The translations under genes and the position numbers were made by a program. Positions 1 through 63,268 of a stretch of DNA of 63,268 nt are shown piece by piece. The stretch lies in the NCBI RefSeq assembly GCF_001050195.2, contig NZ_DF967966.1, positions 130,167 to 193,434 of the forward strand, given 5' to 3'. Positions within the stretch are counted from its first letter, which is position 1. The number at the start of each line of letters is the position of its first letter. Origin of the DNA: Anaerolinea thermolimosa. GTDB lineage: Bacteria > Chloroflexota > Anaerolineae > Anaerolineales > Anaerolineaceae. A model generated the notes under the pieces. That model saw only the letters and a list, made by a program, of their open reading frames with translations. It did not search any database and had not been told where the DNA came from.

Positions 1-274
1 TCGCTTACTGCCGCCGACCGTCAAAACCTTCTTTGGGCTTGGACAATTGCCTGCCCTTGCCCGCCTAACCCGAACTCACGTTATTTAAGCGCTCTCCCCG
101 GTTATGACAATGTCCGCAGGATTTTAAGACCAATATTACTTCATTCCCCGGGGAAACCGGTCTAAAATCTATAGGTTGAGATTAGCATAGCTTAACCCAG
201 AAAAGCTTCTCAGGCAAAGGATCTTGCCGGGATGACCGGCAGATGGAACTCAATTTGTTACAGGAGTATTCTTC
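1..274. other. Upstream region of nifJ, no gene seen
   Basis: I see no credible coding region here. The stretch holds a weak promoter-like pair (TTCATT at 140-145, TAAAAT at 163-168, spacer 17) and a small leader hairpin (TGCCGG 225-230 with CCGGCA 236-241) ahead of the nifJ ribosome site. The part before about 120 may be the 3' flank of a gene outside the window. Confidence 0.4.
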
Positions 275-3200
275 ATGAGTACACGCCAATATGTTACGAT
301 CGACGGCAATGAGGCGGTTGCCCATGTGGCTTACCGTCTCAGCGAGGTGATTGCCATTTACCCGATCACCCCCTCTTCTGCCATGGGCGAATGGTCTGAC
401 GAATGGTCGGCCAAAAATGTACCCAATCTGTGGGGCACCGTCCCAATGGTGGTCGAGATGCAATCGGAGGGTGGCGCGGCAGGTGCGGTGCATGGTGCTT
501 TACAGACCGGTGCCCTGACGACCACTTTCACGGCTTCGCAGGGCCTCTTATTGATGATCCCGAACATGTTCAAGATCGCCGGTGAATTAACCCCGGCGGT
601 GATCCATGTTTCGGCCCGCACACTGGCAACCCATGCGCTTTCCATCTTCGGGGATCATTCGGACGTGATGGCCTGCCGCTCCACCGGCTTTGCCATGCTG
701 GCTTCGCGTTCAGTTCAGGAAGCACACGACCTGGCGTTGATCGCCCATGCGGCCACGCTTGAGGCGCGGGTGCCCTTCCTGCACTTCTTTGACGGCTTCC
801 GCACCTCGCACGAGGTTCAAAAGATCGAACAGCTCAGCGAGGAAGATTTGCGCGCCATGATTGACGAAGAACTGGTGGCCGCGCACCGCGCGCGCGCCCT
901 CAACCCCGAACGCCCCGTTCTCCGCGGCACAGCGCAGAACCCCGATGTGTATTTCCAGGCGCGCGAGACGATCAACCCCTTCTATATGCGGGCGCCCGAA
1001 GTGGTGCAGAAGACGATGGATAAATTCGCCCGGCTGACCGGCAGGGCCTATCACCTGTTTGAATATGCGGGTGCGCCCGATGCTGAACGTGTGATCATCG
1101 TGATGGGCTCTGGCGCTGAGACTGCCGAAGAGACGGCGCTCTATCTCAATCGCCAGGGCGAAAAAGTGGGTGTGATCACCGTGCACCTTTACCGCCCCTT
1201 CTCAGCAGATCATCTGCTCAAGGCGCTGCCGGCCACGGTGCGTTCAATTGCAGTGCTCGACCGCACGAAAGAACCCGGTGCGATGGGCGAACCGCTCTAC
1301 ACCGACGTGGTCGCTGCGATCAACGAAGGCCTGGCCAACGGCAAGGCGCCCTTCCAGCAGATGCCCCGGATGATCGGCGGGCGCTACGGGCTTTCTTCCA
1401 AAGAGTTCACCCCGGCTATGGTCAAGGCCGTCTTCGATGAGATGAAGAAGGCTGAACCCAGGAACCACTTTGTGGTGGGTATTGTGGATGATGTGACCCA
1501 CAACAGCCTGGACTTTGATCCTTCCTTCTCGATCAGCGATCCCACCACCGTGCAGTGCGTCTTCTTTGGTTTGGGTTCCGATGGTACGGTGGGGGCCAAT
1601 AAGAACTCCATCAAGATCATCGGTGAAGAGACCGAGAACTACGCGCAGGGCTATTTTGTATACGACTCGAAGAAATCGGGGTCGGTGACCATTTCGCACC
1701 TGCGCTTTGGCCCCAAACCGCAGCGCGCGCCTTATCTGATCGACCAGGCCGATTTTGTGGCCTGCCACCAGTTCTCCTTCCTGGAGCGGCTCGACATTAC
1801 CCGCTACGCCAAACCGGGGGCGGTCTTCCTGCTCAACAGCATTTACGGGCCGGATGAGGTCTGGGATCATCTGCCGCGCGAGGTTCAGAAAGATATTATC
1901 AAAAAGAAACTGCGCTTCTACGTCATTGACGCCTACGAAGTGGCGCAGAAGACCGGCATGGGCGGGCGCATTAACACCATCATGCAGACCTGCTTCTTTG
2001 CCATCTCCGGGGTGCTACCGCGCGAACAGGCCATCGAGGAAATCAAGAAATCGATCAGGAAGACCTACGGTAAACGCGGCGAAGCTGTGGTGCAAAAGAA
2101 CTTTGAAGCGGTGGATAGCACCCTGGCACACCTCTTTGAGGTGAAAGTTCCGGCGCAGGTGACTTCTACCTTCAGCCGCCGGCCGGCAGTGGCGCCGGAT
2201 GCGCCTGAATTCGTGCGCGCAGTGCTTGCCCCGATGATGGTTTTTGAGGGTGATAACCTGCCTGTTTCGGCGATGCCGGTGGATGGCACCTTCCCCACGG
2301 CCACAGCTCAGTACGAGAAGCGCAACATTGCACTGGAAATCCCTGAGTGGGATCCGAACATCTGCATTCAGTGCGGTAAGTGTGTCATGGTCTGCCCCCA
2401 TGCGGTCATTCGCATGAAGGTTTACGATCCGGCCCTGCTGGAAGGGGCGCCAGCCACCTTCAAGTCTACCGAGGCCAAGTTCCGCGAGCTTCCCGGCACC
2501 CGTTACACCATCCAGGTGGCCCCTGAGGACTGCACGGGTTGTGCGCTGTGCGTGGAAGCCTGCCCGGCGAAAGATAAGACGCAGGTTGGGCGCAAGGCGC
2601 TCAATATGATCCCTCAGCCGCCGGTGCGGGAGCAGGAACGCGAAAACTGGAACTTCTTCCTCACCCTGCCCGATATTGAACCGGGGAAGATCTCCGTCTC
2701 GACGGTGAAAAATGCTCAGCTGCTGCGCCCGCTCTTCGAGTTCTCGGGTGCCTGTGCTGGCTGTGGTGAAACTCCTTACCTCAAACTGCTCTCTCAGCTC
2801 TTTGGGGACCGCACGGTCATTGCCAATGCGACGGGGTGTTCCTCGATTTACGGTGGAAACCTGCCCACCACCCCGTGGGCGAAGAACGCCGAAGGCCGCG
2901 GCCCGGCCTGGGCGAACTCGCTCTTCGAAGACAACGCCGAATTTGGCCTGGGCTTCCGTCTCACGCTTGACAAGCTCGGTGAATATGCCCGCGAACTGCT
3001 GCTCGCCCTGGCGCCGCAGCTGGGCAGCCAGCTTGTGGATGGCCTGCTCAACGCAGACCAGAGCACTGAACCCGGAATCCGCGAACAGCGCGAGCGCGTG
3101 GCTGCCCTCAAAGAAGCGCTCAAGAGCGTTAAAGACCCGCGCGCCATTAGCCTTGCGGCAGTGGCCGATTACCTGGTGCGCAAGAGCGTGTGGATCGTCG

Positions 3201-3850
3201 GTGGGGATGGCTGGGCCTACGACATTGGTTATGGCGGCCTTGATCATGTGCTGGCTTCGGGGCGGAACGTGAACGTGCTGGTGCTCGACACCGAGGTCTA
3301 CTCCAACACGGGTGGTCAGGCTTCCAAGTCCACCCCGCGCGCGGCGGTGGCCAAATTCGCCGCCAAGGGCAAGGGTTTGCCCAAGAAAGACCTGGGGATG
3401 ATTGCCATGGCCTACGGCTATGTTTACGTGGCGCGCGTGGCCATGGGCGCTTCTGACCAGCAGACTCTGCGCGCCTTCCTCGAAGCGGACGCGTATGAAG
3501 GGCCGTCGCTGATCATTGCCTACAGCCACTGCATTGCTCACGGCATCGATATGCGCAAGGGCCTCGATCAGCAGAAGCTGGCGGTCAATTCGGGTATCTG
3601 GCCGCTTTACCGCTACAACCCGATGCTCATTGAGGAGGGGAAGAACCCGCTGATCATCGACTCGAAAGATCCCTCGGTGGATCTCCAGGAATACGCGTAT
3701 AATGAGACGCGTTACCGGATGCTGGTTCAGGCCGATGAAGCCCGCGCTGAACAGCTCTTGAAGGAAGCGCGCGAGGACGTGCGCAAGCGCTGGAACCTCT
3801 ATAAACAAATGGCCGCCATCCAGTACAACGGCCACGATAAAGAAGAGTAA
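275..3850 (+). CDS. nifJ: Pyruvate:ferredoxin (flavodoxin) oxidoreductase, single-chain
   Basis: Cytoplasmic enzyme that oxidises pyruvate and CoA to acetyl-CoA and CO2 and passes electrons to ferredoxin or flavodoxin; the central step of pyruvate fermentation in anaerobes. The 1191 residues match the usual length of the one-chain form. Order of domains: N-terminal pyrimidine-binding domain with the YPITPSSAMGE motif near residue 30; transketolase C-like domain; EKR-type linker; an 8Fe ferredoxin domain with CIQCGKC from residue 697 and CTGCALCVEAC near 752; a third cluster site CAGCGE near 825 with TGCSSIYGG; and the TPP site GDGWAYDIGYGG near 977. Start is the ATG at 275, 8 nt after AGGAG. 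The next gene, a DHOD-like protein, lies in the same orientation with a strong hairpin between. Identity is secure; gene symbol follows common use. Confidence 0.97.
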   Translation: MSTRQYVTIDGNEAVAHVAYRLSEVIAIYPITPSSAMGEWSDEWSAKNVPNLWGTVPMVVEMQSEGGAAGAVHGALQTGALTTTFTASQGLLLMIPNMFKIAGELTPAVIHVSARTLATHALSIFGDHSDVMACRSTGFAMLASRSVQEAHDLALIAHAATLEARVPFLHFFDGFRTSHEVQKIEQLSEEDLRAMIDEELVAAHRARALNPERPVLRGTAQNPDVYFQARETINPFYMRAPEVVQKTMDKFARLTGRAYHLFEYAGAPDAERVIIVMGSGAETAEETALYLNRQGEKVGVITVHLYRPFSADHLLKALPATVRSIAVLDRTKEPGAMGEPLYTDVVAAINEGLANGKAPFQQMPRMIGGRYGLSSKEFTPAMVKAVFDEMKKAEPRNHFVVGIVDDVTHNSLDFDPSFSISDPTTVQCVFFGLGSDGTVGANKNSIKIIGEETENYAQGYFVYDSKKSGSVTISHLRFGPKPQRAPYLIDQADFVACHQFSFLERLDITRYAKPGAVFLLNSIYGPDEVWDHLPREVQKDIIKKKLRFYVIDAYEVAQKTGMGGRINTIMQTCFFAISGVLPREQAIEEIKKSIRKTYGKRGEAVVQKNFEAVDSTLAHLFEVKVPAQVTSTFSRRPAVAPDAPEFVRAVLAPMMVFEGDNLPVSAMPVDGTFPTATAQYEKRNIALEIPEWDPNICIQCGKCVMVCPHAVIRMKVYDPALLEGAPATFKSTEAKFRELPGTRYTIQVAPEDCTGCALCVEACPAKDKTQVGRKALNMIPQPPVREQERENWNFFLTLPDIEPGKISVSTVKNAQLLRPLFEFSGACAGCGETPYLKLLSQLFGDRTVIANATGCSSIYGGNLPTTPWAKNAEGRGPAWANSLFEDNAEFGLGFRLTLDKLGEYARELLLALAPQLGSQLVDGLLNADQSTEPGIREQRERVAALKEALKSVKDPRAISLAAVADYLVRKSVWIVGGDGWAYDIGYGGLDHVLASGRNVNVLVLDTEVYSNTGGQASKSTPRAAVAKFAAKGKGLPKKDLGMIAMAYGYVYVARVAMGASDQQTLRAFLEADAYEGPSLIIAYSHCIAHGIDMRKGLDQQKLAVNSGIWPLYRYNPMLIEEGKNPLIIDSKDPSVDLQEYAYNETRYRMLVQADEARAEQLLKEAREDVRKRWNLYKQMAAIQYNGHDKEE

Positions 3851-3863
3851 CCAGATTTGAAGC

Positions 3864-3902
3864 CCGGGCTCCACTATCCACTGCTGGAACAGTGGAGCCC
3901 GG
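3864..3902 (+). promoter_or_regulatory. Intercistronic hairpin between nifJ and the DHOD-like gene
   Basis: CCGGGCTCCACT (3864-3875) pairs perfectly with AGTGGAGCCCGG (3891-3902), 12 bp, with a further CCA/TGG pair in the loop. No run of T follows, so it does not look like a simple terminator. It sits between the nifJ stop and the ribosome site at 3915-3922 and could stabilise the nifJ message or lower expression of the second gene (inference). Confidence 0.6.
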
Positions 3903-3928
3903 CGGCATTGCTTGAAAGGAGGCCCTTT

Positions 3929-4936
3929 ATGCCAGATTTGACGACAACATACCTCGGTTTGCAGTTGAAAAACCCGGTGGTGGCTTCGGCCTCCCCCATT
4001 TCAAAGAAGCTGGAGGGCATCCAGCGCCTTGAAGAAGCCGGCGCCTCGGCAGTGGTGATGTACTCGCTCTTCGAGGAGCAGATCACCCACGAGAGTCTGG
4101 CGCTGGATCACTTCCTCAACCGGGGCACCGAGACCTTTGCCGAGTCGCTCACCTATTTCCCCGACCTGGAGCGCTACAATATCGGGCCTGAGGATTACCT
4201 TGAGCTGATCCATAAAGCCAAACAAAAGGTCAGCATTCCGGTGATCGGCAGCCTGAATGGAGTCTCTACCGGAGGCTGGGTGGAATATGCCCGAAAGATC
4301 GAAGAAGCCGGCGCCGATGCCCTGGAATTGAACGTCTATTACCTGGTTACCGACCCGGCCATCACTGGCGCGGAACTGGAACAGAATTATATCGAGCTGG
4401 TCAGGAACGTGCGCGCACAGGTCAGGATTCCTCTGGCGGTCAAGCTCAGCCCCTTCTTTACTTCTTTGCCCAATCTGGCCGCACAGCTGGCGTCTGCCGG
4501 GGCCAACGGGCTGGTGTTATTTAACCGCTTCATGCAGCCTGACCTGGATATTGAAACCCTGGAAGTGACCCCCAATCTGCAATTGAGCACGTCGGCTGAG
4601 CTGCGCCTGCCCCTGCGCTGGATTGCCATTCTCTACGGGCGTGTGGCGTGTGATTTTGCGCTCACCTCAGGGGTGCATACCGGGCAGGATGTGCTCAAGG
4701 CCATGATGGCCGGAGCGAATGTGGCCATGCTGGCCTCAGAGCTGTTGCAGAATGGCATCGGGCGCATCAGTGAGATTCTCGGCGAGATGACCGCCTGGAT
4801 GGAGCAATATGAGTACGAATCCATTCAGCAGATGCACGGTTCGATGAGCCAGAAGAACGTCGCTGAACCTGCCGCTTATGAGCGTGCCAATTACATGAAG
4901 GCCCTGCAGAGCTTCGATAACAAAAAGTTGTATTAA
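3929..4936 (+). CDS. Dihydroorotate dehydrogenase-like FMN-barrel protein
   Basis: A 335-residue beta/alpha-barrel protein of the dihydroorotate dehydrogenase family ([13 protein letters not shown] near the N-terminus, GADALELN strand, [38 protein letters not shown] at the phosphate end). The loop that normally carries the SCPN catalytic cysteine or serine after ELN reads YYLVTD, so true pyrimidine synthesis activity is unlikely. Proteins of this type are often found next to PFOR in Chloroflexota and cyanobacteria; a redox role tied to pyruvate oxidation is an inference. The start was set at the ATG at 3929 because AAAGGAGG ends 6 nt before it; an upstream in-frame start at 3857 would read through the hairpin. 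A strong terminator follows. Confidence 0.85.
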
Positions 4937-4958
4937 ACAAACCACTGGATCGCGTTTG

Positions 4959-4986
4959 ACCCGGGGTAAACGCCCCGGGTTTTTTT
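4959..4986 (+). terminator. Rho-independent terminator after the nifJ unit
   Basis: ACCCGGGG (4959-4966) and CCCCGGGT (4973-4980) form an 8-bp stem with a 6-nt loop, followed directly by seven T. Textbook intrinsic terminator for the nifJ / DHOD-like unit. Confidence 0.93.
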
Positions 4987-5061
4987 ATCCTGTGTGTGAG
5001 GAGCGGGGGAAAAGTACGTCAAAGATCGGTCAAGGCGAGACCAGCCGTGAGATCTGCTTGT

Positions 5062-5067
5062 TATAAT
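5062..5067 (+). promoter_or_regulatory. Candidate -10 box of the ABC exporter operon
   Basis: A perfect TATAAT lies 37 nt before the ATG of the ABC ATPase, downstream of a terminator, so a promoter is expected here. No good -35 hexamer is visible at 16-18 nt upstream, so confidence is moderate. Confidence 0.5.
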
Positions 5068-5103
5068 GGGGAAGGATTGAGGGTATCAGGGAGGTTACCA
5101 TCC

Positions 5104-5874
5104 ATGTTTCCAGGCCATCCGCTTATCGAGACGGAACATCTGATCAAACGTTACGGTGAGAAGACTGCCGTCGATGACGTCAGTTTCAGCGTTTCAGGGG
5201 GAGAAATCTTTGGTTTTCTGGGGCCGAATGGCGCCGGGAAGACCACCACGATCAAGATACTGGTGGGGTTGCTCCAGCCCACCTCAGGGGTGGTGAAGGT
5301 AGCGGGTTACGATGTGCTCCGCCAACCTCTGCAGGCCAAGGCTGCCTGCGGGTATGTGCCTGATGAACCCAACCTCTACCCGAAGTTGACCCCGCGCGAA
5401 TTACTGCGTTTTGTGGGCGACCTCTACGGGCTGGAAAGCTCCCTGGTTACCCGCCGTTCGGAAGAACTGCTCCGGCTTTTTGGTCTGAGCGAAGCCGCCA
5501 ATGACACCATCGATTCGTACAGTCATGGGATGAAACAGAAGACCTCGCTGGCGGCGGCGCTCGTCCATGACCCACGGGTGCTCATTCTGGATGAGCCAAC
5601 GGTCGGGCTTGATCCCCGTTCGGCGCGTTTGATCAAGGATATTCTGCGGCAGATGGCCGACCGGGGCGCGGCGGTGATGCTCTCGACCCACATTTTAGAG
5701 ATCGCCCAGGCGATGTGCGACCGCATCGGCATCATCAACCAGGGTAAGCTGATTGCCGTGGGCACCATGGAAGAACTGCGTCAGCTGGGGAAGGGAGAAA
5801 GTAGCCTGGAAGATATCTTCCTCAGCCTTACGGGTGGCGTGGAGTACGCCGAAATTGCCGAGGTGCTTCAATGA
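5104..5874 (+). CDS. ABC transporter ATP-binding protein
   Basis: A 256-residue ABC-2 type ATPase that would power the membrane protein encoded next. It shows Walker A GPNGAGKTT near residue 40, the signature YSHGMKQK (a variant of LSGGQ usual in this subfamily), Walker B VLILDEPTVGLDP and the H-loop LSTHIL. The start is taken at the ATG at 5104 with GGGAGG about 10 nt upstream; the reading frame is open further upstream but that part crosses the promoter. Its stop overlaps the next start by 4 nt (ATGA), which implies translational coupling. The substrate cannot be told from sequence. Confidence 0.92.
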   Translation: MFPGHPLIETEHLIKRYGEKTAVDDVSFSVSGGEIFGFLGPNGAGKTTTIKILVGLLQPTSGVVKVAGYDVLRQPLQAKAACGYVPDEPNLYPKLTPRELLRFVGDLYGLESSLVTRRSEELLRLFGLSEAANDTIDSYSHGMKQKTSLAAALVHDPRVLILDEPTVGLDPRSARLIKDILRQMADRGAAVMLSTHILEIAQAMCDRIGIINQGKLIAVGTMEELRQLGKGESSLEDIFLSLTGGVEYAEIAEVLQ

Positions 5875-7619
5875 ATGAGCAGGGAATGCCCTTTCGTGAG
5901 CCCGGCCTGTGGGCGAGCGTCTGGAAGTTGCTGCGCCTGCGCTTGCTCATTCAGGTGAATGGCTTTCGGCGGGCAAAATTACGCACCAAAATTGCCCTGA
6001 TCCTTGGGGTTTTGGGTGTGCTGGCGCTTTCGGGGTCTGTGCTTTTTATCAGTATCTCCCTGCTTCAATTCCTGCGCTCTCCAGAACTGGCCCGGCTTAC
6101 CGGAGATTTAACCGCCGTGCTGGAAGGTTTCCCGGTGATGCTGGTGAGTGCGTCAGCGGTGGGCATTTTAGTCACCGGGTTTGGGGTGCTCCTGCAGGCA
6201 CTTTACCTGGCCGGAGATATGGATTTTCTGATGAGCGCGCCCATTCCCATTCGCGCGGTGTTCATTGCCAAGCTGGTGCAGGCCATCCTGCCCAATTTCG
6301 GCATCCTGAGTTTGTTTACCCTGCCGCTGCTTTTTGGGCTGGGGGCTTCAGGCGGGTATCATTTCCTTTTCTACCCTTTAACGGTGCTCATGCTGGTGAT
6401 GCTCACCCTGGCGGCGGCTTCTCTGGCTGGCCTGCTGGTGATGGTTGCGGCGCGCTTTGTCCCCGCGCGGCGTCTGGCTGAGGTGCTCGGTTTTGTGGTA
6501 GGGACGGCAGTGTTCGCGTTCTCGCAGGGGTCGCGCTACTATAATTTTGAGCTCAATCCTGAGCAGATGCACTCTCTGCTGAGGGTGGTGGAGCGCTTCG
6601 ATCAGCCGTGGTCACCGCTGGCATGGGCCGGACACGGGCTGATTGCACTGGGAAAGGGAAACTGGCCTGAGGCAGGGGGGTGGTTGACGGCGGCAATGCT
6701 GGTCACCGGCGGGGTGTTTTTCACGGCGCTGAGGTTGAGCGAACGGTTGTATTTTACCGGATGGTCGAGGATGCAGAACAACCGGCGCCGCAGGCTTCCG
6801 TCGGCTTCGGAACAGTCGGCGGCAGGGGAGCGTGGACGGCTGACGCAGAGACTGGGCAGGATGATCCCGGCGTATGTCCGCGCCATTCTGGTGAAAGACT
6901 GGCTCTCATACCGGCGAGATTTGCGCAACCTCTCGCGCCTGATCACCCCGCTGATTGTGGGAGTGGTGTACGCCATCGGCCTGCTGCGCCCTGAAGGGCG
7001 AGGAATCGAGGGAGAGGGGAACGCTCCCGCCTTTGTGACGGAAATGCTACGCGGGATTCTGCTTTACGGCGATGTGGCCCTGGCGCTTTTGCTGGGATGG
7101 ATGCTGGCGGTGAACCTGGCCGGGCCGAGCATTTCGATGGAGGGAAAGTCGTACTGGGTGATTAAGTCGTCGCCGCTCAGCCCGGGACAATTGCTCACGG
7201 CCAAATTTCTGGTGGCTTACCTGCCCACCCTGGGGGTGAGCGGGGTGTACCTGATGGCTCTGCAGTTGCTCAAGGGAAGCCCGCCCCTGACCATGGTCAT
7301 CAGTCTGTTTGCGGTTGCCCTGGCCTCAGCCGGTCTGGTGGGGTTGTTCATGGCGCTGGGGGTACCCCGTTCAAAGTTTGACTGGGAAGATCCGCGGCAG
7401 ACCAATACCGTCGGGTGCCTGGGCTCGCTCATCGGGTTTGCTTATTTACCCGTGTGTTTTGGGCTTTTTATTGGCCCGGTTTTTCTGGCCAATCTTCTGA
7501 AATTCCCCACCCTGGCGGGGCAGCTGGCAGGGCTGGTGCTGGGTGGAACGCTGGCGGTGATGCTGGTGGTTGTGCCGCGCCCGTGGTTGATCCGCCGCAT
7601 CCCCCGGCTGGGAGAATGA
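5871..7619 (+). CDS. ABC exporter membrane subunit
   Basis: A 582-residue polytopic membrane protein, partner of the ATPase just upstream with which it overlaps by 4 nt. Hydrophobic segments occur in two blocks, about residues 35-230 and 345-575, split by a charged cytoplasmic stretch rich in Arg around residue 300. The layout fits the large putative ABC exporter family found beside ABC-2 ATPases in Gram-positive and Chloroflexota genomes. I recognise no substrate-specific motif. The gene runs to a strong stem-loop and converges on the aldo/keto reductase gene. Confidence 0.85.
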   Translation: MNEQGMPFREPGLWASVWKLLRLRLLIQVNGFRRAKLRTKIALILGVLGVLALSGSVLFISISLLQFLRSPELARLTGDLTAVLEGFPVMLVSASAVGILVTGFGVLLQALYLAGDMDFLMSAPIPIRAVFIAKLVQAILPNFGILSLFTLPLLFGLGASGGYHFLFYPLTVLMLVMLTLAAASLAGLLVMVAARFVPARRLAEVLGFVVGTAVFAFSQGSRYYNFELNPEQMHSLLRVVERFDQPWSPLAWAGHGLIALGKGNWPEAGGWLTAAMLVTGGVFFTALRLSERLYFTGWSRMQNNRRRRLPSASEQSAAGERGRLTQRLGRMIPAYVRAILVKDWLSYRRDLRNLSRLITPLIVGVVYAIGLLRPEGRGIEGEGNAPAFVTEMLRGILLYGDVALALLLGWMLAVNLAGPSISMEGKSYWVIKSSPLSPGQLLTAKFLVAYLPTLGVSGVYLMALQLLKGSPPLTMVISLFAVALASAGLVGLFMALGVPRSKFDWEDPRQTNTVGCLGSLIGFAYLPVCFGLFIGPVFLANLLKFPTLAGQLAGLVLGGTLAVMLVVVPRPWLIRRIPRLGE

Positions 7620-7641
7620 CGGCCCAGGGCAGAAAAAGACG

Positions 7642-7687
7642 CCGGGAGAAGGTGGATGGGTGAGCCACATTCTCCCGGTTTTGGTTT
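7642..7687 (+). terminator. Terminator between ABC exporter and aldo/keto reductase
   Basis: CCGGGAGAA (7642-7650) pairs with TTCTCCCGG (7670-7678), extended by GTGG/CCAC inside, and is followed by TTTTGGTTT. It serves the plus-strand ABC operon; the convergent minus gene ends 40 nt beyond it. Confidence 0.8.
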
Positions 7688-7728
7688 GCCGGGGGTCTCT
7701 CTGACCAGCCCGGCGCCTGCTTGCTTCT

Positions 7729-8688
7729 CTATTCGGGGAAGTTGCCGATGATCTGCTCGATGGTTTCTAACACATCGTCGGTAAGGCGTTCGACGAGGTC
7801 GGCGGCCTGCAGGTTTTCATCGAGCTGTTCCAGACTGGAGGCGCCGGTGATGACCGAGGAGACTTCTTTGCGGCGCAGTACCCAGGCGATGGCCAGCTGA
7901 GAGGTGGTTGCGCCGATCTCACCGGCCAGAGCGGTGAGCTGGCGCACGATCTGGATCCGTTCGGGGGTGATACGGTCGCGCATCCAGGCCATGCTTTCAA
8001 GCGAGGCGCGACTGCCTTCGGGGATGCCGTCGTTGTACTTCCCGGAGAGGATGCCGTAATACAGCGGGCTGAAGGTAGTCAGGCCGATGCCCTGTTCGCG
8101 GCAGACCGGAGCGAGGAAGTTCTCTACCCGTTTGCGGTGGAACATATTGTACTGGGGTTGTTCCATGGTGGGGCCGATGAGGTGATTGGCGCGGGCCACT
8201 CCGATGGCTTCCATGATCTGGTGCGGTTCCCATTCAGAGGTGCCCCAGTACAGAACTTTGCCCTGATGGATCAGGTCATTCATGGTGTAGACCACTTCTT
8301 CGACCGGGGTGTCGGGATCAAAACGGTGGCAGAAGTAGAGGTCGACGTAATCAGTTTGCAGGCGCCGGAGTGAGGCGTGAATCGACTCGGTGACGTGTTT
8401 GCGTGAAAGCCCCCTTCCATTGGGGCCGGGCATGGTGGGCCAGAATACCTTGCTGGAGATGACCAGGGCTTCGCGGGGCAGGTCGCGGATGGCTTTGCCC
8501 ATCAGCGTCTCAGCCTGCCCGTTGGCGTACATATCGGCGTTATCGAAGAAATTCACGCCCTGGTCATAGGCGGCATGGATGAGTTCGTCGGCAAGTTTTT
8601 CGTCCACCTGGTTGCCAAAGGTTACCCAGGCGCCGAGAGAAATTTCACTGACTTTGAGGCCCGAACGGCCCAATCGACGGTAGTGCAT
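7729..8688 (-). CDS. Aldo/keto reductase (Kv-beta/YghZ-like)
   Basis: NAD(P)H-dependent oxidoreductase of the AKR superfamily, 319 residues, close in pattern to the potassium-channel beta subunit/YghZ group. The catalytic tetrad is complete: Asp49 in FFDNADMY, Tyr54, Lys80 in ISSKVF and His121 in FCHRFD. The cofactor end shows VITGASSLEQLDEN near residue 287. It lies 68 nt downstream of the lysine aminomutase gene on the same strand and is probably cotranscribed with it. The natural substrate is unknown; aldehydes or ketones are the family norm. Confidence 0.9.
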   Translation of the reverse strand: MHYRRLGRSGLKVSEISLGAWVTFGNQVDEKLADELIHAAYDQGVNFFDNADMYANGQAETLMGKAIRDLPREALVISSKVFWPTMPGPNGRGLSRKHVTESIHASLRRLQTDYVDLYFCHRFDPDTPVEEVVYTMNDLIHQGKVLYWGTSEWEPHQIMEAIGVARANHLIGPTMEQPQYNMFHRKRVENFLAPVCREQGIGLTTFSPLYYGILSGKYNDGIPEGSRASLESMAWMRDRITPERIQIVRQLTALAGEIGATTSQLAIAWVLRRKEVSSVITGASSLEQLDENLQAADLVERLTDDVLETIEQIIGNFPE

Positions 8689-8756
8689 GGTTTCCTCCAG
8701 AAATGGGTTGGTATGAATCGGCAGACCCTCAACGAGGCCCGCGGTTGAAGGATGGG

Positions 8757-10106
<1,350 letters not shown>

Positions 10107-10210
10107 AACACCTCGTAAGATCTTCGCACAGAAAAATCTGTGGATAGAAAGGGCCGCACGGATGCAGCCCTGATATTCACCGGTAGCAAAACCCGGTGTG
10201 GTAACTGCTC
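10107..10210 (-). promoter_or_regulatory. Structured 5' leader of kamA
   Basis: From the predicted start site near 10210 to the kamA ATG the leader is about 100 nt and holds two evident hairpins when read on the minus strand: CACCGG/CCGGTG (10178-10199 area) and CACAGA/TCTGTG near 10129-10143. No known riboswitch consensus is recognised; it is much shorter than a lysine riboswitch. Confidence 0.4.
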
Positions 10211-10216
10211 AACTTG

Positions 10217-10245
10217 ATTCTACGAGACAAAACCTTTCAGGTCAA
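10217..10245 (-). promoter_or_regulatory. Sigma70-type promoter of kamA
   Basis: On the minus strand TTGACC (10240-10245), spacer 17, TAGAAT (10217-10222). The -35 box overlaps the last codons of the upstream MFS gene, so kamA and the aldo/keto reductase can be expressed without the transporter. Confidence 0.75.
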
Positions 10246-11562
10246 CAGCGTATCGGCCAGGGGTGCGCGGCGGGTTTCGAGGGGTAAAAGCAGGGCGGCA
10301 ACACCGGCCAGGATGTAGCTGATGGCAAAAACTGTGAGGGGCAGTACCAGCCCCGAACCGAGAAGCACCGCGCCCAGGCTGGGGGCGATGGCGCCAGCGA
10401 TGCGGGTGAAGCCGCTGGCCGCACCCATGCCGCTCCCGCGCAGGTTGGTGGGGTAGGCTTCAGGGGTGTAGGCATACAGTGCTCCCCATGCTCCCAGGGT
10501 GAAGAACGACATCCAGATTCCCATGGCTACGATCCAGTTCAGGGAGGTAGCGGCGGCAAAGAGGTAGGTGAAGACGCCGCTGGCAAGCAGGTAAAAAGCC
10601 AGTGTACGGCGGCGCCCCCAGCGCTCTACCAGCCAGGCGGCCGAGAAATACCCCGGCAGCTGCGCCAGCGCCAGGATGAAAGCATTCTGGTACACCGGCA
10701 GCAGCGTCATGCCGGAGGCGCGGAAGAACCCCGGCAACCAGGTGAACACCCCGTAATACCCCAGCGAAATGGCAAACCAGATGAACCACAGCAACAGCGA
10801 GGTGCGCCGGAGGCGGGGATGAAGCAGGTCGGTGAGGCGGCCTGGGGCCGTTTGGGGGGGCGGGGCCAGGGTGAAGTCGGCCAGGGTACGGCCATTTTCA
10901 GCCGCTACCTGCCGTAAAACGGCGGTGGCCTGCTCAGGCTTGCCGCTGATCATCAGGTAGCGCGGCGACTCGGGGATGTAACGGCGGATAAAGAAGATGA
11001 TCAGGCCGGGAATGGCCGAAATGCCCAGCAGCCAGCGCCACCCCAGGTGAGGGACGATGAGCCAGGCCAGCCCTGCGGCAAAGACGGCCCCCAGTGCCCA
11101 GAAGGCTTCCAGCAGTACCAGGTAGCGTCCGCGTTTTTCGGCGGGCAGATATTCCGCGAAGATGCTGTAATCGACCGGGAGCGTTCCCCCCACACCGAAG
11201 CCCGTGAGCGCGCGCAGTGCCACCAGCCACCCGAAGCTGGGGGCAAAGGCCGAAGCCAGCCCGAATATGGAATCGATGGCCACAGTGGAAATAAAACCAA
11301 TTTTTCGTCCAATCAAATCGCTCAGGCGGCCCCACAGCCAGGCGCCGGCCAGCATTCCCAGGAAGATAGCCGTACCCAGCAGGCCCTTCTGAGCGTTGCT
11401 CAATCCCCATTCTTCTCCGATGGCGGGCAGGGCGAAAGAAATGAGCAGCACTTCCATGGCGTCTGCTGCCCAGCCAAGCCCGCAAATGATCATCAATTTA
11501 CGCTGGAAACGACCCAACCCGGCGTGTTCAATCGCCTCGTCAAAGGTTAATAAAGTGGTCAT
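10237..11562 (-). CDS. MFS transporter (sugar-porter/NiaP-like)
   Basis: A 441-residue major-facilitator protein with about twelve membrane segments. The N-terminal pattern GLGWAADAMEVLLISFALP and the loop GRLSDLIGRKIGF resemble the NiaP/YceI and aromatic-acid group of the sugar-porter family; ESPRYL after segment 6 is typical. The start is placed at the ATG at 11562, preceded by GGAGG 10 nt upstream, rather than at an earlier in-frame codon that lies inside the promoter. The substrate may be a small carboxylate or nicotinate-type acid (inference from family likeness only). Two repeated operator-like sites overlap its promoter. Confidence 0.85.
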   Translation of the reverse strand: MTTLLTFDEAIEHAGLGRFQRKLMIICGLGWAADAMEVLLISFALPAIGEEWGLSNAQKGLLGTAIFLGMLAGAWLWGRLSDLIGRKIGFISTVAIDSIFGLASAFAPSFGWLVALRALTGFGVGGTLPVDYSIFAEYLPAEKRGRYLVLLEAFWALGAVFAAGLAWLIVPHLGWRWLLGISAIPGLIIFFIRRYIPESPRYLMISGKPEQATAVLRQVAAENGRTLADFTLAPPPQTAPGRLTDLLHPRLRRTSLLLWFIWFAISLGYYGVFTWLPGFFRASGMTLLPVYQNAFILALAQLPGYFSAAWLVERWGRRRTLAFYLLASGVFTYLFAAATSLNWIVAMGIWMSFFTLGAWGALYAYTPEAYPTNLRGSGMGAASGFTRIAGAIAPSLGAVLLGSGLVLPLTVFAISYILAGVAALLLPLETRRAPLADTLLT

Positions 11563-11589
11563 GACGTCTTTTACCTCCGTTGGGGAGGC

Positions 11590-11595
11590 ATTATA
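11590..11595 (-). promoter_or_regulatory. -10 box of the MFS gene
   Basis: A perfect TATAAT on the minus strand 27 nt before the MFS start. The -35 region is poor (no TTGACA-like hexamer at 16-18 nt), and the space is filled by two related 13-mers that could bind a regulator. Confidence 0.6.
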
Positions 11596-11628
11596 CACCC
11601 ATTGTGTGAAAAATACACTAACTATGTG
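11596..11628. promoter_or_regulatory. Tandem operator-like sites upstream of the MFS gene
   Basis: Two copies of a CAC-N7-GTG element, CACCCATTGTGTG at 11596-11608 and CACTAACTATGTG at 11616-11628, agree at 9 of 13 positions and start exactly 20 nt apart, close to two helical turns. They abut the -10 box, as expected of a repressor target. Confidence 0.5.
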
Positions 11629-11690
11629 CGAGAAAACCTGGCCCGGTGAGGGTGATTTTTCTCCCCCCGGAGGGGTGCTTCTCCCTTTGT

Positions 11691-12146
11691 TTACCGCCCA
11701 AAGAGCACGTAGCTGACGAGCGCGGTTGCCGAGCCGAGGAGGACGCCGGAGAGCACCTCCAGCGGGGTGTGGCCAATGACTTCTTTAAGTTGTTGCTCGC
11801 TGATCGGCTGGCCGCTGAATAACTCCTGGAAAAGCAGGTTGATACGTTCAGCGTGACGCCCGGCTTCGCGGCGCACCCCGGCGGCGTCGTACACCACCAC
11901 CATCGCCAGCGCCAGCGCCAGCGCAAACAGGGGGGTGTCGAAACCCACAAAAAGGCCAATGGCGAGCATGGCGCTCACCACCAGCGCTGAATGCGAACTG
12001 GGGTTTCCCCCTGAGCTGAACCACAGTCCCCACAACCACCGGCGTGTTTCCAGGTACTCCAGGAACGGCTTGAGGAATTGTGCCAGAAACCAGGCGGCAA
12101 TCGTTGTCCAGAGGACCTGGTTGCGTAATAATTCAGCCAGCATCAT
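11691..12146 (-). CDS. DUF212 / divergent PAP2-family membrane protein
   Basis: A 151-residue integral membrane protein of the YuiD/DUF212 family, distantly related to acid phosphatase and vanadium haloperoxidase folds. Seen are the motif SSGGNPSSHSALVVS near residue 44, YDAAGVRREAGRHAERIN in the middle and GHTPLEVLSGVLLGS near the end, all typical of the family. Its start overlaps the xseB stop by 4 nt, so it is the third gene of the xseA-xseB operon; such linkage is common in this phylum's relatives. Biochemical function is not established. Confidence 0.88.
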   Translation of the reverse strand: MMLAELLRNQVLWTTIAAWFLAQFLKPFLEYLETRRWLWGLWFSSGGNPSSHSALVVSAMLAIGLFVGFDTPLFALALALAMVVVYDAAGVRREAGRHAERINLLFQELFSGQPISEQQLKEVIGHTPLEVLSGVLLGSATALVSYVLFGR

Positions 12147-12370
12147 CCAGAATCCTCATCGTTTTCTTCCACAACCACCTGCCGCACGCGCAATTCAGCC
12201 TGATCGAGCAGGGCGGCGCAATGTTGCAGGAGCGTCTGGCCGCGCTCGAACAGAGCGAGCGACTCTTCCAGCGAAGCCGGGTTTTCTTCGAGGGTGGCAA
12301 TGATCTCTTCCAGCTTCTGCATGGCTTCTTCATAACTCAGTTGATTCACAGGCTCAAGGGGTTCGCTCAC
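12143..12370 (-). CDS. xseB: Exodeoxyribonuclease VII small subunit
   Basis: A 75-residue acidic helical protein matching XseB: LSYEEAMQKLEEIIATLE at the N-terminus and SLEESLALFERGQ in the second helix. It joins XseA to form the exonuclease VII complex that degrades single-stranded DNA into oligonucleotides. The gene overlaps xseA upstream and the DUF212 gene downstream by 4 nt each, so the three are translationally coupled. Length is normal. Confidence 0.95.
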   Translation of the reverse strand: MSEPLEPVNQLSYEEAMQKLEEIIATLEENPASLEESLALFERGQTLLQHCAALLDQAELRVRQVVVEENDEDSG

Positions 12371-13596
12371 GGTTGAATCTCCACATGGTGAATCTGGGCT
12401 TCCAGGGTGCCATCGGCCAGGCGCAGACGAACCTCGTCACCGGGCGCGGCCTGGGCGGCGCGCGTCACCAGCTCGCCGGTAGGGCGCTCAATGACGGCAA
12501 AGCCGCGCTGAAGCACTGAAAGGGGATTTAAAGATTGCAGGCGTGCCCGGTGCGCGGCCAGAGATGCCCGGGAAAGTTCGAGACGGCGGTAGAGAGCACG
12601 TGCAAGCCGTTCGCCACGGGCATCGAGGCGCTGACGTTCTTCGCGCACCAGGCCCAGGGGTGAACGGCGTTGCAGGCGTTCCCGGTGGAGCGACAACGCT
12701 GCCCGCGCCCACGTCAGGTGTTGCCGCATGGCCCCTTCCAGGCGGCGCTGCTGGCGTTCCAGCTCGATGCGCAAATCGGCGCGGTCGGGGGTGGCCAGCG
12801 TGGCGGCGGCGGTAGGGGTGGGGGCACGCAGGTCAGCGGCAAAATCGGCCAGGGTAAAATCGGTTTCGTGCCCCACACCGGTGATCACCGGCACTGCGCA
12901 CGCGGCGATGGCGCGTACCACCTGCTCATCGTTGAAGGCCCACAGGTCTTCGAGAGAGCCGCCTCCGCGTGCCACCAGAATCACATCCGGCTGTTCTTCG
13001 AGGCGCTGCAGGGCCTTCAGGGCGCGCACAATTTCGGCGGGGGCTTCTTCTCCCTGCACCGAAGTGGGGGCCAGCAAGACCTCGGCCAGGGGGTACCGGT
13101 GCCGCAGGATATTGAGCATGTCCTGAAGGGCGGCGCCAGTGGGCGATGTAACCAGCCCAATGCGGCGGGGAAAGGGGGGAATCTTCCGCTTGCGGGCGGG
13201 ATCGAAGAGCCCCTCGGCTTCGAGGCGAGCCTTAAGGCGCAGGAAAGCCTGGAAAAGGGCCCCCTCACCGGCTGGCCGTACAGCATCAATGTAGAGCTGG
13301 TAAGCGCCATCGCGCTCGTACACGCTGATCGCCCCGTGTGCTTCGATGGCCATCCCGCTCTGTAAGGCGATGGGAAGATGCGCGGCGGTGGTGCGCCAGA
13401 TGACACAGCGCAGAGCCGCCTCGGCATCCTTGAGGGTTAGGTAGATATGCCCCGACGTGGCGCGGGTGTAATTGGAAATCTCGCCCTGCACCCATACATC
13501 CTGCAGAAGCTCGTCGCCTTCCAGCAGGTCACGCAGGTAACGCGTCAGTCGGCTGACGGTAAGCGAGGGGGGAGGAAATAAGGGTAGGGTTTCCAA
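12367..13596 (-). CDS. xseA: Exodeoxyribonuclease VII large subunit
   Basis: Catalytic subunit of exonuclease VII, 409 residues. An N-terminal OB-fold (VWVQGEISNYTRATSGHIYLTLKD) is followed by the nuclease domain with FPRRIGLVTSPTGAALQD, RGGGSLEDLWAFNDE and PVITGVGHETDFTLADFAADLRAPTPTAAA, then a coiled-coil region and a C-terminal GFAVIERP segment. The start is a TTG at 13596 with AAGGAG 12 nt upstream; no ATG fits better before the OB-fold. A consensus promoter lies just upstream. Confidence 0.95.
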   Translation of the reverse strand: METLPLFPPPSLTVSRLTRYLRDLLEGDELLQDVWVQGEISNYTRATSGHIYLTLKDAEAALRCVIWRTTAAHLPIALQSGMAIEAHGAISVYERDGAYQLYIDAVRPAGEGALFQAFLRLKARLEAEGLFDPARKRKIPPFPRRIGLVTSPTGAALQDMLNILRHRYPLAEVLLAPTSVQGEEAPAEIVRALKALQRLEEQPDVILVARGGGSLEDLWAFNDEQVVRAIAACAVPVITGVGHETDFTLADFAADLRAPTPTAAATLATPDRADLRIELERQQRRLEGAMRQHLTWARAALSLHRERLQRRSPLGLVREERQRLDARGERLARALYRRLELSRASLAAHRARLQSLNPLSVLQRGFAVIERPTGELVTRAAQAAPGDEVRLRLADGTLEAQIHHVEIQP

Positions 13597-13624
13597 GAGG
13601 CGGTGCGGCTCCTTGTGCGGTATT

Positions 13625-13653
13625 AAGATACCAGCCCTGCTTCAAGCTGTCAA
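13625..13653 (-). promoter_or_regulatory. Sigma70-type promoter of xseA operon
   Basis: Minus-strand TTGACA (13648-13653), spacer 17, TATCTT (13625-13630), about 30 nt from the xseA start. The -35 box is a perfect consensus. Confidence 0.8.
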
Positions 13654-13661
13654 TTCAAATT

Positions 13662-13680
13662 CAATTGTATGCTACAATTG
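13662..13680. promoter_or_regulatory. Perfect inverted repeat between xseA and the HIT gene
   Basis: CAATTGTA-TGC-TACAATTG, two perfect 8-bp arms and a 3-nt centre, sits just upstream of the xseA promoter and within the presumed promoter zone of the divergent HIT gene (TACAAT 13673-13678 could be its -10). It could be an operator shared by both genes. Confidence 0.5.
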
Positions 13681-13731
13681 GCGTGAGGGTTGGTCGAATG
13701 ATCTCAAATTAAAGAGAGGATGTAGCCTCGA

Positions 13732-14214
13732 ATGGAAACGTTATGGTCTCCATGGCGCATGAAATATATGATGAACCCGGACCCAGTGCAAGATTGTATC
13801 TTTTGCAAAGCCCTCCGCGAAGAAGATGGCCCTGAGAATCTCATTGTTCTTCGTCGCAATCATGCTTTTGTCATCCTGAACCGGTATCCCTATACCACAG
13901 GGCATATTATGGTGGTGCCTTATGCCCATGTCGATTCGATTGAGGCCCTGACTCCTGAAGCGCGGGCCGAATTAATGGACCTCATGGCCGAAATGATGGT
14001 TCTCCTGCGTGATCTTTACCAGCCTCAGGCTTTTAACATCGGTGCTAACATCGGCAAGGCCGCCGGTGCCGGTGTGGCCGGGCATGTGCACATGCATGTT
14101 GTGCCGCGCTGGTCGGGAGATACCAATTTTATGTCCACCATCGGCGAAACCCGTGTCCTCCCGGAGGAGCTGGAGGTCACCTATCGCCGGATTCGAGAAC
14201 GATTGGCGCGCTGA
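13732..14214 (+). CDS. HIT-family hydrolase/phosphorylase
   Basis: A 160-residue histidine-triad protein that would split nucleoside phosphate or AMP conjugates such as diadenosine tetraphosphate. The triad reads HVHMHVV at residues 118-124. An N-terminal CIFC pair (22-25) and METLWSPWRMKY start resemble the zinc-containing Ap4A phosphorylase-like branch found in mycobacteria and Chloroflexota. GAGAGGATGT lies before the ATG. The gene ends at a bidirectional terminator shared with plsC. Substrate assignment is an inference from the family. Confidence 0.92.
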   Translation: METLWSPWRMKYMMNPDPVQDCIFCKALREEDGPENLIVLRRNHAFVILNRYPYTTGHIMVVPYAHVDSIEALTPEARAELMDLMAEMMVLLRDLYQPQAFNIGANIGKAAGAGVAGHVHMHVVPRWSGDTNFMSTIGETRVLPEELEVTYRRIRERLAR

Positions 14215-14219
14215 ACGTC

Positions 14220-14258
14220 AGCGGGAGGGGTGATAGCCGCCCCTCCCGCTCTGTTTTT
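14220..14258. terminator. Bidirectional terminator between HIT gene and plsC
   Basis: GCGGGAGGGG (14221-14230) pairs with CCCCTCCCGC (14240-14249) plus a flanking A-T pair; CTGTTTTTA follows on the plus strand. It closes the HIT gene and the long minus-strand pdxS-plsC run, although the minus-strand side lacks a clear T-run. Confidence 0.8.
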
Positions 14259-14931
14259 AGAGGTGGATGCCCTGTTCGGCACGGATCTGCGCGATGCGCG
14301 GATGGCCGCTGTAAAAGCCGTGGTAAGAATCGGGCAGGAGGGCGGCGATGCGCAGCATGATCTCGTCGGCGTACGCTTTCAACTGTTCGCTGCGGTTTTC
14401 CCGTGAGAGGGGTTCCAGCCAGAAGGGCTGGCCAAAACGCAGGGTGACCTTCGGAAAACGCAGGGTGAGCGCTCTGGCGAAGAAAACTTCTGATCCGGCG
14501 ATGCCCACCGGAACGATCGGCACATTGGCGCGTAAGGCCACCAGCGCTGTACCCGGTTTGCCCTCCTGAAGTTGAGCATTCCGGCTGCGGGTTCCTTCAG
14601 GGGCGATCCCCAGCGCCAGCCCCTTTTTCAGAGCCTCGACGGCGGCGCGCATGGCGCCAAAATCGGCGTTCTCGCGGTCGAGCCAGATGATCCCCCCTGT
14701 GTCGAGAATCCATTTGAAAAAGGGATAGCGTTTGTATTTGTCGGCCACCAGGGCGGTGATGTCGGTGCGTACGGGGTTAATGAACAGCATGAGGGTATCG
14801 ATGCGGCTCATGTGGTTGGTGGCAATGATGACCCCGCCGGTGGGAGGGATGTTTTCTACCCCCAGAAAGACAGGACGGCTGAGGGTGTGTAGCAGACGGT
14901 GTAAAATGCGGCGAAGCGTTTCTCGTTGCAT
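14257..14931 (-). CDS. plsC: 1-acyl-sn-glycerol-3-phosphate acyltransferase
   Basis: Membrane-associated acyltransferase that makes phosphatidic acid from lysophosphatidic acid. The family box HX4D is His40-Asp45 in NHMSRID and the glycerol-phosphate box EGTR is at 112-115 (PEGTRSR). Length 224 is usual. It lies 12 nt after the DedA gene and is the last gene of the long minus-strand run, so phospholipid synthesis is co-expressed with DedA, which has been linked to lipid flipping. Substrate acyl chain is not predictable. Confidence 0.9.
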   Translation of the reverse strand: MQRETLRRILHRLLHTLSRPVFLGVENIPPTGGVIIATNHMSRIDTLMLFINPVRTDITALVADKYKRYPFFKWILDTGGIIWLDRENADFGAMRAAVEALKKGLALGIAPEGTRSRNAQLQEGKPGTALVALRANVPIVPVGIAGSEVFFARALTLRFPKVTLRFGQPFWLEPLSRENRSEQLKAYADEIMLRIAALLPDSYHGFYSGHPRIAQIRAEQGIHL

Positions 14932-14943
14932 AAAGGTTCAAAC

Positions 14944-15609
14944 CTACTCAGCAGGCGCTGGCCTTGCTTTGAGTTTCTCTTTGACAAACTCAAAAACGGC
15001 CGGCATCAATGAGATCAGAATGATGGCGATGATCACCAGAGAGAAATTGTTTTTGACGAAACTCAGGTTCCCGAAGAAATACCCCAGGCCGATGAAAAGC
15101 CCCGTCCAGACGATGCCCCCGATGACGTTGTAGCTGATGAAATAACCGTAGCTCATGCGCCCGATGCCCGCCACAAAGGGGGCAAAGGTGCGGATGATGG
15201 GGATAAACCGCGCCAGGAAGATGGTCTTCCCGCCGTGTTTCTCATAAAAGGCGTGGGTTCGTTCCAGATATTCGCGCTTGAACCAGCGCGACTCCTGGGT
15301 GAAGACTTTCGGTCCGACGAAGTGACCGATCCAGTAATTGGCGGTGTCTCCCAGAATGGCTGCCCCTGCCAGTAAAAGGAACATGGGAAAGGGAGAAAGG
15401 TGGGTGGTGGCCGCGACTGCCCCGGCGGCGAAGAGGAGTGAATCGCCGGGAAGGAAGGGGGTAACCACCAGCCCCGTTTCGATGAAGATGATGACGAAGA
15501 GCACCAGATAGGCCCAGATGCCAATATCGTTGACGATCTGCGGCAGGTGCTTGTCCATGTGAAGGACAAAATCGATGAACCAGTGGATCAGTTGTAAAAG
15601 TGTTTCCAT
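14944..15609 (-). CDS. DedA-family membrane protein (VTT domain)
   Basis: A 221-residue polytopic protein of the DedA/SNARE-associated (VTT) family. Family motifs seen: ETGLVVTPFLPGDSLLF near residue 45, GDTANYWIGHFVG near 86, FARFIPIIRTFAPFVAGIGRM near 130, and NVIGGIVWTGLFIGLGYFFG. Members are proposed to flip lipids such as undecaprenyl phosphate or phosphatidylethanolamine. AAAGG precedes the ATG by 8 nt. The position directly before plsC supports a lipid-related role. Confidence 0.92.
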   Translation of the reverse strand: METLLQLIHWFIDFVLHMDKHLPQIVNDIGIWAYLVLFVIIFIETGLVVTPFLPGDSLLFAAGAVAATTHLSPFPMFLLLAGAAILGDTANYWIGHFVGPKVFTQESRWFKREYLERTHAFYEKHGGKTIFLARFIPIIRTFAPFVAGIGRMSYGYFISYNVIGGIVWTGLFIGLGYFFGNLSFVKNNFSLVIIAIILISLMPAVFEFVKEKLKARPAPAE

Positions 15610-15631
15610 GGGATGACCTTTATCGGATGAA

Positions 15632-16861
15632 TTAACCCGCCTGCGGAGGGATAGTGACGCTTAATGATCGCCGCAGGAAGCGATTGAACGACAGGAGAAG
15701 CACGAAGCAAAGCCCGGCCAGCAGACCCAGCCCATAAGGGGCCAGTTGTCCCAGGGATTGAAGGACGGGTGCTTCACCGGGAGAAGCCAGTGCGGCCAGG
15801 GTGTTGAGCACGCTGAGGGCATTCCACAGGCCGTGGAGGCAAACCACGCCGAAATAGATCAGGCCGAGGCGGAGGAAGCGCCCTTCAGACCAGGCTGATA
15901 CCAGAGCATAGCCCATCCATGCGGCGGTGGTGATGTGCAGCAGGCCAGTCCCTGCCCGACCGATGGCCAGCCAGAGCCAGCCGTCTCCGAGGGGGGAGAC
16001 GAGGGAGAAGAGCGTCTCCAGCAGGGCAAAACCTGCCCCTGAGAGTGCCCCCACCACAAAGCCCCCGGCGGGGGTCAGCTTCCGGGCTCCCAGTGCCCAC
16101 ACGGCCAGAGGTTTCAGGGCTTCTTCAATGAGCGGAATGACCCCGCACAGACCGGCGAGCAGGGCAAAAATGACCCACGGGTTGGTCAGGAAGGGCCGGT
16201 AGAGGCGCAGAAGTGCCTCAGGGTTGGAGAGTGAATTGAGAACCCGGCGTGAGAAGGCTTCGAAGGCTTGTTGTAATTCGGGCGAAGTGCTGATGACAAA
16301 TACCCCCACGGCCAGGACGCACAGGGCAAGGATCACCTCCACCAGGATGACCAGCGGGGTTGAGATGAAGAGGCTGAAATTAAGCACGCCCCAGGTGCGC
16401 TGTGGACTGAAGTCCGGCAGGTGGTGGCGTGCCAGTTCTACCAGCCACCAGAGCGGCAACCCCACGGCCAGAGCCTGCAGGGGGGGTAAAAAGATCCAGG
16501 CCAGCTCGCCGCTTTTAGAGAGGGCCTGCCCGGCTGCCAGCACCACAGGCCAGAGCAGCATGGCCAGGCTGGCGCGCCGCAGGGAAGACTGCCCCGAATG
16601 GCTGGCTGGCGGCTGGCCTGCGATCTGACGGGAGGCGTGTACCAGAGATGGCAACCCCACCAGCGAGAGGAGGGTTAACGTCCAGGTGAGGGAGATGAGG
16701 ATGCCGGCCTGCTCGCGATAGAGAGCGTTGCCCGAGGCCAGGAGCATCAGCGCAGAGACGAGGGTGAAACCGGCGCCCACGGCGCAGGCCGCCACCCCCA
16801 GGGCGCTGACGAGCGCCTGGAGGAGCGAACCTGTGGGGAAACGGGAGGCCGGTGGGTTCAT
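15632..16861 (-). CDS. PrsW-like intramembrane protease family protein
   Basis: A 409-residue protein with about ten membrane segments. The C-terminal half carries PrsW-type motifs: Glu246-Glu247-x2-Lys250 in PLIEEALKPLAVW, GAGFALLETLF with Glu282, His309 in GTGLLHITTAAWMGYAL and a final LHGLWN. These positions form the putative metal site of PrsW, which cleaves an anti-sigma factor in Bacillus. The N-terminal 150 residues are extra membrane segments not recognised. Its ATG follows the TAA of the upstream lipoprotein gene with no gap. Its substrate is unknown; no anti-sigma factor gene is nearby. Confidence 0.78.
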   Translation of the reverse strand: MNPPASRFPTGSLLQALVSALGVAACAVGAGFTLVSALMLLASGNALYREQAGILISLTWTLTLLSLVGLPSLVHASRQIAGQPPASHSGQSSLRRASLAMLLWPVVLAAGQALSKSGELAWIFLPPLQALAVGLPLWWLVELARHHLPDFSPQRTWGVLNFSLFISTPLVILVEVILALCVLAVGVFVISTSPELQQAFEAFSRRVLNSLSNPEALLRLYRPFLTNPWVIFALLAGLCGVIPLIEEALKPLAVWALGARKLTPAGGFVVGALSGAGFALLETLFSLVSPLGDGWLWLAIGRAGTGLLHITTAAWMGYALVSAWSEGRFLRLGLIYFGVVCLHGLWNALSVLNTLAALASPGEAPVLQSLGQLAPYGLGLLAGLCFVLLLSFNRFLRRSLSVTIPPQAG

Positions 16862-18061
16862 TTACTTCTCGACGATGGTCACGGTGAGGATCTTATCTGC
16901 GGGGGGCAGGTTGCCGCCCTGTTGCGGGTCGCGCGGGGTGAGGTTTTTCACCACGTCCATGCCGTTGATGACCTCGCCAAAGATGGTGTACCCACCGTTG
17001 AGGTTGTCTGCCGGGGCATAGGTGATGAAAAACTGGCTGCCGTTGGTGTCGGGCCCGGCATTGGCCATGGCCATCAGCCCTTCGCGGTCAAATTTGGCCT
17101 CGGTGTTTTCATTCTTGAAGAAATATCCCGGCCCGCCATAACCACTTCCAGAGGGGTCTCCGGCCTGAGCCACGAAGCCGGGCAGCACGCGGTGGAAGGG
17201 AACGTTGTTGAACCAGCCCTCGCGCGCCAGGAAGACGAAGCTATTCACGGCCAGCGGGGCTTTATCGGCATAAAGTTTTACGGTGAATGCGCCTTTGCTG
17301 GTCTCAAAGCTGGCTTCGTATTGCTTCTTGGGGTCGATGACCATGGGCGGGCAGGCGGTGTACTGGCGCTTTTCCAGTTTGAACAGTTCTACAATGCCGG
17401 TCAGCCCATCCAGGCTCATGTCTGACTGGTAAGGCAGGCCGTTGATGAACAGGAAAGGCGTGCCCGGGAGCTGGGCGGCGGTTGCTTCGTCGAGGTTGCG
17501 CTGTACCCGGTCTTTGACCTTCTGGCTGTCGAGGTCGGTTTCGAACCGGGTTGTGTCGAGCCCAAGGGCGCCTGCCTGGTCGATCACCCATTTGCGGGCG
17601 GTTTCAGCGTCACTGCCGGCCCATTGATCCTGGCTGGCGAAGATCACTTTTTCCATCTCGTAAAACTTGCCCTGCAGGGCGGCGGCTTCGCTGGCGTAGG
17701 CCATGAGCAACGAGTTGGGATGGGTGCTTAACGGAAAATGACGGTTGACGATGAGCAGATCATCCGGGTAGCGTGCGGCAAGCTGTTCCATCACCGGCGC
17801 CACCATGGCGCAGTACGGGCACTGGAAGTCGCTGTATTCGATGATGGTAATGGGGGCATTTTTTGGCCCGCGGGTATGGTCATCGGCCTGCACGGGGGGG
17901 ATTTTCGCCTGCAGGGTGGGGTCGGGGGTGGGGAGCAGAGGCGTGACGGAACAGCCTTCCATCGGCGGCCCGCTGACGGGCTGGCCGGTGCTCTTCTGCG
18001 GCTGGCAGGCCGTCAGCAGGAAAGCAAGGATGAAGGTTAAAAAGAGAACGCGCTTGATCAT
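16862..18061 (-). CDS. Lipoprotein with DsbA-like thioredoxin and cyclophilin domains
   Basis: A 399-residue predicted lipoprotein: signal segment ending in LLTAC with Cys19 as lipid site, a short Pro-rich spacer, a DsbA/thioredoxin-fold domain (about 55-235) with active site CPYC at 81-84 in EYSDFQCPYC, and a cyclophilin peptidyl-prolyl isomerase domain (about 245-399) with FHRVLPGF, GSGYGGPGY and NGSQFFIT. It would act outside the membrane on secreted proteins, joining disulfide exchange with prolyl isomerisation in one chain. The start at 18061 is chosen because the upstream extension precedes the signal peptide and AGGAG sits 11 nt away. A paralogue lies immediately upstream. Confidence 0.9.
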   Translation of the reverse strand: MIKRVLFLTFILAFLLTACQPQKSTGQPVSGPPMEGCSVTPLLPTPDPTLQAKIPPVQADDHTRGPKNAPITIIEYSDFQCPYCAMVAPVMEQLAARYPDDLLIVNRHFPLSTHPNSLLMAYASEAAALQGKFYEMEKVIFASQDQWAGSDAETARKWVIDQAGALGLDTTRFETDLDSQKVKDRVQRNLDEATAAQLPGTPFLFINGLPYQSDMSLDGLTGIVELFKLEKRQYTACPPMVIDPKKQYEASFETSKGAFTVKLYADKAPLAVNSFVFLAREGWFNNVPFHRVLPGFVAQAGDPSGSGYGGPGYFFKNENTEAKFDREGLMAMANAGPDTNGSQFFITYAPADNLNGGYTIFGEVINGMDVVKNLTPRDPQQGGNLPPADKILTVTIVEK

Positions 18062-18206
18062 GCGGTGGTCATCTCCTGAGTTTCGAAATGCGGGAAAGTT
18101 GCGGCAGGAAAGACACCGCAAAAGCCAAACGGATCCATCCTGTACATCCCCGCTGGGGATTCTAACAGAGAAATCTTAATTTTGTTTAAGCCAGCTTTCT
18201 CTCTGT

Positions 18207-19475
18207 TCATCGTTCTTCGATGACCACGGTTTGCAGAGTATCGCCGTCGGGTAACGCATCGGCGGCGGAAGGGTCGCGCGGGGTGAGGCGATGGAGCACG
18301 TCCATGCCTTCCAGCACCTGCCCGAAGATGACATAGCGGCCATCCAGCTCAGACGCCTGGCGCATGGTGATGAAGAACTGACTGCCGTTGCTGTTGGGGC
18401 CGGGGCTGGCCATGGCCAGCCTTCCGGGGCGGTCGAAACGCAGGTCGTTGACGTCGTCGGGGAAGGCATAGCCCGGGCCGCCGAGGCCGGTGGCGGAGGG
18501 GTCGCCACTCTGAGCCAGCAGGCCGGCTACCACCCGGTGAAAAGTCAATCCATCAAACCAACCCTGGCGTGCCAGGAAGACGAAATTATTCACTGCCAGC
18601 GGGGCCTGCCGGGGGAAGAGCTCGAGGGTGATTTCTCCCTGTGCGGTTTGCAGGCGGGCAAAATACCGCTTCTGCGGGTCGATGATAAAAGGCGGGCAGG
18701 CCTCGAACTGGCGCTCTTCAAGCAGAAGCAGGCGTACCAGCTGATCCAGTGAGCGTTCGTCACGCGGCCCCTGGTAGATCTTCCCGTTGACCAGCAACCA
18801 CGGCATGAGGGGAATGCCGGTCTCGATTCCGAACTGACGGGCGCGCAGAAGCTTTTGCTCTACGGCGGTGTCTTCAAGGGTGGCAACGAAGCGAGCCACG
18901 TCGAGACCCATGCCCTGCACCTGATCCGTCAGCCAGGAGCGGAAATCTTCTGTCGAAAGGCCCACCCATGCTGGCTGGTTTTCCAGCAGAAGCGCGTTCA
19001 TTTCCCAGAAATGCCCCTGTTGTCCGGCGGCTTCGGCGGCAGCGGCGGCCAGCAGAGACTGATCGTTGCCGGGCAGGGGGTAGTGGCGAAAGACCCGCCT
19101 GACCCGGGTGGGATATTTCTGGAGCAGGTGGGAAAGGCTGCGGTGAAGGATGGCACTGGCTTCAGTGGTGTAGTCGGTGTATTCCACGAAGGTTACGGGA
19201 GCATCCGCGGGGCCAAGAGACCAATCTTCGGGGGAAGGCGGGGGGAAGAGAGAAGGTTCGGTGGTTTCAGGGTCAGCACGGGCAGAAACCACCACGCAGG
19301 TCATTTCGGCGGGCAACGCGGTGATGGCGAGGCGGAGCGGAGGGGTGGGGGTGATGGAATTTTGCGGCGAAGTCAACGGGGCGCAGGCCGCCAGCAGGGG
19401 GATGGCAAAGCTCCACATCCAGTGGAAACAACGTTTGAAAAAGGTTACCGGGAACACTCCACCCCCCGTGATCAT
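18207..19475 (-). CDS. Paralogue: cyclophilin lipoprotein with degenerate thioredoxin domain
   Basis: A 422-residue lipoprotein (lipobox LLAAC, Cys31) with the same architecture as the next gene downstream. The thioredoxin-fold domain aligns well (EYTDYTTEASAIL against EYSDFQCPYCAMV), but both active-site cysteines are gone: Thr104 and Ser107 stand in their places, so it cannot do disulfide chemistry. The cyclophilin domain keeps FHRV with the catalytic Arg and NGSQFFIT but has LLAQ where GFVAQ is usual. The start at 19475 lies 13 nt after the tmk stop. A tandem duplication followed by loss of redox function is the simplest reading. Confidence 0.88.
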   Translation of the reverse strand: MITGGGVFPVTFFKRCFHWMWSFAIPLLAACAPLTSPQNSITPTPPLRLAITALPAEMTCVVVSARADPETTEPSLFPPPSPEDWSLGPADAPVTFVEYTDYTTEASAILHRSLSHLLQKYPTRVRRVFRHYPLPGNDQSLLAAAAAEAAGQQGHFWEMNALLLENQPAWVGLSTEDFRSWLTDQVQGMGLDVARFVATLEDTAVEQKLLRARQFGIETGIPLMPWLLVNGKIYQGPRDERSLDQLVRLLLLEERQFEACPPFIIDPQKRYFARLQTAQGEITLELFPRQAPLAVNNFVFLARQGWFDGLTFHRVVAGLLAQSGDPSATGLGGPGYAFPDDVNDLRFDRPGRLAMASPGPNSNGSQFFITMRQASELDGRYVIFGQVLEGMDVLHRLTPRDPSAADALPDGDTLQTVVIEER

Positions 19476-19488
19476 CGCCTCAACTTCT

Positions 19489-20106
19489 TCAGGATGGTTG
19501 CAATCGAGCGAGCACGGCCCGGCGGATGGCCGCCTGGACTTCCTCGCAGGGGCGCGATGCGTCAATGATCACCCAGCGTTGCGGGTCGCGCGCGGCCAGT
19601 TCCAGGTACCCGGTGCGCACCCGATGGTGAAAGGCTTCGGCGTAAGCATCCAGACGGTTCCATTCGCCGCCGTGCCGTTTTCGCGCCAGCCCGATGGCGG
19701 GGTCGATATCCAGCAGGAGGGTGAGATCGGGCCAGAGGCCATCGGTGGCAAATTCGAGCAACAGGCGCAGGCGGTCGAGGTCGTAGCCGTGACCATACCC
19801 CTGGTAAGCGAGGGTGGAATCGGCATAGCGATCAGAGATTACCACGTTTCCCGCACGCAACTGCGGGCGGATCACCTCTTCCACCAGCTGGGCGCGGGCC
19901 GCCAGGAAGAGAAGGATTTCGGTGCGGGGGTGCATGGCGGTGTTTTCCAGGCTGGTGAGAATGGCGCGTATCTGATCGCTGATGGTTGTGCCGCCGGGCT
20001 CGCGAGTGGTGCACACCCTCACACCCAGAGATTGCAGGTGGGCCTGTAATGCTCTGATCTGGGTGGTCTTTCCGCTGCCTTCCGGGCCTTCAAAAGTGAT
20101 GAACAT
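19489..20106 (-). CDS. tmk: Thymidylate kinase
   Basis: Phosphorylates dTMP to dTDP in dTTP synthesis, 205 residues. P-loop GPEGSGKTTQ near residue 7, TREPGGTTISDQIR, the DRY motif in ISDRYADSTLAYQGYG and the LLLDIDPAIGLARKR region are all present. The start at 20106 gives the standard N-terminus MFITFEGPEG; the frame is open upstream through a hairpin but that would add an atypical extension. The Shine-Dalgarno is weak. It is linked to the R3H ATPase upstream. Confidence 0.95.
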   Translation of the reverse strand: MFITFEGPEGSGKTTQIRALQAHLQSLGVRVCTTREPGGTTISDQIRAILTSLENTAMHPRTEILLFLAARAQLVEEVIRPQLRAGNVVISDRYADSTLAYQGYGHGYDLDRLRLLLEFATDGLWPDLTLLLDIDPAIGLARKRHGGEWNRLDAYAEAFHHRVRTGYLELAARDPQRWVIIDASRPCEEVQAAIRRAVLARLQPS

Positions 20107-20152
20107 GGGTTGGGGTTCCGTTGGACGTGACCGAAAACAGGGCTTCAAAATC

Positions 20153-20182
20153 CTGCAGCCGGAAAAACCTTTCCGGCTGCAG
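20153..20182 (-). terminator. Stem-loop between R3H ATPase gene and tmk
   Basis: A 13-bp perfect stem (20153-20165 with 20170-20182) with loop AACC. Read on the minus strand it is followed by GGATTTTG, a short T-run, so it may be a partial terminator or attenuator that lowers read-through into tmk. Confidence 0.6.
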
Positions 20183-20189
20183 GGGAGAG

Positions 20190-21842
20190 TCATTCGCGGT
20201 AAATCCGCACCCTGCGGTTGGGTTCTTTGCCGTAGGAGTGCGAGGTGAGGTCGGCCTGGCGGGCCATTTCGTGCTGCATGCGCCGGATGGCGGCTGAGGC
20301 GGGGGCCAGGTCTACATACCGTTCGCCGTTCATCACCAGTTGAATGGCGCGCTGGGTTTGCATGGCGGTTTCTTCCCAGTTGTCCAGCGCGGAGGGGTGG
20401 TACGTGAGGTTGAAGAGCTCGGCGAGCATCTGTTCGATCTGACTGTTGGTGTTGGCGCGGAGCACGTAAATGGGCAGACCGCGTTGTTCAGCCTCCAGGA
20501 TGGTTTGCTGGCGTCCGCGGTAATAGGTGCGCAGGGTGATGAGCGCCTCGGCTTCGGAGAGTTCTCGCACCACAATTGCCGGCACGCCAAGCCGCTTGGC
20601 GCTCTGTTGCAGGCGGTTGCGGGCCACACCGTAGGGGTAAATGTGCACCGGCTGGAGGGGAGCTCCGGGCTGGGCGCTGGCGGCGGGCAGCTCAAGGTTC
20701 AGGCCGTTGGCCGAGCGGAGGGGTTGTTCCGCGGCGGGGCGGGGCTGAGTGGGCTGTTCAACGCCGCTGGAACGGCGCATACCCCCCAGCGGGGCGGGTG
20801 CGCTGCTGGCCATGCCCATTCCCACGGGGCGTACTGTGGTGGGCGGGGCTTTTTCGATGTGAATTTCGCCGTTCTCGTCGCGGTAGCGGATCTCCGGCGG
20901 GAGCGGGTAACTGCGCACCAGAGCGTCTACCGCGGCGGCCACATCGGCATGGATGGCCAGCCGGTCGCGTTCCTGAATTTCGATGAGCACGTCAAAGGTG
21001 GGCGGGGCCCGGCGTTCGAGAACGGTCTTCTGGGTGCCGCGGCGGCGGGCTTCGTCATCTGAGAGCGTCACGGCCTCAATCCCCCCCACCAGGTCTGAGA
21101 GGGTGGGGTTGAGGAGCAGGTTCTCGAGGGTGCGGCCGTGCGCTGTGCCGATGAGTTGCACGCCGCGTTCGGCAATGGTGCGTGCGGCGGCGGCTTCCAG
21201 TTCGCGTCCGATCTCGTCGATGACGATCACTTCGGGGTTGTGGTTCTCAACCGCTTCGATCATCACCTCGTGTTGCAGAGAAGGTTTGGCCACCTGCATC
21301 CGGCGGGCGCGGCCCACGGCCGGGTGGGGGACATCGCCATCTCCGCCGATTTCGTTGGAGGTATCTACGATGATCACCCGTTTTTTCTCGGCCAGAATAC
21401 GCGCCGCTTCGCGCAGCATGGTGGTCTTCCCGATGCCCGGGCGCCCCAGAATGAGGATGCTCTTGCCGGATTCGATCAGGTCTTGAATGATGTCAATCGT
21501 GCCATAGACGGCACGCCCCACCCGGCAGGTGAGGCCCACAATATGCCCGCGCCGGTTGCGGATGGCCGAGATGCGGTGAAGGGTTCGCTCCAGCCCGGCG
21601 CGGTTATCGGCATCGAATTCACCAATGCGCGACACCACGTACTCGATCTCAGCATGGGTCACTTCTTCCTGGAGAAGCTCGTGTTCACCGGAAGTGAAGC
21701 GCACCATCGGGCGACGCCCCAGATCGAGGACAATCTCTAAGAGATGATCGCTATCGTTTGCCTGGATGACCGCCTGCGCGATTTTTGGGGGCAGTACCCC
21801 CAGCAGGGCTTGCAGGTCATCGGTTATTCGTCGTTGAGTCAT
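20190..21842 (-). CDS. SpoIIIAA/Ycf45-like AAA ATPase with C-terminal R3H domain
   Basis: A 550-residue protein. The N-terminal half is a secretion-type AAA ATPase like SpoIIIAA and plastid Ycf45: Walker [15 protein letters not shown] near residue 135, [24 protein letters not shown], Walker [12 protein letters not shown] and [14 protein letters not shown] Pro/Ala-rich linker follows (about 330-390), then a segment resembling nucleotide-binding regulatory folds, and a C-terminal R3H domain ([25 protein letters not shown]) that binds single-stranded nucleic acid. Members occur in cyanobacteria and Chloroflexota; function is unknown. Start at the ATG 21842, with an alternative TTG 21 nt upstream. 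Confidence 0.88.
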
Positions 21843-21873
21843 AAGTTTCTGTCTTACCTTCAATCCACTTTCA

Positions 21874-22710
21874 TTAATTATCGTGAATGGTCGAATGTTG
21901 AACGAGAGGAACAGTTACCTCAGGATTATACAACTCTCTCCCGGATTGGCGGGCAAGCAAAGCCGCACGCTGTGCCACGGCCAGGTGCCGCACCAGAAGC
22001 GCCCGGCGCGAGGAGGCCCGCCCCTGCAGGCGGTGAAGAGAGGGTTCGAGCCACGCCTGATACGAACGCGCGGCAATGTATACTGGCCGCTGCGGCTGGA
22101 GAGGCTGACGTGCCAGCAAGCCGCCGAGGACTTCGTCGAGGTTTTCCACGGCGGGATGAATCACCGGTTGCAGGTAGATGCCCTGTGGGCCGAAGACGGC
22201 ATCGGCATAGGCTACCAGCTCGTGCCCTTGGTGGTAAACCAGCCGCAGCCCTGGCTGGAGCGGGATGGGTTCGGCGCTCTGCACGAGGGGCGGCACGAGG
22301 AGCTGGTAAAGGCTGCGCACGGCGTTTTCATCGGTGGCAGACGCCGGTTGCCAGAGCTCACTGAAGAGGCTTTCGGGCCGGGTGAGGAATTGCCAGTTGG
22401 TCTGCCAGGCATACACACTGAAGCCGTTCTCGCGGATGGCATCCAGCGCCGGGCTGTGTTCTTCTACCTCGATGAGCAAATGGAATGCCCCCCACCCACC
22501 GGCCGTCTCGGACATAGCCTCGAGGAGATCGGCCAGGTTGGGGTGCTCCAGCCCGTCGGCGGGGAGCAGGAAGGAGATGCGCGCCGAACGTTCACCGGCG
22601 GGGTAGATCATCTGCCCGATGAGGGCGGCGCGTCCGTTGCGCGACGGACAGACCCCCGTAAAGATGCCGCGGGTGGGGTCGAGGTGGGTGAGGATGGCCA
22701 GTGCCCCCAC
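21874..22710 (-). CDS. Unknown protein, possible GNAT-like fold
   Basis: At least 278 residues from a GTG at 22710, which has no Shine-Dalgarno. The frame stays open and protein-like upstream to the pdxT stop: residues such as WHDLITLYRYRHR and CTDSALALTRGTP precede it, so the true start is probably earlier. No ATG, GTG or TTG exists there; an ATA at 22815 that overlaps the pdxT TAA (ATAA) is preceded by GGAG at 8 nt. Text such as [40 protein letters not shown] and [15 protein letters not shown] loosely recalls tandem acetyltransferase-like domains of Chloroflexota. Function not assigned. Confidence 0.75.
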
Positions 22711-22811
22711 CGGGGTGCCGCGGGTAAGCGCGAGGGCGCTATCGGTGCAGAGGATGCGGTGGCGGTACCGATAGAGGGTAATCAGATCATGCCAGGCGAA
22801 AGATCGAACGT

Positions 22812-23384
22812 TTATCGTGCCAGCTCCAGAAAATAACGATGAAACCGGTTGTCTCCCGTAAGCTCCGGGTGAAACGAGGTGGCCAGCCAGCGTCCCTGCC
22901 GCGCCGCCACGATGCGCCCATCAGGCAGGGTGACCAGCGCCTGCGCCTCTCCTCTGACCTGCTCGATGATGGGAGCGCGGATGAAGATGGCCCGGAAGGG
23001 GCGTTGATTGGCCTGGCCCATGAAGTGTACATCCAGATCGGCCTCAAAGCTATCCACCTGGCGGCCAAAGGCGTTGCGCGCCACAACGATGTCCATGAGC
23101 CCCAGCAGAGGTTGCTCACGGCGGGCATCGGAAGAAAGGAAGATCGCCCCGGCGCAGGTGCCCCAGATGGCGTGTTCCTTGCCAAAGGCACGCAGAGGCT
23201 CGATGAGGCCGAAATCGACGGCGAGCTTGCCAATGGTGGTCGACTCGCCTCCGGGGATGATCAATCCCTGCAGGCCCTCCAGATGGCGGGGGAGACGCAC
23301 CTGAACCACTTCTGCCCCCAGGCTTTCCAGCATGGCCTGGTGTTCGTGGAAATCGCCCTGTAATGCTAGGACGCCTATTCTCAT
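22812..23384 (-). CDS. pdxT: Pyridoxal 5'-phosphate synthase glutaminase subunit
   Basis: Glutamine amidotransferase that hands ammonia to PdxS for PLP synthesis; 190 residues, normal. Class I glutaminase triad: Cys77 in WGTCAGAIF, His172 and Glu174 in SFHPELTGD. The oxyanion region GGESTTIGKL is at 46-54. It follows pdxS by 9 nt, the usual order, and together they form the 24-subunit synthase. PLP made here serves kamA, the MocR regulator and the trans-sulfuration enzyme elsewhere in the window. Confidence 0.97.
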   Translation of the reverse strand: MRIGVLALQGDFHEHQAMLESLGAEVVQVRLPRHLEGLQGLIIPGGESTTIGKLAVDFGLIEPLRAFGKEHAIWGTCAGAIFLSSDARREQPLLGLMDIVVARNAFGRQVDSFEADLDVHFMGQANQRPFRAIFIRAPIIEQVRGEAQALVTLPDGRIVAARQGRWLATSFHPELTGDNRFHRYFLELAR

Positions 23385-23393
23385 GGATACCGA

Positions 23394-24284
23394 CTACCAC
23401 CCCCTCCCGGCGAGCAACTCGGCCTGCGGAATGGCGGAAACCTGGCGCCCAACCATGGGCTCGCCCAGGTTGCGGCTTACCTCGGCCAGAATCTGCGGGT
23501 CGTTGAAGTGGGTGACGGCTTTGACAATGGCGGCCGCCCGGCGAGCGGGGTCGCCAGACTTGAAGATGCCGGAGCCGACGAACACCCCGTCTACCCCGAG
23601 CTGCATCATCAGGGCGGCATCGGCCGGGGTGGCCACACCGCCAGCGGCAAAGTTGACCACCGGCAGACGTCCGAGCTGCTTCGTCTCAACCACCAGTTCG
23701 TATGGAGCGCCGATTTCCTTGGCGAAGGCCATTAACTCTTCTTCGGGCATGGTTTGCAACCGGCGGATTTCACCGAGTACGGCGCGGGCATGGCGCACGG
23801 CTTCAACCACATCTCCTGTGCCCGCTTCACCCTTGGTGCGGATCATCGCCGCTCCTTCCCCAATACGCCGGAGCGCCTCTCCGAGGTTGCGCGCCCCGCA
23901 CACAAAAGGCACTTTAAAGGCGTGTTTGTTGATATGGTGTTGTTCATCAGCCGGGGTCAGCACTTCAGATTCGTCAATGTAATCTACCCCGATGGCTTCA
24001 AGGATTTGTGCCTCAACAAAGTGACCGATGCGGCATTTGGCCATGACGGGAATGGTGACCGCCTCCATGATCTTCAGAATCAGCTCGGGGTCACTCATGC
24101 GTGCCACGCCGCCCTGAGCGCGGATGTCTGCGGGGACGCGCTCCAGGGCCATCACGGCCACAGCACCGGCGTCTTCAGCAATGCGGGCATGTTCCGGTGT
24201 TACCACATCCATGATCACGCCGCCTTTGAGCATCTGCGCCAGACCCTTTTTAACAGCAAATGTTCCGGTAATGGTCTGGTCCAT
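23394..24284 (-). CDS. pdxS: Pyridoxal 5'-phosphate synthase subunit PdxS
   Basis: Barrel enzyme making PLP from ribose 5-phosphate, glyceraldehyde 3-phosphate and ammonia; 296 residues. Seen: [18 protein letters not shown] with Asp26, GGVARMSDP, the lysine site MAKCRIGH with Lys83, and [14 protein letters not shown]. The start at 24284 is preceded by GGAGG at 8 nt. First gene of the ten-gene minus-strand run, with its own sigma70-type promoter. Confidence 0.97.
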
Positions 24285-24323
24285 GAAACAATCCTCCATA
24301 AACTAAGTCAATCTTTCATTCTG

Positions 24324-24352
24324 ATTCTACCACGCAGGGAGAGGGCGATCAA
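24324..24352 (-). promoter_or_regulatory. Sigma70-type promoter of pdxST operon
   Basis: Minus-strand TTGATC (24347-24352), spacer 17, TAGAAT (24324-24329), giving a leader of about 30 nt before the pdxS ATG. Confidence 0.78.
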
Positions 24353-24395
24353 CCGGGTGGCCGGGTTCCAGAAACGGCGGCAGATTAGGATTTTA

Positions 24396-25223
24396 TTAAT
24401 GAAAGGAAGGATGGCGGGTGGGGTCTTCACGGCGTAAGAGCAACGGGCCGAGGAGATCGATAACCCCGCCAAAGAGCCGCTCCAGCCAGGGGCTGAGTGC
24501 CAGGATAGGGGGCACGTAAGCTACCCTGCGCGGGTGGTTCATCACTGACCAGAGACACTCCGCCACCCGCTGCGGCGGCACAGCGAAACGTTCGGCGGGT
24601 ACGGCGCGCCCGTTGGGGTGGCGCAGGGCCTGCTCAAAAAACTCGCTGGAAACCGGCCCCGGGCGAATACTGCACACCTGCACCCCGCTCCCCCGGGTTT
24701 CACGGTAAAGCGAGGTGGTGAAGCTATCGAGAAAGGCCTTGCTGGCGGCATAGACGGCCACACCCTGGTTGGGCATATTACCGGCAATCGAGGAAATGTT
24801 CAGAATACAGCCCCATCCGCGGGCCAGCATGGCGGGCAGGAAGAGCCGGGTGAGGTGGGCCGGGGCTTCTATGTTGACGCGGATCATGCTCTGCGCGGTT
24901 TCCCAGGGCATGTCATGATAGTAGCCGTACCAGCCGAACCCGGCGTTGTTGACCAGCACATCCGGGCAACCGGTTGATTCCATCACCGCCTCTGCCAGGC
25001 GCTGACGTTCCTCTTCCACAGAGAGGTCGGCAGGCCTGACGTCTGCCTGACCACCGGCATGGATGATTTCTTCCGCCAGGGCTTCGAGCCGGTCAACCCG
25101 GCGGGCGGTAAGGATCACCCGCAGTCCCTTGCGGCTGAGGAGACGGGCGGCGGCTTCACCAATGCCGCTGGAGGCACCGGTGATGAGGGCGGTTTTTCCC
25201 TGCCAGGATGGAATGCGTTTCAT
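24396..25223 (-). CDS. SDR-family short-chain dehydrogenase
   Basis: A 275-residue NAD(P)-dependent oxidoreductase of the classical SDR type. Cofactor motif TGASSGIG (residues 15-22 from this start), NNAG, catalytic Ser in ISSIAG and YxxxK in YAASKAF. The second of two adjacent ATG codons is chosen because AGAGG lies 4 nt before it. A 14-bp perfect palindrome of TetR type lies about 20 nt upstream, so the gene is likely repressed by a TetR-family regulator not in this window. Substrate unknown. Confidence 0.9.
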   Translation of the reverse strand: MKRIPSWQGKTALITGASSGIGEAAARLLSRKGLRVILTARRVDRLEALAEEIIHAGGQADVRPADLSVEEERQRLAEAVMESTGCPDVLVNNAGFGWYGYYHDMPWETAQSMIRVNIEAPAHLTRLFLPAMLARGWGCILNISSIAGNMPNQGVAVYAASKAFLDSFTTSLYRETRGSGVQVCSIRPGPVSSEFFEQALRHPNGRAVPAERFAVPPQRVAECLWSVMNHPRRVAYVPPILALSPWLERLFGGVIDLLGPLLLRREDPTRHPSFH

Positions 25224-25242
25224 CATGCCTCTGTTGAAAATC

Positions 25243-25256
25243 AGACCGATCGGTCT
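25243..25256. promoter_or_regulatory. TetR-type operator palindrome
   Basis: AGACCGATCGGTCT is a perfect 14-bp palindrome containing the ACCGATCGGT core common to TetR-family fatty-acid and drug-response regulators. It lies 20 nt upstream of the SDR gene. Confidence 0.6.
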
Positions 25257-25600
25257 TATTTTACTCCGGTTTGCCTTGCAGGGAGAAGATGGCCGCGAGT
25301 AAACCTGGCAGATTGGTTTATACTCAAGTCAGGTGTCCAATCCTCTTCAGGGGCATAGAGATGGATCTGCAGGAGGCGCCTGTTTGTGGCCAGGGGGTGG
25401 TGGTAGATGCCTGCCCGGTGATTCCCGGGCCGAAAGGCTGGCACCGGTATGGAGCTTGATGGGGGTGCGGGCGATCTTCGAACGTGCAGGCCTGGTGGAA
25501 TGCCCCCGGCCCCCAGACAATCAAGCCATCCTGCACGGTTTTGTCGAGCCGGAAGCAGGAGGGGAGATGGAGAAAGTTCAGGGGTTGTGAAAAACCCCGC
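25257..25600. other. Non-coding or decayed stretch between SDR and M4 protease genes
   Basis: About 350 nt with only short overlapping frames on both strands, none with a ribosome site or recognisable motif. A plus-strand frame ending at 25590 and a minus-strand frame at 25324-25602 look faintly protein-like, so a decayed gene is possible. GGGGTT (25581-25586) and AACCCC (25593-25598) form a short stem at the end. Confidence 0.35.
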
Positions 25601-25604
25601 AATC

Positions 25605-25633
25605 TTGACTAAAATGATCAATGAATTTACACT
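25605..25633 (+). promoter_or_regulatory. Sigma70-type promoter of the M4 protease gene
   Basis: TTGACT (25605-25610), spacer 17, TACACT (25628-25633), about 55 nt before the protease ATG. Confidence 0.7.
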
Positions 25634-25692
25634 GAGGATAGTCCAGCTTTTCGTTTCACGTTTTTGACTTCTAAGGAAGGTAGTAGGGCTCT

Positions 25693-26823
25693 ATGTCTCG
25701 CCATCCCATTTCATGCATTCTCCCACCGTATATGCTCGATCAGATCGCGCAAAATGGTACACCCGAACAGCGCCAGAAAGCTGAGGTGACCGCCACACTC
25801 ACGGCTCAATTCCGTGCCAGCCGGTTAGAAATGGCCGCGCGGCCTTCCGCAGTTCCCCGGGCGCCGGGGGTCGCCATGCGCCAGCGTGCAGTGTACACCG
25901 CCAATTTTGGCTCCAGCCTGCCCGGGCAGCTGGTGCGCGCCGAGGGCGCCCCGCCTTCAGGAGACGCGGCTGTCGATGAAGCCTACGACGGTTCAGGGGC
26001 AACGTATGACCTGTACTGGGATGTGTATCAGCGCAATTCCATTGATGGCAGCGGGATGCGTCTGGATTCAACCGTGCATTACCAGCAGGGCTACGACAAC
26101 GCCTTCTGGAACGGCCAGCAAATGGTCTATGGCGATGGCGATGAAGACCTGCCGCCCGCTCAGCGCCTCTTCAACCGTTTCACCATTTCAATTGATGTTA
26201 TCGGGCATGAATTGACCCACGGCGTTACCCAGTTCACCGGCAACCTGATCTATTCCAATCAGCCGGGGGCGCTCAATGAATCGTTCTCTGATGTGTTCGG
26301 TACGCTGGTGAAACAGCGCGCGCTCGGGCAAAGCGTTGATCAGGCCGACTGGCTCATCGGGGCAGGGCTGTTCACCGCCAACGTCCAGGGGGTGGCCTTG
26401 CGTTCCATGAAAGAACCCGGCACGGCGTATAACGATCCGGTGCTGGGGAAAGACCCACAGCCCGGGCACATGAGCGGTTACGTGAATACAACCAGTGATA
26501 ATGGGGGGGTGCACATTAATTCAGGCATTCCCAATCACGCTTTTTACCTCACCGCTATGGAAATCGGCGGCTTTGCCTGGGAGAAGGCCGGGCGCATCTG
26601 GTACGTGACTCTCCGCGACCGCATCCGCTCCACTACCAATTTTCAACAGGCTGCTGACCTCACCTATACGGTGGCGGGAGAGCTTTTCGGCGTCAACAGC
26701 CTTGAGCAGATGGCAGTGAAGCATGGCTGGGCGGGGGTGGGAATTACCGTGGGATCATCTTCAGACGGCGACACTCCTCAGGGTTGCCTGCAGAGCGTGC
26801 TCAAAGTGTTTGGCATTCGCTGA
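25693..26823 (+). CDS. Protealysin-type M4 metalloprotease
   Basis: Zinc endopeptidase of the thermolysin family, 376 residues. The short N-terminal propeptide begins with the CILPPYMLDQIA motif typical of protealysin-like proteins, which have no signal peptide and mature by self-cleavage. Zinc site HELTH at 172-176 and Glu196 in LNESFSDVFG are intact; the substrate-side His is in the GGVHINSGIPNHAFYL region. No signal peptide is seen, so the enzyme is cytoplasmic or exported by an unusual route, as for protealysin. The inhibitor gene follows 40 nt later. Confidence 0.95.
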   Translation: MSRHPISCILPPYMLDQIAQNGTPEQRQKAEVTATLTAQFRASRLEMAARPSAVPRAPGVAMRQRAVYTANFGSSLPGQLVRAEGAPPSGDAAVDEAYDGSGATYDLYWDVYQRNSIDGSGMRLDSTVHYQQGYDNAFWNGQQMVYGDGDEDLPPAQRLFNRFTISIDVIGHELTHGVTQFTGNLIYSNQPGALNESFSDVFGTLVKQRALGQSVDQADWLIGAGLFTANVQGVALRSMKEPGTAYNDPVLGKDPQPGHMSGYVNTTSDNGGVHINSGIPNHAFYLTAMEIGGFAWEKAGRIWYVTLRDRIRSTTNFQQAADLTYTVAGELFGVNSLEQMAVKHGWAGVGITVGSSSDGDTPQGCLQSVLKVFGIR

Positions 26824-26863
26824 CCCTGGCAGAAAGGCGCGGGGCAGGAAAGGGAGGGTTCGG

Positions 26864-27172
26864 TTGATCATTATCTTCGAGCGGACGGGCGGATTTGCCG
26901 GCATCACGCAGCGTGCCGTGATTGACACGGCCAGCCTCAGCCCGGAAGAACGGCAGGCACTGGAAGCCCTCCTCGAACAGGCGGGATTCTTTGACCTTCC
27001 TCCCCGGCTGGCCCGGGAGGGGGAAGGCGTGGATCGCTTTCAATATCTGGTGACGATCGAGCATGGTGATCGAAAGCACACCGTGGTGTTGAGCGAAGAA
27101 GCCATGCCAGAGAGCCTGCAACCGCTCATGCGCAGGCTATCTCTGCTGGCACGGCGGTTTCGTTCACCCTGA
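26864..27172 (+). CDS. Emfourin-type inhibitor of M4 protease
   Basis: A 102-residue protein matching the emfourin (protealysin inhibitor) family: IIIFERTGGFAGI at the N-terminus, a middle helix SPEERQALEALLEQAGFFDLP, then FQYLVTIEHGDRKHTV and a C-terminal SLQPLMRRLSLLAR helix. Emfourin binds the protease cleft and blocks self and target cleavage. The start is a TTG at 26864 with GGGAGGG 5 nt upstream; the frame extends further upstream into the protease gene without a ribosome site. Gene order protease-inhibitor is the known arrangement. Confidence 0.85.
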   Translation: MIIIFERTGGFAGITQRAVIDTASLSPEERQALEALLEQAGFFDLPPRLAREGEGVDRFQYLVTIEHGDRKHTVVLSEEAMPESLQPLMRRLSLLARRFRSP

Positions 27173-27233
27173 ACCAACCCCGCCTGGCAGGGGAAAGACC
27201 CATTTGTCAGACATGAAGGATGTACCCCCTTGC

Positions 27234-27271
27234 AGGGGAGGGTTATCACTATCCTCCCCTTCTTCTTTTGT
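27234..27271 (+). terminator. Terminator after the protease-inhibitor pair
   Basis: AGGGGAGG (27234-27241) pairs with CCTCCCCT (27253-27260), followed by TCTTCTTTTGT. Confidence 0.75.
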
Positions 27272-27338
27272 TCATAATGAAGGTGTGCGGGAATCCGCAT
27301 CATTTTTGCCCGATTTCTCGAACTAAGGAGGAATCTGA

Positions 27339-27587
27339 ATGCCCGTTCAGGGACGTGTGGTGATCAGCGAGTTGTATTGTAAAGGCTGTGAGCTGTGTGT
27401 GGGGGCCTGTCCGCAGGAGGTCTTGCGGCTCTCCACCGAGCGTATCACCTCTAAAGGCTATCATCCGGCTGAGCTGGCCGGAGAGGGCTGCACCGGGTGC
27501 GGCATTTGTGCAGTGGTTTGCCCGGAAGCGGCGATTACGGTCTATCGTCAGGTGATTCGCCGTTCTACAGCGGCGGTGGGAGCGTAG
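27339..27587 (+). CDS. 2-oxoacid:ferredoxin oxidoreductase, ferredoxin (delta) subunit
   Basis: An 82-residue protein with two 4Fe-4S motifs, [12 protein letters not shown] (near residue 17) and [12 protein letters not shown] (near 51). It carries electrons out of the 2-oxoacid oxidoreductase whose other subunits follow. The ribosome site AAGGAGG lies 7 nt before the ATG and is the strongest of the operon. First gene of the delta-alpha-beta-gamma operon. Confidence 0.92.
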
Positions 27588-27596
27588 GAGGTTCCA

Positions 27597-28709
27597 ATGG
27601 CCAGGGAACTGCTGAAAGGAAATGAAGCCATTGCCGAAGCGGCCATTCGTGCCGGATTACAGGCCTACTTTGGGTACCCGATTACCCCCCAGACGGAGCT
27701 TCTGGAATGGATGGCCCACCGTATGCCCGAGCTCGGGAGGGCCTTTGTACAGGCAGAAAGCGAGCTCGGGGCGATCAACATGGTCTACGGGGCCGCATGT
27801 ACCGGGGCAAGAGTGATGACATCCTCATCCAGCCCCGGTATTAGTTTAATGATGGAAGGATTGTCCTACATCGCCGCCACCGAAGTCCCCGCGGTGCTGG
27901 TGGATGTGATGCGCGGTGGGCCGGGGCTGGGGAACATTGCCCCCGCCCAGTCAGACTACAACCAGATGGTGCATGGCGGCGGTCACGGCGATTACCACAC
28001 CATTGTGCTGGCCCCGGCGACGATCCAGGAGGCCATTGACCTGACCGTGCTGGCCTTTGACCTGGCCGAGAAGTACCGCTCCATTGCGGTGGTGCTTCTG
28101 GATGGGAGCCTTGGCCAGATGATGGAGCCGGCGGAACTGCCCCCCATGCGCCCGGTGCGGCAGACCTTCCCGGCCTGGGCGGCCACGGGAGCGGCTGGGC
28201 GTGAACGCAATGTGCTTACCTCCATTTACCTTGATCCCCCCAAAGAAGAGGAGGCCAATCTGCGCCTGTTGCGCCGCTGGCAGGAAATTCAGGCCAATGA
28301 GGTGCGCTTCCGCGAGTATTTCATGGAAGATGCCCGCTTTGTGGTGGTTGGTTTTGGTTCAGCGGGGAGGGTGGCGCTTTCGGCAGTACGGCAGGCGCGT
28401 GCTGAAGGTATCCCGGTGGGGTTACTGCGCCCCATTTCGCTCAGTCCCTTCCCCACCCGGCAGATTGCCGCTCTGTGTGAGCGCGCCGAGGCTTTCCTGG
28501 TGGTGGAAATGAACGCCGGACAGATGCTTGAGGATGTGCGCCTGGCGGTGAACGGGAAGCGCCCGGTGGAGTTCTACGGGCGGATGGGCGGGGTGATGCC
28601 CTTCCCGGATGAGATTCTGGGTGAGATTCGCCGCCTGGCCGCCGGAGAAGCCAGCTTTGAGGGGCATCCCCGCGACCGCTGGCTTCAGCGCCTGACTGGA
28701 TCCAATTAA
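27597..28709 (+). CDS. 2-oxoacid:ferredoxin oxidoreductase alpha subunit (VorB/KorA-like)
   Basis: A 370-residue subunit with the pyrimidine-binding transketolase fold: [29 protein letters not shown], then [25 protein letters not shown], and a C-terminal FGSAGRVA domain. It oxidises a 2-oxoacid with CoA to the acyl-CoA, reducing ferredoxin. Motifs are shared by the branched-chain (Vor) and 2-oxoglutarate (Kor) enzymes and do not settle the substrate. Placed 9 nt after the ferredoxin gene. In an amino-acid fermenter either activity makes sense. Confidence 0.92.
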
Positions 28710-28724
28710 TTACGAGGAATAACG

Positions 28725-29507
28725 ATGGTCGTCGAACAGATCGTACCTGAAGAAATTGTCTATCAGCGGCCCAGATCGCTGGTGGAATGCGCCACCCACT
28801 ACTGTCCCGGCTGTACACACGGGGTGGCTCATCGAATTATCGCGGAGGTGATTGACGAAATGGGCCTCCGTGAACACACCATCGGGGTGGCCTCGGTGGG
28901 ATGCTCGGTGTTTGCCTATAACTATTTTGATTTTGACTGGGTGCAGGCCCCCCACGGGCGTGCTCCGGCCATGGCCACGGGTGTCAAGCGGGTGCTCCCC
29001 GACCGCATGGTGATCACCTATCAGGGCGACGGCGATATGGCCTCCATCGGCATGACGGAAGTCGTTCACGCTGCCGCGCGTGGTGAGAATATCACCGTGT
29101 TTTTTATCAACAACGCCAATTACGGTATGACCGGTGGCCAGATGGCTCCCACCACCCTGCCCGGTCAGAAGACCACCTCTTCGCCGCACGGGCGTGATGT
29201 GGAGCTGGCGGGGTATCCCATTCGCGCCAGCGAATTGCTGGCCACCCTGGAGGGAGCGGCTTACGTCGTCCGCCGCAGTCTGCACGACCCGAAGAACATC
29301 CGCCTGGCCAAGAAGGCCGTACGCACCGCGCTGGAGGTTCAGCGCCAGGGGCTGGGCTTTTCGATGGTAGAAATGCTTTCCATTTGCCCCACCAACTGGG
29401 GCATGAGCCCCAACCAGGCGCTGCAATGGCTGGCCGAGAAGATGATTCCCTACTATCCGGTGGGCGATTACAGGGTCAGTCCTTCGGTGGCTCAGCTCAA
29501 GGTGTAA
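28725..29507 (+). CDS. 2-oxoacid:ferredoxin oxidoreductase beta subunit
   Basis: TPP-binding subunit, 260 residues. [15 protein letters not shown] near residue 23 carries two of the cluster/TPP region cysteines, VASVGCSVF the third, and the TPP motif is [13 protein letters not shown] near 102 with [14 protein letters not shown]. It pairs with the alpha subunit 15 nt upstream. GGAATAACG precedes the ATG, a weaker ribosome site. Confidence 0.93.
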
Positions 29508-29519
29508 AGGAGGCGGCAG

Positions 29520-30068
29520 ATGCAAACGGAAATCATCATCGCCGGTTTTGGCGGTCAGGGTGTGTTATTTGCGGGCCAGTTGCTGGCCTACGCCGCGATG
29601 GACGAAGGGCGCGAAGTCACCTGGATTCCCTCTTACGGGCCCGAGATGCGCGGAGGAACGGCCAATTGTACGGTGATTATTGCCGATGAGGAGATCGGCT
29701 CTCCGCTGGTCAGGCACCCGGCGGCGGTCATTGCCATGAACCTGCCATCCCTGGATAAATACGAAGCGCTGATCCAGCCGGGCGGGGTGCTGGTGGTGAA
29801 TGCCTCGATGGTCAACCGGAAACCTGCGCGCGGCGATCTGCGCGCGGTGATGGTGCCGGGCAACGAGATTGCCGAAGCAATGGGGGATCGCCGTATGACC
29901 AATATGGTGCTGCTGGGGGCGCTGCTGGTCAATTTGCCCGTTCTGCCGGTAGAAGCAGTGGAACGGGCGCTGGAGGCGCACCTGCCGGCGCGGCACCACC
30001 GCCTGTTGCCGCTCAACTTCCAGTGCCTGCGCAAAGGGGCCGAGTTTGTAGCTGAGACCGTGCGTTAG
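29520..30068 (+). CDS. 2-oxoacid:ferredoxin oxidoreductase gamma subunit
   Basis: A 182-residue CoA-binding gamma domain: IIAGFGGQGVLFAGQLLAYAA at the N-terminus, then EVTWIPSYGPEMRGGTANCTVI, both family hallmarks. It completes the four-subunit enzyme. AAAGGAGG lies just before the ATG. Two hairpins, the second with a T-run, close the operon. Confidence 0.93.
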   Translation: MQTEIIIAGFGGQGVLFAGQLLAYAAMDEGREVTWIPSYGPEMRGGTANCTVIIADEEIGSPLVRHPAAVIAMNLPSLDKYEALIQPGGVLVVNASMVNRKPARGDLRAVMVPGNEIAEAMGDRRMTNMVLLGALLVNLPVLPVEAVERALEAHLPARHHRLLPLNFQCLRKGAEFVAETVR

Positions 30069-30085
30069 GTTCGTAAAATCACTCC

Positions 30086-30149
30086 GGGCGGGGTTTTCTC
30101 CCCTGAATCAGCCCCGCCCTGTGCCCCTGCTTCTGAGGCAGGGGCTTTT
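30086..30149 (+). terminator. Double stem-loop terminator of the 2-oxoacid oxidoreductase operon
   Basis: First stem GGGCGGGG (30086-30093) / CCCCGCCC (30112-30119); second stem GCCCCTGC (30123-30130) / GCAGGGGC (30138-30145) followed by TTTTGATT. Confidence 0.85.
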
Positions 30150-30170
30150 GATTCCTTTGCCGGGGCAGGT

Positions 30171-30524
30171 TCAGGGATGCCGGGGTTCGTCCTCGTCTTC
30201 TTCTTTTCCCAGGTCGTACATGTACCAATCGCGTGGGCGAGCCAGGCCGGTGAAGGCGGCCATGCGGGTGAGTTCACGCGGGGGTACCCCTTTGGAAATG
30301 GCCCAGGCGCGCCAGCGTTTGGTAGAAATGGACCACCATCCCCACCCTAAAAGGACTGCCCCTATCAGGGCAATCCACGGGTCGTTGGGGAAGAAGATGC
30401 CGCTGAGGATAAAAAGAACAAGCACGATGAGAAAGAGGGGAAAATTCACCACCAGTTGACCGATGAGAATGGCACGCATGACGCTCATGCGGGGGCGATC
30501 GGGTTGAGAAGGAGAAGGGTTCAT
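30171..30524 (-). CDS. Small membrane protein, unknown function
   Basis: A 117-residue protein with two hydrophobic segments (about 18-44 and 48-64), an Arg-rich N-terminus and an acidic, charged C-terminal tail ending EEDEDEPRHP. The start at 30524 is chosen because AGGAA lies 8 nt upstream and the longer open frame crosses a perfect TATAAT (30624-30629, minus strand). I do not recognise a family. It lies between two plus-strand metabolic operons and is read against them. Confidence 0.75.
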   Translation of the reverse strand: MNPSPSQPDRPRMSVMRAILIGQLVVNFPLFLIVLVLFILSGIFFPNDPWIALIGAVLLGWGWWSISTKRWRAWAISKGVPPRELTRMAAFTGLARPRDWYMYDLGKEEDEDEPRHP

Positions 30525-30810
30525 GGTTCGTTTCCTGTCATTGAGGGTTGGGGGTGGAAAGCGGATGGAGCACAACGGAAAGCGAGGGGCTGGCTCTGCT
30601 TTTCCGCCCGGTGTTCCAGAAGGATTATACGCTAACGGACGGGTGAACGGGGCGTGAGGCCAGCCTGTGTTTAAAAACTCTGGCACGGGCCTGCCCGCCG
30701 ATGCCTGGCCTGCAGAAATACAGTACAATCTTAACATCTCTTGCGTTGTTTTTAAAGGGGTAAGCCGGGGTGGTTTTACCCGTTGGCTCTGAATGAGGGC
30801 GGAGCTGGTT

Positions 30811-32100
30811 ATGGAAAACAGAAAGCCGTACAACATTTTTGATATGGCGCAACAGCAGTTCGACCGCATTGCCGATTTGCTCGGGCTGGATCAACCCACG
30901 CGCGATTTTCTCCGCATTCCCATGCGGGAATATCAGTTCAGTTTGCCCGTCTTCATGGATGATGGCGAAGCCAGGGTTTTCCGCGGGTATGTGGTGCAAT
31001 ACAATGATGTGCTCGGGCCTACCAAAGGTGGAGTTCGCTTCCATCCCCAGGAAACCATTGATACCATCCGGGCGCTGGGAATGTGGATGACCTGGAAATG
31101 TGCCGTCACCAATTTGCCGCTGGGTGGGTCGAGCAGCGGGGTGGTGTGCGACCCACACACGTTAAGTTTTGCCGAGCAGGAGCGCATTTGCCGGGGGTTC
31201 GTGCGCAGGGTGGCGCACCTCACCGGGCCGACGTGGGATGTGCTGGGCCCCGATGTGATGACCGGGCCTCAGCACATGCTGTGGATGCTCGATGAATATG
31301 AAGCCATTCATCAACAGAAAAGCCCCGGTTTCATCACCGGAAAGCCCGTCGGGCATGCCGGGTCGAAAGGACGCCAGGAAGCCTGCGGCTACGGGGTGAT
31401 GATCACCGTCCGCGAGGCTCTGAAAGACCTGGGGCTGGCCATTGACCAGACCAGCGCCAGTTTTCAGGGCTTTGGTATGGTCGGAATGTACGCGGCTCAG
31501 CTTTACCAGCAAATGGGCGGAGTCATTGCCTGTGTTTCCACCTGGGATCATGCTGACCGCACGGCCTACGCCTATCGAAAGAAGGGCGGGATTGACTTTG
31601 AGGAGCTGGCTTCGATCACCAATCCGTTTGGCGAGGTGGATAAAGCCAGGGCTGAAGCCCTCGGTTATGAGCGCCTGCCGGGTGAAGCATGGCTGGCGCA
31701 GGATGTCGATATCCTCGTGCCGGCGGCGCTGGAACATCAGATCCATGCAGGCAATGTGGGGCAGATCAGCCGGCGGGTGAAAATCATCGCCGAAGGTGCC
31801 AACGGGCCGACCGATTCGGATGTGGATGAGGTTTTGCGTGAGCGGGGAGTGATGATCATCCCCGATATTCTGGCCAATGCGGGAGGCGTGGTTTGCAGTT
31901 ATTTTGAGCAGGTGCAGTCGAACATGAATTACTTCTGGAGCAAGGACGAAGTATTGAGCAAGCTCGATTCGCACATGACCTCGGCGTATATCGATGTCAG
32001 TACGTATGCCAACCGCCACCGGCTTTCACTGCGCGATGCGGCCTACATCCTGGCTGTGGATCGCGTGGCCCGTGCCTGTCACGAGCGCGGCTGGGTCTAA
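30811..32100 (+). CDS. Glu/Leu/Phe/Val dehydrogenase homologue lacking the catalytic lysine
   Basis: A 429-residue protein with full glutamate-dehydrogenase fold. TKGGVRFHP (Lys72) and WMTWK (Lys96) match the two substrate-binding lysines, Asp148 matches the catalytic aspartate and GFGMVG the Rossmann loop. The block that is GGAKGG in active enzymes reads GGSSSG at 105-110, so the catalytic lysine is Ser108. This would abolish normal glutamate deamination; either a non-catalytic partner or a new reaction is implied (inference). Start at 30811 with GGAG 6 nt upstream, rather than the ATG 18 nt earlier. The ATP-grasp gene follows after 23 nt, and a canonical gdhA lies beyond it. Confidence 0.88.
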   Translation: MENRKPYNIFDMAQQQFDRIADLLGLDQPTRDFLRIPMREYQFSLPVFMDDGEARVFRGYVVQYNDVLGPTKGGVRFHPQETIDTIRALGMWMTWKCAVTNLPLGGSSSGVVCDPHTLSFAEQERICRGFVRRVAHLTGPTWDVLGPDVMTGPQHMLWMLDEYEAIHQQKSPGFITGKPVGHAGSKGRQEACGYGVMITVREALKDLGLAIDQTSASFQGFGMVGMYAAQLYQQMGGVIACVSTWDHADRTAYAYRKKGGIDFEELASITNPFGEVDKARAEALGYERLPGEAWLAQDVDILVPAALEHQIHAGNVGQISRRVKIIAEGANGPTDSDVDEVLRERGVMIIPDILANAGGVVCSYFEQVQSNMNYFWSKDEVLSKLDSHMTSAYIDVSTYANRHRLSLRDAAYILAVDRVARACHERGWV

Positions 32101-32123
32101 CATTTTTTCGCCAGGAAAAGCCG

Positions 32124-33839
32124 ATGATTTATGGTGATGCTCCGTTTCGTCTCATTTCAATGCGGCGTGGTTACCGGCCTGAGGAGCCCCTTCTGGATGG
32201 ACTTGAGGAAATGGGAGGGAAGGCCCATGGCCTGCTGACGATTCAACAGGCGATTGCTGACCTTTCCATGAATGAAATTGTGGTCAGCATTCCCCGCATG
32301 ACGGTGCTGGGCACGAGCGTCTTCGATGCGTTTATGCAGCGCAACCGATTGTGGGATGTGGCTCTTTCAGACTTGCCCGATGAGCGCATTGCCTACGCTT
32401 TTTTACGCGGCGATTTGCCCTTTGAGGTGCTGGGCGAACTGCGTGCCCTGATTCAGGAATGGAAGACTCCCCTGGCGATTCGCTCTTCAGGGCTGATGGA
32501 AGATACCACCCGCAGGCCGTTTGCGGGTGTGTACAAAACCAAGATGATCCCCAACAACTCGCACGATCCTGATGTGCGGTTTCAGAAGCTCGTCGAGGCG
32601 ATCAAGTATGTGTGGGCTTCCACGTTTTTTCAAATTGCCAAGGATTACTGCCGGGCCACCGGGCTGCACCTGGGCGATGAAAAAATGGCGGTGATCATTC
32701 AGGAGATCGTCGGCAAGCGCTATCATGATCGCTTTTATCCGGAGCTTTCAGGAGTGGCGCGCTCGTTCAACTTTTATCCCGTCTCACCGGCCCGGCCAGA
32801 AGACGGGGTAGTGAGCCTGGCGCTGGGGCTGGGAAAGACAATTGTGGATGGTGGCAAAGTGTGGATGTATTCGCCTGCTTTTCCTCAGGCGCCGCCGCCG
32901 TTTAAATCGATGCAGGATATGCTCGAAGAAACTCAGAATGAATTCTGGGTAGTCCACATGGGTGAGCCGCCTGAATATAACCCGGTGAAAGAAACCGAGT
33001 ATATGCGCCTGGAAAACCTGATGACCGCCGAGCGGGATGGCGCATTGAAGTATCTGGTTTCAACGTATGAGATAGAATCCGGGCGGCTTTCGATGGGAAT
33101 GGGCGCCCGCGGCCCACGGGTGTTAACCTTCGCGCCCCTGCTGGTGTTGAATGAAATCCCTTTTAATGCGATGATTCGCGACCTGCTTGCCCGGTGTGAG
33201 CAGGTTCTTGACGGGCCGGTAGAGATTGAATTTGCCATGACCTTCGACCCGCACCGTCTGGGTTTTCTCCAGGTGCGCCCCATGATGATCCCGGGCGGCG
33301 AAATGAACCTTTCTCTGGAAGAGATGCATCAGCCGGACGTTTTCCTCGCGTCCGAAACGGTTCTGGGGAATGGGATCACCCGGGAGATTGAAGATGTGGT
33401 TTATGTGATTCCAGAACGGTTTGAATTGAAAAATACCCGTCAGATTGCCGATGAGCTGGAGAAGCTGAATCGACACTTGCTGGATGAAAAACGTCCCTAC
33501 GTGTTAATCGTTTTTGGCCGCCTGGGGACGCTCGACCCGTGGCTGGGCATTCCGGTGACGTGGGGGCAAATTTGCGGGGCGCGTGTGATCGTTGAGGCCA
33601 CCCTGGAGAACGTGAGGGTTGAATTGAGCCAGGGCTCCCATTATTTTCATAACATCATCAACCTGGGCATTTTGTATTTTTGTATGCCCTATACCGGGGC
33701 CTATCGGGTTGACTGGGAGTGGCTCAAAAGTCAGCCCGCCTGCTACGAAGGTGAATTTGTCAGGCATGTGCGTTTGCCTGCCCCGCTGGATGTGAGGGTG
33801 AATGGCCGATCCAGACGCGGGGTGATTTTCAAGCCCTGA
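32124..33839 (+). CDS. Stand-alone PEP-synthase-type ATP-grasp protein
   Basis: A 571-residue protein with the pyruvate phosphate dikinase / PEP synthase N-terminal nucleotide-binding fold: EMGGKAHGLLTI near residue 30, LAIRSSGLMEDTTRRPFAG near 117, VIIQEIVGKRY, LALGLGKTIVDGG and IEFAMTFDPHRLGFLQVRPM near 375. The swivelling phosphohistidine domain and the PEP-binding barrel of true PEP synthases are absent. Instead the last 170 residues hold LGTLDPWLGIPVTWGQI and LSQGSHYFHNI, a block I know only from uncharacterised proteins of this kind. It may phosphorylate a partner or small molecule with ATP (inference). Cotranscribed with the lysine-less dehydrogenase homologue. Confidence 0.85.
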   Translation: MIYGDAPFRLISMRRGYRPEEPLLDGLEEMGGKAHGLLTIQQAIADLSMNEIVVSIPRMTVLGTSVFDAFMQRNRLWDVALSDLPDERIAYAFLRGDLPFEVLGELRALIQEWKTPLAIRSSGLMEDTTRRPFAGVYKTKMIPNNSHDPDVRFQKLVEAIKYVWASTFFQIAKDYCRATGLHLGDEKMAVIIQEIVGKRYHDRFYPELSGVARSFNFYPVSPARPEDGVVSLALGLGKTIVDGGKVWMYSPAFPQAPPPFKSMQDMLEETQNEFWVVHMGEPPEYNPVKETEYMRLENLMTAERDGALKYLVSTYEIESGRLSMGMGARGPRVLTFAPLLVLNEIPFNAMIRDLLARCEQVLDGPVEIEFAMTFDPHRLGFLQVRPMMIPGGEMNLSLEEMHQPDVFLASETVLGNGITREIEDVVYVIPERFELKNTRQIADELEKLNRHLLDEKRPYVLIVFGRLGTLDPWLGIPVTWGQICGARVIVEATLENVRVELSQGSHYFHNIINLGILYFCMPYTGAYRVDWEWLKSQPACYEGEFVRHVRLPAPLDVRVNGRSRRGVIFKP

Positions 33840-34011
33840 GGGTTCCACCCGCAGGCAGCAGGGCCGGGGAAACTCAGGCCGCACAGACCCCCGCCCCGGC
33901 TTATGTTCTTCAACTCGGGTTTAGTATAGAAATTTACACCACTTTTTGGCCAAATGTGATATAACTGGCGAAATTAAAATCCATCCCCACCGCTAGATTG
34001 GAAAACTAAAT
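33840..34011. promoter_or_regulatory. gdhA upstream region with extended -10 and palindrome
   Basis: GCCGGGG (33863-33869) and CCCCGGC (33894-33900) form a stem at the end of the preceding gene. TGATATAAC (33957-33965) is an extended -10 box, with TTTACA at 33933-33938 but a long 21-nt spacer. TTTGGCCAAA (33945-33954), a perfect 10-bp palindrome, lies between them and could be an operator controlling gdhA. Confidence 0.5.
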
Positions 34012-35367
34012 ATGAGCGCGATTCAGGACGTCATCGCCAGAGTTAAGGAGAAGGACAGCGGCCAGCCTGAGTTCCTTCAGGCCGTGCAGGAAGTCCTCAC
34101 GTCGCTTGAGCCTACGGCTCAGAAGCACCCCGATTTTGTCAGAGCCAAAATTTACGACCGCATTGTCGAACCTGACCGGGTGATCATGTTCCGGGTTGCC
34201 TGGGTGGATGACCGGGGCGAAGTGCAGGTTAACCGGGGCTTTCGAGTTCAATTCAACAATGCCATCGGGCCCTACAAAGGCGGCCTGCGCTTCCATCCGT
34301 CGGTCAATCTTGGGATCATCAAATTCCTGGGGTTTGAGCAGACCTTTAAAAATTCGCTCACCACACTGCCCATGGGTGGCGCCAAGGGTGGTTCTGATTT
34401 CAACCCCAAGGGTAAATCGGATCAGGAAGTGATGCGCTTCTGCCAGGCTTTCATGCGCGAGCTGTACCGCCATATTGGGCCCGATACCGATGTGCCTGCC
34501 GGGGACATTGGTGTGGGTGAGCGCGAGATTGGATATCTGTACGGCTATTACCTCAAGATCGTCAATGCCAACACCAGTGTGCTCACCGGAAAAGGGCTGG
34601 AATATGGCGGAAGCCTCATTCGTCCTGAAGCTACCGGTTACGGGGCCGTCTATTTTGCCGCCGAAATGCTCGCCACGCGCAACCTGGATCTGCGCGGGAA
34701 GACCGCCGTGGTGAGTGGTTCCGGGAATGTGGCACAGTACACTGTGGAAAAACTCCTTCACATGGGAGCTCGCCCCATCACCCTTTCGGACTCGGACGGC
34801 ACGATTGTGGACGAGGCCGGCATTGACGGTGAGAAACTGCGCTTTGTTTTTGAATTGAAGAATTATCGGCGGGGACGCATCCGGGAGTATGCCGAAAAAT
34901 ACAACGTGCCTTACTTTGCCAACCAGAGCGTCTGGGATGTGGTGCGTGAGCAGGGTCTGAAGGTGGATGTGGCGTTCCCCTCAGCCCATGAAAATGAGAT
35001 TGATGGCCCCAGCGCCGAAGCCCTGGTGAAGAACGGCTGTTATTGCGTGGCCGAAGGTGCCAACATGCCCTCCAATCTGGACGCGGTGCGCGTTTTCCAG
35101 GAAAACCACGTGCTTTACGGGCCGGGCAAAGCCGCCAATGCGGGTGGAGTGGCAGTTTCGGGGCTGGAGATGGCGCAGAATGCCATGCGGCTTTCGTGGT
35201 CGCGCGAAGAGGTTGACCAGAAATTACAGGGCATCATGCGCAACATCCATCGGGCGGCGCTGGAGGCTTCGGAGGCCTACGGTTGCAAGGGGAACTACGT
35301 GATGGGGGCCAATATTGCAGGATTCCTGAAGGTGGCCAAAGCCATGCTGGCCTATGGGATTGTGTGA
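34012..35367 (+). CDS. gdhA: Glutamate dehydrogenase
   Basis: Canonical hexameric glutamate dehydrogenase, 451 residues, interconverting glutamate and 2-oxoglutarate plus ammonia. The catalytic set falls at the same numbers as in the Clostridium symbiosum enzyme: Lys89 (YKGG), Lys113 (TFK), Lys125 (GGAKGG) and Asp165 (VPAGD). The dinucleotide fold has VSGSGNVAQY. The order KGGLRFHPSVN, PKGKSDQE and the SD in the coenzyme strand fit the anabolic NADP-type branch, but coenzyme use should be tested. It has its own promoter region and converges on a MocR-type regulator gene. Confidence 0.96.
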   Translation: MSAIQDVIARVKEKDSGQPEFLQAVQEVLTSLEPTAQKHPDFVRAKIYDRIVEPDRVIMFRVAWVDDRGEVQVNRGFRVQFNNAIGPYKGGLRFHPSVNLGIIKFLGFEQTFKNSLTTLPMGGAKGGSDFNPKGKSDQEVMRFCQAFMRELYRHIGPDTDVPAGDIGVGEREIGYLYGYYLKIVNANTSVLTGKGLEYGGSLIRPEATGYGAVYFAAEMLATRNLDLRGKTAVVSGSGNVAQYTVEKLLHMGARPITLSDSDGTIVDEAGIDGEKLRFVFELKNYRRGRIREYAEKYNVPYFANQSVWDVVREQGLKVDVAFPSAHENEIDGPSAEALVKNGCYCVAEGANMPSNLDAVRVFQENHVLYGPGKAANAGGVAVSGLEMAQNAMRLSWSREEVDQKLQGIMRNIHRAALEASEAYGCKGNYVMGANIAGFLKVAKAMLAYGIV

Positions 35368-35378
35368 GTGACATCGCT

Positions 35379-36863
35379 TCAGCGCCGGGCTGACTGTGCC
35401 CGGCGCATGACCTCACCCAGCCGCCGGATGCCCTCTTCGATGCGCTCAGGCGGCTGGGTGGCAAAATTGAGGCGCAGGTAGCGTTCGCCTTCTACGGGGT
35501 CAGGGAAGAACCAGCTCCCCGGTGTAAACTCAACCCCGGCCTGAAGTGCCAGAGGGAGCAGCTGAAGGGTTGAGAAACCCTCAGGCAGGCGCAACCAGAG
35601 ATACAACCCCCCCTGCGGGGGATCGAAGTGCACCCCCGGGGGCAGGTATCGGCGGATGGCGCTGAGCATGGCATCGCGGCGGGTGCAGTGAATGCGGCAT
35701 GAACGCCTCAGGTGTGCCTGGTAGCGCCCCAGGCTTACATATTCGTCGAGCGTCCTCTGGATGAGCGTGGATGTGGTGAAATCGGTGACCCATTTTTCAC
35801 TCAGCAGGCGGTAAAAGATGGGGCCACTGGCAATGAGAAAGCCCAGGCGTAACCCCGGCATCAGCATTTTGGAGAAAGTCCCCGTGTAGATGACATCGCC
35901 GCTCTGGTCGAGGGCTTTAATGGCCGGCAGGACACGCCCTTCATAACGCAGGTCTCCAGCGTAATCGTCTTCGAGAATGGGCACGTTGTAGCACCGGGCC
36001 AGCTCCAGGAGCATGCGGCGGCGCGCACTGCTCAGGCAAACCCCGGTGGGGTTCTGAAAGTTGGGAATGGTATAGATGAGGCGGGGATGCCATTTTTGCA
36101 GGAGAGATTCGAGGGTTTCTACCTTCATCCCGTGCTCATCGACCGGCACCCCCAGGATTTTAAGCCCCAGCGAACGGAACAGCTCCAGCGCCAGGTTGTA
36201 GGTGGGGCTTTCGACGAGAATGGTATCGCCGGGCTTCAGGAGCACCTGGCAGACGAGAGCAATTCCCTGTTGAGAACCTGAGGTGATGAGCACTTCATTC
36301 GGAGAGGCCCGAATCCCCTGACTGGCGAGGATGTGGGTGATGGTCTGGCGTAAGGGAGGATACCCGCTGCCAAATTCTCCATAATCGAGGGCTTCGACGC
36401 CATCACGCCGGATGACGGTCTGGATGGCTTTGAGAAAATCTTTCACCGGGAAAAACCGGGGGTCACCCACGCCCGTAAAGCGGATCAGGGATGGGCCCAG
36501 TTTCTGGTAATCGGGGATGGGTTCCTGATAGATGGCTTTGGAGAACACCGATGTATTCGAAGCCTCTTGCTGCCAGAGGGGCCAGGGAGCTTCGGCTTCT
36601 GAGCGGGGAGTACTGGCAGGGGTGAGGGGCGGGGCGACAAACGTGCCGCTGCCTTCGCGGGCAACGATTAACCCATCGCTCTCCAGGTTAATGTAGGCAT
36701 TCTGGATGGTGATGCGGCTGACGCCAAGCTGGCGGGCCAGCTCGCGTGTGGCCGGCAGGGCGGCGCCGGGTGGCAGGCTGCCAGAGAGGATGCTCTGGCG
36801 CAGGTAGTCCTCAATTTGTCGGTAGAGGGGAATTTCACTCTGGCGGTCGATTGGGATACGCAC
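35379..36863 (-). CDS. MocR-type regulator (GntR helix-turn-helix plus aminotransferase domain)
   Basis: A 494-residue fusion: a GntR winged helix (IPLYRQIEDYLRQSILSG, PATRELARQLGVSRITIQNAY) followed by a fold-type I aminotransferase domain with ITSGSQQGIALV, PNFQNPTGVCLS and the PLP lysine in TGTFSKMLMPGLRLG. MocR proteins sense PLP or amino compounds and regulate vitamin B6, GABA or amino-acid genes; some act as aminotransferases. Start is a GTG at 36863 with GGAG 5 nt upstream, the earlier open frame lacking a ribosome site. A dyad lies about 50 nt upstream. Its neighbour gdhA makes nitrogen control a fair guess. Confidence 0.88.
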   Translation of the reverse strand: MRIPIDRQSEIPLYRQIEDYLRQSILSGSLPPGAALPATRELARQLGVSRITIQNAYINLESDGLIVAREGSGTFVAPPLTPASTPRSEAEAPWPLWQQEASNTSVFSKAIYQEPIPDYQKLGPSLIRFTGVGDPRFFPVKDFLKAIQTVIRRDGVEALDYGEFGSGYPPLRQTITHILASQGIRASPNEVLITSGSQQGIALVCQVLLKPGDTILVESPTYNLALELFRSLGLKILGVPVDEHGMKVETLESLLQKWHPRLIYTIPNFQNPTGVCLSSARRRMLLELARCYNVPILEDDYAGDLRYEGRVLPAIKALDQSGDVIYTGTFSKMLMPGLRLGFLIASGPIFYRLLSEKWVTDFTTSTLIQRTLDEYVSLGRYQAHLRRSCRIHCTRRDAMLSAIRRYLPPGVHFDPPQGGLYLWLRLPEGFSTLQLLPLALQAGVEFTPGSWFFPDPVEGERYLRLNFATQPPERIEEGIRRLGEVMRRAQSARR

Positions 36864-36912
36864 GGGAACTCCGCAAAGGATTGAAAAGGCTAAAAAAGAC
36901 ATATTCATAATA

Positions 36913-36938
36913 CCACTTGGGCTGAAATTGGCAAGTGG
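36913..36938. promoter_or_regulatory. Dyad between MocR gene and small-protein/AKR operon
   Basis: CCACTTG (36913-36919) and CAAGTGG (36932-36938) are perfect 7-bp arms with a 12-nt centre in an AT-rich divergent promoter region. A likely autoregulatory site of the MocR protein. Confidence 0.5.
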
Positions 36939-37032
36939 AATTAATAAAATTGCCTAATTCTGGCACTACCAATCGTTCCACTGATCCTCTACAATTCCAG
37001 AGCATCAAGTGAGTGTGCCAAAGGAGGTTGTC

Positions 37033-37233
37033 ATGATCAGTCCCTGGATGTTTGCCTGGCTGGCCCGGGAGCGGGAGTTTGAATTGCGGCGCGAACTGGA
37101 ACGGTTGCGCTGCCAAAAAGACAGCAAAGAGGTGTGCAAAGAGCCCCGAATTCGGGGTACGATATTGATGACGCTGGCAGGGTGGTTTCGTCAGCGCGCA
37201 GAGCGTATTCCTGCGGATAAGTTGGGTTGTTAA
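37033..37233 (+). CDS. Small protein of unknown function
   Basis: A 66-residue protein beginning MISPWMFAWLARERE, with a charged amphipathic helix, two internal cysteines and a final Cys, and a C-terminal basic segment GWFRQRAERIP. The ribosome site AAAGGAGG is ideal. The 17 nt CAAAGGAGGTTGTCATG spanning its ribosome site and start are repeated exactly before the next gene 15 nt downstream, so the two are surely expressed together. I do not recognise a family. Confidence 0.65.
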   Translation: MISPWMFAWLAREREFELRRELERLRCQKDSKEVCKEPRIRGTILMTLAGWFRQRAERIPADKLGC

Positions 37234-37248
37234 TCAAAGGAGGTTGTC

Positions 37249-38250
37249 ATGGAATTTCGTTTTCTTGGAAAGACCGGTTTGAAGGTGAGTGTTCTCTGTC
37301 TGGGGGCGATGACTTTCGGGCGCGAAACCAGCGAGGCCGAGAGTTATCAGATGCTGGATCTTTTTGCCGAAGCCGGGGGTAATTTTATTGATACGGCGAA
37401 TGTGTACAGCCGCGGTATTTCGGAAGAGATTGTCGGGAAGTGGTTGAAGGGAAAGAAGCGCTCAGACTGGATCATTGCCACCAAAGTGCGCTGGCCGATG
37501 GGAGATGGCCCCAATGAGGTGGGTTTGAGCCGCAAGCATATCCTGGACGCGGTGGATGCCAGCCTGCGCAGGCTGGGCACCGATTATATCGATCTGTACC
37601 AGACACACGGCTGGGATAGCGCCGCCCCGCTGGAGGAGACGCTCAGTACGTTGAACACCCTGGTTCAGGCGGGTAAGGTACGCTACCTTGGGGCGAGCAA
37701 TGTCTCGGGCTGGCAGCTTCAGAAGGCGGTTGACCTGAGCCGGGCGCACGGCTGGGAGCCTTACGTTTGCCTTCAACCCCTCTACAACCTGCTCGACCGT
37801 GAGCTGGAATGGGAACTGGTGCCGGTTTGCCTGAACGAGGGGATCGGCATCATCCCATGGAGCCCTCTACGGGGCGGGTGGCTTTCGGGGAAGTACCAGC
37901 GGGGGATGCAGGCCCCGCCGCCGAACACGCGTGTTGAAGATGCTGGCAAGTACAACTGGGGCGAAGCCTGGGAGAAGTATAACAACGAGCGCACCTGGAA
38001 GGTCATCGATGCGTTGATGGAAGTTTCGCGGCGCACGGGCAAAGAGCCCGCACAGGTGGCCCTGCGCTGGCTGCTGCAGAAGCCCGGCGTCACCGCGCCT
38101 ATCATCGGGGCGCGCACCCTGCGGCATCTGGAGATCAACCTTGGGGCCACCGACTGGACGCTTGGCGCAGAAGAAATGGCTCTGCTGGACGGGGTGAGCG
38201 AGAAGGAATTACCTTATCCCTACGGCATTGCGAACAGCCGCCGGGAGTAA
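37249..38250 (+). CDS. Aldo/keto reductase
   Basis: A 333-residue NADPH-type AKR, related to but distinct from the one at 7.7-8.7 kb. Catalytic tetrad Asp48, Tyr53, Lys79 (IATKVRW) and His120 (YQTHGWD). The C-terminal cofactor segment [18 protein letters not shown] is intact. It follows the small-protein gene by 15 nt with an identical ribosome-site leader. It converges tail to tail with the transporter gene 16 nt on. Substrate unknown. Confidence 0.92.
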
Positions 38251-38266
38251 GCCCCCGGAGGGGATG

Positions 38267-39151
38267 TTATGGCGGGGTGGATGGCTGGCGGGCAGCCGGT
38301 TCTCTGGAGAGGCTCGGACGTGCAGGCCAGCTACCCACCACCGCCCCGGTTACGATGAGCACCAGGGCCGCGCCATGCACCCAGGTGAGGCGCTGGCCGG
38401 CCCAGAGCGCCAGGTTAAGGGTGGAGAGGAGCGGGGTGAGGTAGGCCAGGGCGCCGATGGTGCGCGGATCGCCCTTTTTGAGCGCCGCATCCCAGAAAAA
38501 GAAGGCCGCGCCCATGGGGCCTGTCCCTACGAGCAGGAGCAGGAGCCAGTCGTGGAAGGGGAGCGTAGCCAGTGCGGTCAGAGAACCACCGCTGGCCAGG
38601 TGAAAGGCGAGCGCCAGCAGACTGCCCGCCGCACAGAAAGCAGTCACCGCAGCGGTTGGAAAGGGCGACAGGCGCCGGGATAGAAGGGAATACAGCGCCC
38701 AGGTGAGGGCCGCCGCCCCTGCCAGCAGGTAACCGGGCAGGTAGCGAGCCTGGAGCGACCACTGCCCGCCGGTGATGATGAGCGCTGCGCCTGTCAGCCC
38801 GAAGAGCGCCCCCCACGCGTGCCGCCAGTGCAGGCGCATCCCTGGAAGCACCAGCGGCGAGAGCAGGACGATGAGGAGTGGCCAGAGGTAGTTGATTAAA
38901 TTGGCTTCCACCGCTGGCGCCAGGGCGAAGGCGCGGAAGTAGAGAAAGTGATAGCCGAAAATGCCTCCCACCCCTACTGCCAGGGTCTTCCATGGAATTT
39001 GCCAGGCCTTTGGCCAGAAGAAGCTGACCAGCCCGCTGACCCCCAGGGCGATTCCCAGCACGAGGAAGGGCGGCAAATGGGTTAGCTGTGATCCCAGCAG
39101 TGCCAGGGTGCTCCACAGCAGGATGGCGACCAGAGCGAAGAGCGTGGGCAT
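38267..39151 (-). CDS. EamA/DMT-family transporter
   Basis: A 294-residue membrane protein with about ten segments in two EamA repeats (first about 1-135, second about 145-285). Typical features: LLWSTLALLGSQL, GYHFLYFRAFALAPAVEANLINYLWPLLIVLLSPLVL in repeat 1, and ALTWALYSLLSRR, DAALKKGDPRTIGALAYLTPLLSTL in repeat 2. Members export amino acids or other metabolites. The start is taken at ATG 39151; a GTG directly before is also possible. It is the third gene after the DUF3109 and phosphotriesterase genes. Confidence 0.88.
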   Translation of the reverse strand: MPTLFALVAILLWSTLALLGSQLTHLPPFLVLGIALGVSGLVSFFWPKAWQIPWKTLAVGVGGIFGYHFLYFRAFALAPAVEANLINYLWPLLIVLLSPLVLPGMRLHWRHAWGALFGLTGAALIITGGQWSLQARYLPGYLLAGAAALTWALYSLLSRRLSPFPTAAVTAFCAAGSLLALAFHLASGGSLTALATLPFHDWLLLLLVGTGPMGAAFFFWDAALKKGDPRTIGALAYLTPLLSTLNLALWAGQRLTWVHGAALVLIVTGAVVGSWPARPSLSREPAARQPSTPP

Positions 39152-39163
39152 CACGGGGCGGGG

Positions 39164-40081
39164 TCAGCGCGAGAAGGCGCGGAAGGGGTTGTCCACAGTG
39201 AGGGCGTGGATGGTGCCCGGGTCGGCGCCCGCAGCGCGTAATTTTGGCAGGAAGATTTCACTCAGGTAATCGTAGGGTTGAATGTTTTCGCCGCCGGGGT
39301 GGGCGGGGTCGTACCAGCCGCGGTCCATGCTGAGCAGGATCTGATCGCCAAAACCGGCATCCAGCAGGTCGAGAATACGCCGGATGGTTCGATCATCGTC
39401 ATCGCCCCAGCCAATGCCGTCGTAAGAAATCCACGCCCCGCGGCGGGCCACCTCAAGGTTGAGGGAGAAATCGGCCTCAGCCTGGGCGTGAATGGAAATG
39501 AAGCGGTGGGGATCGAATCCGCAGCGTTCGAGGATGTCCAGCTGGTCATGCACCACCCGCCCGCGAATGGTATGGCTTCCGATGGCCGCGCCACTGGCGG
39601 CCCCGGCACGCCCGGCCGCCCGCAGGATTTTCTTTTCGATCTCGGTCAGGCCTTCATCTCCGGCGCTGACCTTGATGAACCCCGCGCGCACGCCGGTTTG
39701 CCCGATGCCCACTTCCAGTTCGCCGAGCATCCAGCCCTGCAAAATGTCTTCCGGGGCAGTTCTGGCCCAGTCGGGCACCCATGGTTCACGATAGATGCCG
39801 GTTGCCACTACCACCGGCAGGCCTGCGGCCAGTGAAACCGCCTTTACCAGGTCAACCCGGCGCCCCACACCTTCGGGGGTGCATTCCACCAGCACCGAGA
39901 CGCCCAGAGAACGGGCGCGCGCCAGCTGTGGCACCATGAGCGCCAGAACGTTGTCGATGCGCGCCTGCCCGTGCCCGGGAGCATCGAGGGTGCGCAGGTC
40001 AACAAAGATATGTTCATGCGGAAGGATCATGCCAACGCGGCTGGCATCCAGGGCTCCAAACGTGGTGTAGAGAACGCTCAT
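39164..40081 (-). CDS. Phosphotriesterase-family metal-dependent hydrolase
   Basis: A 305-residue amidohydrolase-superfamily enzyme. Binuclear metal ligands are visible: HEH (His22, His24), the lysine to be carbamylated in AGFIKVSAGD, His in IGSHTIRGR and ISIHAQAEADF, and Asp in LLSMDRGWYD. Members are phosphotriesterases, lactonases or N-acyl hydrolases; the true substrate here is unknown. The start at 40081 has AAAGGAG 6 nt upstream and overlaps the stop of the Cys-rich gene by 4 nt. Confidence 0.9.
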   Translation of the reverse strand: MSVLYTTFGALDASRVGMILPHEHIFVDLRTLDAPGHGQARIDNVLALMVPQLARARSLGVSVLVECTPEGVGRRVDLVKAVSLAAGLPVVVATGIYREPWVPDWARTAPEDILQGWMLGELEVGIGQTGVRAGFIKVSAGDEGLTEIEKKILRAAGRAGAASGAAIGSHTIRGRVVHDQLDILERCGFDPHRFISIHAQAEADFSLNLEVARRGAWISYDGIGWGDDDDRTIRRILDLLDAGFGDQILLSMDRGWYDPAHPGGENIQPYDYLSEIFLPKLRAAGADPGTIHALTVDNPFRAFSR

Positions 40082-40668
40082 ACGGTGCTCCTTTCCGTTA
40101 AAGAAGACGAGGGGCAAATTCCGAGAAGGTATTCCAGTTCAGGGGCGAACGTTTCGGTCAGCGGGATGGCTTCGGCGGCGGGACGCAGGCAACTGCCTTC
40201 TTCGCTTAACAGCGCCTGGGTTTCATCGAGGGTGATGCGTCCCTCTTCGTCCAGATCAAGGGGATGAAGCACGCAGTAAAAAGGTTTAAAGCGCCAGGGG
40301 TGAAAGCCGGCGCTCTCACCGGCCACCTGAAGGGCGCATTTGTAATCATCGCGCAGGAAGATACAGGCCGTTCCACCGTAGTGAGCCGGGTCGGGTAAAA
40401 CGGTGGTGTGGATGACCCACCCGCTGGGAGAGAATTCATCGGCTTCCTGCGGGCCGCTGAACCAGGCGGCCGGGTCGCGCAGGGCGGGCGGCAGGTGGGG
40501 GGTGATCAGTTCTGCGTGCGCCAGCAGATCGGCCTGTTCAGTAAGGTCTACCCAAACCCCGTGCAGGCAGCAGGCGCCGCGGCATTCGTGCAGACGGCAG
40601 CGCTGCATGGGTTCAGCCCGCAACATGCGCGGGTTCAGGCCGGTGGGGAAACGACGAGAGGTGTGCAT
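40078..40668 (-). CDS. DUF3109-like Cys-rich protein
   Basis: A 196-residue protein with a cysteine pattern C-x4-C-x3-CC-x2-G (CRLHECRGACCLHG near residue 23) and later CIFL, C near CALQV and a final FYCVLHPLD. The pattern resembles the DUF3109 / YkgJ group that may hold an Fe-S or zinc site. It overlaps the phosphotriesterase-family gene, suggesting a shared operon with that enzyme and the transporter. The function is not known. The ribosome site is weak. Confidence 0.7.
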   Translation of the reverse strand: MHTSRRFPTGLNPRMLRAEPMQRCRLHECRGACCLHGVWVDLTEQADLLAHAELITPHLPPALRDPAAWFSGPQEADEFSPSGWVIHTTVLPDPAHYGGTACIFLRDDYKCALQVAGESAGFHPWRFKPFYCVLHPLDLDEEGRITLDETQALLSEEGSCLRPAAEAIPLTETFAPELEYLLGICPSSSLTERSTV

Positions 40669-40896
40669 AACCGGCTCGATTCTAGCATGAATCGGGCCGG
40701 GGTTGAGGGACGGCTGACTGGGTCAGCTCCCTGGAAAGGGGCTGAGGCGCATGGGCCTGCTCCAGCCGGTGAGGGAATGGTGCTGCTTGTCTAGACATTA
40801 AATCGAAGAAAGAGCACCCAAGTTTTCGGATGTAAGGTAAAATCATAAATTGAGTGTGCTCTCAAAGACCCAATTCCCAGCAGGAGAAGATGCAGA

Positions 40897-41838
40897 ATGA
40901 CCCCTTGGAAAATTCTCATCACCGACGGACTTGACGCGAAGGGCAAGGCCGTACTGAGCGAGGTCGGTGAAGTCATCGACCGTAACGGTATCACCGCCGA
41001 CGAATTGCTGAAAGAAATCGGCGAGTACGATGCGCTGATCGTGCGCAGCCGCACCAAAGTAACCCCGGCTGTTTTTGAAGCCGGGGTGAAGTTGAAGGTG
41101 GTGGGGCGGGCCGGCATCGGCGTGGATAACATTGACCTCAACGCGGCCAAGGCTCACGGCGTGCGTGTGGTCAATTCACCGCTGGCCACCACCATCACCG
41201 TGGCCGAGCTGACGCTGGGCCTGATGCTGGCCCTGGTGCGCGAGATTCCGCGTGCCGATAGCGCCATGAAGGCTGGAAAGTGGCTGAAGAAAGAGCTGGA
41301 AGGGGCCGAGCTCTACGGGAAGACGCTTGGCATTGTGGGGTTTGGGCGCATCGGTTCAGCTGTGGCTGACCGGGCGCGCGCGTTTGGAATGCGGATCATT
41401 GCTTATGACCGCCTGAAGGCCGCTGAAGCCATTACCCAACGCGGCGGTGAACCGGTGAGCTGGGAACAGCTCCTTGAACTTTCAGATGTCATCACCCTGC
41501 ACCTGCCGCTCACCAACGAGACCAAAAATATGCTCGATGCGAATGCCTTCGCCCGGATGAAGGACGGGGTGTACCTGGTCGATGCGGCGCGGGGCGGCAT
41601 TGTGGACGAAGATGCCCTGCTGGCCGCGCTGGAGTCGGGCAAGGTGGCCGGGGCCGCCCTGGATGTTTTCACCACCGAACCCCCCGGTGTGACCGCCCTG
41701 GTGAGTCACCCGCGCGTGATCTGTACGCCGCATATTGGGGCACAGACCCAGGAGGCTCAGGCGCGCGCCGGGTACGACATCGCTACTGAGATCATCGCCG
41801 CGCTGAAGGGAGAGCCCTTGCGCTGGCGGGTCATCTAA
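40897..41838 (+). CDS. serA: D-3-phosphoglycerate dehydrogenase (short form)
   Basis: A 313-residue D-2-hydroxyacid dehydrogenase. Seen: VRSRTKVTPAVFEA, GRAGIGVDNID, the Rossmann motif GIVGFGRIGSAVADRA, RGGIVDED with the catalytic Arg region and TPHIGAQTQEAQ with the catalytic His. It lacks the C-terminal ACT and intervening domains of long SerA, so serine feedback is not expected in this chain. It most likely makes 3-phosphohydroxypyruvate for serine synthesis, though another 2-hydroxyacid is possible. AGGAGAAG precedes the ATG. Confidence 0.88.
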   Translation: MTPWKILITDGLDAKGKAVLSEVGEVIDRNGITADELLKEIGEYDALIVRSRTKVTPAVFEAGVKLKVVGRAGIGVDNIDLNAAKAHGVRVVNSPLATTITVAELTLGLMLALVREIPRADSAMKAGKWLKKELEGAELYGKTLGIVGFGRIGSAVADRARAFGMRIIAYDRLKAAEAITQRGGEPVSWEQLLELSDVITLHLPLTNETKNMLDANAFARMKDGVYLVDAARGGIVDEDALLAALESGKVAGAALDVFTTEPPGVTALVSHPRVICTPHIGAQTQEAQARAGYDIATEIIAALKGEPLRWRVI

Positions 41839-41848
41839 ACCCATCGCA

Positions 41849-41870
41849 CAGCCGCCTGGAAGGGCGGCTG
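41849..41870 (+). promoter_or_regulatory. Stem-loop between serA and M32 carboxypeptidase gene
   Basis: CAGCCGCC (41849-41856) and GGCGGCTG (41863-41870) form an 8-bp stem with no T-run, so it is more a processing or stabilising hairpin than a terminator. Confidence 0.5.
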
Positions 41871-41899
41871 AATCTTCATTGTAGAGAGGATGTACAGGA

Positions 41900-43402
41900 A
41901 TGGAAGAAAAACTGCAACGTTTGAAAGGCCTGCTGGCAGAGATCGATGATCTGAGCCACGCCCAGGCCGTGCTGGGCTGGGATCAGCAAACGTATATGCC
42001 ACCCGGTGGTGCGGAAGACCGCGGCAACCAGCTCGCCACCCTGGCGCGGCTGGAGCATGAGCGCTGGGTCTCGGATGAAATGGCCCACCTGCTTGACGAT
42101 TTAGCTCCCCTGGCCAGCCAGCTCGATCCGGACTCGGAGGAGGCCTGCCTGTTGCGGGTTACCCGCCGTTTGCAGGAAAAACATGCGCGCGTTCCCGCGC
42201 GCTGGGTAGAGGCATTCTCGCAGGCTACCACCCTCGGGCAGGAAGCCTGGGTGAAGGCGCGCCGGAACAATGATTTTGCATCTTTCCGCCCGTATCTGGA
42301 AGAGATCATTCAACTGCGTCGGGAATATTCTACCTTCTTTGCCCCTTTCACGCACATTTACGATCCCCAGCTCGACGATTATGAGCCGGGCATGAAGACG
42401 GAGGAAGTTCAGGCCATTTTTGCTCGCGTGAGGCCCGTTCAGGTGGAGCTGGTGAAAGCCATTGCCGCGCGCCCGCAGGTAGAAGCAGGCTTCCTGCATC
42501 AGGCGTTCCCCGAACAGGCCCAGTGGGATTTCGGCGTGGAGGTGATCACCCGCTTTGGGTATGACTGGGAACGCGGGCGCCAGGACAAAGCCGCCCACCC
42601 CTTCACCACCAGCTTCGGCCTGGGTGATGTGCGTATCACCACCCGCGTTGATCCGCAATTCTTCAACACCATGATTTTTGGCACCATGCACGAGTGCGGT
42701 CATGCCCTCTACGATCAGGGGATCGGCCAGGCGCTGCGCCGCACACCCCTGGCGACCGGGGCATCGATGGCGGTGCACGAGTCACAATCGCGCATGTGGG
42801 AAAACCTGGTCGGGCGCTCTTTGCCTTTCTGGAAGTTTTTCTATCCGCGGTTGCAGGAGATCTTCCCGGGTCAGCTGGGGAACGTGAGCCTGGAAGCGTT
42901 CTACAGGGCGGTGAACCGTGTGGAGCCTTCTCTGATCCGTGTGGAAGCCGATGAGGCTACCTATAACCTGCACATTATGCTGCGCCTGGAGCTTGAAATT
43001 GCACTCATGGAAGGCAGCCTGGAGGTGAAAGACCTGCCTGAAGCCTGGAACAGCCACATGCAGGCCTTCCTCGGCCTCACCCCGCCCGATGATGCGCACG
43101 GGGTGCTTCAGGATATTCACTGGTCGAGTGGGCTTGTGGGGTACTTCCCCACTTACGCGCTGGGGAACCTGGTTTCGGTACAGCTCTGGGAAAAGATGCA
43201 TCACGATCTGCCTGACCTGGAAGAGCAAATTGCCCGCGGGCAGTTTGCCAACCTGCTGGCCTGGCTGTGCGAGAAGGTGCATCGCCATGGGGCAAAATAC
43301 GAGCCGCAGGTGCTGGTAGAAAAAGCAACCGGCTCTCGAATTGACCCGCAGCCTTATCTGCGTTATCTGCGGGAGAAATTTGGCCAGATTTACGGTCTGT
43401 AA
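41900..43402 (+). CDS. M32-family metallocarboxypeptidase (Taq type)
   Basis: A 500-residue zinc carboxypeptidase. The HEXXH site is HECGHAL in TMHECGHALYDQG near residue 268, with the downstream Glu in SMAVHESQSRMWEN near 295, and DVRITTR upstream, all family marks. It removes C-terminal residues other than proline from peptides and acts in the cytoplasm. Length is exactly usual for the family. Fits a peptide-using organism together with the M4 protease. GAGAGGATG precedes the start. Confidence 0.95.
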   Translation: MEEKLQRLKGLLAEIDDLSHAQAVLGWDQQTYMPPGGAEDRGNQLATLARLEHERWVSDEMAHLLDDLAPLASQLDPDSEEACLLRVTRRLQEKHARVPARWVEAFSQATTLGQEAWVKARRNNDFASFRPYLEEIIQLRREYSTFFAPFTHIYDPQLDDYEPGMKTEEVQAIFARVRPVQVELVKAIAARPQVEAGFLHQAFPEQAQWDFGVEVITRFGYDWERGRQDKAAHPFTTSFGLGDVRITTRVDPQFFNTMIFGTMHECGHALYDQGIGQALRRTPLATGASMAVHESQSRMWENLVGRSLPFWKFFYPRLQEIFPGQLGNVSLEAFYRAVNRVEPSLIRVEADEATYNLHIMLRLELEIALMEGSLEVKDLPEAWNSHMQAFLGLTPPDDAHGVLQDIHWSSGLVGYFPTYALGNLVSVQLWEKMHHDLPDLEEQIARGQFANLLAWLCEKVHRHGAKYEPQVLVEKATGSRIDPQPYLRYLREKFGQIYGL

Positions 43403-43412
43403 TCGTTAATCG

Positions 43413-43472
43413 GAGGGGCCGGGGAGGGAAGGCGAGAAAGCCCCCGGGTGCGTTCCCAGTCCCTGGCCCCTC
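43413..43472 (+). terminator. Possible terminator after the M32 gene
   Basis: GAGGGGCC (43413-43420) pairs with GGCCCCTC (43465-43472), with further GC-rich pairing inside; only TTA follows, so efficiency is doubtful. Confidence 0.4.
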
Positions 43473-43508
43473 TTACGTGCAGATGGCGCTTTCTGGAAGG
43501 ATTCGGTG

Positions 43509-44378
43509 ATGAAGTTTGGCGTGATTCTCCCCAATTATGGCCCTCAGGCCGGACGCCTGGCGGTACTCGATACCGCCCTGGCCGCTGAAAGCCTGGGCTT
43601 CGATTCGGTCTGGACGACCGATCATTTTGCCCAGCCTGAGAGCGATGGCCCCACTTATGTTCCCATTCTCGAAGCGGTTTCTACCCTGGCCTACCTGGCG
43701 GCCAGCACGGGTTCGGTGCGGCTGGGAATTTCGGCCCTGGTGTTGCCGCAAAGAAACCCGGTTGAAATGGCAAAGGTGCTTGCCACCATCGATGTGCTTT
43801 CGGGAGGGCGGCTGGTGGTGGCAGTGGGGATTGGCTGGTCCAAGGGAGAATATGCCAACCTTGGCTACGATTTTACCAACCGTGGCAGGCGGATGGATGA
43901 GGCCATCCAGGTTCTGCGTACCCTCTGGCGGGGTGGGCGCATCATCTCTTTCGAGGGGCGGTATTATCACTTTGAGCGGTTGCAATTTGCACCGGCACCG
44001 GTGCAGGCGGGGGGGCCGCCTCTCTGGACGGCGGGGAACTCTCTGCGCGCCCTGCGCCGGGCGGCCCTGCTCACCGATGGCTGGCATCCCGTAGGACTGA
44101 CCGCCGGGGAACTCGGTGACCGGTTGCAGATTGCCCGGCCCTTCCTGGCAGGGCGCCCCTTTGAAGTGGCTCCAAGGCTGACGGTGGCGCTCAACGGCGA
44201 ACCTCGCGAGGGAGTGGCGCTGGGGGGAGATGTGGACGTGCTGGTGCAAGGCCTGCGCGCCTATCAGCAGGCGGGTGCCACCTGTGCTGTGCTGCATTTT
44301 CTGGCCGAGACTCAGCCAGAGCGGGAGCGCGCGATGCGGCTCTTCGCGCGCGAGGTGATGCCGCAACTGGAAGGGTGA
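43509..44378 (+). CDS. Luciferase-like (LLM class) flavin-dependent oxidoreductase
   Basis: A 289-residue barrel protein of the LLM family, resembling the F420-dependent TIGR03619 group: GVILPNYGPQAG at the N-terminus, GFDSVWTTDHF, VRLGISALVLPQRNPVEMAKVLATIDVLSGGRL and GIGWSKGEYANLG. It would use reduced FMN or F420; which one cannot be told. The ATG at 43509 is preferred to a GTG 3 nt earlier because GGAAGG lies 8 nt before it. The lipoprotein gene starts one nucleotide after its stop. Confidence 0.87.
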   Translation: MKFGVILPNYGPQAGRLAVLDTALAAESLGFDSVWTTDHFAQPESDGPTYVPILEAVSTLAYLAASTGSVRLGISALVLPQRNPVEMAKVLATIDVLSGGRLVVAVGIGWSKGEYANLGYDFTNRGRRMDEAIQVLRTLWRGGRIISFEGRYYHFERLQFAPAPVQAGGPPLWTAGNSLRALRRAALLTDGWHPVGLTAGELGDRLQIARPFLAGRPFEVAPRLTVALNGEPREGVALGGDVDVLVQGLRAYQQAGATCAVLHFLAETQPERERAMRLFAREVMPQLEG

Positions 44379-44379
44379 A

Positions 44380-45429
44380 ATGAAAGCCCGGGGCTGGTTG
44401 TTTCTCGGGTGGATGACTCTGGCAGTGGGGCTGCTGGCGGGGTGCGGTGAAAACCTTTCGCTCTCCAACCTGTTCACCCCCACCCCCAGCCCGTCGGTGA
44501 CTGCCACAGTTACCTTCTCACCTTCACCTGAACCCAGCCTCACAGATACCCCGCCGCCGCCCACGGCCACGCCTGCGCCCACGTTTACCCCCGAGCCCAG
44601 CGCTACGCCCACGCCGACTCTTACCCCAAGCGAAACCATCACTCCCGGGCCAAGCCCTACCCCCACCCGCACCCCTACGCGCACGCGCATTCCCACCCGC
44701 ACGCGCACTCCCACGCGCACGCCTACCATCACCCTCACTCCCACCATTACCAATACCCCCACTCCACCGCCACCGCGCCTGGGCATCCTGCGGCCGGGGC
44801 TTCTCTCCCGGGTGCTTTCGCCCATTCAGGCGGAGATCAACGCCATTCCTGGCGAGGACGGGGTGGTGCGGGTGGAATTGCTCGGTGAGGATGGGCGTAC
44901 CCTCTACCGGGAAGATTTCAATTATGTTCAATATCGCGGGCGTTCGATTTCTTTCTACCCCCAGATTCCGTATCAAATTGTAGCCATGGCCGAAACGGGC
45001 CGACTGCAGGTTTCAACACGCGACCGATTCGGGCGGCTCATGGATTGGATGTCGGTGGAGGTGGTGCTCATGCGCGTGGGTCGGGCGGAAATTTACCCCC
45101 CGGTCATCACCCAGCAGCCGTATCTGATACGCTTTCCTCAGGAAGGACAGCGGGTGCGCGGAGGTTCTCTACTGGTGAGCGGACTGGCAAGGCCGGTGAA
45201 CGAGTCGCCCATCGTGGTAGAATGTATTGCGGAAGATGGCCGGGTGGTGGCTTCTCAGCAGTTTACGGTAGCTCCACCAGGCGGAGATCAGAGCCACACT
45301 CCCTTTTTGCTGGAAATTCCCTACCGGGTAGAGTCCCCCACGCCGGTGCGCCTCACGTTTTATCAGGAAGACCCGCGCATTCCCGGGCTTGCTGCGCTTG
45401 CCTCGATGCAAGTCGTTCTTGAACCGTAA
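44380..45429 (+). CDS. Lipoprotein with long Thr/Pro linker
   Basis: A 349-residue predicted lipoprotein, lipobox LLAGC with Cys22. Residues about 30-130 are a low-complexity Thr/Pro stretch with TPTRTPTR-like repeats, a cell-surface linker common in Anaerolineae. The rest, about 135-349, forms beta-rich domains; GSLLVSGLARPVNESPIVVECIAEDG near 265 resembles an Ig-like Gmad2 domain. It may expose a binding or structural domain on the surface. No catalytic motif seen. It begins 1 nt after the LLM gene. Confidence 0.8.
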   Translation: MKARGWLFLGWMTLAVGLLAGCGENLSLSNLFTPTPSPSVTATVTFSPSPEPSLTDTPPPPTATPAPTFTPEPSATPTPTLTPSETITPGPSPTPTRTPTRTRIPTRTRTPTRTPTITLTPTITNTPTPPPPRLGILRPGLLSRVLSPIQAEINAIPGEDGVVRVELLGEDGRTLYREDFNYVQYRGRSISFYPQIPYQIVAMAETGRLQVSTRDRFGRLMDWMSVEVVLMRVGRAEIYPPVITQQPYLIRFPQEGQRVRGGSLLVSGLARPVNESPIVVECIAEDGRVVASQQFTVAPPGGDQSHTPFLLEIPYRVESPTPVRLTFYQEDPRIPGLAALASMQVVLEP

Positions 45430-45449
45430 AACCCAAAGGATGGTTGCCC

Positions 45450-45899
45450 ATGGAAAAGCCTTCACCAACTTTCTGGCGCGTGCTGGATACGGATTATCTT
45501 TCCACTTTTTCTGCTACCAGCATTGGCACCGTCTGGGGAATACTCGTGCTCTTTAAGATTTTCCGCTGGACTTTCCGCGATGAAACATTCTATTTGCTCT
45601 TTGCGGCGGGGGTCAGCGTGCTGGCGCTGGTGGTCATTCTGTGGCGCTTTTTGCGCATCCGACATCTTTTTGAGGTGGGGCAGGAAGTGCGTGCCAGGGT
45701 GGTGAGCGCATCTTTCTACCGCGACCGCGGGCGGGTGGTGGTTGAGTACGGGCAAAAGAAAGAAAAAGCCCGTGCGGTCTGCCATCTGCACACCAACCGG
45801 CGTACCCGAAAGATCCAACCTGGAGACTGGGTGACGCTTTTGGTGGACCCGGAGCATCCGCGCAGTACGGTGGTTCGCGAAGCCTACCTGGACGTTTGA
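45450..45899 (+). CDS. DUF3592-like membrane protein
   Basis: A 149-residue protein with two membrane segments (about 25-45 and 50-68), followed by a soluble beta domain with GQEVRARVVSASFYRDRG and PGDWVTLLVDPEHPRSTVV, as in DUF3592 proteins. Function is unknown. The start at 45450 has AAAGGA 9 nt upstream. Possibly cotranscribed with the lipoprotein gene 20 nt earlier. Confidence 0.75.
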   Translation: MEKPSPTFWRVLDTDYLSTFSATSIGTVWGILVLFKIFRWTFRDETFYLLFAAGVSVLALVVILWRFLRIRHLFEVGQEVRARVVSASFYRDRGRVVVEYGQKKEKARAVCHLHTNRRTRKIQPGDWVTLLVDPEHPRSTVVREAYLDV

Positions 45900-45935
45900 G
45901 AGGCGGGTGGTTGCCTGCTGCCCGGCCGTGAGAAA

Positions 45936-45951
45936 CGTGATTTTAATCACG
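45936..45951. promoter_or_regulatory. CRP/FNR-type operator candidate
   Basis: CGTGATTTTAATCACG is a perfect palindrome that matches GTGA-N6-TCAC, the core of CRP/FNR-family sites. Its centre is about 65 nt upstream of the expected start site of the copper operon, a distance used by class I activators. Confidence 0.55.
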
Positions 45952-45972
45952 GCGAATCATCTATCAATGATC

Positions 45973-46002
45973 TGATTCATCGTGTTACATTCCGTTTATA
46001 AT
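45973..46002 (+). promoter_or_regulatory. Promoter of the copper-handling operon
   Basis: Perfect TATAAT at 45997-46002 with only a weak -35 (TGATTC at 45973-45978, spacer 18), the form expected of an activator-dependent promoter. The start codon is 35 nt downstream. Confidence 0.6.
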
Positions 46003-46036
46003 AGGGTATCCCTGGAATACGGAGACACAGGAAACC

Positions 46037-47146
46037 ATGGATCCCCTTTGGATGGTGGCGCTGATCACCGGCCTGACTACAGGCGGTTTGAGTTGTATGC
46101 TCGTGCAGGGCGGGCTGTTGACCACTTCGCTCGCCAGCCAGCTGGAAGCCGAACTGCGTACCCGGAAACCCGCTCGCTCGGGCCAGGGAACGCGGGGTTC
46201 TGCCGCGGGGCGCAACCTTTTACAGCCCATTCTCCTGTTTTTGGGAGCAAAGCTGTTTGCCTATACAGTGCTGGGGTTTGCCCTGGGAGCGCTGGGTTCG
46301 GTGCTTTCGCTCACGCCCGGGATGCGCGGGGCACTTCAGATTGCGATTGGCATCTTTATGGTGGGCAATGCCCTGCGTATGCTTCAGGTGCATCCGGTTT
46401 TCCGGTATTTCAACCTCGAGCCGCCCGCGCGGGTAACCCGCGCTCTGCGCAGAAAGTCCAAACAGGCCACCGGGCTGACTCCGCTGGTGCTCGGAGCGAT
46501 GACAGTGCTCATTCCCTGCGGGGTGACTCAGTCGATGATGGCGCTGGCCATGGGGACGGGCAGCCCTCTGCTGGGGGCGGGCATCCTCTTTGCGTTTACG
46601 CTGGGCGCCAGTCCGGTTTTCTTCGGGCTTACTTACCTTGCCATGCGCCTGGGGGCACTGCTGGAGAAGAACTTCGCCCGGGTGGCTGCCGCCGGGTTGA
46701 TCCTGCTGGGACTCTGGACGCTGGATGGCGGGTTGAACCTGGTGGGTTCGCCGGTGTCGCTTTCACGCCTGCCGCGCATGGTGGCCGAGGCCGTTTCGCC
46801 GGGGACAGGCCTGCAGTCCTTTTCAGCCTCTGGCGACGGGGGGATTTCTCCCTTCGCCCGGCAGGACGCGGTCCCCGTTTCGGATAAAATCACCATTGAG
46901 GTGGGTGACAACGGCTACACCCCCGACCGGGTGCGGGCTCCGGCCAACCAGCCCGTCCAGCTCCAGCTGGTTACCCGGGGAACCTATTCGTGTTCGCGGG
47001 CGTTCCTGATCCCATCGCTTGATCTCTCAGCTCTCTTGCCTGCCAGGGGCGTCGAGACGCTGGATATTCCCCCTCAAAAGCCCGGTACCCGCCTGCAGTT
47101 CACCTGCTCGATGGGGATGTTCACCGGGGTGATTACCTTTCAATAG
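46037..47146 (+). CDS. SafE/TauE-like membrane protein fused to a cupredoxin domain
   Basis: A 369-residue fusion. Residues about 1-245 form the six-segment SafE/cytochrome-biogenesis-type transporter domain with GLSCMLVQGG and the internal IPCGVTQSMMALAMGTGSP motif. Residues about 285-369 form a cupredoxin-like domain with possible copper ligands in GTYSCSRAFLIP and FTCSMGMFTG. With the HMA chaperone gene 10 nt downstream it probably moves or stores copper at the membrane (inference). A polar linker of about 40 residues joins the domains. No clear ribosome site beyond GGAGA. Confidence 0.85.
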   Translation: MDPLWMVALITGLTTGGLSCMLVQGGLLTTSLASQLEAELRTRKPARSGQGTRGSAAGRNLLQPILLFLGAKLFAYTVLGFALGALGSVLSLTPGMRGALQIAIGIFMVGNALRMLQVHPVFRYFNLEPPARVTRALRRKSKQATGLTPLVLGAMTVLIPCGVTQSMMALAMGTGSPLLGAGILFAFTLGASPVFFGLTYLAMRLGALLEKNFARVAAAGLILLGLWTLDGGLNLVGSPVSLSRLPRMVAEAVSPGTGLQSFSASGDGGISPFARQDAVPVSDKITIEVGDNGYTPDRVRAPANQPVQLQLVTRGTYSCSRAFLIPSLDLSALLPARGVETLDIPPQKPGTRLQFTCSMGMFTGVITFQ

Positions 47147-47156
47147 GGCGAGGCGA

Positions 47157-47369
47157 ATGATGGTGAAGAAAACCTTTGTCATTTCAGATATGCACTGCGC
47201 TAACTGTGTCATGCGCCTGGAAGGGTTGGAAGATGACCTGCCGGGCATCCGGTACATCCGGGGGAGTTATCACCGCCAGACTCTGGAAGTGGAGTTCGAC
47301 GAAACACAGTTAAGCGAGGAACAGCTGCGCGCAGCCATTGCCCGGCTGGGATATACTGCGCAGGCGTAG
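47157..47369 (+). CDS. HMA-domain copper chaperone
   Basis: A 70-residue heavy-metal-associated domain protein with the metal site MHCANC (Cys14, Cys17 region) after VISDMHC. It would bind Cu(I) and exchange it with a partner such as the cupredoxin-bearing protein encoded just upstream. Whole protein is one ferredoxin-like domain ending in ARLGYTAQA. GAGGCGA precedes the start. Confidence 0.92.
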   Translation: MMVKKTFVISDMHCANCVMRLEGLEDDLPGIRYIRGSYHRQTLEVEFDETQLSEEQLRAAIARLGYTAQA

Positions 47370-47566
47370 CGCCATTTTTTAAGTTTTGGGGGTTTCACCT
47401 TCAGGTATAATGAGCCCTCGCACCACGGGTGCGTCTGGATCGAAAAATCACCCATTTTCTAATCAGGCTTACAGGCCAACATGATTATAATGAGCTTATC
47501 GAGAGAGGCAGAGCACTCTGCCGCTGATGGTCTGATCCTGCCTTCCGAACTCAGGGGCACAACCCG
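47370..47566 (+). promoter_or_regulatory. dnaE upstream region with two repeated -10 boxes
   Basis: The 10-mer TATAATGAGC occurs twice, at 47406-47415 and 47486-47495, 80 nt apart. The first has TTTTGG at 16 nt as a fair -35; the second has no clear -35. Together they suggest tandem promoters for dnaE. No ribosome site of note precedes the ATG at 47567. Confidence 0.55.
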
Positions 47567-50500
47567 ATGACGTCCTTCGTGCATTTACACGTCCACTCTC
47601 AATACTCCCTGCTCGATGGCTTCTCTGACCTGAAGAAGCTGACCGCGCGCGCCAAAGAACTGGGGATGCCTGCTGTGGCTCTCACCGACCACGGTACGAT
47701 GTTCGGGGTGATCGAATTCTACAACGCCGCGCTTGCCAGCGGGGTGAAGCCGATCATCGGGCTGGAAGGCTATATGGCCGCCCGCGGGATGAAAGATCGC
47801 GACGCCCGGCTGGATAAACAGTCGAGCCATTTGCTGCTTCTGGCATATAACCAGACGGGCTACCAGAACCTGCTGAAAATTGCCAGCGCCGCACAGCTGG
47901 AGGGGTTCTACTACTACCCGCGTATCGATCACGATTTCCTGGCGACTCACAGTGAGGGGTTGATCTGCACCACGGGGTGCCTCTCGGCAGAGGTGCCGCG
48001 CATGATCCGCGAAAAAGGCCCCGAAGAGGCTACCCGGTTGCTGGACTGGTATTACGAGGTCTTTGGCGCAGAAAACTTCTTCTTTGAATTACAGGAACAC
48101 GCCATTCCTGAATTGCAGGAAGTGAACCGGGCGCTGATGCAACTGGGGAAACGTTATCGGGCGCGCTATATTGCCACCAACGATGTGCATTACATCCAGC
48201 CGGAAGATGCCCGCCTTCAGGACATTCTGCTGTGCATTCAAACGGGCAACCTTCTCACCGAAGCCAACCGCATGCGCATGAGTGTGGATAGCTTTTATCT
48301 GCGCCCGCCCGAAGAAATGGCGCGTTTGTTCGCCGAGGTGCCCGAGGCGCTCAGCAATACTCTGTTGATTGCCGAGCGCTGTAATGTGGATCTTTCCAAC
48401 AAGGGGTATCATCTGCCGCGCTTTCCGGTGCCTGAGGGTCACACGGCCGAGACTTACCTGCGGGAATTATGCGAAGCAGGCCTGAAGCGGCGCTTTGGTG
48501 AACGCGCCGGTGACCCTGAGGTGCGCCAGCGGTTGGATTATGAGCTGAGCGTCATTCACCAGATGGGCTTTGATGCCTACTTCCTCATCGTCTGGGATCT
48601 GTGCCGCGAAGCCACCCGGCGGGGCATCTGGTACAACGCGCGCGGGTCGGCAGCCGGATCGCTGGTGGCCTACACCCTCAATATCACCCTGGTGGAGCCG
48701 ATCCATCACGGGCTGATCTTTGAACGCTTCCTGAACCCGGGGCGTATTTCCATGCCCGATATTGACCTGGACTTTCAGGATGACCGCCGCCCTGAGATGC
48801 TCGAATATACCGCGCGCAAATATGGCGATGACCGGGTGGCGCAGATCATCACGTTTGGCACGCTGGGCGCGCGCGCGGCCATTCGCGATGTGGGCAGAGT
48901 GATGGATATTCCCCTGACAGAAGTAGACCGGGTGAGCAAGCTCATCCCGAACATCCCCGGCAAGCCGGTGAGTGTGAAGGATGCTCTTGAGCAGGTGCCT
49001 GAGCTGAAGAAAATCTATGATGAACAGGATTACCTGCGCACCTTGATCGATACGGCGGCCAAAATGGAAGGGGTGGTGCGGAATGCCGGTACCCATGCGG
49101 CGGGAGTGGTCATCAGCGATGAGCCGGTGATTAACTATATTCCGTTGCACCGCCCTACCGGCAACGCCGATGAGAGTTCGCCGATCAAGACGGTCACTCA
49201 GTTTGAGATGTCGATCATCGAATCGCTGGGGCTGCTCAAGGTGGATTTCCTCGGGCTGGCAACGCTCACCATCATGCAGCGCGCCTGCGACCTGATTGAA
49301 AAACGCCACGGGGTGCATTACGATCTGAGCACCATTCCCATCGATGACCCGGAAACGTTCGAATTTCTCAGCCAGGGGCACACCGCAGGGGTCTTCCAGC
49401 TGGAAGGCACGGGGATGACGCGTTTTCTGGTGCAGATGCGTCCGCGCAACCTCGATCATGTGATCGCGATGGTGGCGCTTTACCGCCCTGGACCGCTGGA
49501 GTTCATTCCCACCTACATTCGGCGCATGCACGGTGAAGAGCCGGTGAAATACCTGCATGAAAAGCTGGAGCCGATCTTCCGTGAGACGTACGGCATTCCG
49601 GTTTACCAGGAACAGATCATGCGCGCCGCGGTTGATCTGGCGGGCTACACCCTTTCGGAATCGGATGAGCTGCGCAAGGCAATCGCCAAAAAGCAGAAGG
49701 ATAAACTGGTCAAACACCAGGAGAAGTTTGTTAAAGGGGCGGTTGAGCGGGGCATACCCCGCGAGACGGCAGAAGCCATCTTCGCCGAGTGGGAAGAATT
49801 CGCCCGGTACGGGTTCAATAAATCGCACGCGGCCGATTACGGCGTGATCGCCGTGCAGACGGCTTACCTGAAAACCCACTTCACGGTTGAATATATGACC
49901 GCCCTTCTCTCGGCCTCCAAGAACGATTCGGCCAAGGTGGCGTTTTATGTGGCCGATTGCCGCAGTATGGGCATCCCCGTCCTCCCGCCGGATATCAACA
50001 CCAGCGGGTATGATTTCACCATTGAAGATCTGCCGGACGGCAAGAGCGCCATTCGTTTTGGGTTGGGGGCGGTGAAGAACGTCGGTCAGGGGCCGGTAGA
50101 CCTGATTTTGCAGGCGCGTGAAGAGGGTGGGGCTTTTACCTCGCTTCACGATTTCGCTTTGCGGGTGGATCTGCGGGCAGTCGGGAAACGTGCCCTGGAA
50201 TGTCTGATCAAAGTGGGAGCGCTGGACCGTTTTGCTTCACGGCGCGCCCTGCTGGAAGCTCTGGACCAGATTCTGGCGGTCAGCGCCAGCCATTTCCGCG
50301 CGTTGCAGAGCGGCCAGCTGAGCATTTTTGGTAGCCTCGGTGGAGAGGTCGATTCGATCTCCCTGCCGTCCTTCAGTGCCTCTACCGATAGCCGTGAACA
50401 GCTCGAATGGGAGCGGGAATTAATCGGCCTGTATGTTTCAGATCATCCGCTCAACCCGTATCTGCCGGTGTTACGCCAGCGGGTGACCCATTTTTCCGCC

Positions 50501-51457
50501 CAGCTGCACGAGGCCCCCAACCGTGCCTCGGTGACGGTGGCCGGGATGGTGACCCGTTTTCGCAACCACCAGACCAAGAAAGGCGATACGATGGGCTTCG
50601 TCACCCTGGAGGATTTTCAGGGAAATATTGAGCTGGTGATTTTCCCCAAAGCCTGGGAAAAATACCATACGCTGGTGCAACCTGATGCCGTGCTGATCGC
50701 CGAAGGCAAGGTAGACCAGGAGGGAGCCGACCCCAAGGTGCTGGTGGATAAGCTGAGCGAGGTGCCGCTCGAGGAACAAAACCTGGCAGGTGAGGAACCG
50801 CTCTTCCTGCCCTCGAACGGTTTTGCAGTGGACGAAGAAGAAAACCCCGCTCCGGAGGAGGAAGAACCGTACCCGGTTCCCGCTGTGACCGGTGAAACCC
50901 ACCGTGTGGCCGAACCCTCTCCGGTCTCTGCTCCCTATCAGCCGGTGGATGATCTGGTGCCGCCGGAAGAACCGCCGGATTGGGAACAGTACCTCCCCGG
51001 CTGGTCGGCCCCGGTAGATACCCCGCCGCCCGCTCCGCAGAAGGATGAGAAACCGGCTGTGGAGCAGAAGATGGCCCCAGAACCGCTGGCGCCTTCCAGA
51101 GCCGCGGCGCTGCAGGGGTTGGAACAACGGGTGATGGGGCAACCCCCGCCGCCGATCCTCGCGCCGACCATTCTGCCGGTGGTGGACCCTGAGAGTGATG
51201 AGCCGCGGATGGTGGTGGTGGTGCTTCACGCGACGGGTGACCGCGAGCGCGACGTGCGGCGCTTGAAGATGGTCTACGGGCGGTTGCGCTCCTTCCCCGG
51301 GCACGATCGGTTTGCGTTCCTCATCTGTGAGGGGAGTCGCCGCTATCAGCTGGAGTTTCCCAATGACTCTACTGGCATTTCGCCGCTGCTGCTCCAGAAA
51401 CTGGCCGAGCTGGTGGGCGAGGAAAATGTGCGCATCACCCCGTTGCGCATTCATTAG
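47567..51457 (+). CDS. dnaE: DNA polymerase III alpha subunit
   Basis: Replicative polymerase, 1296 residues. PHP domain at the N-terminus with HLHVHSQYSLLDG and LTDHGTMFG, whose metal residues are kept. Palm catalytic aspartates at Asp400 and Asp402 in MPDIDLDFQDDRR; third Asp in LLKVDFLGLATL. Then helix-hairpin-helix and OB-fold (VTVAGMVTRFRNHQTKKGDTMGF). After about residue 1065 there is an acidic, Pro-rich linker of some 130 residues not usual in DnaE, followed by a C-terminal domain VVVLHATGDRERDVRRLKMVY. pfkA follows after 30 nt. Confidence 0.97.
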   Translation: MTSFVHLHVHSQYSLLDGFSDLKKLTARAKELGMPAVALTDHGTMFGVIEFYNAALASGVKPIIGLEGYMAARGMKDRDARLDKQSSHLLLLAYNQTGYQNLLKIASAAQLEGFYYYPRIDHDFLATHSEGLICTTGCLSAEVPRMIREKGPEEATRLLDWYYEVFGAENFFFELQEHAIPELQEVNRALMQLGKRYRARYIATNDVHYIQPEDARLQDILLCIQTGNLLTEANRMRMSVDSFYLRPPEEMARLFAEVPEALSNTLLIAERCNVDLSNKGYHLPRFPVPEGHTAETYLRELCEAGLKRRFGERAGDPEVRQRLDYELSVIHQMGFDAYFLIVWDLCREATRRGIWYNARGSAAGSLVAYTLNITLVEPIHHGLIFERFLNPGRISMPDIDLDFQDDRRPEMLEYTARKYGDDRVAQIITFGTLGARAAIRDVGRVMDIPLTEVDRVSKLIPNIPGKPVSVKDALEQVPELKKIYDEQDYLRTLIDTAAKMEGVVRNAGTHAAGVVISDEPVINYIPLHRPTGNADESSPIKTVTQFEMSIIESLGLLKVDFLGLATLTIMQRACDLIEKRHGVHYDLSTIPIDDPETFEFLSQGHTAGVFQLEGTGMTRFLVQMRPRNLDHVIAMVALYRPGPLEFIPTYIRRMHGEEPVKYLHEKLEPIFRETYGIPVYQEQIMRAAVDLAGYTLSESDELRKAIAKKQKDKLVKHQEKFVKGAVERGIPRETAEAIFAEWEEFARYGFNKSHAADYGVIAVQTAYLKTHFTVEYMTALLSASKNDSAKVAFYVADCRSMGIPVLPPDINTSGYDFTIEDLPDGKSAIRFGLGAVKNVGQGPVDLILQAREEGGAFTSLHDFALRVDLRAVGKRALECLIKVGALDRFASRRALLEALDQILAVSASHFRALQSGQLSIFGSLGGEVDSISLPSFSASTDSREQLEWERELIGLYVSDHPLNPYLPVLRQRVTHFSAQLHEAPNRASVTVAGMVTRFRNHQTKKGDTMGFVTLEDFQGNIELVIFPKAWEKYHTLVQPDAVLIAEGKVDQEGADPKVLVDKLSEVPLEEQNLAGEEPLFLPSNGFAVDEEENPAPEEEEPYPVPAVTGETHRVAEPSPVSAPYQPVDDLVPPEEPPDWEQYLPGWSAPVDTPPPAPQKDEKPAVEQKMAPEPLAPSRAAALQGLEQRVMGQPPPPILAPTILPVVDPESDEPRMVVVVLHATGDRERDVRRLKMVYGRLRSFPGHDRFAFLICEGSRRYQLEFPNDSTGISPLLLQKLAELVGEENVRITPLRIH

Positions 51458-51487
51458 ATCATTCTGCATTCTTTTGAGGAGGAAGCC

Positions 51488-52468
51488 ATGTTTCGCTCCA
51501 ACATTCATACAATCGGTGTTATGACTTCGGGGGGAGATTCACCGGGGATGAACCCCGGCATTCGGGCTGTGGTGCGCGCAGGCCTGGCGAATGGGTTGCG
51601 GGTGATTGGCATTGAAGACGGGTACGAAGGATTGCTCAATGCGCGCTTCAAGGAACTCGGCGCGCGCGATGTGGGGGGAATCCTGCAGCGCGGCGGTACG
51701 TTCCTGCGCACTGCACGGAGCATGGAATTCAAAACCCCGGAAGGCCAGCGCAAAGCCATTCGCAACCTCAACAATGCCGGGATCGATGCGCTGGTGATCC
51801 TGGGTGGAGATGGCTCGCTCACCGGTGGAATGGCGCTGGCCGCCCAGGGGGTTCCGGTGGTGGGTATTCCGGCCTCGATTGACAATGACATTTTCGGCAC
51901 CGATATGTGCATCGGGGTGGATACGGCGCTCAATACCATTGTGGATGCCATCAATAAACTGCGCGACACCGCCTCTTCGCACAACCGGGCTTTCCTGGTG
52001 GAGACAATGGGGCGCCACTGTGGTTACCTGGCGGTGCAGGCAGGCATTATTACCGGCGCGGAAATGGTGGTGGTGCCCGAGTTTGAGACCCCCTTTGAAG
52101 AGGTGGCCACCGCAGTGGACGAAGCGTATAAGCGTGGGAAGCTCCACTGTATCATTGTGGTGGCGGAAGGCGCTAAACTGAACGCGACCGAGCTGGCGCA
52201 AAAGCTGGAAGAAATGAAGCTGGGGTTCGATACCCGTGTGACCGTGCTCGGGCATGTTCAGCGCGGCGGGAAACCGACGGCCTTTGATCGCTTCCTGGCC
52301 ACCCGTTTTGGTGTAAAGGCGGTTGAATTTCTGCTGAGTGGGCAAACCGGGGTGATGACCGGCCTGGACGGGCGTGAGATTGTGCCCGTACCGCTTTCCC
52401 AGGTGGTCTCTCGCCCGCGCACGCTCAGCGAAGAATATATGAAGATGGCGCGGATGCTGGCGCGATGA
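51488..52468 (+). CDS. pfkA: 6-phosphofructokinase
   Basis: Phosphorylates fructose 6-phosphate in glycolysis, 326 residues. GVMTSGGDSPGMNPGIRA at the N-terminus, GGDGSLTGG near 105 and PASIDNDIFGTD near 124 are seen. GGDGS, rather than GGDD, and the absence of a Lys in the PxxIDND loop favour ATP over pyrophosphate as donor. ETMGRHCG and GHVQRGG follow. The ribosome site GAGGAGG lies 5 nt before the ATG. A strong terminator follows directly. Confidence 0.95.
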   Translation: MFRSNIHTIGVMTSGGDSPGMNPGIRAVVRAGLANGLRVIGIEDGYEGLLNARFKELGARDVGGILQRGGTFLRTARSMEFKTPEGQRKAIRNLNNAGIDALVILGGDGSLTGGMALAAQGVPVVGIPASIDNDIFGTDMCIGVDTALNTIVDAINKLRDTASSHNRAFLVETMGRHCGYLAVQAGIITGAEMVVVPEFETPFEEVATAVDEAYKRGKLHCIIVVAEGAKLNATELAQKLEEMKLGFDTRVTVLGHVQRGGKPTAFDRFLATRFGVKAVEFLLSGQTGVMTGLDGREIVPVPLSQVVSRPRTLSEEYMKMARMLAR

Positions 52469-52474
52469 GGGATT

Positions 52475-52513
52475 AAAAAGCCCCTGAAGGTTTTGGCCTT
52501 CAGGGGCTTTTTT
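52475..52513. terminator. Bidirectional terminator between pfkA and lysS
   Basis: AGCCCCTGAAGG (52479-52490) and CCTTCAGGGGCT (52497-52508) form a 12-bp stem, with A-run on one side and T-run on the other, able to end transcription from both convergent genes. Confidence 0.95.
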
Positions 52514-52524
52514 CGTCCATGCTA

Positions 52525-54039
52525 TTATTCGCCGGACTCGCGCAGGTGTGGGAAGAGAATCACTTCGCGGATGGTGTGGCGGTCGGTGAGCAGCATGGTC
52601 AGTCGGTCAATGCCCATGCCAAAACCGCCCTGGGGCGGCATGCCGTAAGACATGGCCCGCAGGTAATCTTCGTCCATGGGATGGCGTTCTTCATCCTCGG
52701 GGTTGTAGTCGCGTCCCATCTCCAGAAAACGCTGTTCCTGATCGAGAGGGTCGTTGAGTTCGGTGAACGCATTGCACAGCTCCATACCACCCACATACCC
52801 TTCAAAGCGCTCGGTAATCTGGGGGTTGCCGGGCATGGATTTGGCCAGCGGTGAAATGTCGCGCGGGTAGTTATAAAGGAAAGTGGGCTGGATGAGGGTG
52901 GGCTCCAGAAAATCTCCCAGCAGTGAGTCGATCAGCTTTCCGCGAGAGTAGCCCGGTTTGGGCTGCATTCCATGCGCGCGCATGGCCTCGGCCAGTGAGT
53001 CGGCAGTGGGGTGAGCGTCGATGTCAATACCGGTCACTTCGAGGATGCCCTGGCGCAATTCCAGCCGCCGCCACGGGGGGGTGAGGTCAATTTCATGCCC
53101 GTTGAAAGAGATCACCCGTTTGCCGAGCACCGTCTCTGCCACGTGAGCGATCATGTTTTCGGTAATTTCCATGATCTTCAGGTAATCGGCATAGGCCATA
53201 TAGAATTCGAGCTGGGTGAACTCGGGGTTGTGCTTGTAAGAAACGCCCTCATTGCGGAAGTCGCGGCCGATTTCGTAGACGCGATCGAGCATGCCCACCA
53301 GCAGGCGCTTCAGGTACAGCTCAAAAGAAATGCGCAGATAAAGGTTCTGTTTGAGCTGATTATGGTAGGTGACGAAAGGCCGCGCCGCCGCACCCCCATA
53401 AATGGGCTGAAGGATGGGGGTTTCGACCTCAAGGAACCCCAGGTTATCCAGGTAATCGCGTAGAGCCTTCACCACACGTGCGCGGGTGCGGAAGACCTCG
53501 CGCACCTCAGGGTTGACGGCCAGGTCGGCATAGCGCTGGCGGTAGCGGGTTTCGGGGTCGGTGAGGGCCGCGTGGCGCACCACCTCACCATCGACCACCT
53601 CGTCTTTGGCGGCAGGCAGGGGGGTGATAGCCTTGGCGAGCATTTTGTAATGGCGCACATGCAGGGTGATTTCGCCCGAACGGGTGCGGAACATTTCTCC
53701 GCCGGCCTGAATAAAGTCGCCCAGATCGAAGAACTCGCGGAACTGTTCCATGGCTTCTTCGCCCAGGTCGTTGATGCGGAAGAACAGCTGGAGCCGCCCC
53801 CAGCCATCCTCGATATGCGCGAAATACACCTTGCCCATCAGGCGGATGGAACGCAGGCGCCCGCCAACGGTCACCTGAACGGGGTCGGTACGGCCGGCCT
53901 GTTCACCCTCGGTGAAAAGGCGGATGGCCTCGGCGGTGGTATGGGTGACTTCACTGCGGGTAGGGTAAGGCTCAATACCCGCCTGGCGCATACGTTCGAT
54001 TTTTTCAACACGAATTTTTTCAAGATCGGTAAATTTCAT
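52525..54039 (-). CDS. lysS: Lysyl-tRNA synthetase, class II
   Basis: Charges tRNA-Lys, 504 residues. An N-terminal OB-fold anticodon-binding domain (VTVGGRLRSIRLMGKVYFAHIEDGWGRLQLF) is followed by the class II core: motif 2 in YEIGRDFRNEG with HNPEFTQLEFYMAY, and motif 3 GGFGMGIDRLTMLLTD near the end. It is the classical LysS, so no class I form is implied here. greA lies upstream on the same strand, separated by a terminator. Confidence 0.97.
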   Translation of the reverse strand: MKFTDLEKIRVEKIERMRQAGIEPYPTRSEVTHTTAEAIRLFTEGEQAGRTDPVQVTVGGRLRSIRLMGKVYFAHIEDGWGRLQLFFRINDLGEEAMEQFREFFDLGDFIQAGGEMFRTRSGEITLHVRHYKMLAKAITPLPAAKDEVVDGEVVRHAALTDPETRYRQRYADLAVNPEVREVFRTRARVVKALRDYLDNLGFLEVETPILQPIYGGAAARPFVTYHNQLKQNLYLRISFELYLKRLLVGMLDRVYEIGRDFRNEGVSYKHNPEFTQLEFYMAYADYLKIMEITENMIAHVAETVLGKRVISFNGHEIDLTPPWRRLELRQGILEVTGIDIDAHPTADSLAEAMRAHGMQPKPGYSRGKLIDSLLGDFLEPTLIQPTFLYNYPRDISPLAKSMPGNPQITERFEGYVGGMELCNAFTELNDPLDQEQRFLEMGRDYNPEDEERHPMDEDYLRAMSYGMPPQGGFGMGIDRLTMLLTDRHTIREVILFPHLRESGE

Positions 54040-54100
54040 CTCGGTTTTTTACTCCTTCAGCTCAACGGGTTACCCCGGTGAGGAGATGCGAGTGGTTTGC

Positions 54101-54140
54101 GAAAGAAAACCCCGCCCAGATGGTTCGATCCGGGCGGGGT
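54101..54140 (-). terminator. Terminator of greA
   Basis: ACCCCGCCC (54109-54117) and GGGCGGGGT (54132-54140) form a 9-bp stem; on the minus strand TTTTCTTTC follows. Confidence 0.85.
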
Positions 54141-54161
54141 CTGAACACTTCGACCCCGTGG

Positions 54162-54626
54162 TTACTCTACCTTCAAGATGGTCACTTCAAAGGAGCCCTG
54201 AGGGGCATCCACCACGGCCCGGTCACCGGCTCTTTTGTTTAATAAGGCGCGGCCCAGCGGCGACTCATTGGAAATGCGTCCCTGGGTGGGGTCGGCCTCA
54301 GCCGCTCCGACGATGGTATAGACCTCAGGCTCGCTGTCTCCTTCCTGAATGGTGACCGTAGAGCCAACCTGAACCGTGCCGCTGGAAGGGGGCTTTTCGT
54401 CAATCACACGCGCCGTAGCCAGGAGTATCTCCAGTTCTTTGATGCGCCCTTCGACGAAAGCCTGCTCGTTTTTAGCGGCTTCGTATTCAGCGTTTTCAAT
54501 CAATTCCCCGCCCTCCAGTGCTTCGTGGAGGCGCTGGGCAATCTCCTCGCGCTTTTTGGTGCGCAGGAACTCAAGCTCCTCTTGCAATTTGGCGTAGCCT
54601 TCACGCGTCAGGAATGAGGTGGGCAT
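54162..54626 (-). CDS. greA: Transcription elongation factor GreA
   Basis: A 154-residue protein that binds the RNA polymerase secondary channel and stimulates cleavage of backtracked RNA. The N-terminal coiled coil carries the acidic tip region GGELIENAEYEAAKNEQ near residue 45; the C-terminal FKBP-like domain has GSTVTIQEGD and SNESPLGRALLNKRAGD. The start at 54626 with AAGGA 7 nt upstream gives the standard MPTSFLTREGYAKLQ; the frame is open 13 codons further upstream but that is not typical. A strong promoter is seen upstream. Confidence 0.95.
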   Translation of the reverse strand: MPTSFLTREGYAKLQEELEFLRTKKREEIAQRLHEALEGGELIENAEYEAAKNEQAFVEGRIKELEILLATARVIDEKPPSSGTVQVGSTVTIQEGDSEPEVYTIVGAAEADPTQGRISNESPLGRALLNKRAGDRAVVDAPQGSFEVTILKVE

Positions 54627-54726
54627 CTTGTCATCCTTCCAGGTTGCATAGTTGAGTGATTGCACTGGCCTTAAAAGATAAAAAACACTCCAGAGCGGAG
54701 CGATAGGCGTTTCTTTTCAGACCAGA

Positions 54727-54748
54727 CGTCCTTCCCCTCTGAAGGACG
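54727..54748 (-). promoter_or_regulatory. 5'-end hairpin of the greA transcript
   Basis: CGTCCTTC (54741-54748 on minus) pairs with GAAGGACG (54727-54734), loop of 6 nt, starting at the predicted transcription start near 54747. A hairpin at the extreme 5' end can stabilise the message or affect initiation. Confidence 0.55.
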
Positions 54749-54753
54749 CTTCT

Positions 54754-54782
54754 ATATTAGCATAGAAGTTGCCAGTGTGCAA
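54754..54782 (-). promoter_or_regulatory. Sigma70-type promoter of greA
   Basis: Minus-strand TTGCAC (54777-54782), spacer 17, TAATAT (54754-54759) with an extended -10 TGC in front. Confidence 0.8.
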
Positions 54783-54803
54783 GATCATTCGAACAGGTGT
54801 CCG

Positions 54804-55538
54804 TCAGAGCCGCTCGACCACCCAGAAATGAGAAAGCCCCAGCCCGCGCAGGGGGGTGCGCTCCAGCCATTGCAGTAAAGAACGCAGTCCCCGCCCCACC
54901 CGGGGGAGGCGAGCGATGATGTTGTCGTAGGCGCCGAAGATGATCGTGCGGGAGACGATACGTACGGGCAATCCGTGGAAGAGGTGTTGCAGATCGCGCG
55001 TGGAATAGACGCGTACGTGCGGGGCAAGGTGATTGCGCAGGGCGCGGGGCAGGTAATTGACCAGAGGAATATTGCCAAAGTGATACTCTCCGCGCCAGAA
55101 GATGCCATGGGTTTCAAACGGGTAGCCGCGGTTGGGGCAGAAGAGAATCAACCGCCCCCCGGGGCGCAGCACCCGGATGATCTCTTCCAGCGCGCGGCGG
55201 TCATCTGCCACATGCTCCAGCACTTCGTGGCTGAGCACCAGGTCAAAGGTTTCGGCCGGGAAGGGCAAAGCCTCGCCAGCGGCGCAGGCCACACATGCGG
55301 CGCGAGCCAGAGCCGAAACGGCGCGCTCGTGTTCGTATTCCACCCCCACCGCACAGCGGGCCTGTTCGGCCAGCCTGCCGAGGTACATGCCCACCCCGCA
55401 GCCGTTATCCAGAACCATTCCAGAAGCGAGCGCACCGGCGGCGTCCAGAATCATCCTCAGGCGGCGTTCCTGCCCGGCACGCCACACGTAAGAAGGTTCG
55501 CCGCGCAGGGCGGCTTTGGCAGAAGGAGTTGTGCTCAT
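54804..55538 (-). CDS. SAM-dependent methyltransferase, class I
   Basis: A 244-residue Rossmann-fold methyltransferase of the type 11 group. SAM motif I reads VLDNGCGVGMYLG near residue 42, motif II GVEYEHERAVSALA, motif IV-like FDLVLSHEVLEHV and post-motif LRPGGRLILFCPNRG. The target is unknown; the C-terminal FETHGIFWRGEYHFG segment is not diagnostic. Start is set at ATG 55538, 28 nt after the trans-sulfuration gene; an in-frame TTG upstream would overlap that gene. Confidence 0.85.
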   Translation of the reverse strand: MSTTPSAKAALRGEPSYVWRAGQERRLRMILDAAGALASGMVLDNGCGVGMYLGRLAEQARCAVGVEYEHERAVSALARAACVACAAGEALPFPAETFDLVLSHEVLEHVADDRRALEEIIRVLRPGGRLILFCPNRGYPFETHGIFWRGEYHFGNIPLVNYLPRALRNHLAPHVRVYSTRDLQHLFHGLPVRIVSRTIIFGAYDNIIARLPRVGRGLRSLLQWLERTPLRGLGLSHFWVVERL

Positions 55539-55566
55539 CTTTTTCCCCGGTGGGGCGGCCCGATTC

Positions 55567-56808
55567 TCACGCCAACCCCGCAAGTGCCTGTTCTAAATCG
55601 GCAATGAGGTCGGCGGCGTTCTCGATGCCCACCGAAAAGCGCACCAGGCCGTCGCTGATGCCCATGGCGGCGCGGTCTTGCGGCGAGACTGCCGAATGCG
55701 TCATGCTGGCAGGGTGGCAGATGAGCGAATCGGTGTTGCCCAGGCTGACAGCCAGTGTGGAGACGCGCACACCTTCCATGAGCTTTTTACCGGCTTCCAG
55801 GCCGCCTTTGAGTTCAAAGGAGACCATGCCGCCGTAATCGAACATTTGCCGCCGTGCCAGTGCATGGTCGGGGTGACTCTCCAGGCCGGGATAATGGACT
55901 GTGGCCACAGCCGGGTGGTGCTCCAGCCAGCGGGCCACTTCAAGCGCATTGGCGCAGTGCCTGGCCATGCGCAATTCGAACGTCTTCAGGCCGAGGTTGG
56001 TCAGCCAGGCATCAAAGGGGCTGGGGCTGCCGCCGTAAATCTTGAGCGCAGTATAGAGGGGGCCAGCGATAAACCCCACATGCCGGCTGATCACTGCCCC
56101 GCCAACCACCACGCCGTGCCCGGCCAGATATTTGGTGGTGGCGTGAAGTACCACGTCGGCACCCAGGCTGAGGGGGCGCTGGCAATAGGGCGAGGCGAAG
56201 GTATTGTCAACGAACAACCACGCGCCAGAATGATGTGCGATTTCTGCTACAGCCGACAGATCAATCAACCGCAGGGTGGGGTTGATGGGGGTCTCGGCGT
56301 AAGCGATGCGCGCGCCGGGGTTCTGGCTGAAGGCCGCTTCCCAGCCAGCGGGGGAAGGATCGTGCACCCAGACAACGCGGATGCCAAAGCGCGGGGCAAC
56401 ATCGTGAAGGAAGTTGTAGGTCGCCCCGTAGAGCGAGTTCTGAGCGATGATGGTATCTCCGGCCTGAACGCAGGCGAGAATGGCACTGGTAATGGCCGCC
56501 ATGCCGGAAGAAAAGAGACGGGCCGAGACGACCTCTTCCAGCGGGGCAGCTGGCTGATGGTGGATCAGGTCGAGGCCTTCGAGGGCTGCCAGTTTGGCCA
56601 CTACAGGCCGAAAGCTGGGGTTGTCGTAGCGGGTGTAGATGAAGCCATCTTCTTCGCCGCGAAACATGGCCGCCCCGCTTTCGACGTCAGGGAAGCGAAA
56701 GGTGGACGTCTGATAGATGGGTGCGATGTGGGCGTGCAGGGGGTCACCCTGTTCACCGATGTGATTGACCAGGGTGCCCAGACCATGGGTTGGAGAAATG
56801 TGCGTCAT
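55567..56808 (-). CDS. Trans-sulfuration PLP enzyme (cystathionine synthase/lyase or methionine gamma-lyase type)
   Basis: A 413-residue fold-type I PLP enzyme of the Cys/Met metabolism family. PLP lysine is Lys226 in LHATTKYLAGHG; the Tyr-Arg pair from the partner subunit is in YTRYDNP near 60; SSGMAAI, NSLYGATYN and ETPINPTLR are conserved. Homologues include cystathionine gamma-synthase, cystathionine gamma-lyase, methionine gamma-lyase and O-acetylhomoserine sulfhydrylase, and sequence alone does not choose. The gene starts 5 nt after the rhodanese stop and is followed by a methyltransferase gene, a context of sulfur metabolism. Confidence 0.9.
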   Translation of the reverse strand: MTHISPTHGLGTLVNHIGEQGDPLHAHIAPIYQTSTFRFPDVESGAAMFRGEEDGFIYTRYDNPSFRPVVAKLAALEGLDLIHHQPAAPLEEVVSARLFSSGMAAITSAILACVQAGDTIIAQNSLYGATYNFLHDVAPRFGIRVVWVHDPSPAGWEAAFSQNPGARIAYAETPINPTLRLIDLSAVAEIAHHSGAWLFVDNTFASPYCQRPLSLGADVVLHATTKYLAGHGVVVGGAVISRHVGFIAGPLYTALKIYGGSPSPFDAWLTNLGLKTFELRMARHCANALEVARWLEHHPAVATVHYPGLESHPDHALARRQMFDYGGMVSFELKGGLEAGKKLMEGVRVSTLAVSLGNTDSLICHPASMTHSAVSPQDRAAMGISDGLVRFSVGIENAADLIADLEQALAGLA

Positions 56809-56813
56809 GCCCC

Positions 56814-57257
56814 CTATTCTACCGGAAAACCTGCCGCCCGCCACTGATTGATGCCCCCGGCCATGCTGGTGACCTGCTCAAAACCCGCCTGTTTCAACAG
56901 GTCACGCGCGGTGGCACTGCGGTTCCCGGAGCGGCACATGACCACGATCTTCCGGTCGCGGGGCAGTTCAGAAAGGCGTGTTTCCAGCTGGTCGAGGGGG
57001 ATGAGGGTGGCACCGGCGACGTGAGCTTCATCCCATTCCAGCGGGGTGCGCACATCGAGCAGGAAAGCGCCTTCGTTCACCAGTTCACGGGCCTGCTGCA
57101 CGCTTACTTCGGGGGGCAGGGCTACGGTGGTGGGGTTAGTCCGGGAAAGGACAGCGAAGGCAGCCACAGCGCCCAGCACCAGCAGGGCGATCAGCCAGCC
57201 GGCCCAGGCAGGGAAGGCTGGTTTTCGGGCGGGGGTGTGCCTCTTGTTTGCGGGCAT
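56814..57257 (-). CDS. Membrane-anchored rhodanese-domain protein
   Basis: A 147-residue protein with one N-terminal membrane segment (about 19-38) and a rhodanese domain outside or inside depending on topology; positive residues before the segment favour an outside domain. The persulfide cysteine is Cys108 in MCRSGNRSA. LLDVRTPLEWDEAHVAGA and GGINQWRAAGFPV are standard. It could transfer sulfane sulfur, in line with the trans-sulfuration gene next to it. GGAGG lies 7 nt before the start. Confidence 0.9.
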   Translation of the reverse strand: MPANKRHTPARKPAFPAWAGWLIALLVLGAVAAFAVLSRTNPTTVALPPEVSVQQARELVNEGAFLLDVRTPLEWDEAHVAGATLIPLDQLETRLSELPRDRKIVVMCRSGNRSATARDLLKQAGFEQVTSMAGGINQWRAAGFPVE

Positions 57258-57288
57258 AAAAAATCCTCCATGGAGATGAGCGAGAGTT

Positions 57289-57304
57289 CTCTGGAAACCC
57301 AGAG
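57289..57304 (-). other. Short stem-loop upstream of the rhodanese gene
   Basis: CTCTGG (57289-57294) and CCAGAG (57299-57304) with a 4-nt loop, between the SDR stop and the rhodanese start. Role unclear; no T-run on the minus strand. Confidence 0.35.
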
Positions 57305-57346
57305 GTGATCAAGATGTCTCTTTAGATGCACCGACCATGCCTGGGG

Positions 57347-58147
57347 TTACATGGGGGGGCGTCTGCGGAACCAGCCGATCACAATGCGGTAAAAGAGGCC
57401 GGTTAACCCAAGGCGGGCGCCGAACGCCAGTACCTGGTTCTTAAAAAACGGCACAAAGACCACCGGCCCGTGGGGCAGGTGGCGGAGTGAGGCTTCTACC
57501 ACCTTTTCGGGAGGATCCCAGAAGAAACGCGGGATGCGCTCGTAGGCGCGCATGGAAACATAGGCCGGTGTGGCATGGAATTCGGTGAGGGTGAATCCCG
57601 GGCACAGCGCCTGCACCCGGATGCCCAGGCAGGATACCTCGCGGGCCAGGCCTTCGGAAAAGGTGTTGAGATAGGCTTTGGTGGCGCTGTAATGAATGCT
57701 CCCGGGCAGGGTGATGAAGGCGCTCAACGAGGAAACGTTGATGATGTTCCCGCGGCGGCGGTCGAGCATGCCCGGCAGTGCCACACGGGTAAGGCGCATG
57801 GTGGCCAGCATGTGCAGGTTGGCCATGGCGGTCTGCCGCTCCAGGTCTGAATCGGCAAAGAGGCCGCGCACTCCAAAGCCAGCGTTATTAATGAGATAGT
57901 CGAGGTGCGGCAGGCGGCGGATGCGCTCTTCCACACGGTGCAGGTCTTCCGGGCGGGTCAGGTCGGCGCAGAGAGGTTCGGCCTTGAGGCCGGTCTGGTG
58001 CATCACTTCCTGTGCCAGGTTCTCCAGGCGCTCGGCCCGACGTGCGACGAGGATTAAATCGCAGCCGCGCGCGGCCAGTGCGCGGGCAAAGGCGGCTCCG
58101 AGGCCCGCCGAAGCCCCGGTGATGAGGGCAATGGGTGGTTCGGTCAT
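57347..58147 (-). CDS. SDR-family short-chain dehydrogenase
   Basis: A 266-residue NAD(P)-dependent dehydrogenase, a relative of the one at 24.4 kb. TGASAGLG at 10-17, NNAGFG near 88, catalytic Ser140 in VSSLSAF and Tyr153-x3-Lys157 in HYSATKAY. The C-terminal part has hydrophobic segments (VVFVPFFKNQVLAFGARLGL, LFYRIVIGWF) like the membrane-linked DltE/SadH group. Substrate unknown. GGAG lies 11 nt before the ATG. Confidence 0.9.
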   Translation of the reverse strand: MTEPPIALITGASAGLGAAFARALAARGCDLILVARRAERLENLAQEVMHQTGLKAEPLCADLTRPEDLHRVEERIRRLPHLDYLINNAGFGVRGLFADSDLERQTAMANLHMLATMRLTRVALPGMLDRRRGNIINVSSLSAFITLPGSIHYSATKAYLNTFSEGLAREVSCLGIRVQALCPGFTLTEFHATPAYVSMRAYERIPRFFWDPPEKVVEASLRHLPHGPVVFVPFFKNQVLAFGARLGLTGLFYRIVIGWFRRRPPM

Positions 58148-58255
58148 GATGGATGATGCTCCATGCTAGAGGATGGGGTAAGGATGGATGGATGAAGGTT
58201 CCGGGTTTAAGTCTATCCCGGTTGCCCGATTTGATCAACCAACAGAGATGTAAGG
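58148..58255. other. Spacer between thioredoxin terminator and SDR gene
   Basis: About 110 nt. It holds the weak ribosome site of the SDR gene, CATC repeats on the minus strand and CCGGG/CCCGG short pairing near 58200-58222. No gene seen. Confidence 0.4.
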
Positions 58256-58297
58256 AGGAAAAGAAAAAAACTCCGCCCCGGATGAAGCGGGGCGGAG
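58256..58297 (-). terminator. Terminator of the thioredoxin-TPR gene
   Basis: CTCCGCCCCG (58271-58280) and CGGGGCGGAG (58288-58297) form a 10-bp stem, followed on the minus strand by seven T and CTTTTCC. Confidence 0.92.
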
Positions 58298-58329
58298 GAT
58301 AGAGCCAGCGGAAGAGCTTCAGTTCGTTT

Positions 58330-59166
58330 TTAGAAAAGCACCGAAGCCAGCTCGTTGCGGTATTGCCGCGCGGTGGGGTCTTCGGGCTGGTAAAGCTCGA
58401 GGATGGCGAGGAAAACCTGCCGGGCGCGGTCGTTGCGGTAATGGCGGTCCTGACGCAGCACATCGAGCAGGCCGTCCATGGCGGCTTCCAGGTTGCCGCG
58501 CTGGGCCAGGCGCAGGCTGTTTCGGTAGATGACGTCAAGCTCGGTTTCGTCGGGGAGCTTCCCCTGATCGAGCAAAACCAGGTCTTCTGCCAGCGGGAGC
58601 AGTTTTTCGGCGACGGCGTATTCCCGGCTGGGGGGGAAGTGCCGCAGTAAGAAGGCCGCTTCGCCGCCGTGGCCCTGGGCGAGGATGGATTTGATCAGCC
58701 CGAGCTGTACTTCGGGTTTGTTGGGGAATTCCTCATCGAGCTGGCGGAAGATGCGCTCGGCTTCGCGCCATTTTTGTTCGCCCATCAGGCTGTAGGCCTT
58801 TTCCATGGCGAGGGCGTCTTTGGAGGGCGGCAGCAGGCGGGTGAGAAATTCACGAACGCGGTTTTCGGGCTGTAAGCCGACGAACTCGGCCACAACCTGC
58901 CCCTGGCTGAAGGCCTTGACGGTAGGAATACTGCGCACGCCGTAGCGCATGGCGAGCGCGGGGTTTTCATCTACATTCACCCGTGCCAGGCGAAAGGCTC
59001 CACGGGCTTCGTGGGTGAGCGATTCCAGCATCGGGCCCAGGGTGCGGCAGGGCTGGCACCACACGGCCCAGAAATCTACCACCACCGGAACATTTTGAGA
59101 ATACGCCAGCACTTCGTATTCAAAATCCGCTTCAGAAACATCAACGATAAAATCAGAGGCCATCAT
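58330..59166 (-). CDS. Thioredoxin with TPR tail (CnoX/YbbN-like)
   Basis: A 278-residue protein: an N-terminal thioredoxin domain with active site WCQPC (Cys37, Cys40) and a cis-Pro in VRSIPTVKAF, followed by TPR-like helices (about 115-278, for example KAYSLMGEQKWREAERIFRQLDEEFPNKPEVQLGLIKS). Homologues chaperone proteins under oxidative chlorine stress and pass them to GroEL. The E. coli YbbN lacks the redox pair; this copy keeps it and may do disulfide exchange as well. Start has AGGAG 7 nt upstream. Cytoplasmic. Confidence 0.9.
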   Translation of the reverse strand: MMASDFIVDVSEADFEYEVLAYSQNVPVVVDFWAVWCQPCRTLGPMLESLTHEARGAFRLARVNVDENPALAMRYGVRSIPTVKAFSQGQVVAEFVGLQPENRVREFLTRLLPPSKDALAMEKAYSLMGEQKWREAERIFRQLDEEFPNKPEVQLGLIKSILAQGHGGEAAFLLRHFPPSREYAVAEKLLPLAEDLVLLDQGKLPDETELDVIYRNSLRLAQRGNLEAAMDGLLDVLRQDRHYRNDRARQVFLAILELYQPEDPTARQYRNELASVLF

Positions 59167-59247
59167 AGGGTTCTCTCCTCAGGGATTTCCTGTATTGCTG
59201 ATGATACTATACCCTATCCTTGTTAGAATTATATCGGAATCTGCATT

Positions 59248-60474
59248 TTATTCGTAGCGCAGGGCCTCTACAGGTTCCAGGTTAGCGGCGCGGTTGGCCG
59301 GGTAAATGCCAAAGAACAACCCCACGGCGGTGGAGAAGAGAGTGGCCAGCAGGATGGCATCAACGCCCACCACCGGGGTAAGGAGGGTGTTGTTGGCCGC
59401 GGCGATGCGCCCGACGATGAAGGCGATGAGCCAGCCCAGGCCAATGCCGATAATGCCCCCGATGAGGCTGAGCAGAGAGGACTCGGTGAGGAACTGGATG
59501 AGAATATCGCGGCGGCGCGCTCCGAGGGCTTTGCGCAGGCCGATTTCGCGCGTGCGTTCGGTTACCGAAACGAGCATGATGTTCATGATGCCAATTCCCC
59601 CCACCAGCAGTGAAATGCCGGCAATGCCCCCCAGGAAGATGGTCAGTACCGAGGTGATGGTATTGGCCGTGGCAATGAAATCGTCCTGGGTGAACACGGT
59701 GAAGTCGTCGGCACCGATGGCGGTGCGATGGCGTTCGCGAAGGATTTGCGAGATCTCATCTGCCGCACTGCGCACGGTTTCGGGGCTGGTGGCCGAGACG
59801 AAAATGACATCCACGCGGTCGCGGCTGCGGCGGATGAGGCGGTTCTGGGCGGTATCGAAAGGCACCAGCACCACGTTATCCTGACTGCCGAAGGCCCCCC
59901 CGCCTTTGGGCTCCAGCACACCGATCACGCGGAAGGGCTGCCCTTCGATGCGGATGGTGGAGCCCACCACTCCCTCGCGGGCGCCGAAGAGCTTATCGGC
60001 GACCTCGGGGCCGATTAATGCCACCGAGGCGCGCTCTAGCAAATGGCTTTCGTTGATGGGTTCTCCCTCGATGAGGTGATAATTGCGCACCACGAGATAA
60101 TCGGGGGTGATGCCGTAGATGGTGGAACGAATTTGCTCTCCTGAAAAGGAGACTTCGCGATCGCCCTGAATCACGGGGGCGGCGTTGGCCACCGAGGGGG
60201 CCAGGAATACATCCCGAATGGCAGACACGTCGCCCAGGGTGAGCGGTTTGGGGTTGCGCACATCTTCGGTGAAGTTGCCCTGGAAGACAAAGAGCAGGTT
60301 GGTGCCAATACCTGAGATGGAGCCGGTGATAGCCTGTTGAGCGCCGCTACCCACCGCCAGCATGGCGATGACCGCACCCACGCCAATGACGATTCCCAGA
60401 ATGGTCAGTGCGGAGCGCAACTTGTTCGAGGCAAGGCTCTGCAGGGCTTCAATAATGGCCTGGGCAATGTTCAT
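59248..60474 (-). CDS. ABC transporter permease (MacB/FtsX type)
   Basis: A 408-residue membrane protein of the MacB family: N-terminal segment with [38 protein letters not shown], a large extracytoplasmic domain (about 45-270), then FtsX-type segments with [28 protein letters not shown] and [19 protein letters not shown] at the end. It works with the ATPase encoded upstream (4-nt overlap) and the adaptor protein to export macrolides, peptides or lipoproteins; the cargo is unknown. Confidence 0.93.
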
Positions 60475-61154
60475 GCTCCACCCTCCACGATTAATCCATC
60501 CATCAGGCGGATGACCCGTTGCGTTTGCTCGGCGATGCGCGGGTCGTGCGTGACGATGATGATGGTGGTGCCGCGCTCACGGTTCAGGGTGAGGATCAGC
60601 TCCATGATTTCCTTCCCCGATTTCGAGTCCAGATTGCCGGTGGGTTCATCGGCCAGCAGGATCGCCGGTTCGTTGACCAGCGCGCGGGCAATGGCCACGC
60701 GCTGTTGTTGCCCGCCCGAAAGCTCGTTGGGGCGGTGGTGGATGCGCTCGGCCAGTCCCACCAGCTCGAGGGCACGGCGGGCACGTTCAGCGCGGCCTTT
60801 GGAAACCCCCGCGTAGCGCAGCGGCAGTTCCACATTGGCCAGGGCAGTGGCGCGTGGCAGCAGGTTAAAGCTCTGGAAAACAAAACCCACCTTGCGGTTG
60901 CGGATTTCGGCCAGCTGGTCGTCCTTCAGTTTGGAAACTTCCTCACCATCCAGAATATAACGCCCCGAAGTGGGCTGGTCGAGGCAACCGATGAGGTTCA
61001 TGAGGGTGCTCTTTCCGGAGCCGGACGGCCCCATGATTGAAACTACCTCACCCCGGCGCACTTTGAAGGAAACCCCCGCCAGGGCGCGCACTTCAACGGA
61101 GCCCATTTTATAGATCTTGGTGAGGTCGTATGCCTCGATCACGTAATCGTTCAT
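60471..61154 (-). CDS. ABC transporter ATPase (MacB/LolD type)
   Basis: A 227-residue ATPase. Walker [10 protein letters not shown] near residue 41, Q-loop [12 protein letters not shown], signature [15 protein letters not shown], Walker [14 protein letters not shown] and the H-loop in IIVTHDPR. It drives the permease downstream. Start at 61154, 7 nt after the adaptor gene; a longer frame upstream overlaps that gene and lacks a ribosome site. Confidence 0.96.
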
Positions 61155-61161
61155 AGCGCGC

Positions 61162-62559
61162 TCAGTTTCCAAAACCACCCCGCGGCCCGGCCTGGAACTC
61201 GGTCGGTGGGTTGAGCACCAGCACATCCCCCGGTTTGACGCCTTCCAGTACCTGGCTGTACTGGTCAGAGGTCGAGCCGAGGCGGATTTCGGTGACCTCT
61301 GGAAGCCCGTTTTTCAGCAGGTACACCACCCGCTTGCCGTTGCGCAGGCGAACAGCGCGGTTGGGTACCAGCACCACATCTTTTAATTCATCGGTGACCA
61401 GGTTGACCGCAGCGGTCATGCCGGGGCGCACCTGGGAATCGCTGGTGAGCAATTCCACGGTGACGGTGAAGTTCACCACTCCCTGTACGTTGTTGCCCAC
61501 CTGCCCTACCTCGATGACCTCTCCCTCATATTCCTTGCCCTGGATGGCGTCGAAGGTGAGGCGGGCTTTTTGCCCCACGTTGATACGGTTGATATCCACC
61601 TCGGTTACCTGCACGTCTACCAGCAGGTGAGAAAGGTCGTCAATGCGGAAGGAGATGGTGCCGGGGGTCACTTCATCGCCCGGTTTGGAGCGCACTTCGG
61701 TCACGGTTCCGGCGAAGGGAGCCTCAAGATCGATCTGATCGAGGGTGGACTGGATGGCCGTAACGCGAGCCTGGGCGGCTTCGATGTCCCGTTTGTCGGG
61801 GCCGTCCTTCAGGCGTTCCCATTCGCGCTGGGCATCGGCCAGGCGCGCCTCGGCCATTTTCACGCGGGCATCGGCTTCGGCCACTTCCAGTTCGTCGGGT
61901 TTGCCGATCAGATACTCAAGGTTGGCCTTGTTTCGGTCGCGTTTTTTCTTGGCGTCGGCCAGGGCCGAGAGCGCCTGGGCGCGGAGAAGGTCGTTTTCGG
62001 GGCGGTTGGCCACCTGGTCGTAAAATTCCTGGGCTTTTTTCACTTCCTCTTCTGCCAGCGCCAGGTTGGCACGTGCCACCTCGATGGTGTCGCGGGAGGT
62101 GCGAGCGTATTGCAGGCTGGCACGTTTATCCTGAGCGTCCTTCAATTCCTTCTGGGCCGCCACCAGGTTCTGATAAGCCTGGGCTGAGGCCGTGTTGGAA
62201 TTCAGGAGGTTATCCAGCTCGCGCTGGGCGTTCACCAGGTCGGCGCGGGCCAGAATGATCGACTGTGGGAGAGAACGCTCATCGAGCCGGGCCAGAGTCT
62301 GCCCGGCCTTCACCTGATCTCCGACTTTGACGGTTATTTCACCAATGCGGCCAGTGGTCTGCCAGCTGATGACTCCCGACTGGTTGGCGCGCACCGAACC
62401 GGTGGCTCCGACGATGACGGTAAGGTCGCCGCGGGTTACCTCGGCGGTCTGGAAAGCTCCCGAGACGGAGGCCTGGGCTTTCTGTAAAGCCTGGAGACCA
62501 AAGTAACCGACTACCGCCAGCACAGCGACGACGATCAAAAGGGTGATGATCCGTTTCAT
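61162..62559 (-). CDS. HlyD/MacA-type membrane fusion (adaptor) protein
   Basis: A 465-residue adaptor anchored by an N-terminal segment (about 5-27). It has a lipoyl-like domain ([25 protein letters not shown]), a long alpha-helical hairpin (about 95-240, with Glu/Lys/Ala-rich coils), a second lipoyl part [21 protein letters not shown] and beta-barrel domains to [14 protein letters not shown]. First gene of the three-gene export operon. In a likely monoderm or atypical envelope it acts outside the membrane as partner of the permease; cargo unknown. Confidence 0.94.
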
Positions 62560-62677
62560 GGTGGTATTCTCTCTTTATTAATCGATCTTTCGTACGCCCG
62601 GGGAGGGTTGTCTGTGGTTTGGGCAAGAACTACCCTGCCCTGAGTTTCTTCAGAGACCCCGTTTTTTAATGTTTTCT

Positions 62678-62706
62678 ATCATACCTGGATGTTGGGCAGG
62701 CGGCAA
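62678..62706 (-). promoter_or_regulatory. Promoter of the HlyD-ABC operon
   Basis: Minus-strand TTGCCG (62701-62706), spacer 17, TATGAT (62678-62683). Leader of about 110 nt with a small CTGA/TCAG hairpin. Confidence 0.7.
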
Positions 62707-62747
62707 GGGAAGGGTTAAGCTTCTGAAGGCATTCTTATAGATTTTTG

Positions 62748-62784
62748 ACACGGGGGCAGCGCCCTGAAAAGCGTGCCCCCGTGT
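62748..62784. other. Strong hairpin downstream of the edge gene
   Basis: ACACGGGGGCA (62748-62758) pairs with TGCCCCCGTGT (62774-62784), 11 bp. On the minus strand, in the direction of the edge gene, it is followed by CAAAAATC, so it lacks a T-run and may be a processing or rho-aided end. Confidence 0.5.
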
Positions 62785-62807
62785 TGAGGTTGGAGAGAAA
62801 ACCTGTT

Positions 62808-63268
62808 TTACCGCCGCAGGAACCGGAAATAGACCCCCAGACCGATACCGCCCAGGATCAGCAGGGCGCCCACGATGAGCAGGAGTGGAGAACGGGCACC
62901 GTTTCCGTTACCCTGGCCCGGAGGCGGCTGGCGCACGCTGACCTGCGCGCCGAAATCAATGATCGAGCGGTTGCCGGCCAGCAATTTTAGCGGGTAATTG
63001 GTGGTGGTGGTGGGGTTGTATCCGGGAGGCACGGCCATGCTGATGTTGTAGTCGCCTTCGGGCAGGTCGGGGAAGCAAAGGGGGGTATCCTGGTCGGTAG
63101 TAAGGCCGGTGCGCGAGATACTGCCGGCCCGGTCGGTGATGCTTACTGCCCCGCCCAGAATGGGGCCTTCGCCCTCTTCCCGCACAGCGTTGCCGTTGAC
63201 ATCGGCAAACAGGACGATGCAGATCTCACCGGTGCCGCGTTGCTGGGTTGGGGTGGGCAAGAGAGGGG
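62808..63268 (-). CDS. Surface protein with SdrD-B-like domain, partial at window edge
   Basis: The visible C-terminal part, about 153 residues, continues past the window end, since the frame stays open upstream and begins in a Pro/Thr-rich linker with no ribosome site. It holds one SdrD-B/prealbumin-like domain (FADVNGNAVREEGEGPILGG, SISRTGLTTD, FPDLPEGDYNISM), then a Pro/Gly/Asn linker, one C-terminal membrane segment (LLLIVGALLILGGIGLGVYF) and a short Arg-rich tail. That is the usual build of a wall- or membrane-anchored surface protein. A sortase motif is not evident. Confidence 0.78.
   Translation of the reverse strand, partial: PLLPTPTQQRGTGEICIVLFADVNGNAVREEGEGPILGGAVSITDRAGSISRTGLTTDQDTPLCFPDLPEGDYNISMAVPPGYNPTTTTNYPLKLLAGNRSIIDFGAQVSVRQPPPGQGNGNGARSPLLLIVGALLILGGIGLGVYFRFLRR

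Follow-up and report, generated by a model that had tools for sequence, protein, structure and literature searches.

Introduction

Within the thioredoxin superfamily, redox-dead proteins are known chiefly from the endoplasmic reticulum (ER) of eukaryotes, where ERp27 and ERp29 have a thioredoxin fold and perform no disulfide chemistry. Trx2 of T. brucei was described as having no reductase activity and as acting as a chaperone even with every Cys replaced by Ser (PMC6783113). YjbH is reported to work without Cys residues in its B. subtilis and S. aureus forms, whereas the L. monocytogenes form needs them (PMC7253607). For Gram-positive bacteria, a tandem of surface lipoproteins from the thioredoxin family, Etrx1 and Etrx2, was described within a single organism (PMC3914529).

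Here we describe two adjacent genes, A and B, in a 63,268-nucleotide stretch of the Anaerolinea thermolimosa genome (hereafter the window). Each encodes a predicted lipoprotein in which a DsbA-like domain is followed by a cyclophilin. Like Trx2, YjbH and ERp27/ERp29, B appears to use the thioredoxin fold without disulfide chemistry; unlike B, those proteins belong to other compartments and have neither a cyclophilin nor a tandem active partner. A and B resemble Etrx1 and Etrx2 in being two surface thioredoxin-family lipoproteins per organism, but the latter are reportedly both redox-active and lack a fused cyclophilin. A shares CPYC and Gly-Thr-cisPro with the DsbA/DsbG-like family (Thioredoxin_4, PF13462; DSBA, PF01323). 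Both copies differ from that family in the cyclophilin fused behind, and in B the catalytic Cys are missing as well, Asn replaces the His and Met precedes the cis-Pro. Their second domain is that of the single-domain bacterial cyclophilins (PpiA/PpiB, PF00160), here lipid-anchored and fused behind a thioredoxin domain; in contrast to PpiA/PpiB, the B orthologues lack the groove Phe (4/4) and, in two of four, the Arg.

Two thioredoxin-cyclophilin lipoproteins in tandem

The locus has the following features.

15632..16861, minus strand: gene for a PrsW-family membrane protease, directly downstream of A, constant neighbour (Pfam, locus comparison)
16862..18061, minus strand: copy A, lipoprotein, Thioredoxin_4/DsbA-like plus cyclophilin, redox motif CPYC, 399 aa, ATG at 18061 (sequence reading, Pfam)
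18159..18188, minus strand: promoter-like TAAACA-18-TAGAAT, second hexamer preceded by TG, between B and A (gap of 145 nt; pattern match)
18207..19475, minus strand: copy B, lipoprotein, Thioredoxin_4/DsbA-like plus cyclophilin, redox-dead TEAS, 422 aa, ATG at 19475 (sequence reading, Pfam)
18690..18701, minus strand: B Ala-Cys260-Pro-Pro, linker half of a conserved non-catalytic Cys pair (column 99% Cys in 132 rows)
19296..19304, minus strand: B Met-Thr-Cys60, N-terminal half of that pair (column 98% Cys in 132 rows)
19489..20193, minus strand: thymidylate kinase gene tmk, adjoining B on its upstream side, constant neighbour (Pfam, locus comparison)

Both domains exceed the Pfam gathering cut-offs in each protein: Thioredoxin_4 matches A with 84.0 bits and B with 51.7 bits (cut-off 23.2), and Pro_isomerase (PF00160) matches them with 139.1 and 138.1 bits (cut-off 21.7). 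The three other B orthologues known match the Thioredoxin_4 profile with 50.3-61.7 bits. The lipoprotein call is by pattern, as a signal peptide plus a lipobox, LTA-C19 in A and LAA-C31 in B. The first-pass annotation had proposed tandem DsbA-like and cyclophilin lipoproteins, and the domain scores and lipoboxes bear it out. A and B are 41% identical over 410 columns; their cyclophilin domains are closer to each other (53%) than their thioredoxin domains (35%). The promoter-like match is weak, since one was found and 0.6 were expected.

The AlphaFold model of B has a pLDDT of 95.1, and its elements follow almost the same order as those of A. This confident model and the intact frame rule out a misread or frameshifted CxxC in B. 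In the PDB, the neighbours of this model were cyclophilins, one of them 1w74 (Z 22.9; rmsd of 1.8 across 150 residues). Because the cyclophilin half filled the Foldseek and VIA-align rows, the thioredoxin half was placed by sequence against structures, A with the DsbA 4pwp (E 6.6e-11) and B with 7uno (E 1.5e-6). The best NCBIfam match of both copies is NF041057, Rcas_1661 thioredoxin-like (seleno)lipoprotein, with scores of 76.5 (A) and 75.5 (B) that lie below the equivalog cut-off of 190. This family is listed as a DsbG-like selenoprotein with UxxC in the available text of PMC13188914.

Three altered loops in the thioredoxin domain of B

The active-site loops of the two copies compare as follows.

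17810..17821, minus strand: A redox motif Cys81-Pro-Tyr-Cys84 (sequence, alignment)
19155..19166, minus strand: B counterpart Thr104-Glu-Ala-Ser107 (sequence, alignment)
17717..17725, minus strand: A Thr-His114-Pro (His in 115/120 redox-intact fusions)
19062..19070, minus strand: B Gly-Asn137-Asp, His lost (Asn in 4/4 B orthologues)
17456..17464, minus strand: A cis-Pro loop Gly-Thr201-Pro202 (sequence, alignment)
18801..18809, minus strand: B cis-Pro loop Leu-Met224-Pro225, cis-Pro kept (Met-Pro in 4/4 B orthologues)

As annotated earlier, A has CPYC and B has Thr and Ser in place of both Cys. The first redox position, where Sec or Cys is expected, is Cys in A, Thr in B of the window and Ser, Ala and Ala in the other B orthologues. 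No stop codon falls within B's match, ruling out a hidden selenocysteine at its redox site. The annotation had also called the rest of the domain well kept. This is correct for the cis-Pro and the fold but not for two further active-site positions, where His has become Asn137 and Thr has become Met224; both replacements are fixed in all four B orthologues. The His/Asn site lies in the loop after the second strand, ahead of the following helix; 115 of 120 redox-intact fusions have the His, vs none of 11 redox-altered ones. The cis-Pro is present in 131/131 fusions. The loop reads Leu-Met-Pro in the B of the window vs Thr-Met-Pro in the other B orthologues. The Thr that precedes the cis-Pro does not track the redox site strictly: it is retained by 5 of the 11 redox-altered fusions and absent from 7 of the 120 intact ones. 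A consensus of X-[GAST]-[VT]-P is given for the DsbA cis-Pro loop in the available text of PMC13269488; Pro-Gly-Thr-Pro of A matches it and Met-Pro of B does not.

Apparent erosion of the isomerase site in B orthologues

The cyclophilin domains carry the catalytic Arg in a common motif.

17186..17197, minus strand: A Phe-His-Arg291-Val (Arg in 4/4 A orthologues)
18531..18542, minus strand: B Phe-His-Arg314-Val (R, K, T and R at the Arg site in the B orthologues of G000, G003, G004 and G005)

The catalytic Arg and groove residues that we checked presumably correspond to Arg55, Phe60 and Gln63 of human CypA, and we take the site of Phe296 in A and Leu319 in B of the window to be the Phe60 position. 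These sites read R/F/Q in A, with R and F in all four A orthologues, and R/L/Q in B of the window, K/Q/Q, T/Y/Q and R/Y/Q in its orthologues. The key Arg is thus kept in two of four B orthologues and the key Phe in none, pointing to an eroded isomerase site. As these replacements indicate, B is probably not simply a redox-dead isomerase. B of the window and that of G005 have kept the catalytic Gln together with the Arg, so isomerase activity may still be possible for the window copy.

Conservation and selection

B-type orthologues without the catalytic Cys occur in four of the five genomes of genus g1, with TEAS, SPAV, AAAS and APAS at the redox motif. The fifth genome, G002 (61% complete), gave no fusion in a genome search, in which the cyclophilin half matched once and the thioredoxin half twice. 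All four B orthologues known, which come from this one genus, have an intact frame, the lipobox, the cis-Pro and the extra conserved Cys pair. B is therefore not confined to this strain, and its changes are largely ordered rather than the scattered changes of decay. B is an apparently inactive copy that is conserved across species with an intact predicted fold (4/5 genus genomes; pLDDT 95.1).

In a tree of 48 of the 131 fusions, picked by genus, with the active-site columns masked, the B sequences form one clade (99/97) and the A sequences another (100/100). As to the date of the duplication, the g1 A and B clades do not pair in the unconstrained tree, yet a tree constrained to join them is not rejected (p-AU 0.287). 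Thioredoxin-domain identity is 45-62% among B orthologues and 52-62% among A orthologues, and the dN/dS of this domain is 0.24-0.42 in B and 0.12-0.22 in A, by a simple count with dS near saturation. These ratios indicate that the B domain is under purifying selection that is weaker than that on A. The roughly twofold difference makes partial relaxation possible.

A and B are adjacent in G000, G003 and G004. In G005 they lie ~288 kb apart, and PrsW stayed with A, not B. Every g1 genome with any fusion has both copies (4/4). Across this bacterial family, the fusion is usually single and located between tmk and prsW. Among the fetched stretches, 105 of 118 fusion-bearing genomes have a single fusion, and PrsW adjoins the fusion at 30 of the 31 loci compared, which were a non-random choice from 120 fetched stretches labelled for tmk, A/B, PrsW, DedA and plsC. 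Six genomes of genus g39 (G123, G124, G130, G131, G132 and G137) each carry one redox-altered fusion, with the cyclophilin Arg and Gln kept in 6/6; searching these genomes whole for a second fusion gave half matches only. An active/inactive pair is thus conserved within g1, as had been expected, but adjacency and pairing are no rule (G005; g39). The claim that active and inactive copies always pair fails, and the six g39 genomes rule out obligate pairing.

Possible functions of copy B

With moderate confidence, we read B as a pseudoenzyme that has been conserved and probably serves as a lipid-anchored holdase or presenter beside catalytic A. The sequences show conservation, ordered loss, purifying selection and isomerase-site erosion in some orthologues. 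A and B are paralogues of one DsbA-like plus cyclophilin lipoprotein. A, with both sites kept, is the presumed catalyst of both thiol-disulfide exchange and prolyl isomerisation, with exported proteins as substrates at the external face of the membrane. B would have lost thiol chemistry via changes in three loops lining the DsbA active site (at CxxC, at the His in the loop that follows the second strand and at the Thr preceding the cis-Pro) while retaining the fold, cis-Pro, lipid anchor, extra Cys pair and cyclophilin scaffold. It may bind unfolded or proline-containing segments without turnover, working beside A and not as its obligate subunit.

It is rather doubtful that B is instead a dedicated prolyl isomerase, with the thioredoxin half as a mere binding arm and the cyclophilin half still catalytic. 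The Pro_isomerase score of B close to that of A, the active-site Arg and Gln in B of the window and of G005, and the same two residues in the six g39 fusions would fit such an enzyme; the catalytic Arg, however, is Thr in B of G004 and Lys in that of G003, and the groove Phe is changed in 4/4 B and 0/4 A. The adjoining genes in three genomes and the presence of both copies in all four fusion-bearing g1 genomes would also suit a hetero-oligomer in which B, as a structural subunit, positions the substrate for A. The distance between the copies in G005 speaks against this unlikely arrangement, as does the prevalence of single fusions in the fetched stretches (105/118 genomes), from which it follows that the architecture needs no such partner in general.

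Relaxed selection on a duplicate heading for loss is consistent with the higher dN/dS of the B thioredoxin domain and with isomerase residues that differ among B orthologues. We consider it quite improbable: frames, lipobox and extra Cys pair are intact in 4/4 at 45-62% thioredoxin-domain identity, the same new residues stand at the His and Thr sites in 4/4, and G005 has retained B despite its separation from A. Finally, B could be a specific adaptor or regulator, e.g. handing clients to the neighbouring PrsW-type membrane protease. PrsW adjoins the fusion at nearly all loci compared, and YjbH is described as a thioredoxin-domain protease adaptor that is Cys-independent in some species (PMC7253607). 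PrsW also accompanies single, fully active fusions, however, which makes this association no special feature of B, and in G005 it is A that PrsW stayed with; we hold this role to be very improbable. The holdase or presenter role beside A remains our preferred reading of B.

A wider fusion family with probable selenocysteine

We collected 131 fusions, a lower bound for the family; matches in, e.g., G091, G045, G117 and G119 lie outside this set, and a truncated second copy (G087, L149) was omitted from tree and counts. The fusion had no match in viral contigs, and a scan of genome contigs gave no whole fusion, only four loci with one domain each (118-175 query residues). Among these 131 fusions, the redox and isomerase sites were lost independently. 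Nine of 131 read UPxC through an in-frame UGA, behind which lies a conserved hairpin, suggesting that the UGA probably encodes selenocysteine. In two tandem pairs of genus g7, the UGA copy is the one with the broken cyclophilin. This points to a selenoprotein architecture, a UPxC thioredoxin domain plus a cyclophilin, for which no name was found in the literature searched, including the available text of PMC13188914.

Tentatively, the thioredoxin-cyclophilin lipoprotein may be an order-wide, partly selenocysteine-using foldase chassis from which either site can be dropped (redox in g1 B, isomerase in the g7 Sec copies). Selection would then act chiefly on its holding of clients at the membrane, and the chemistries would be optional add-ons shared between tandem copies. 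One bacterial lineage offers a natural set of this two-domain lipoprotein with both sites alive, redox dead, isomerase dead or with probable selenocysteine, and such a set makes foldase roles apart from chemistry testable.

The hairpin is in the minimum-energy fold of all nine family UGA genes; among order-level UGA genes, another fold is preferred over it in 6 of 12. The Cys copies are without it. The hairpin nucleotides also code for a conserved peptide, mostly APVLAQ, and constraint on the protein may thus account for some of the conservation. With simple base shuffles, the 48 nt behind the UGA have unremarkable z-scores of -0.2 to -1.4 in the nine Sec genes, and one of nine controls reached -3.1. 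The case for the predicted hairpin is its fixed position, its fixed loop and the changes in its pairs, not the shuffle scores.

Two tandem thioredoxin-cyclophilin lipoproteins, A and B

Two adjacent genes in the window encode lipoproteins in which a DsbA-like thioredoxin domain is fused to a cyclophilin:

16862-18061 (-): A, 399 residues; lipobox LTAC, Thioredoxin_4 DsbA-like domain, C-terminal cyclophilin
18207-19475 (-): B, 422 residues; lipobox LAAC, Thioredoxin_4 DsbA-like domain, C-terminal cyclophilin

Reading these frames bore out the first-pass annotation of a tandem pair in which one copy has CPYC and the other lacks both Cys. A and B are 41% identical, and the CPYC of A is replaced by TEAS at the same position in B. 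Both structure models are confident (pLDDT 95.5 for A and 95.1 for B) and have a near-identical order of elements. B retains two further Cys in the mature protein, the first in an N-terminal extension, the second in the linker (ACPP). Among 132 aligned relatives these two columns are 98% and 99% conserved, and the catalytic columns are 92% and 95% Cys or Sec. The non-catalytic pair probably forms a structural disulfide.

The inactive copy is maintained in the genus

B occurs in four of the five genus genomes, with TEAS, SPAV, AAAS and APAS at the redox site, and is thus not confined to one strain. The fifth genome (61% complete) yielded no fusion, merely separate matches to single halves. In a tree of 48 of the 131 fusions with the active-site columns masked, the B clade has support of 99/97 and the A clade 100/100; a quick tree of all 131 had just the CxxC columns masked. 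A topology with A and B in one clade, as expected had both arisen within the genus, is not rejected (p-AU 0.287). A profile built from the four B sequences and searched against 400 genomes of the order scored B of the window's genome (G000), G004 and G005 at 696-709 bits and the next match at 504 bits. None of the 29 genomes outside the genus represented in the top-scoring loci lacked either of the redox residues.

Identity between orthologues is 45-62% in B and 52-62% in A for the thioredoxin domain, and 61-71% and 69-76%, respectively, for the cyclophilin. Nei-Gojobori dN/dS of the thioredoxin domain is 0.24-0.42 in B versus 0.12-0.22 in A; these values are rough because of saturation (dS 0.8 to 3.6). 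B is under purifying selection, though weaker than that on A. Decay by scattered changes, which would have spoken against a functional B, was not found. The changes in B are largely ordered: in all four orthologues Asn replaces A's His114 and Met stands where A has Thr just ahead of the cis-Pro, and the cis-Pro is retained in 131 of 131 fusions.

DsbA cis-Pro loops are reported to follow X-[GAST]-[VT]-P, a consensus that B violates, and a loop 1 is named near the active site (PMC13269488). Judging from its place between a strand and a helix in our models, His114 of A (17717-17725) would sit in the loop 1 counterpart. Of 120 redox-intact fusions 115 carry the His, and all 11 CxxC-altered copies have lost it, so it may contribute to this family's redox chemistry. 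The Thr ahead of the cis-Pro is a weaker companion (113/120 intact, 5/11 altered). The redox-altered copies come from the window's genus and two others (g39 and g38), so they represent few independent loss events.

The cyclophilin of B scores nearly equal to that of A against the family profile. In B of G000, G003, G004 and G005, however, the catalytic Arg position reads R, K, T and R and the groove Phe position L, Q, Y and Y, versus R and F in all four A orthologues. B therefore also appears to be drifting away from isomerase chemistry, a point missed by the first-pass annotation.

Altered fusions in the wider family

Among the matches listed, 120 stretches (one uninformative) gave 132 fusions, spread over 118 genomes within the GTDB family. 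The counts leave out a shortened second copy (G087).

Redox and isomerase sites in 131 fusions (isomerase "lost": Arg or Gln replaced or missing, Arg to Lys included)
Both Cys, Arg and Gln present: 94
Both Cys, isomerase residues lost: 17
Sec-Cys, isomerase residues present: 5
Sec-Cys, isomerase residues lost: 4
No Cys, isomerase residues present: 3
No Cys, isomerase residues lost: 2
One Cys, isomerase residues present: 6

In the fetched stretches, 13 genomes have two fusions and the other 105 have one. The two-fusion genomes carry an intact and an altered copy in nine cases, two intact copies in four and two altered copies in none. The altered copies of G033 and G034 mirror B: their redox site is UPYC, and Leu stands in place of both Arg and Gln in the cyclophilin. 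Alteration is not limited to pairs, since 23 of the 105 single-fusion genomes, across seven genera, have an altered copy. The expectation that active and inactive copies always pair also failed in a whole-genome search: each of the six g39 genomes whose redox site is altered has a single fusion, and five of them have an additional separate thioredoxin-domain match. In the single g39 fusions L116, L064, L082, L129 and L147, the first catalytic Cys is replaced by K, R, L, N and K, and an extra Cys lies four residues ahead; the thiol site has possibly moved or been altered. Seven loci from g2, g29 and g36 (L100, L110, L118, L150, L151, L152, L157) have an intact CxxC and a cyclophilin that no longer has Arg and Gln at its active site and is missing much of the groove.

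Across 251 genomes sampled from the phylum, full-length matches were limited to the order and, elsewhere in the class, to five genomes of other orders. Outside the class, the matches (E <= 1e-55, a limit that remote fusions could escape) span the cyclophilin only.

Probable selenocysteine forms

Nine family fusions have an in-frame TGA at the first Cys. In all nine genomes SelB scored above the family cut-off and tRNA-Sec above its own; tRNA-Sec was found in 13 of 13 genomes tested, including the window's. These fusions are probably selenocysteine forms. The UPYC, UPGC and UPAC fusions are, in the family, L043:6839 frame (+), L044:7090 frame (-), L046, L073, L083, L085, L098, L099 and L103, and at the order level L162, L163, L165, L166, L178-L180, L184, L188, L190, L193 and L194.

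In these 21 genes (9 from the family and 12 from elsewhere in the order), a hairpin at a fixed distance behind the TGA has all seven base pairs in 18 and six in three. At the same positions, 111 Cys copies have seven pairs in none and six in five, and the 11 redox-altered copies at most four. The loop reads CGTG-N-T in all 21, and three pair positions vary on both sides. These features fit a bacterial SECIS, although shuffle z-scores are unremarkable and the minimum-energy fold differs from the hairpin in 6 of the 12 order-level genes. The NCBIfam model nearest to A and B, NF041057, is given as a UxxC DsbG-like selenoprotein in the part of PMC13188914 available, where the word "cyclophilin" is absent.

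Possible functions of A and B

A would act as a lipid-anchored thiol-disulfide catalyst and proline isomerase, and a partner in the membrane would recharge it. The window's genome encodes two candidate partners, a VKOR and a DsbD-type protein, and also three more Thioredoxin_4 domains; VKOR is found in just four of seven genomes and the DsbD type in six. B would share the anchor and scaffold of A without its thiol chemistry, and its isomerase activity is doubtful. That B is a conserved pseudoenzyme is well supported by the sequence comparisons. A client-holding role is the best explanation, with the holdase step as its weak link. Precedents for a non-catalytic thioredoxin-fold protein are T. 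brucei Trx2, reported as a chaperone requiring none of its Cys (PMC6783113), and YjbH, with Cys reported as dispensable in two species and required in a third (PMC7253607). The individual domains and the concept of inactive thioredoxin-fold proteins are already known. The open-licence literature searched yielded no tandem active/inactive thioredoxin-cyclophilin pair, reciprocal loss of redox and isomerase sites, or Sec form of the fusion.

Gene neighbourhood

A and B are flanked by tmk and a PrsW-family protease gene. Among 31 loci picked from the 120 fetched stretches, PrsW adjoins the fusion in 30, and one or two fusion copies lie between tmk and PrsW in 27. The order tmk-B-A-PrsW is found in G000, G003 and G004. 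In G005, A and B share a contig with about 288 kb between them, and A remains beside PrsW-DedA-plsC. B starts 13 nt past tmk. The 145-nt gap between B and A holds one promoter-like site (the site count is near chance), and as a guess the two genes may be expressed separately. A 278-aa ORF (21874-22710 (-)) with no match in Pfam or NCBIfam lies between pdxT and an ATPase gene (20190-21863 (-)). The latter, upstream of tmk in a conserved neighbourhood, combines a SpoIIIAA-like core with PTPase-labelled and R3H domains.
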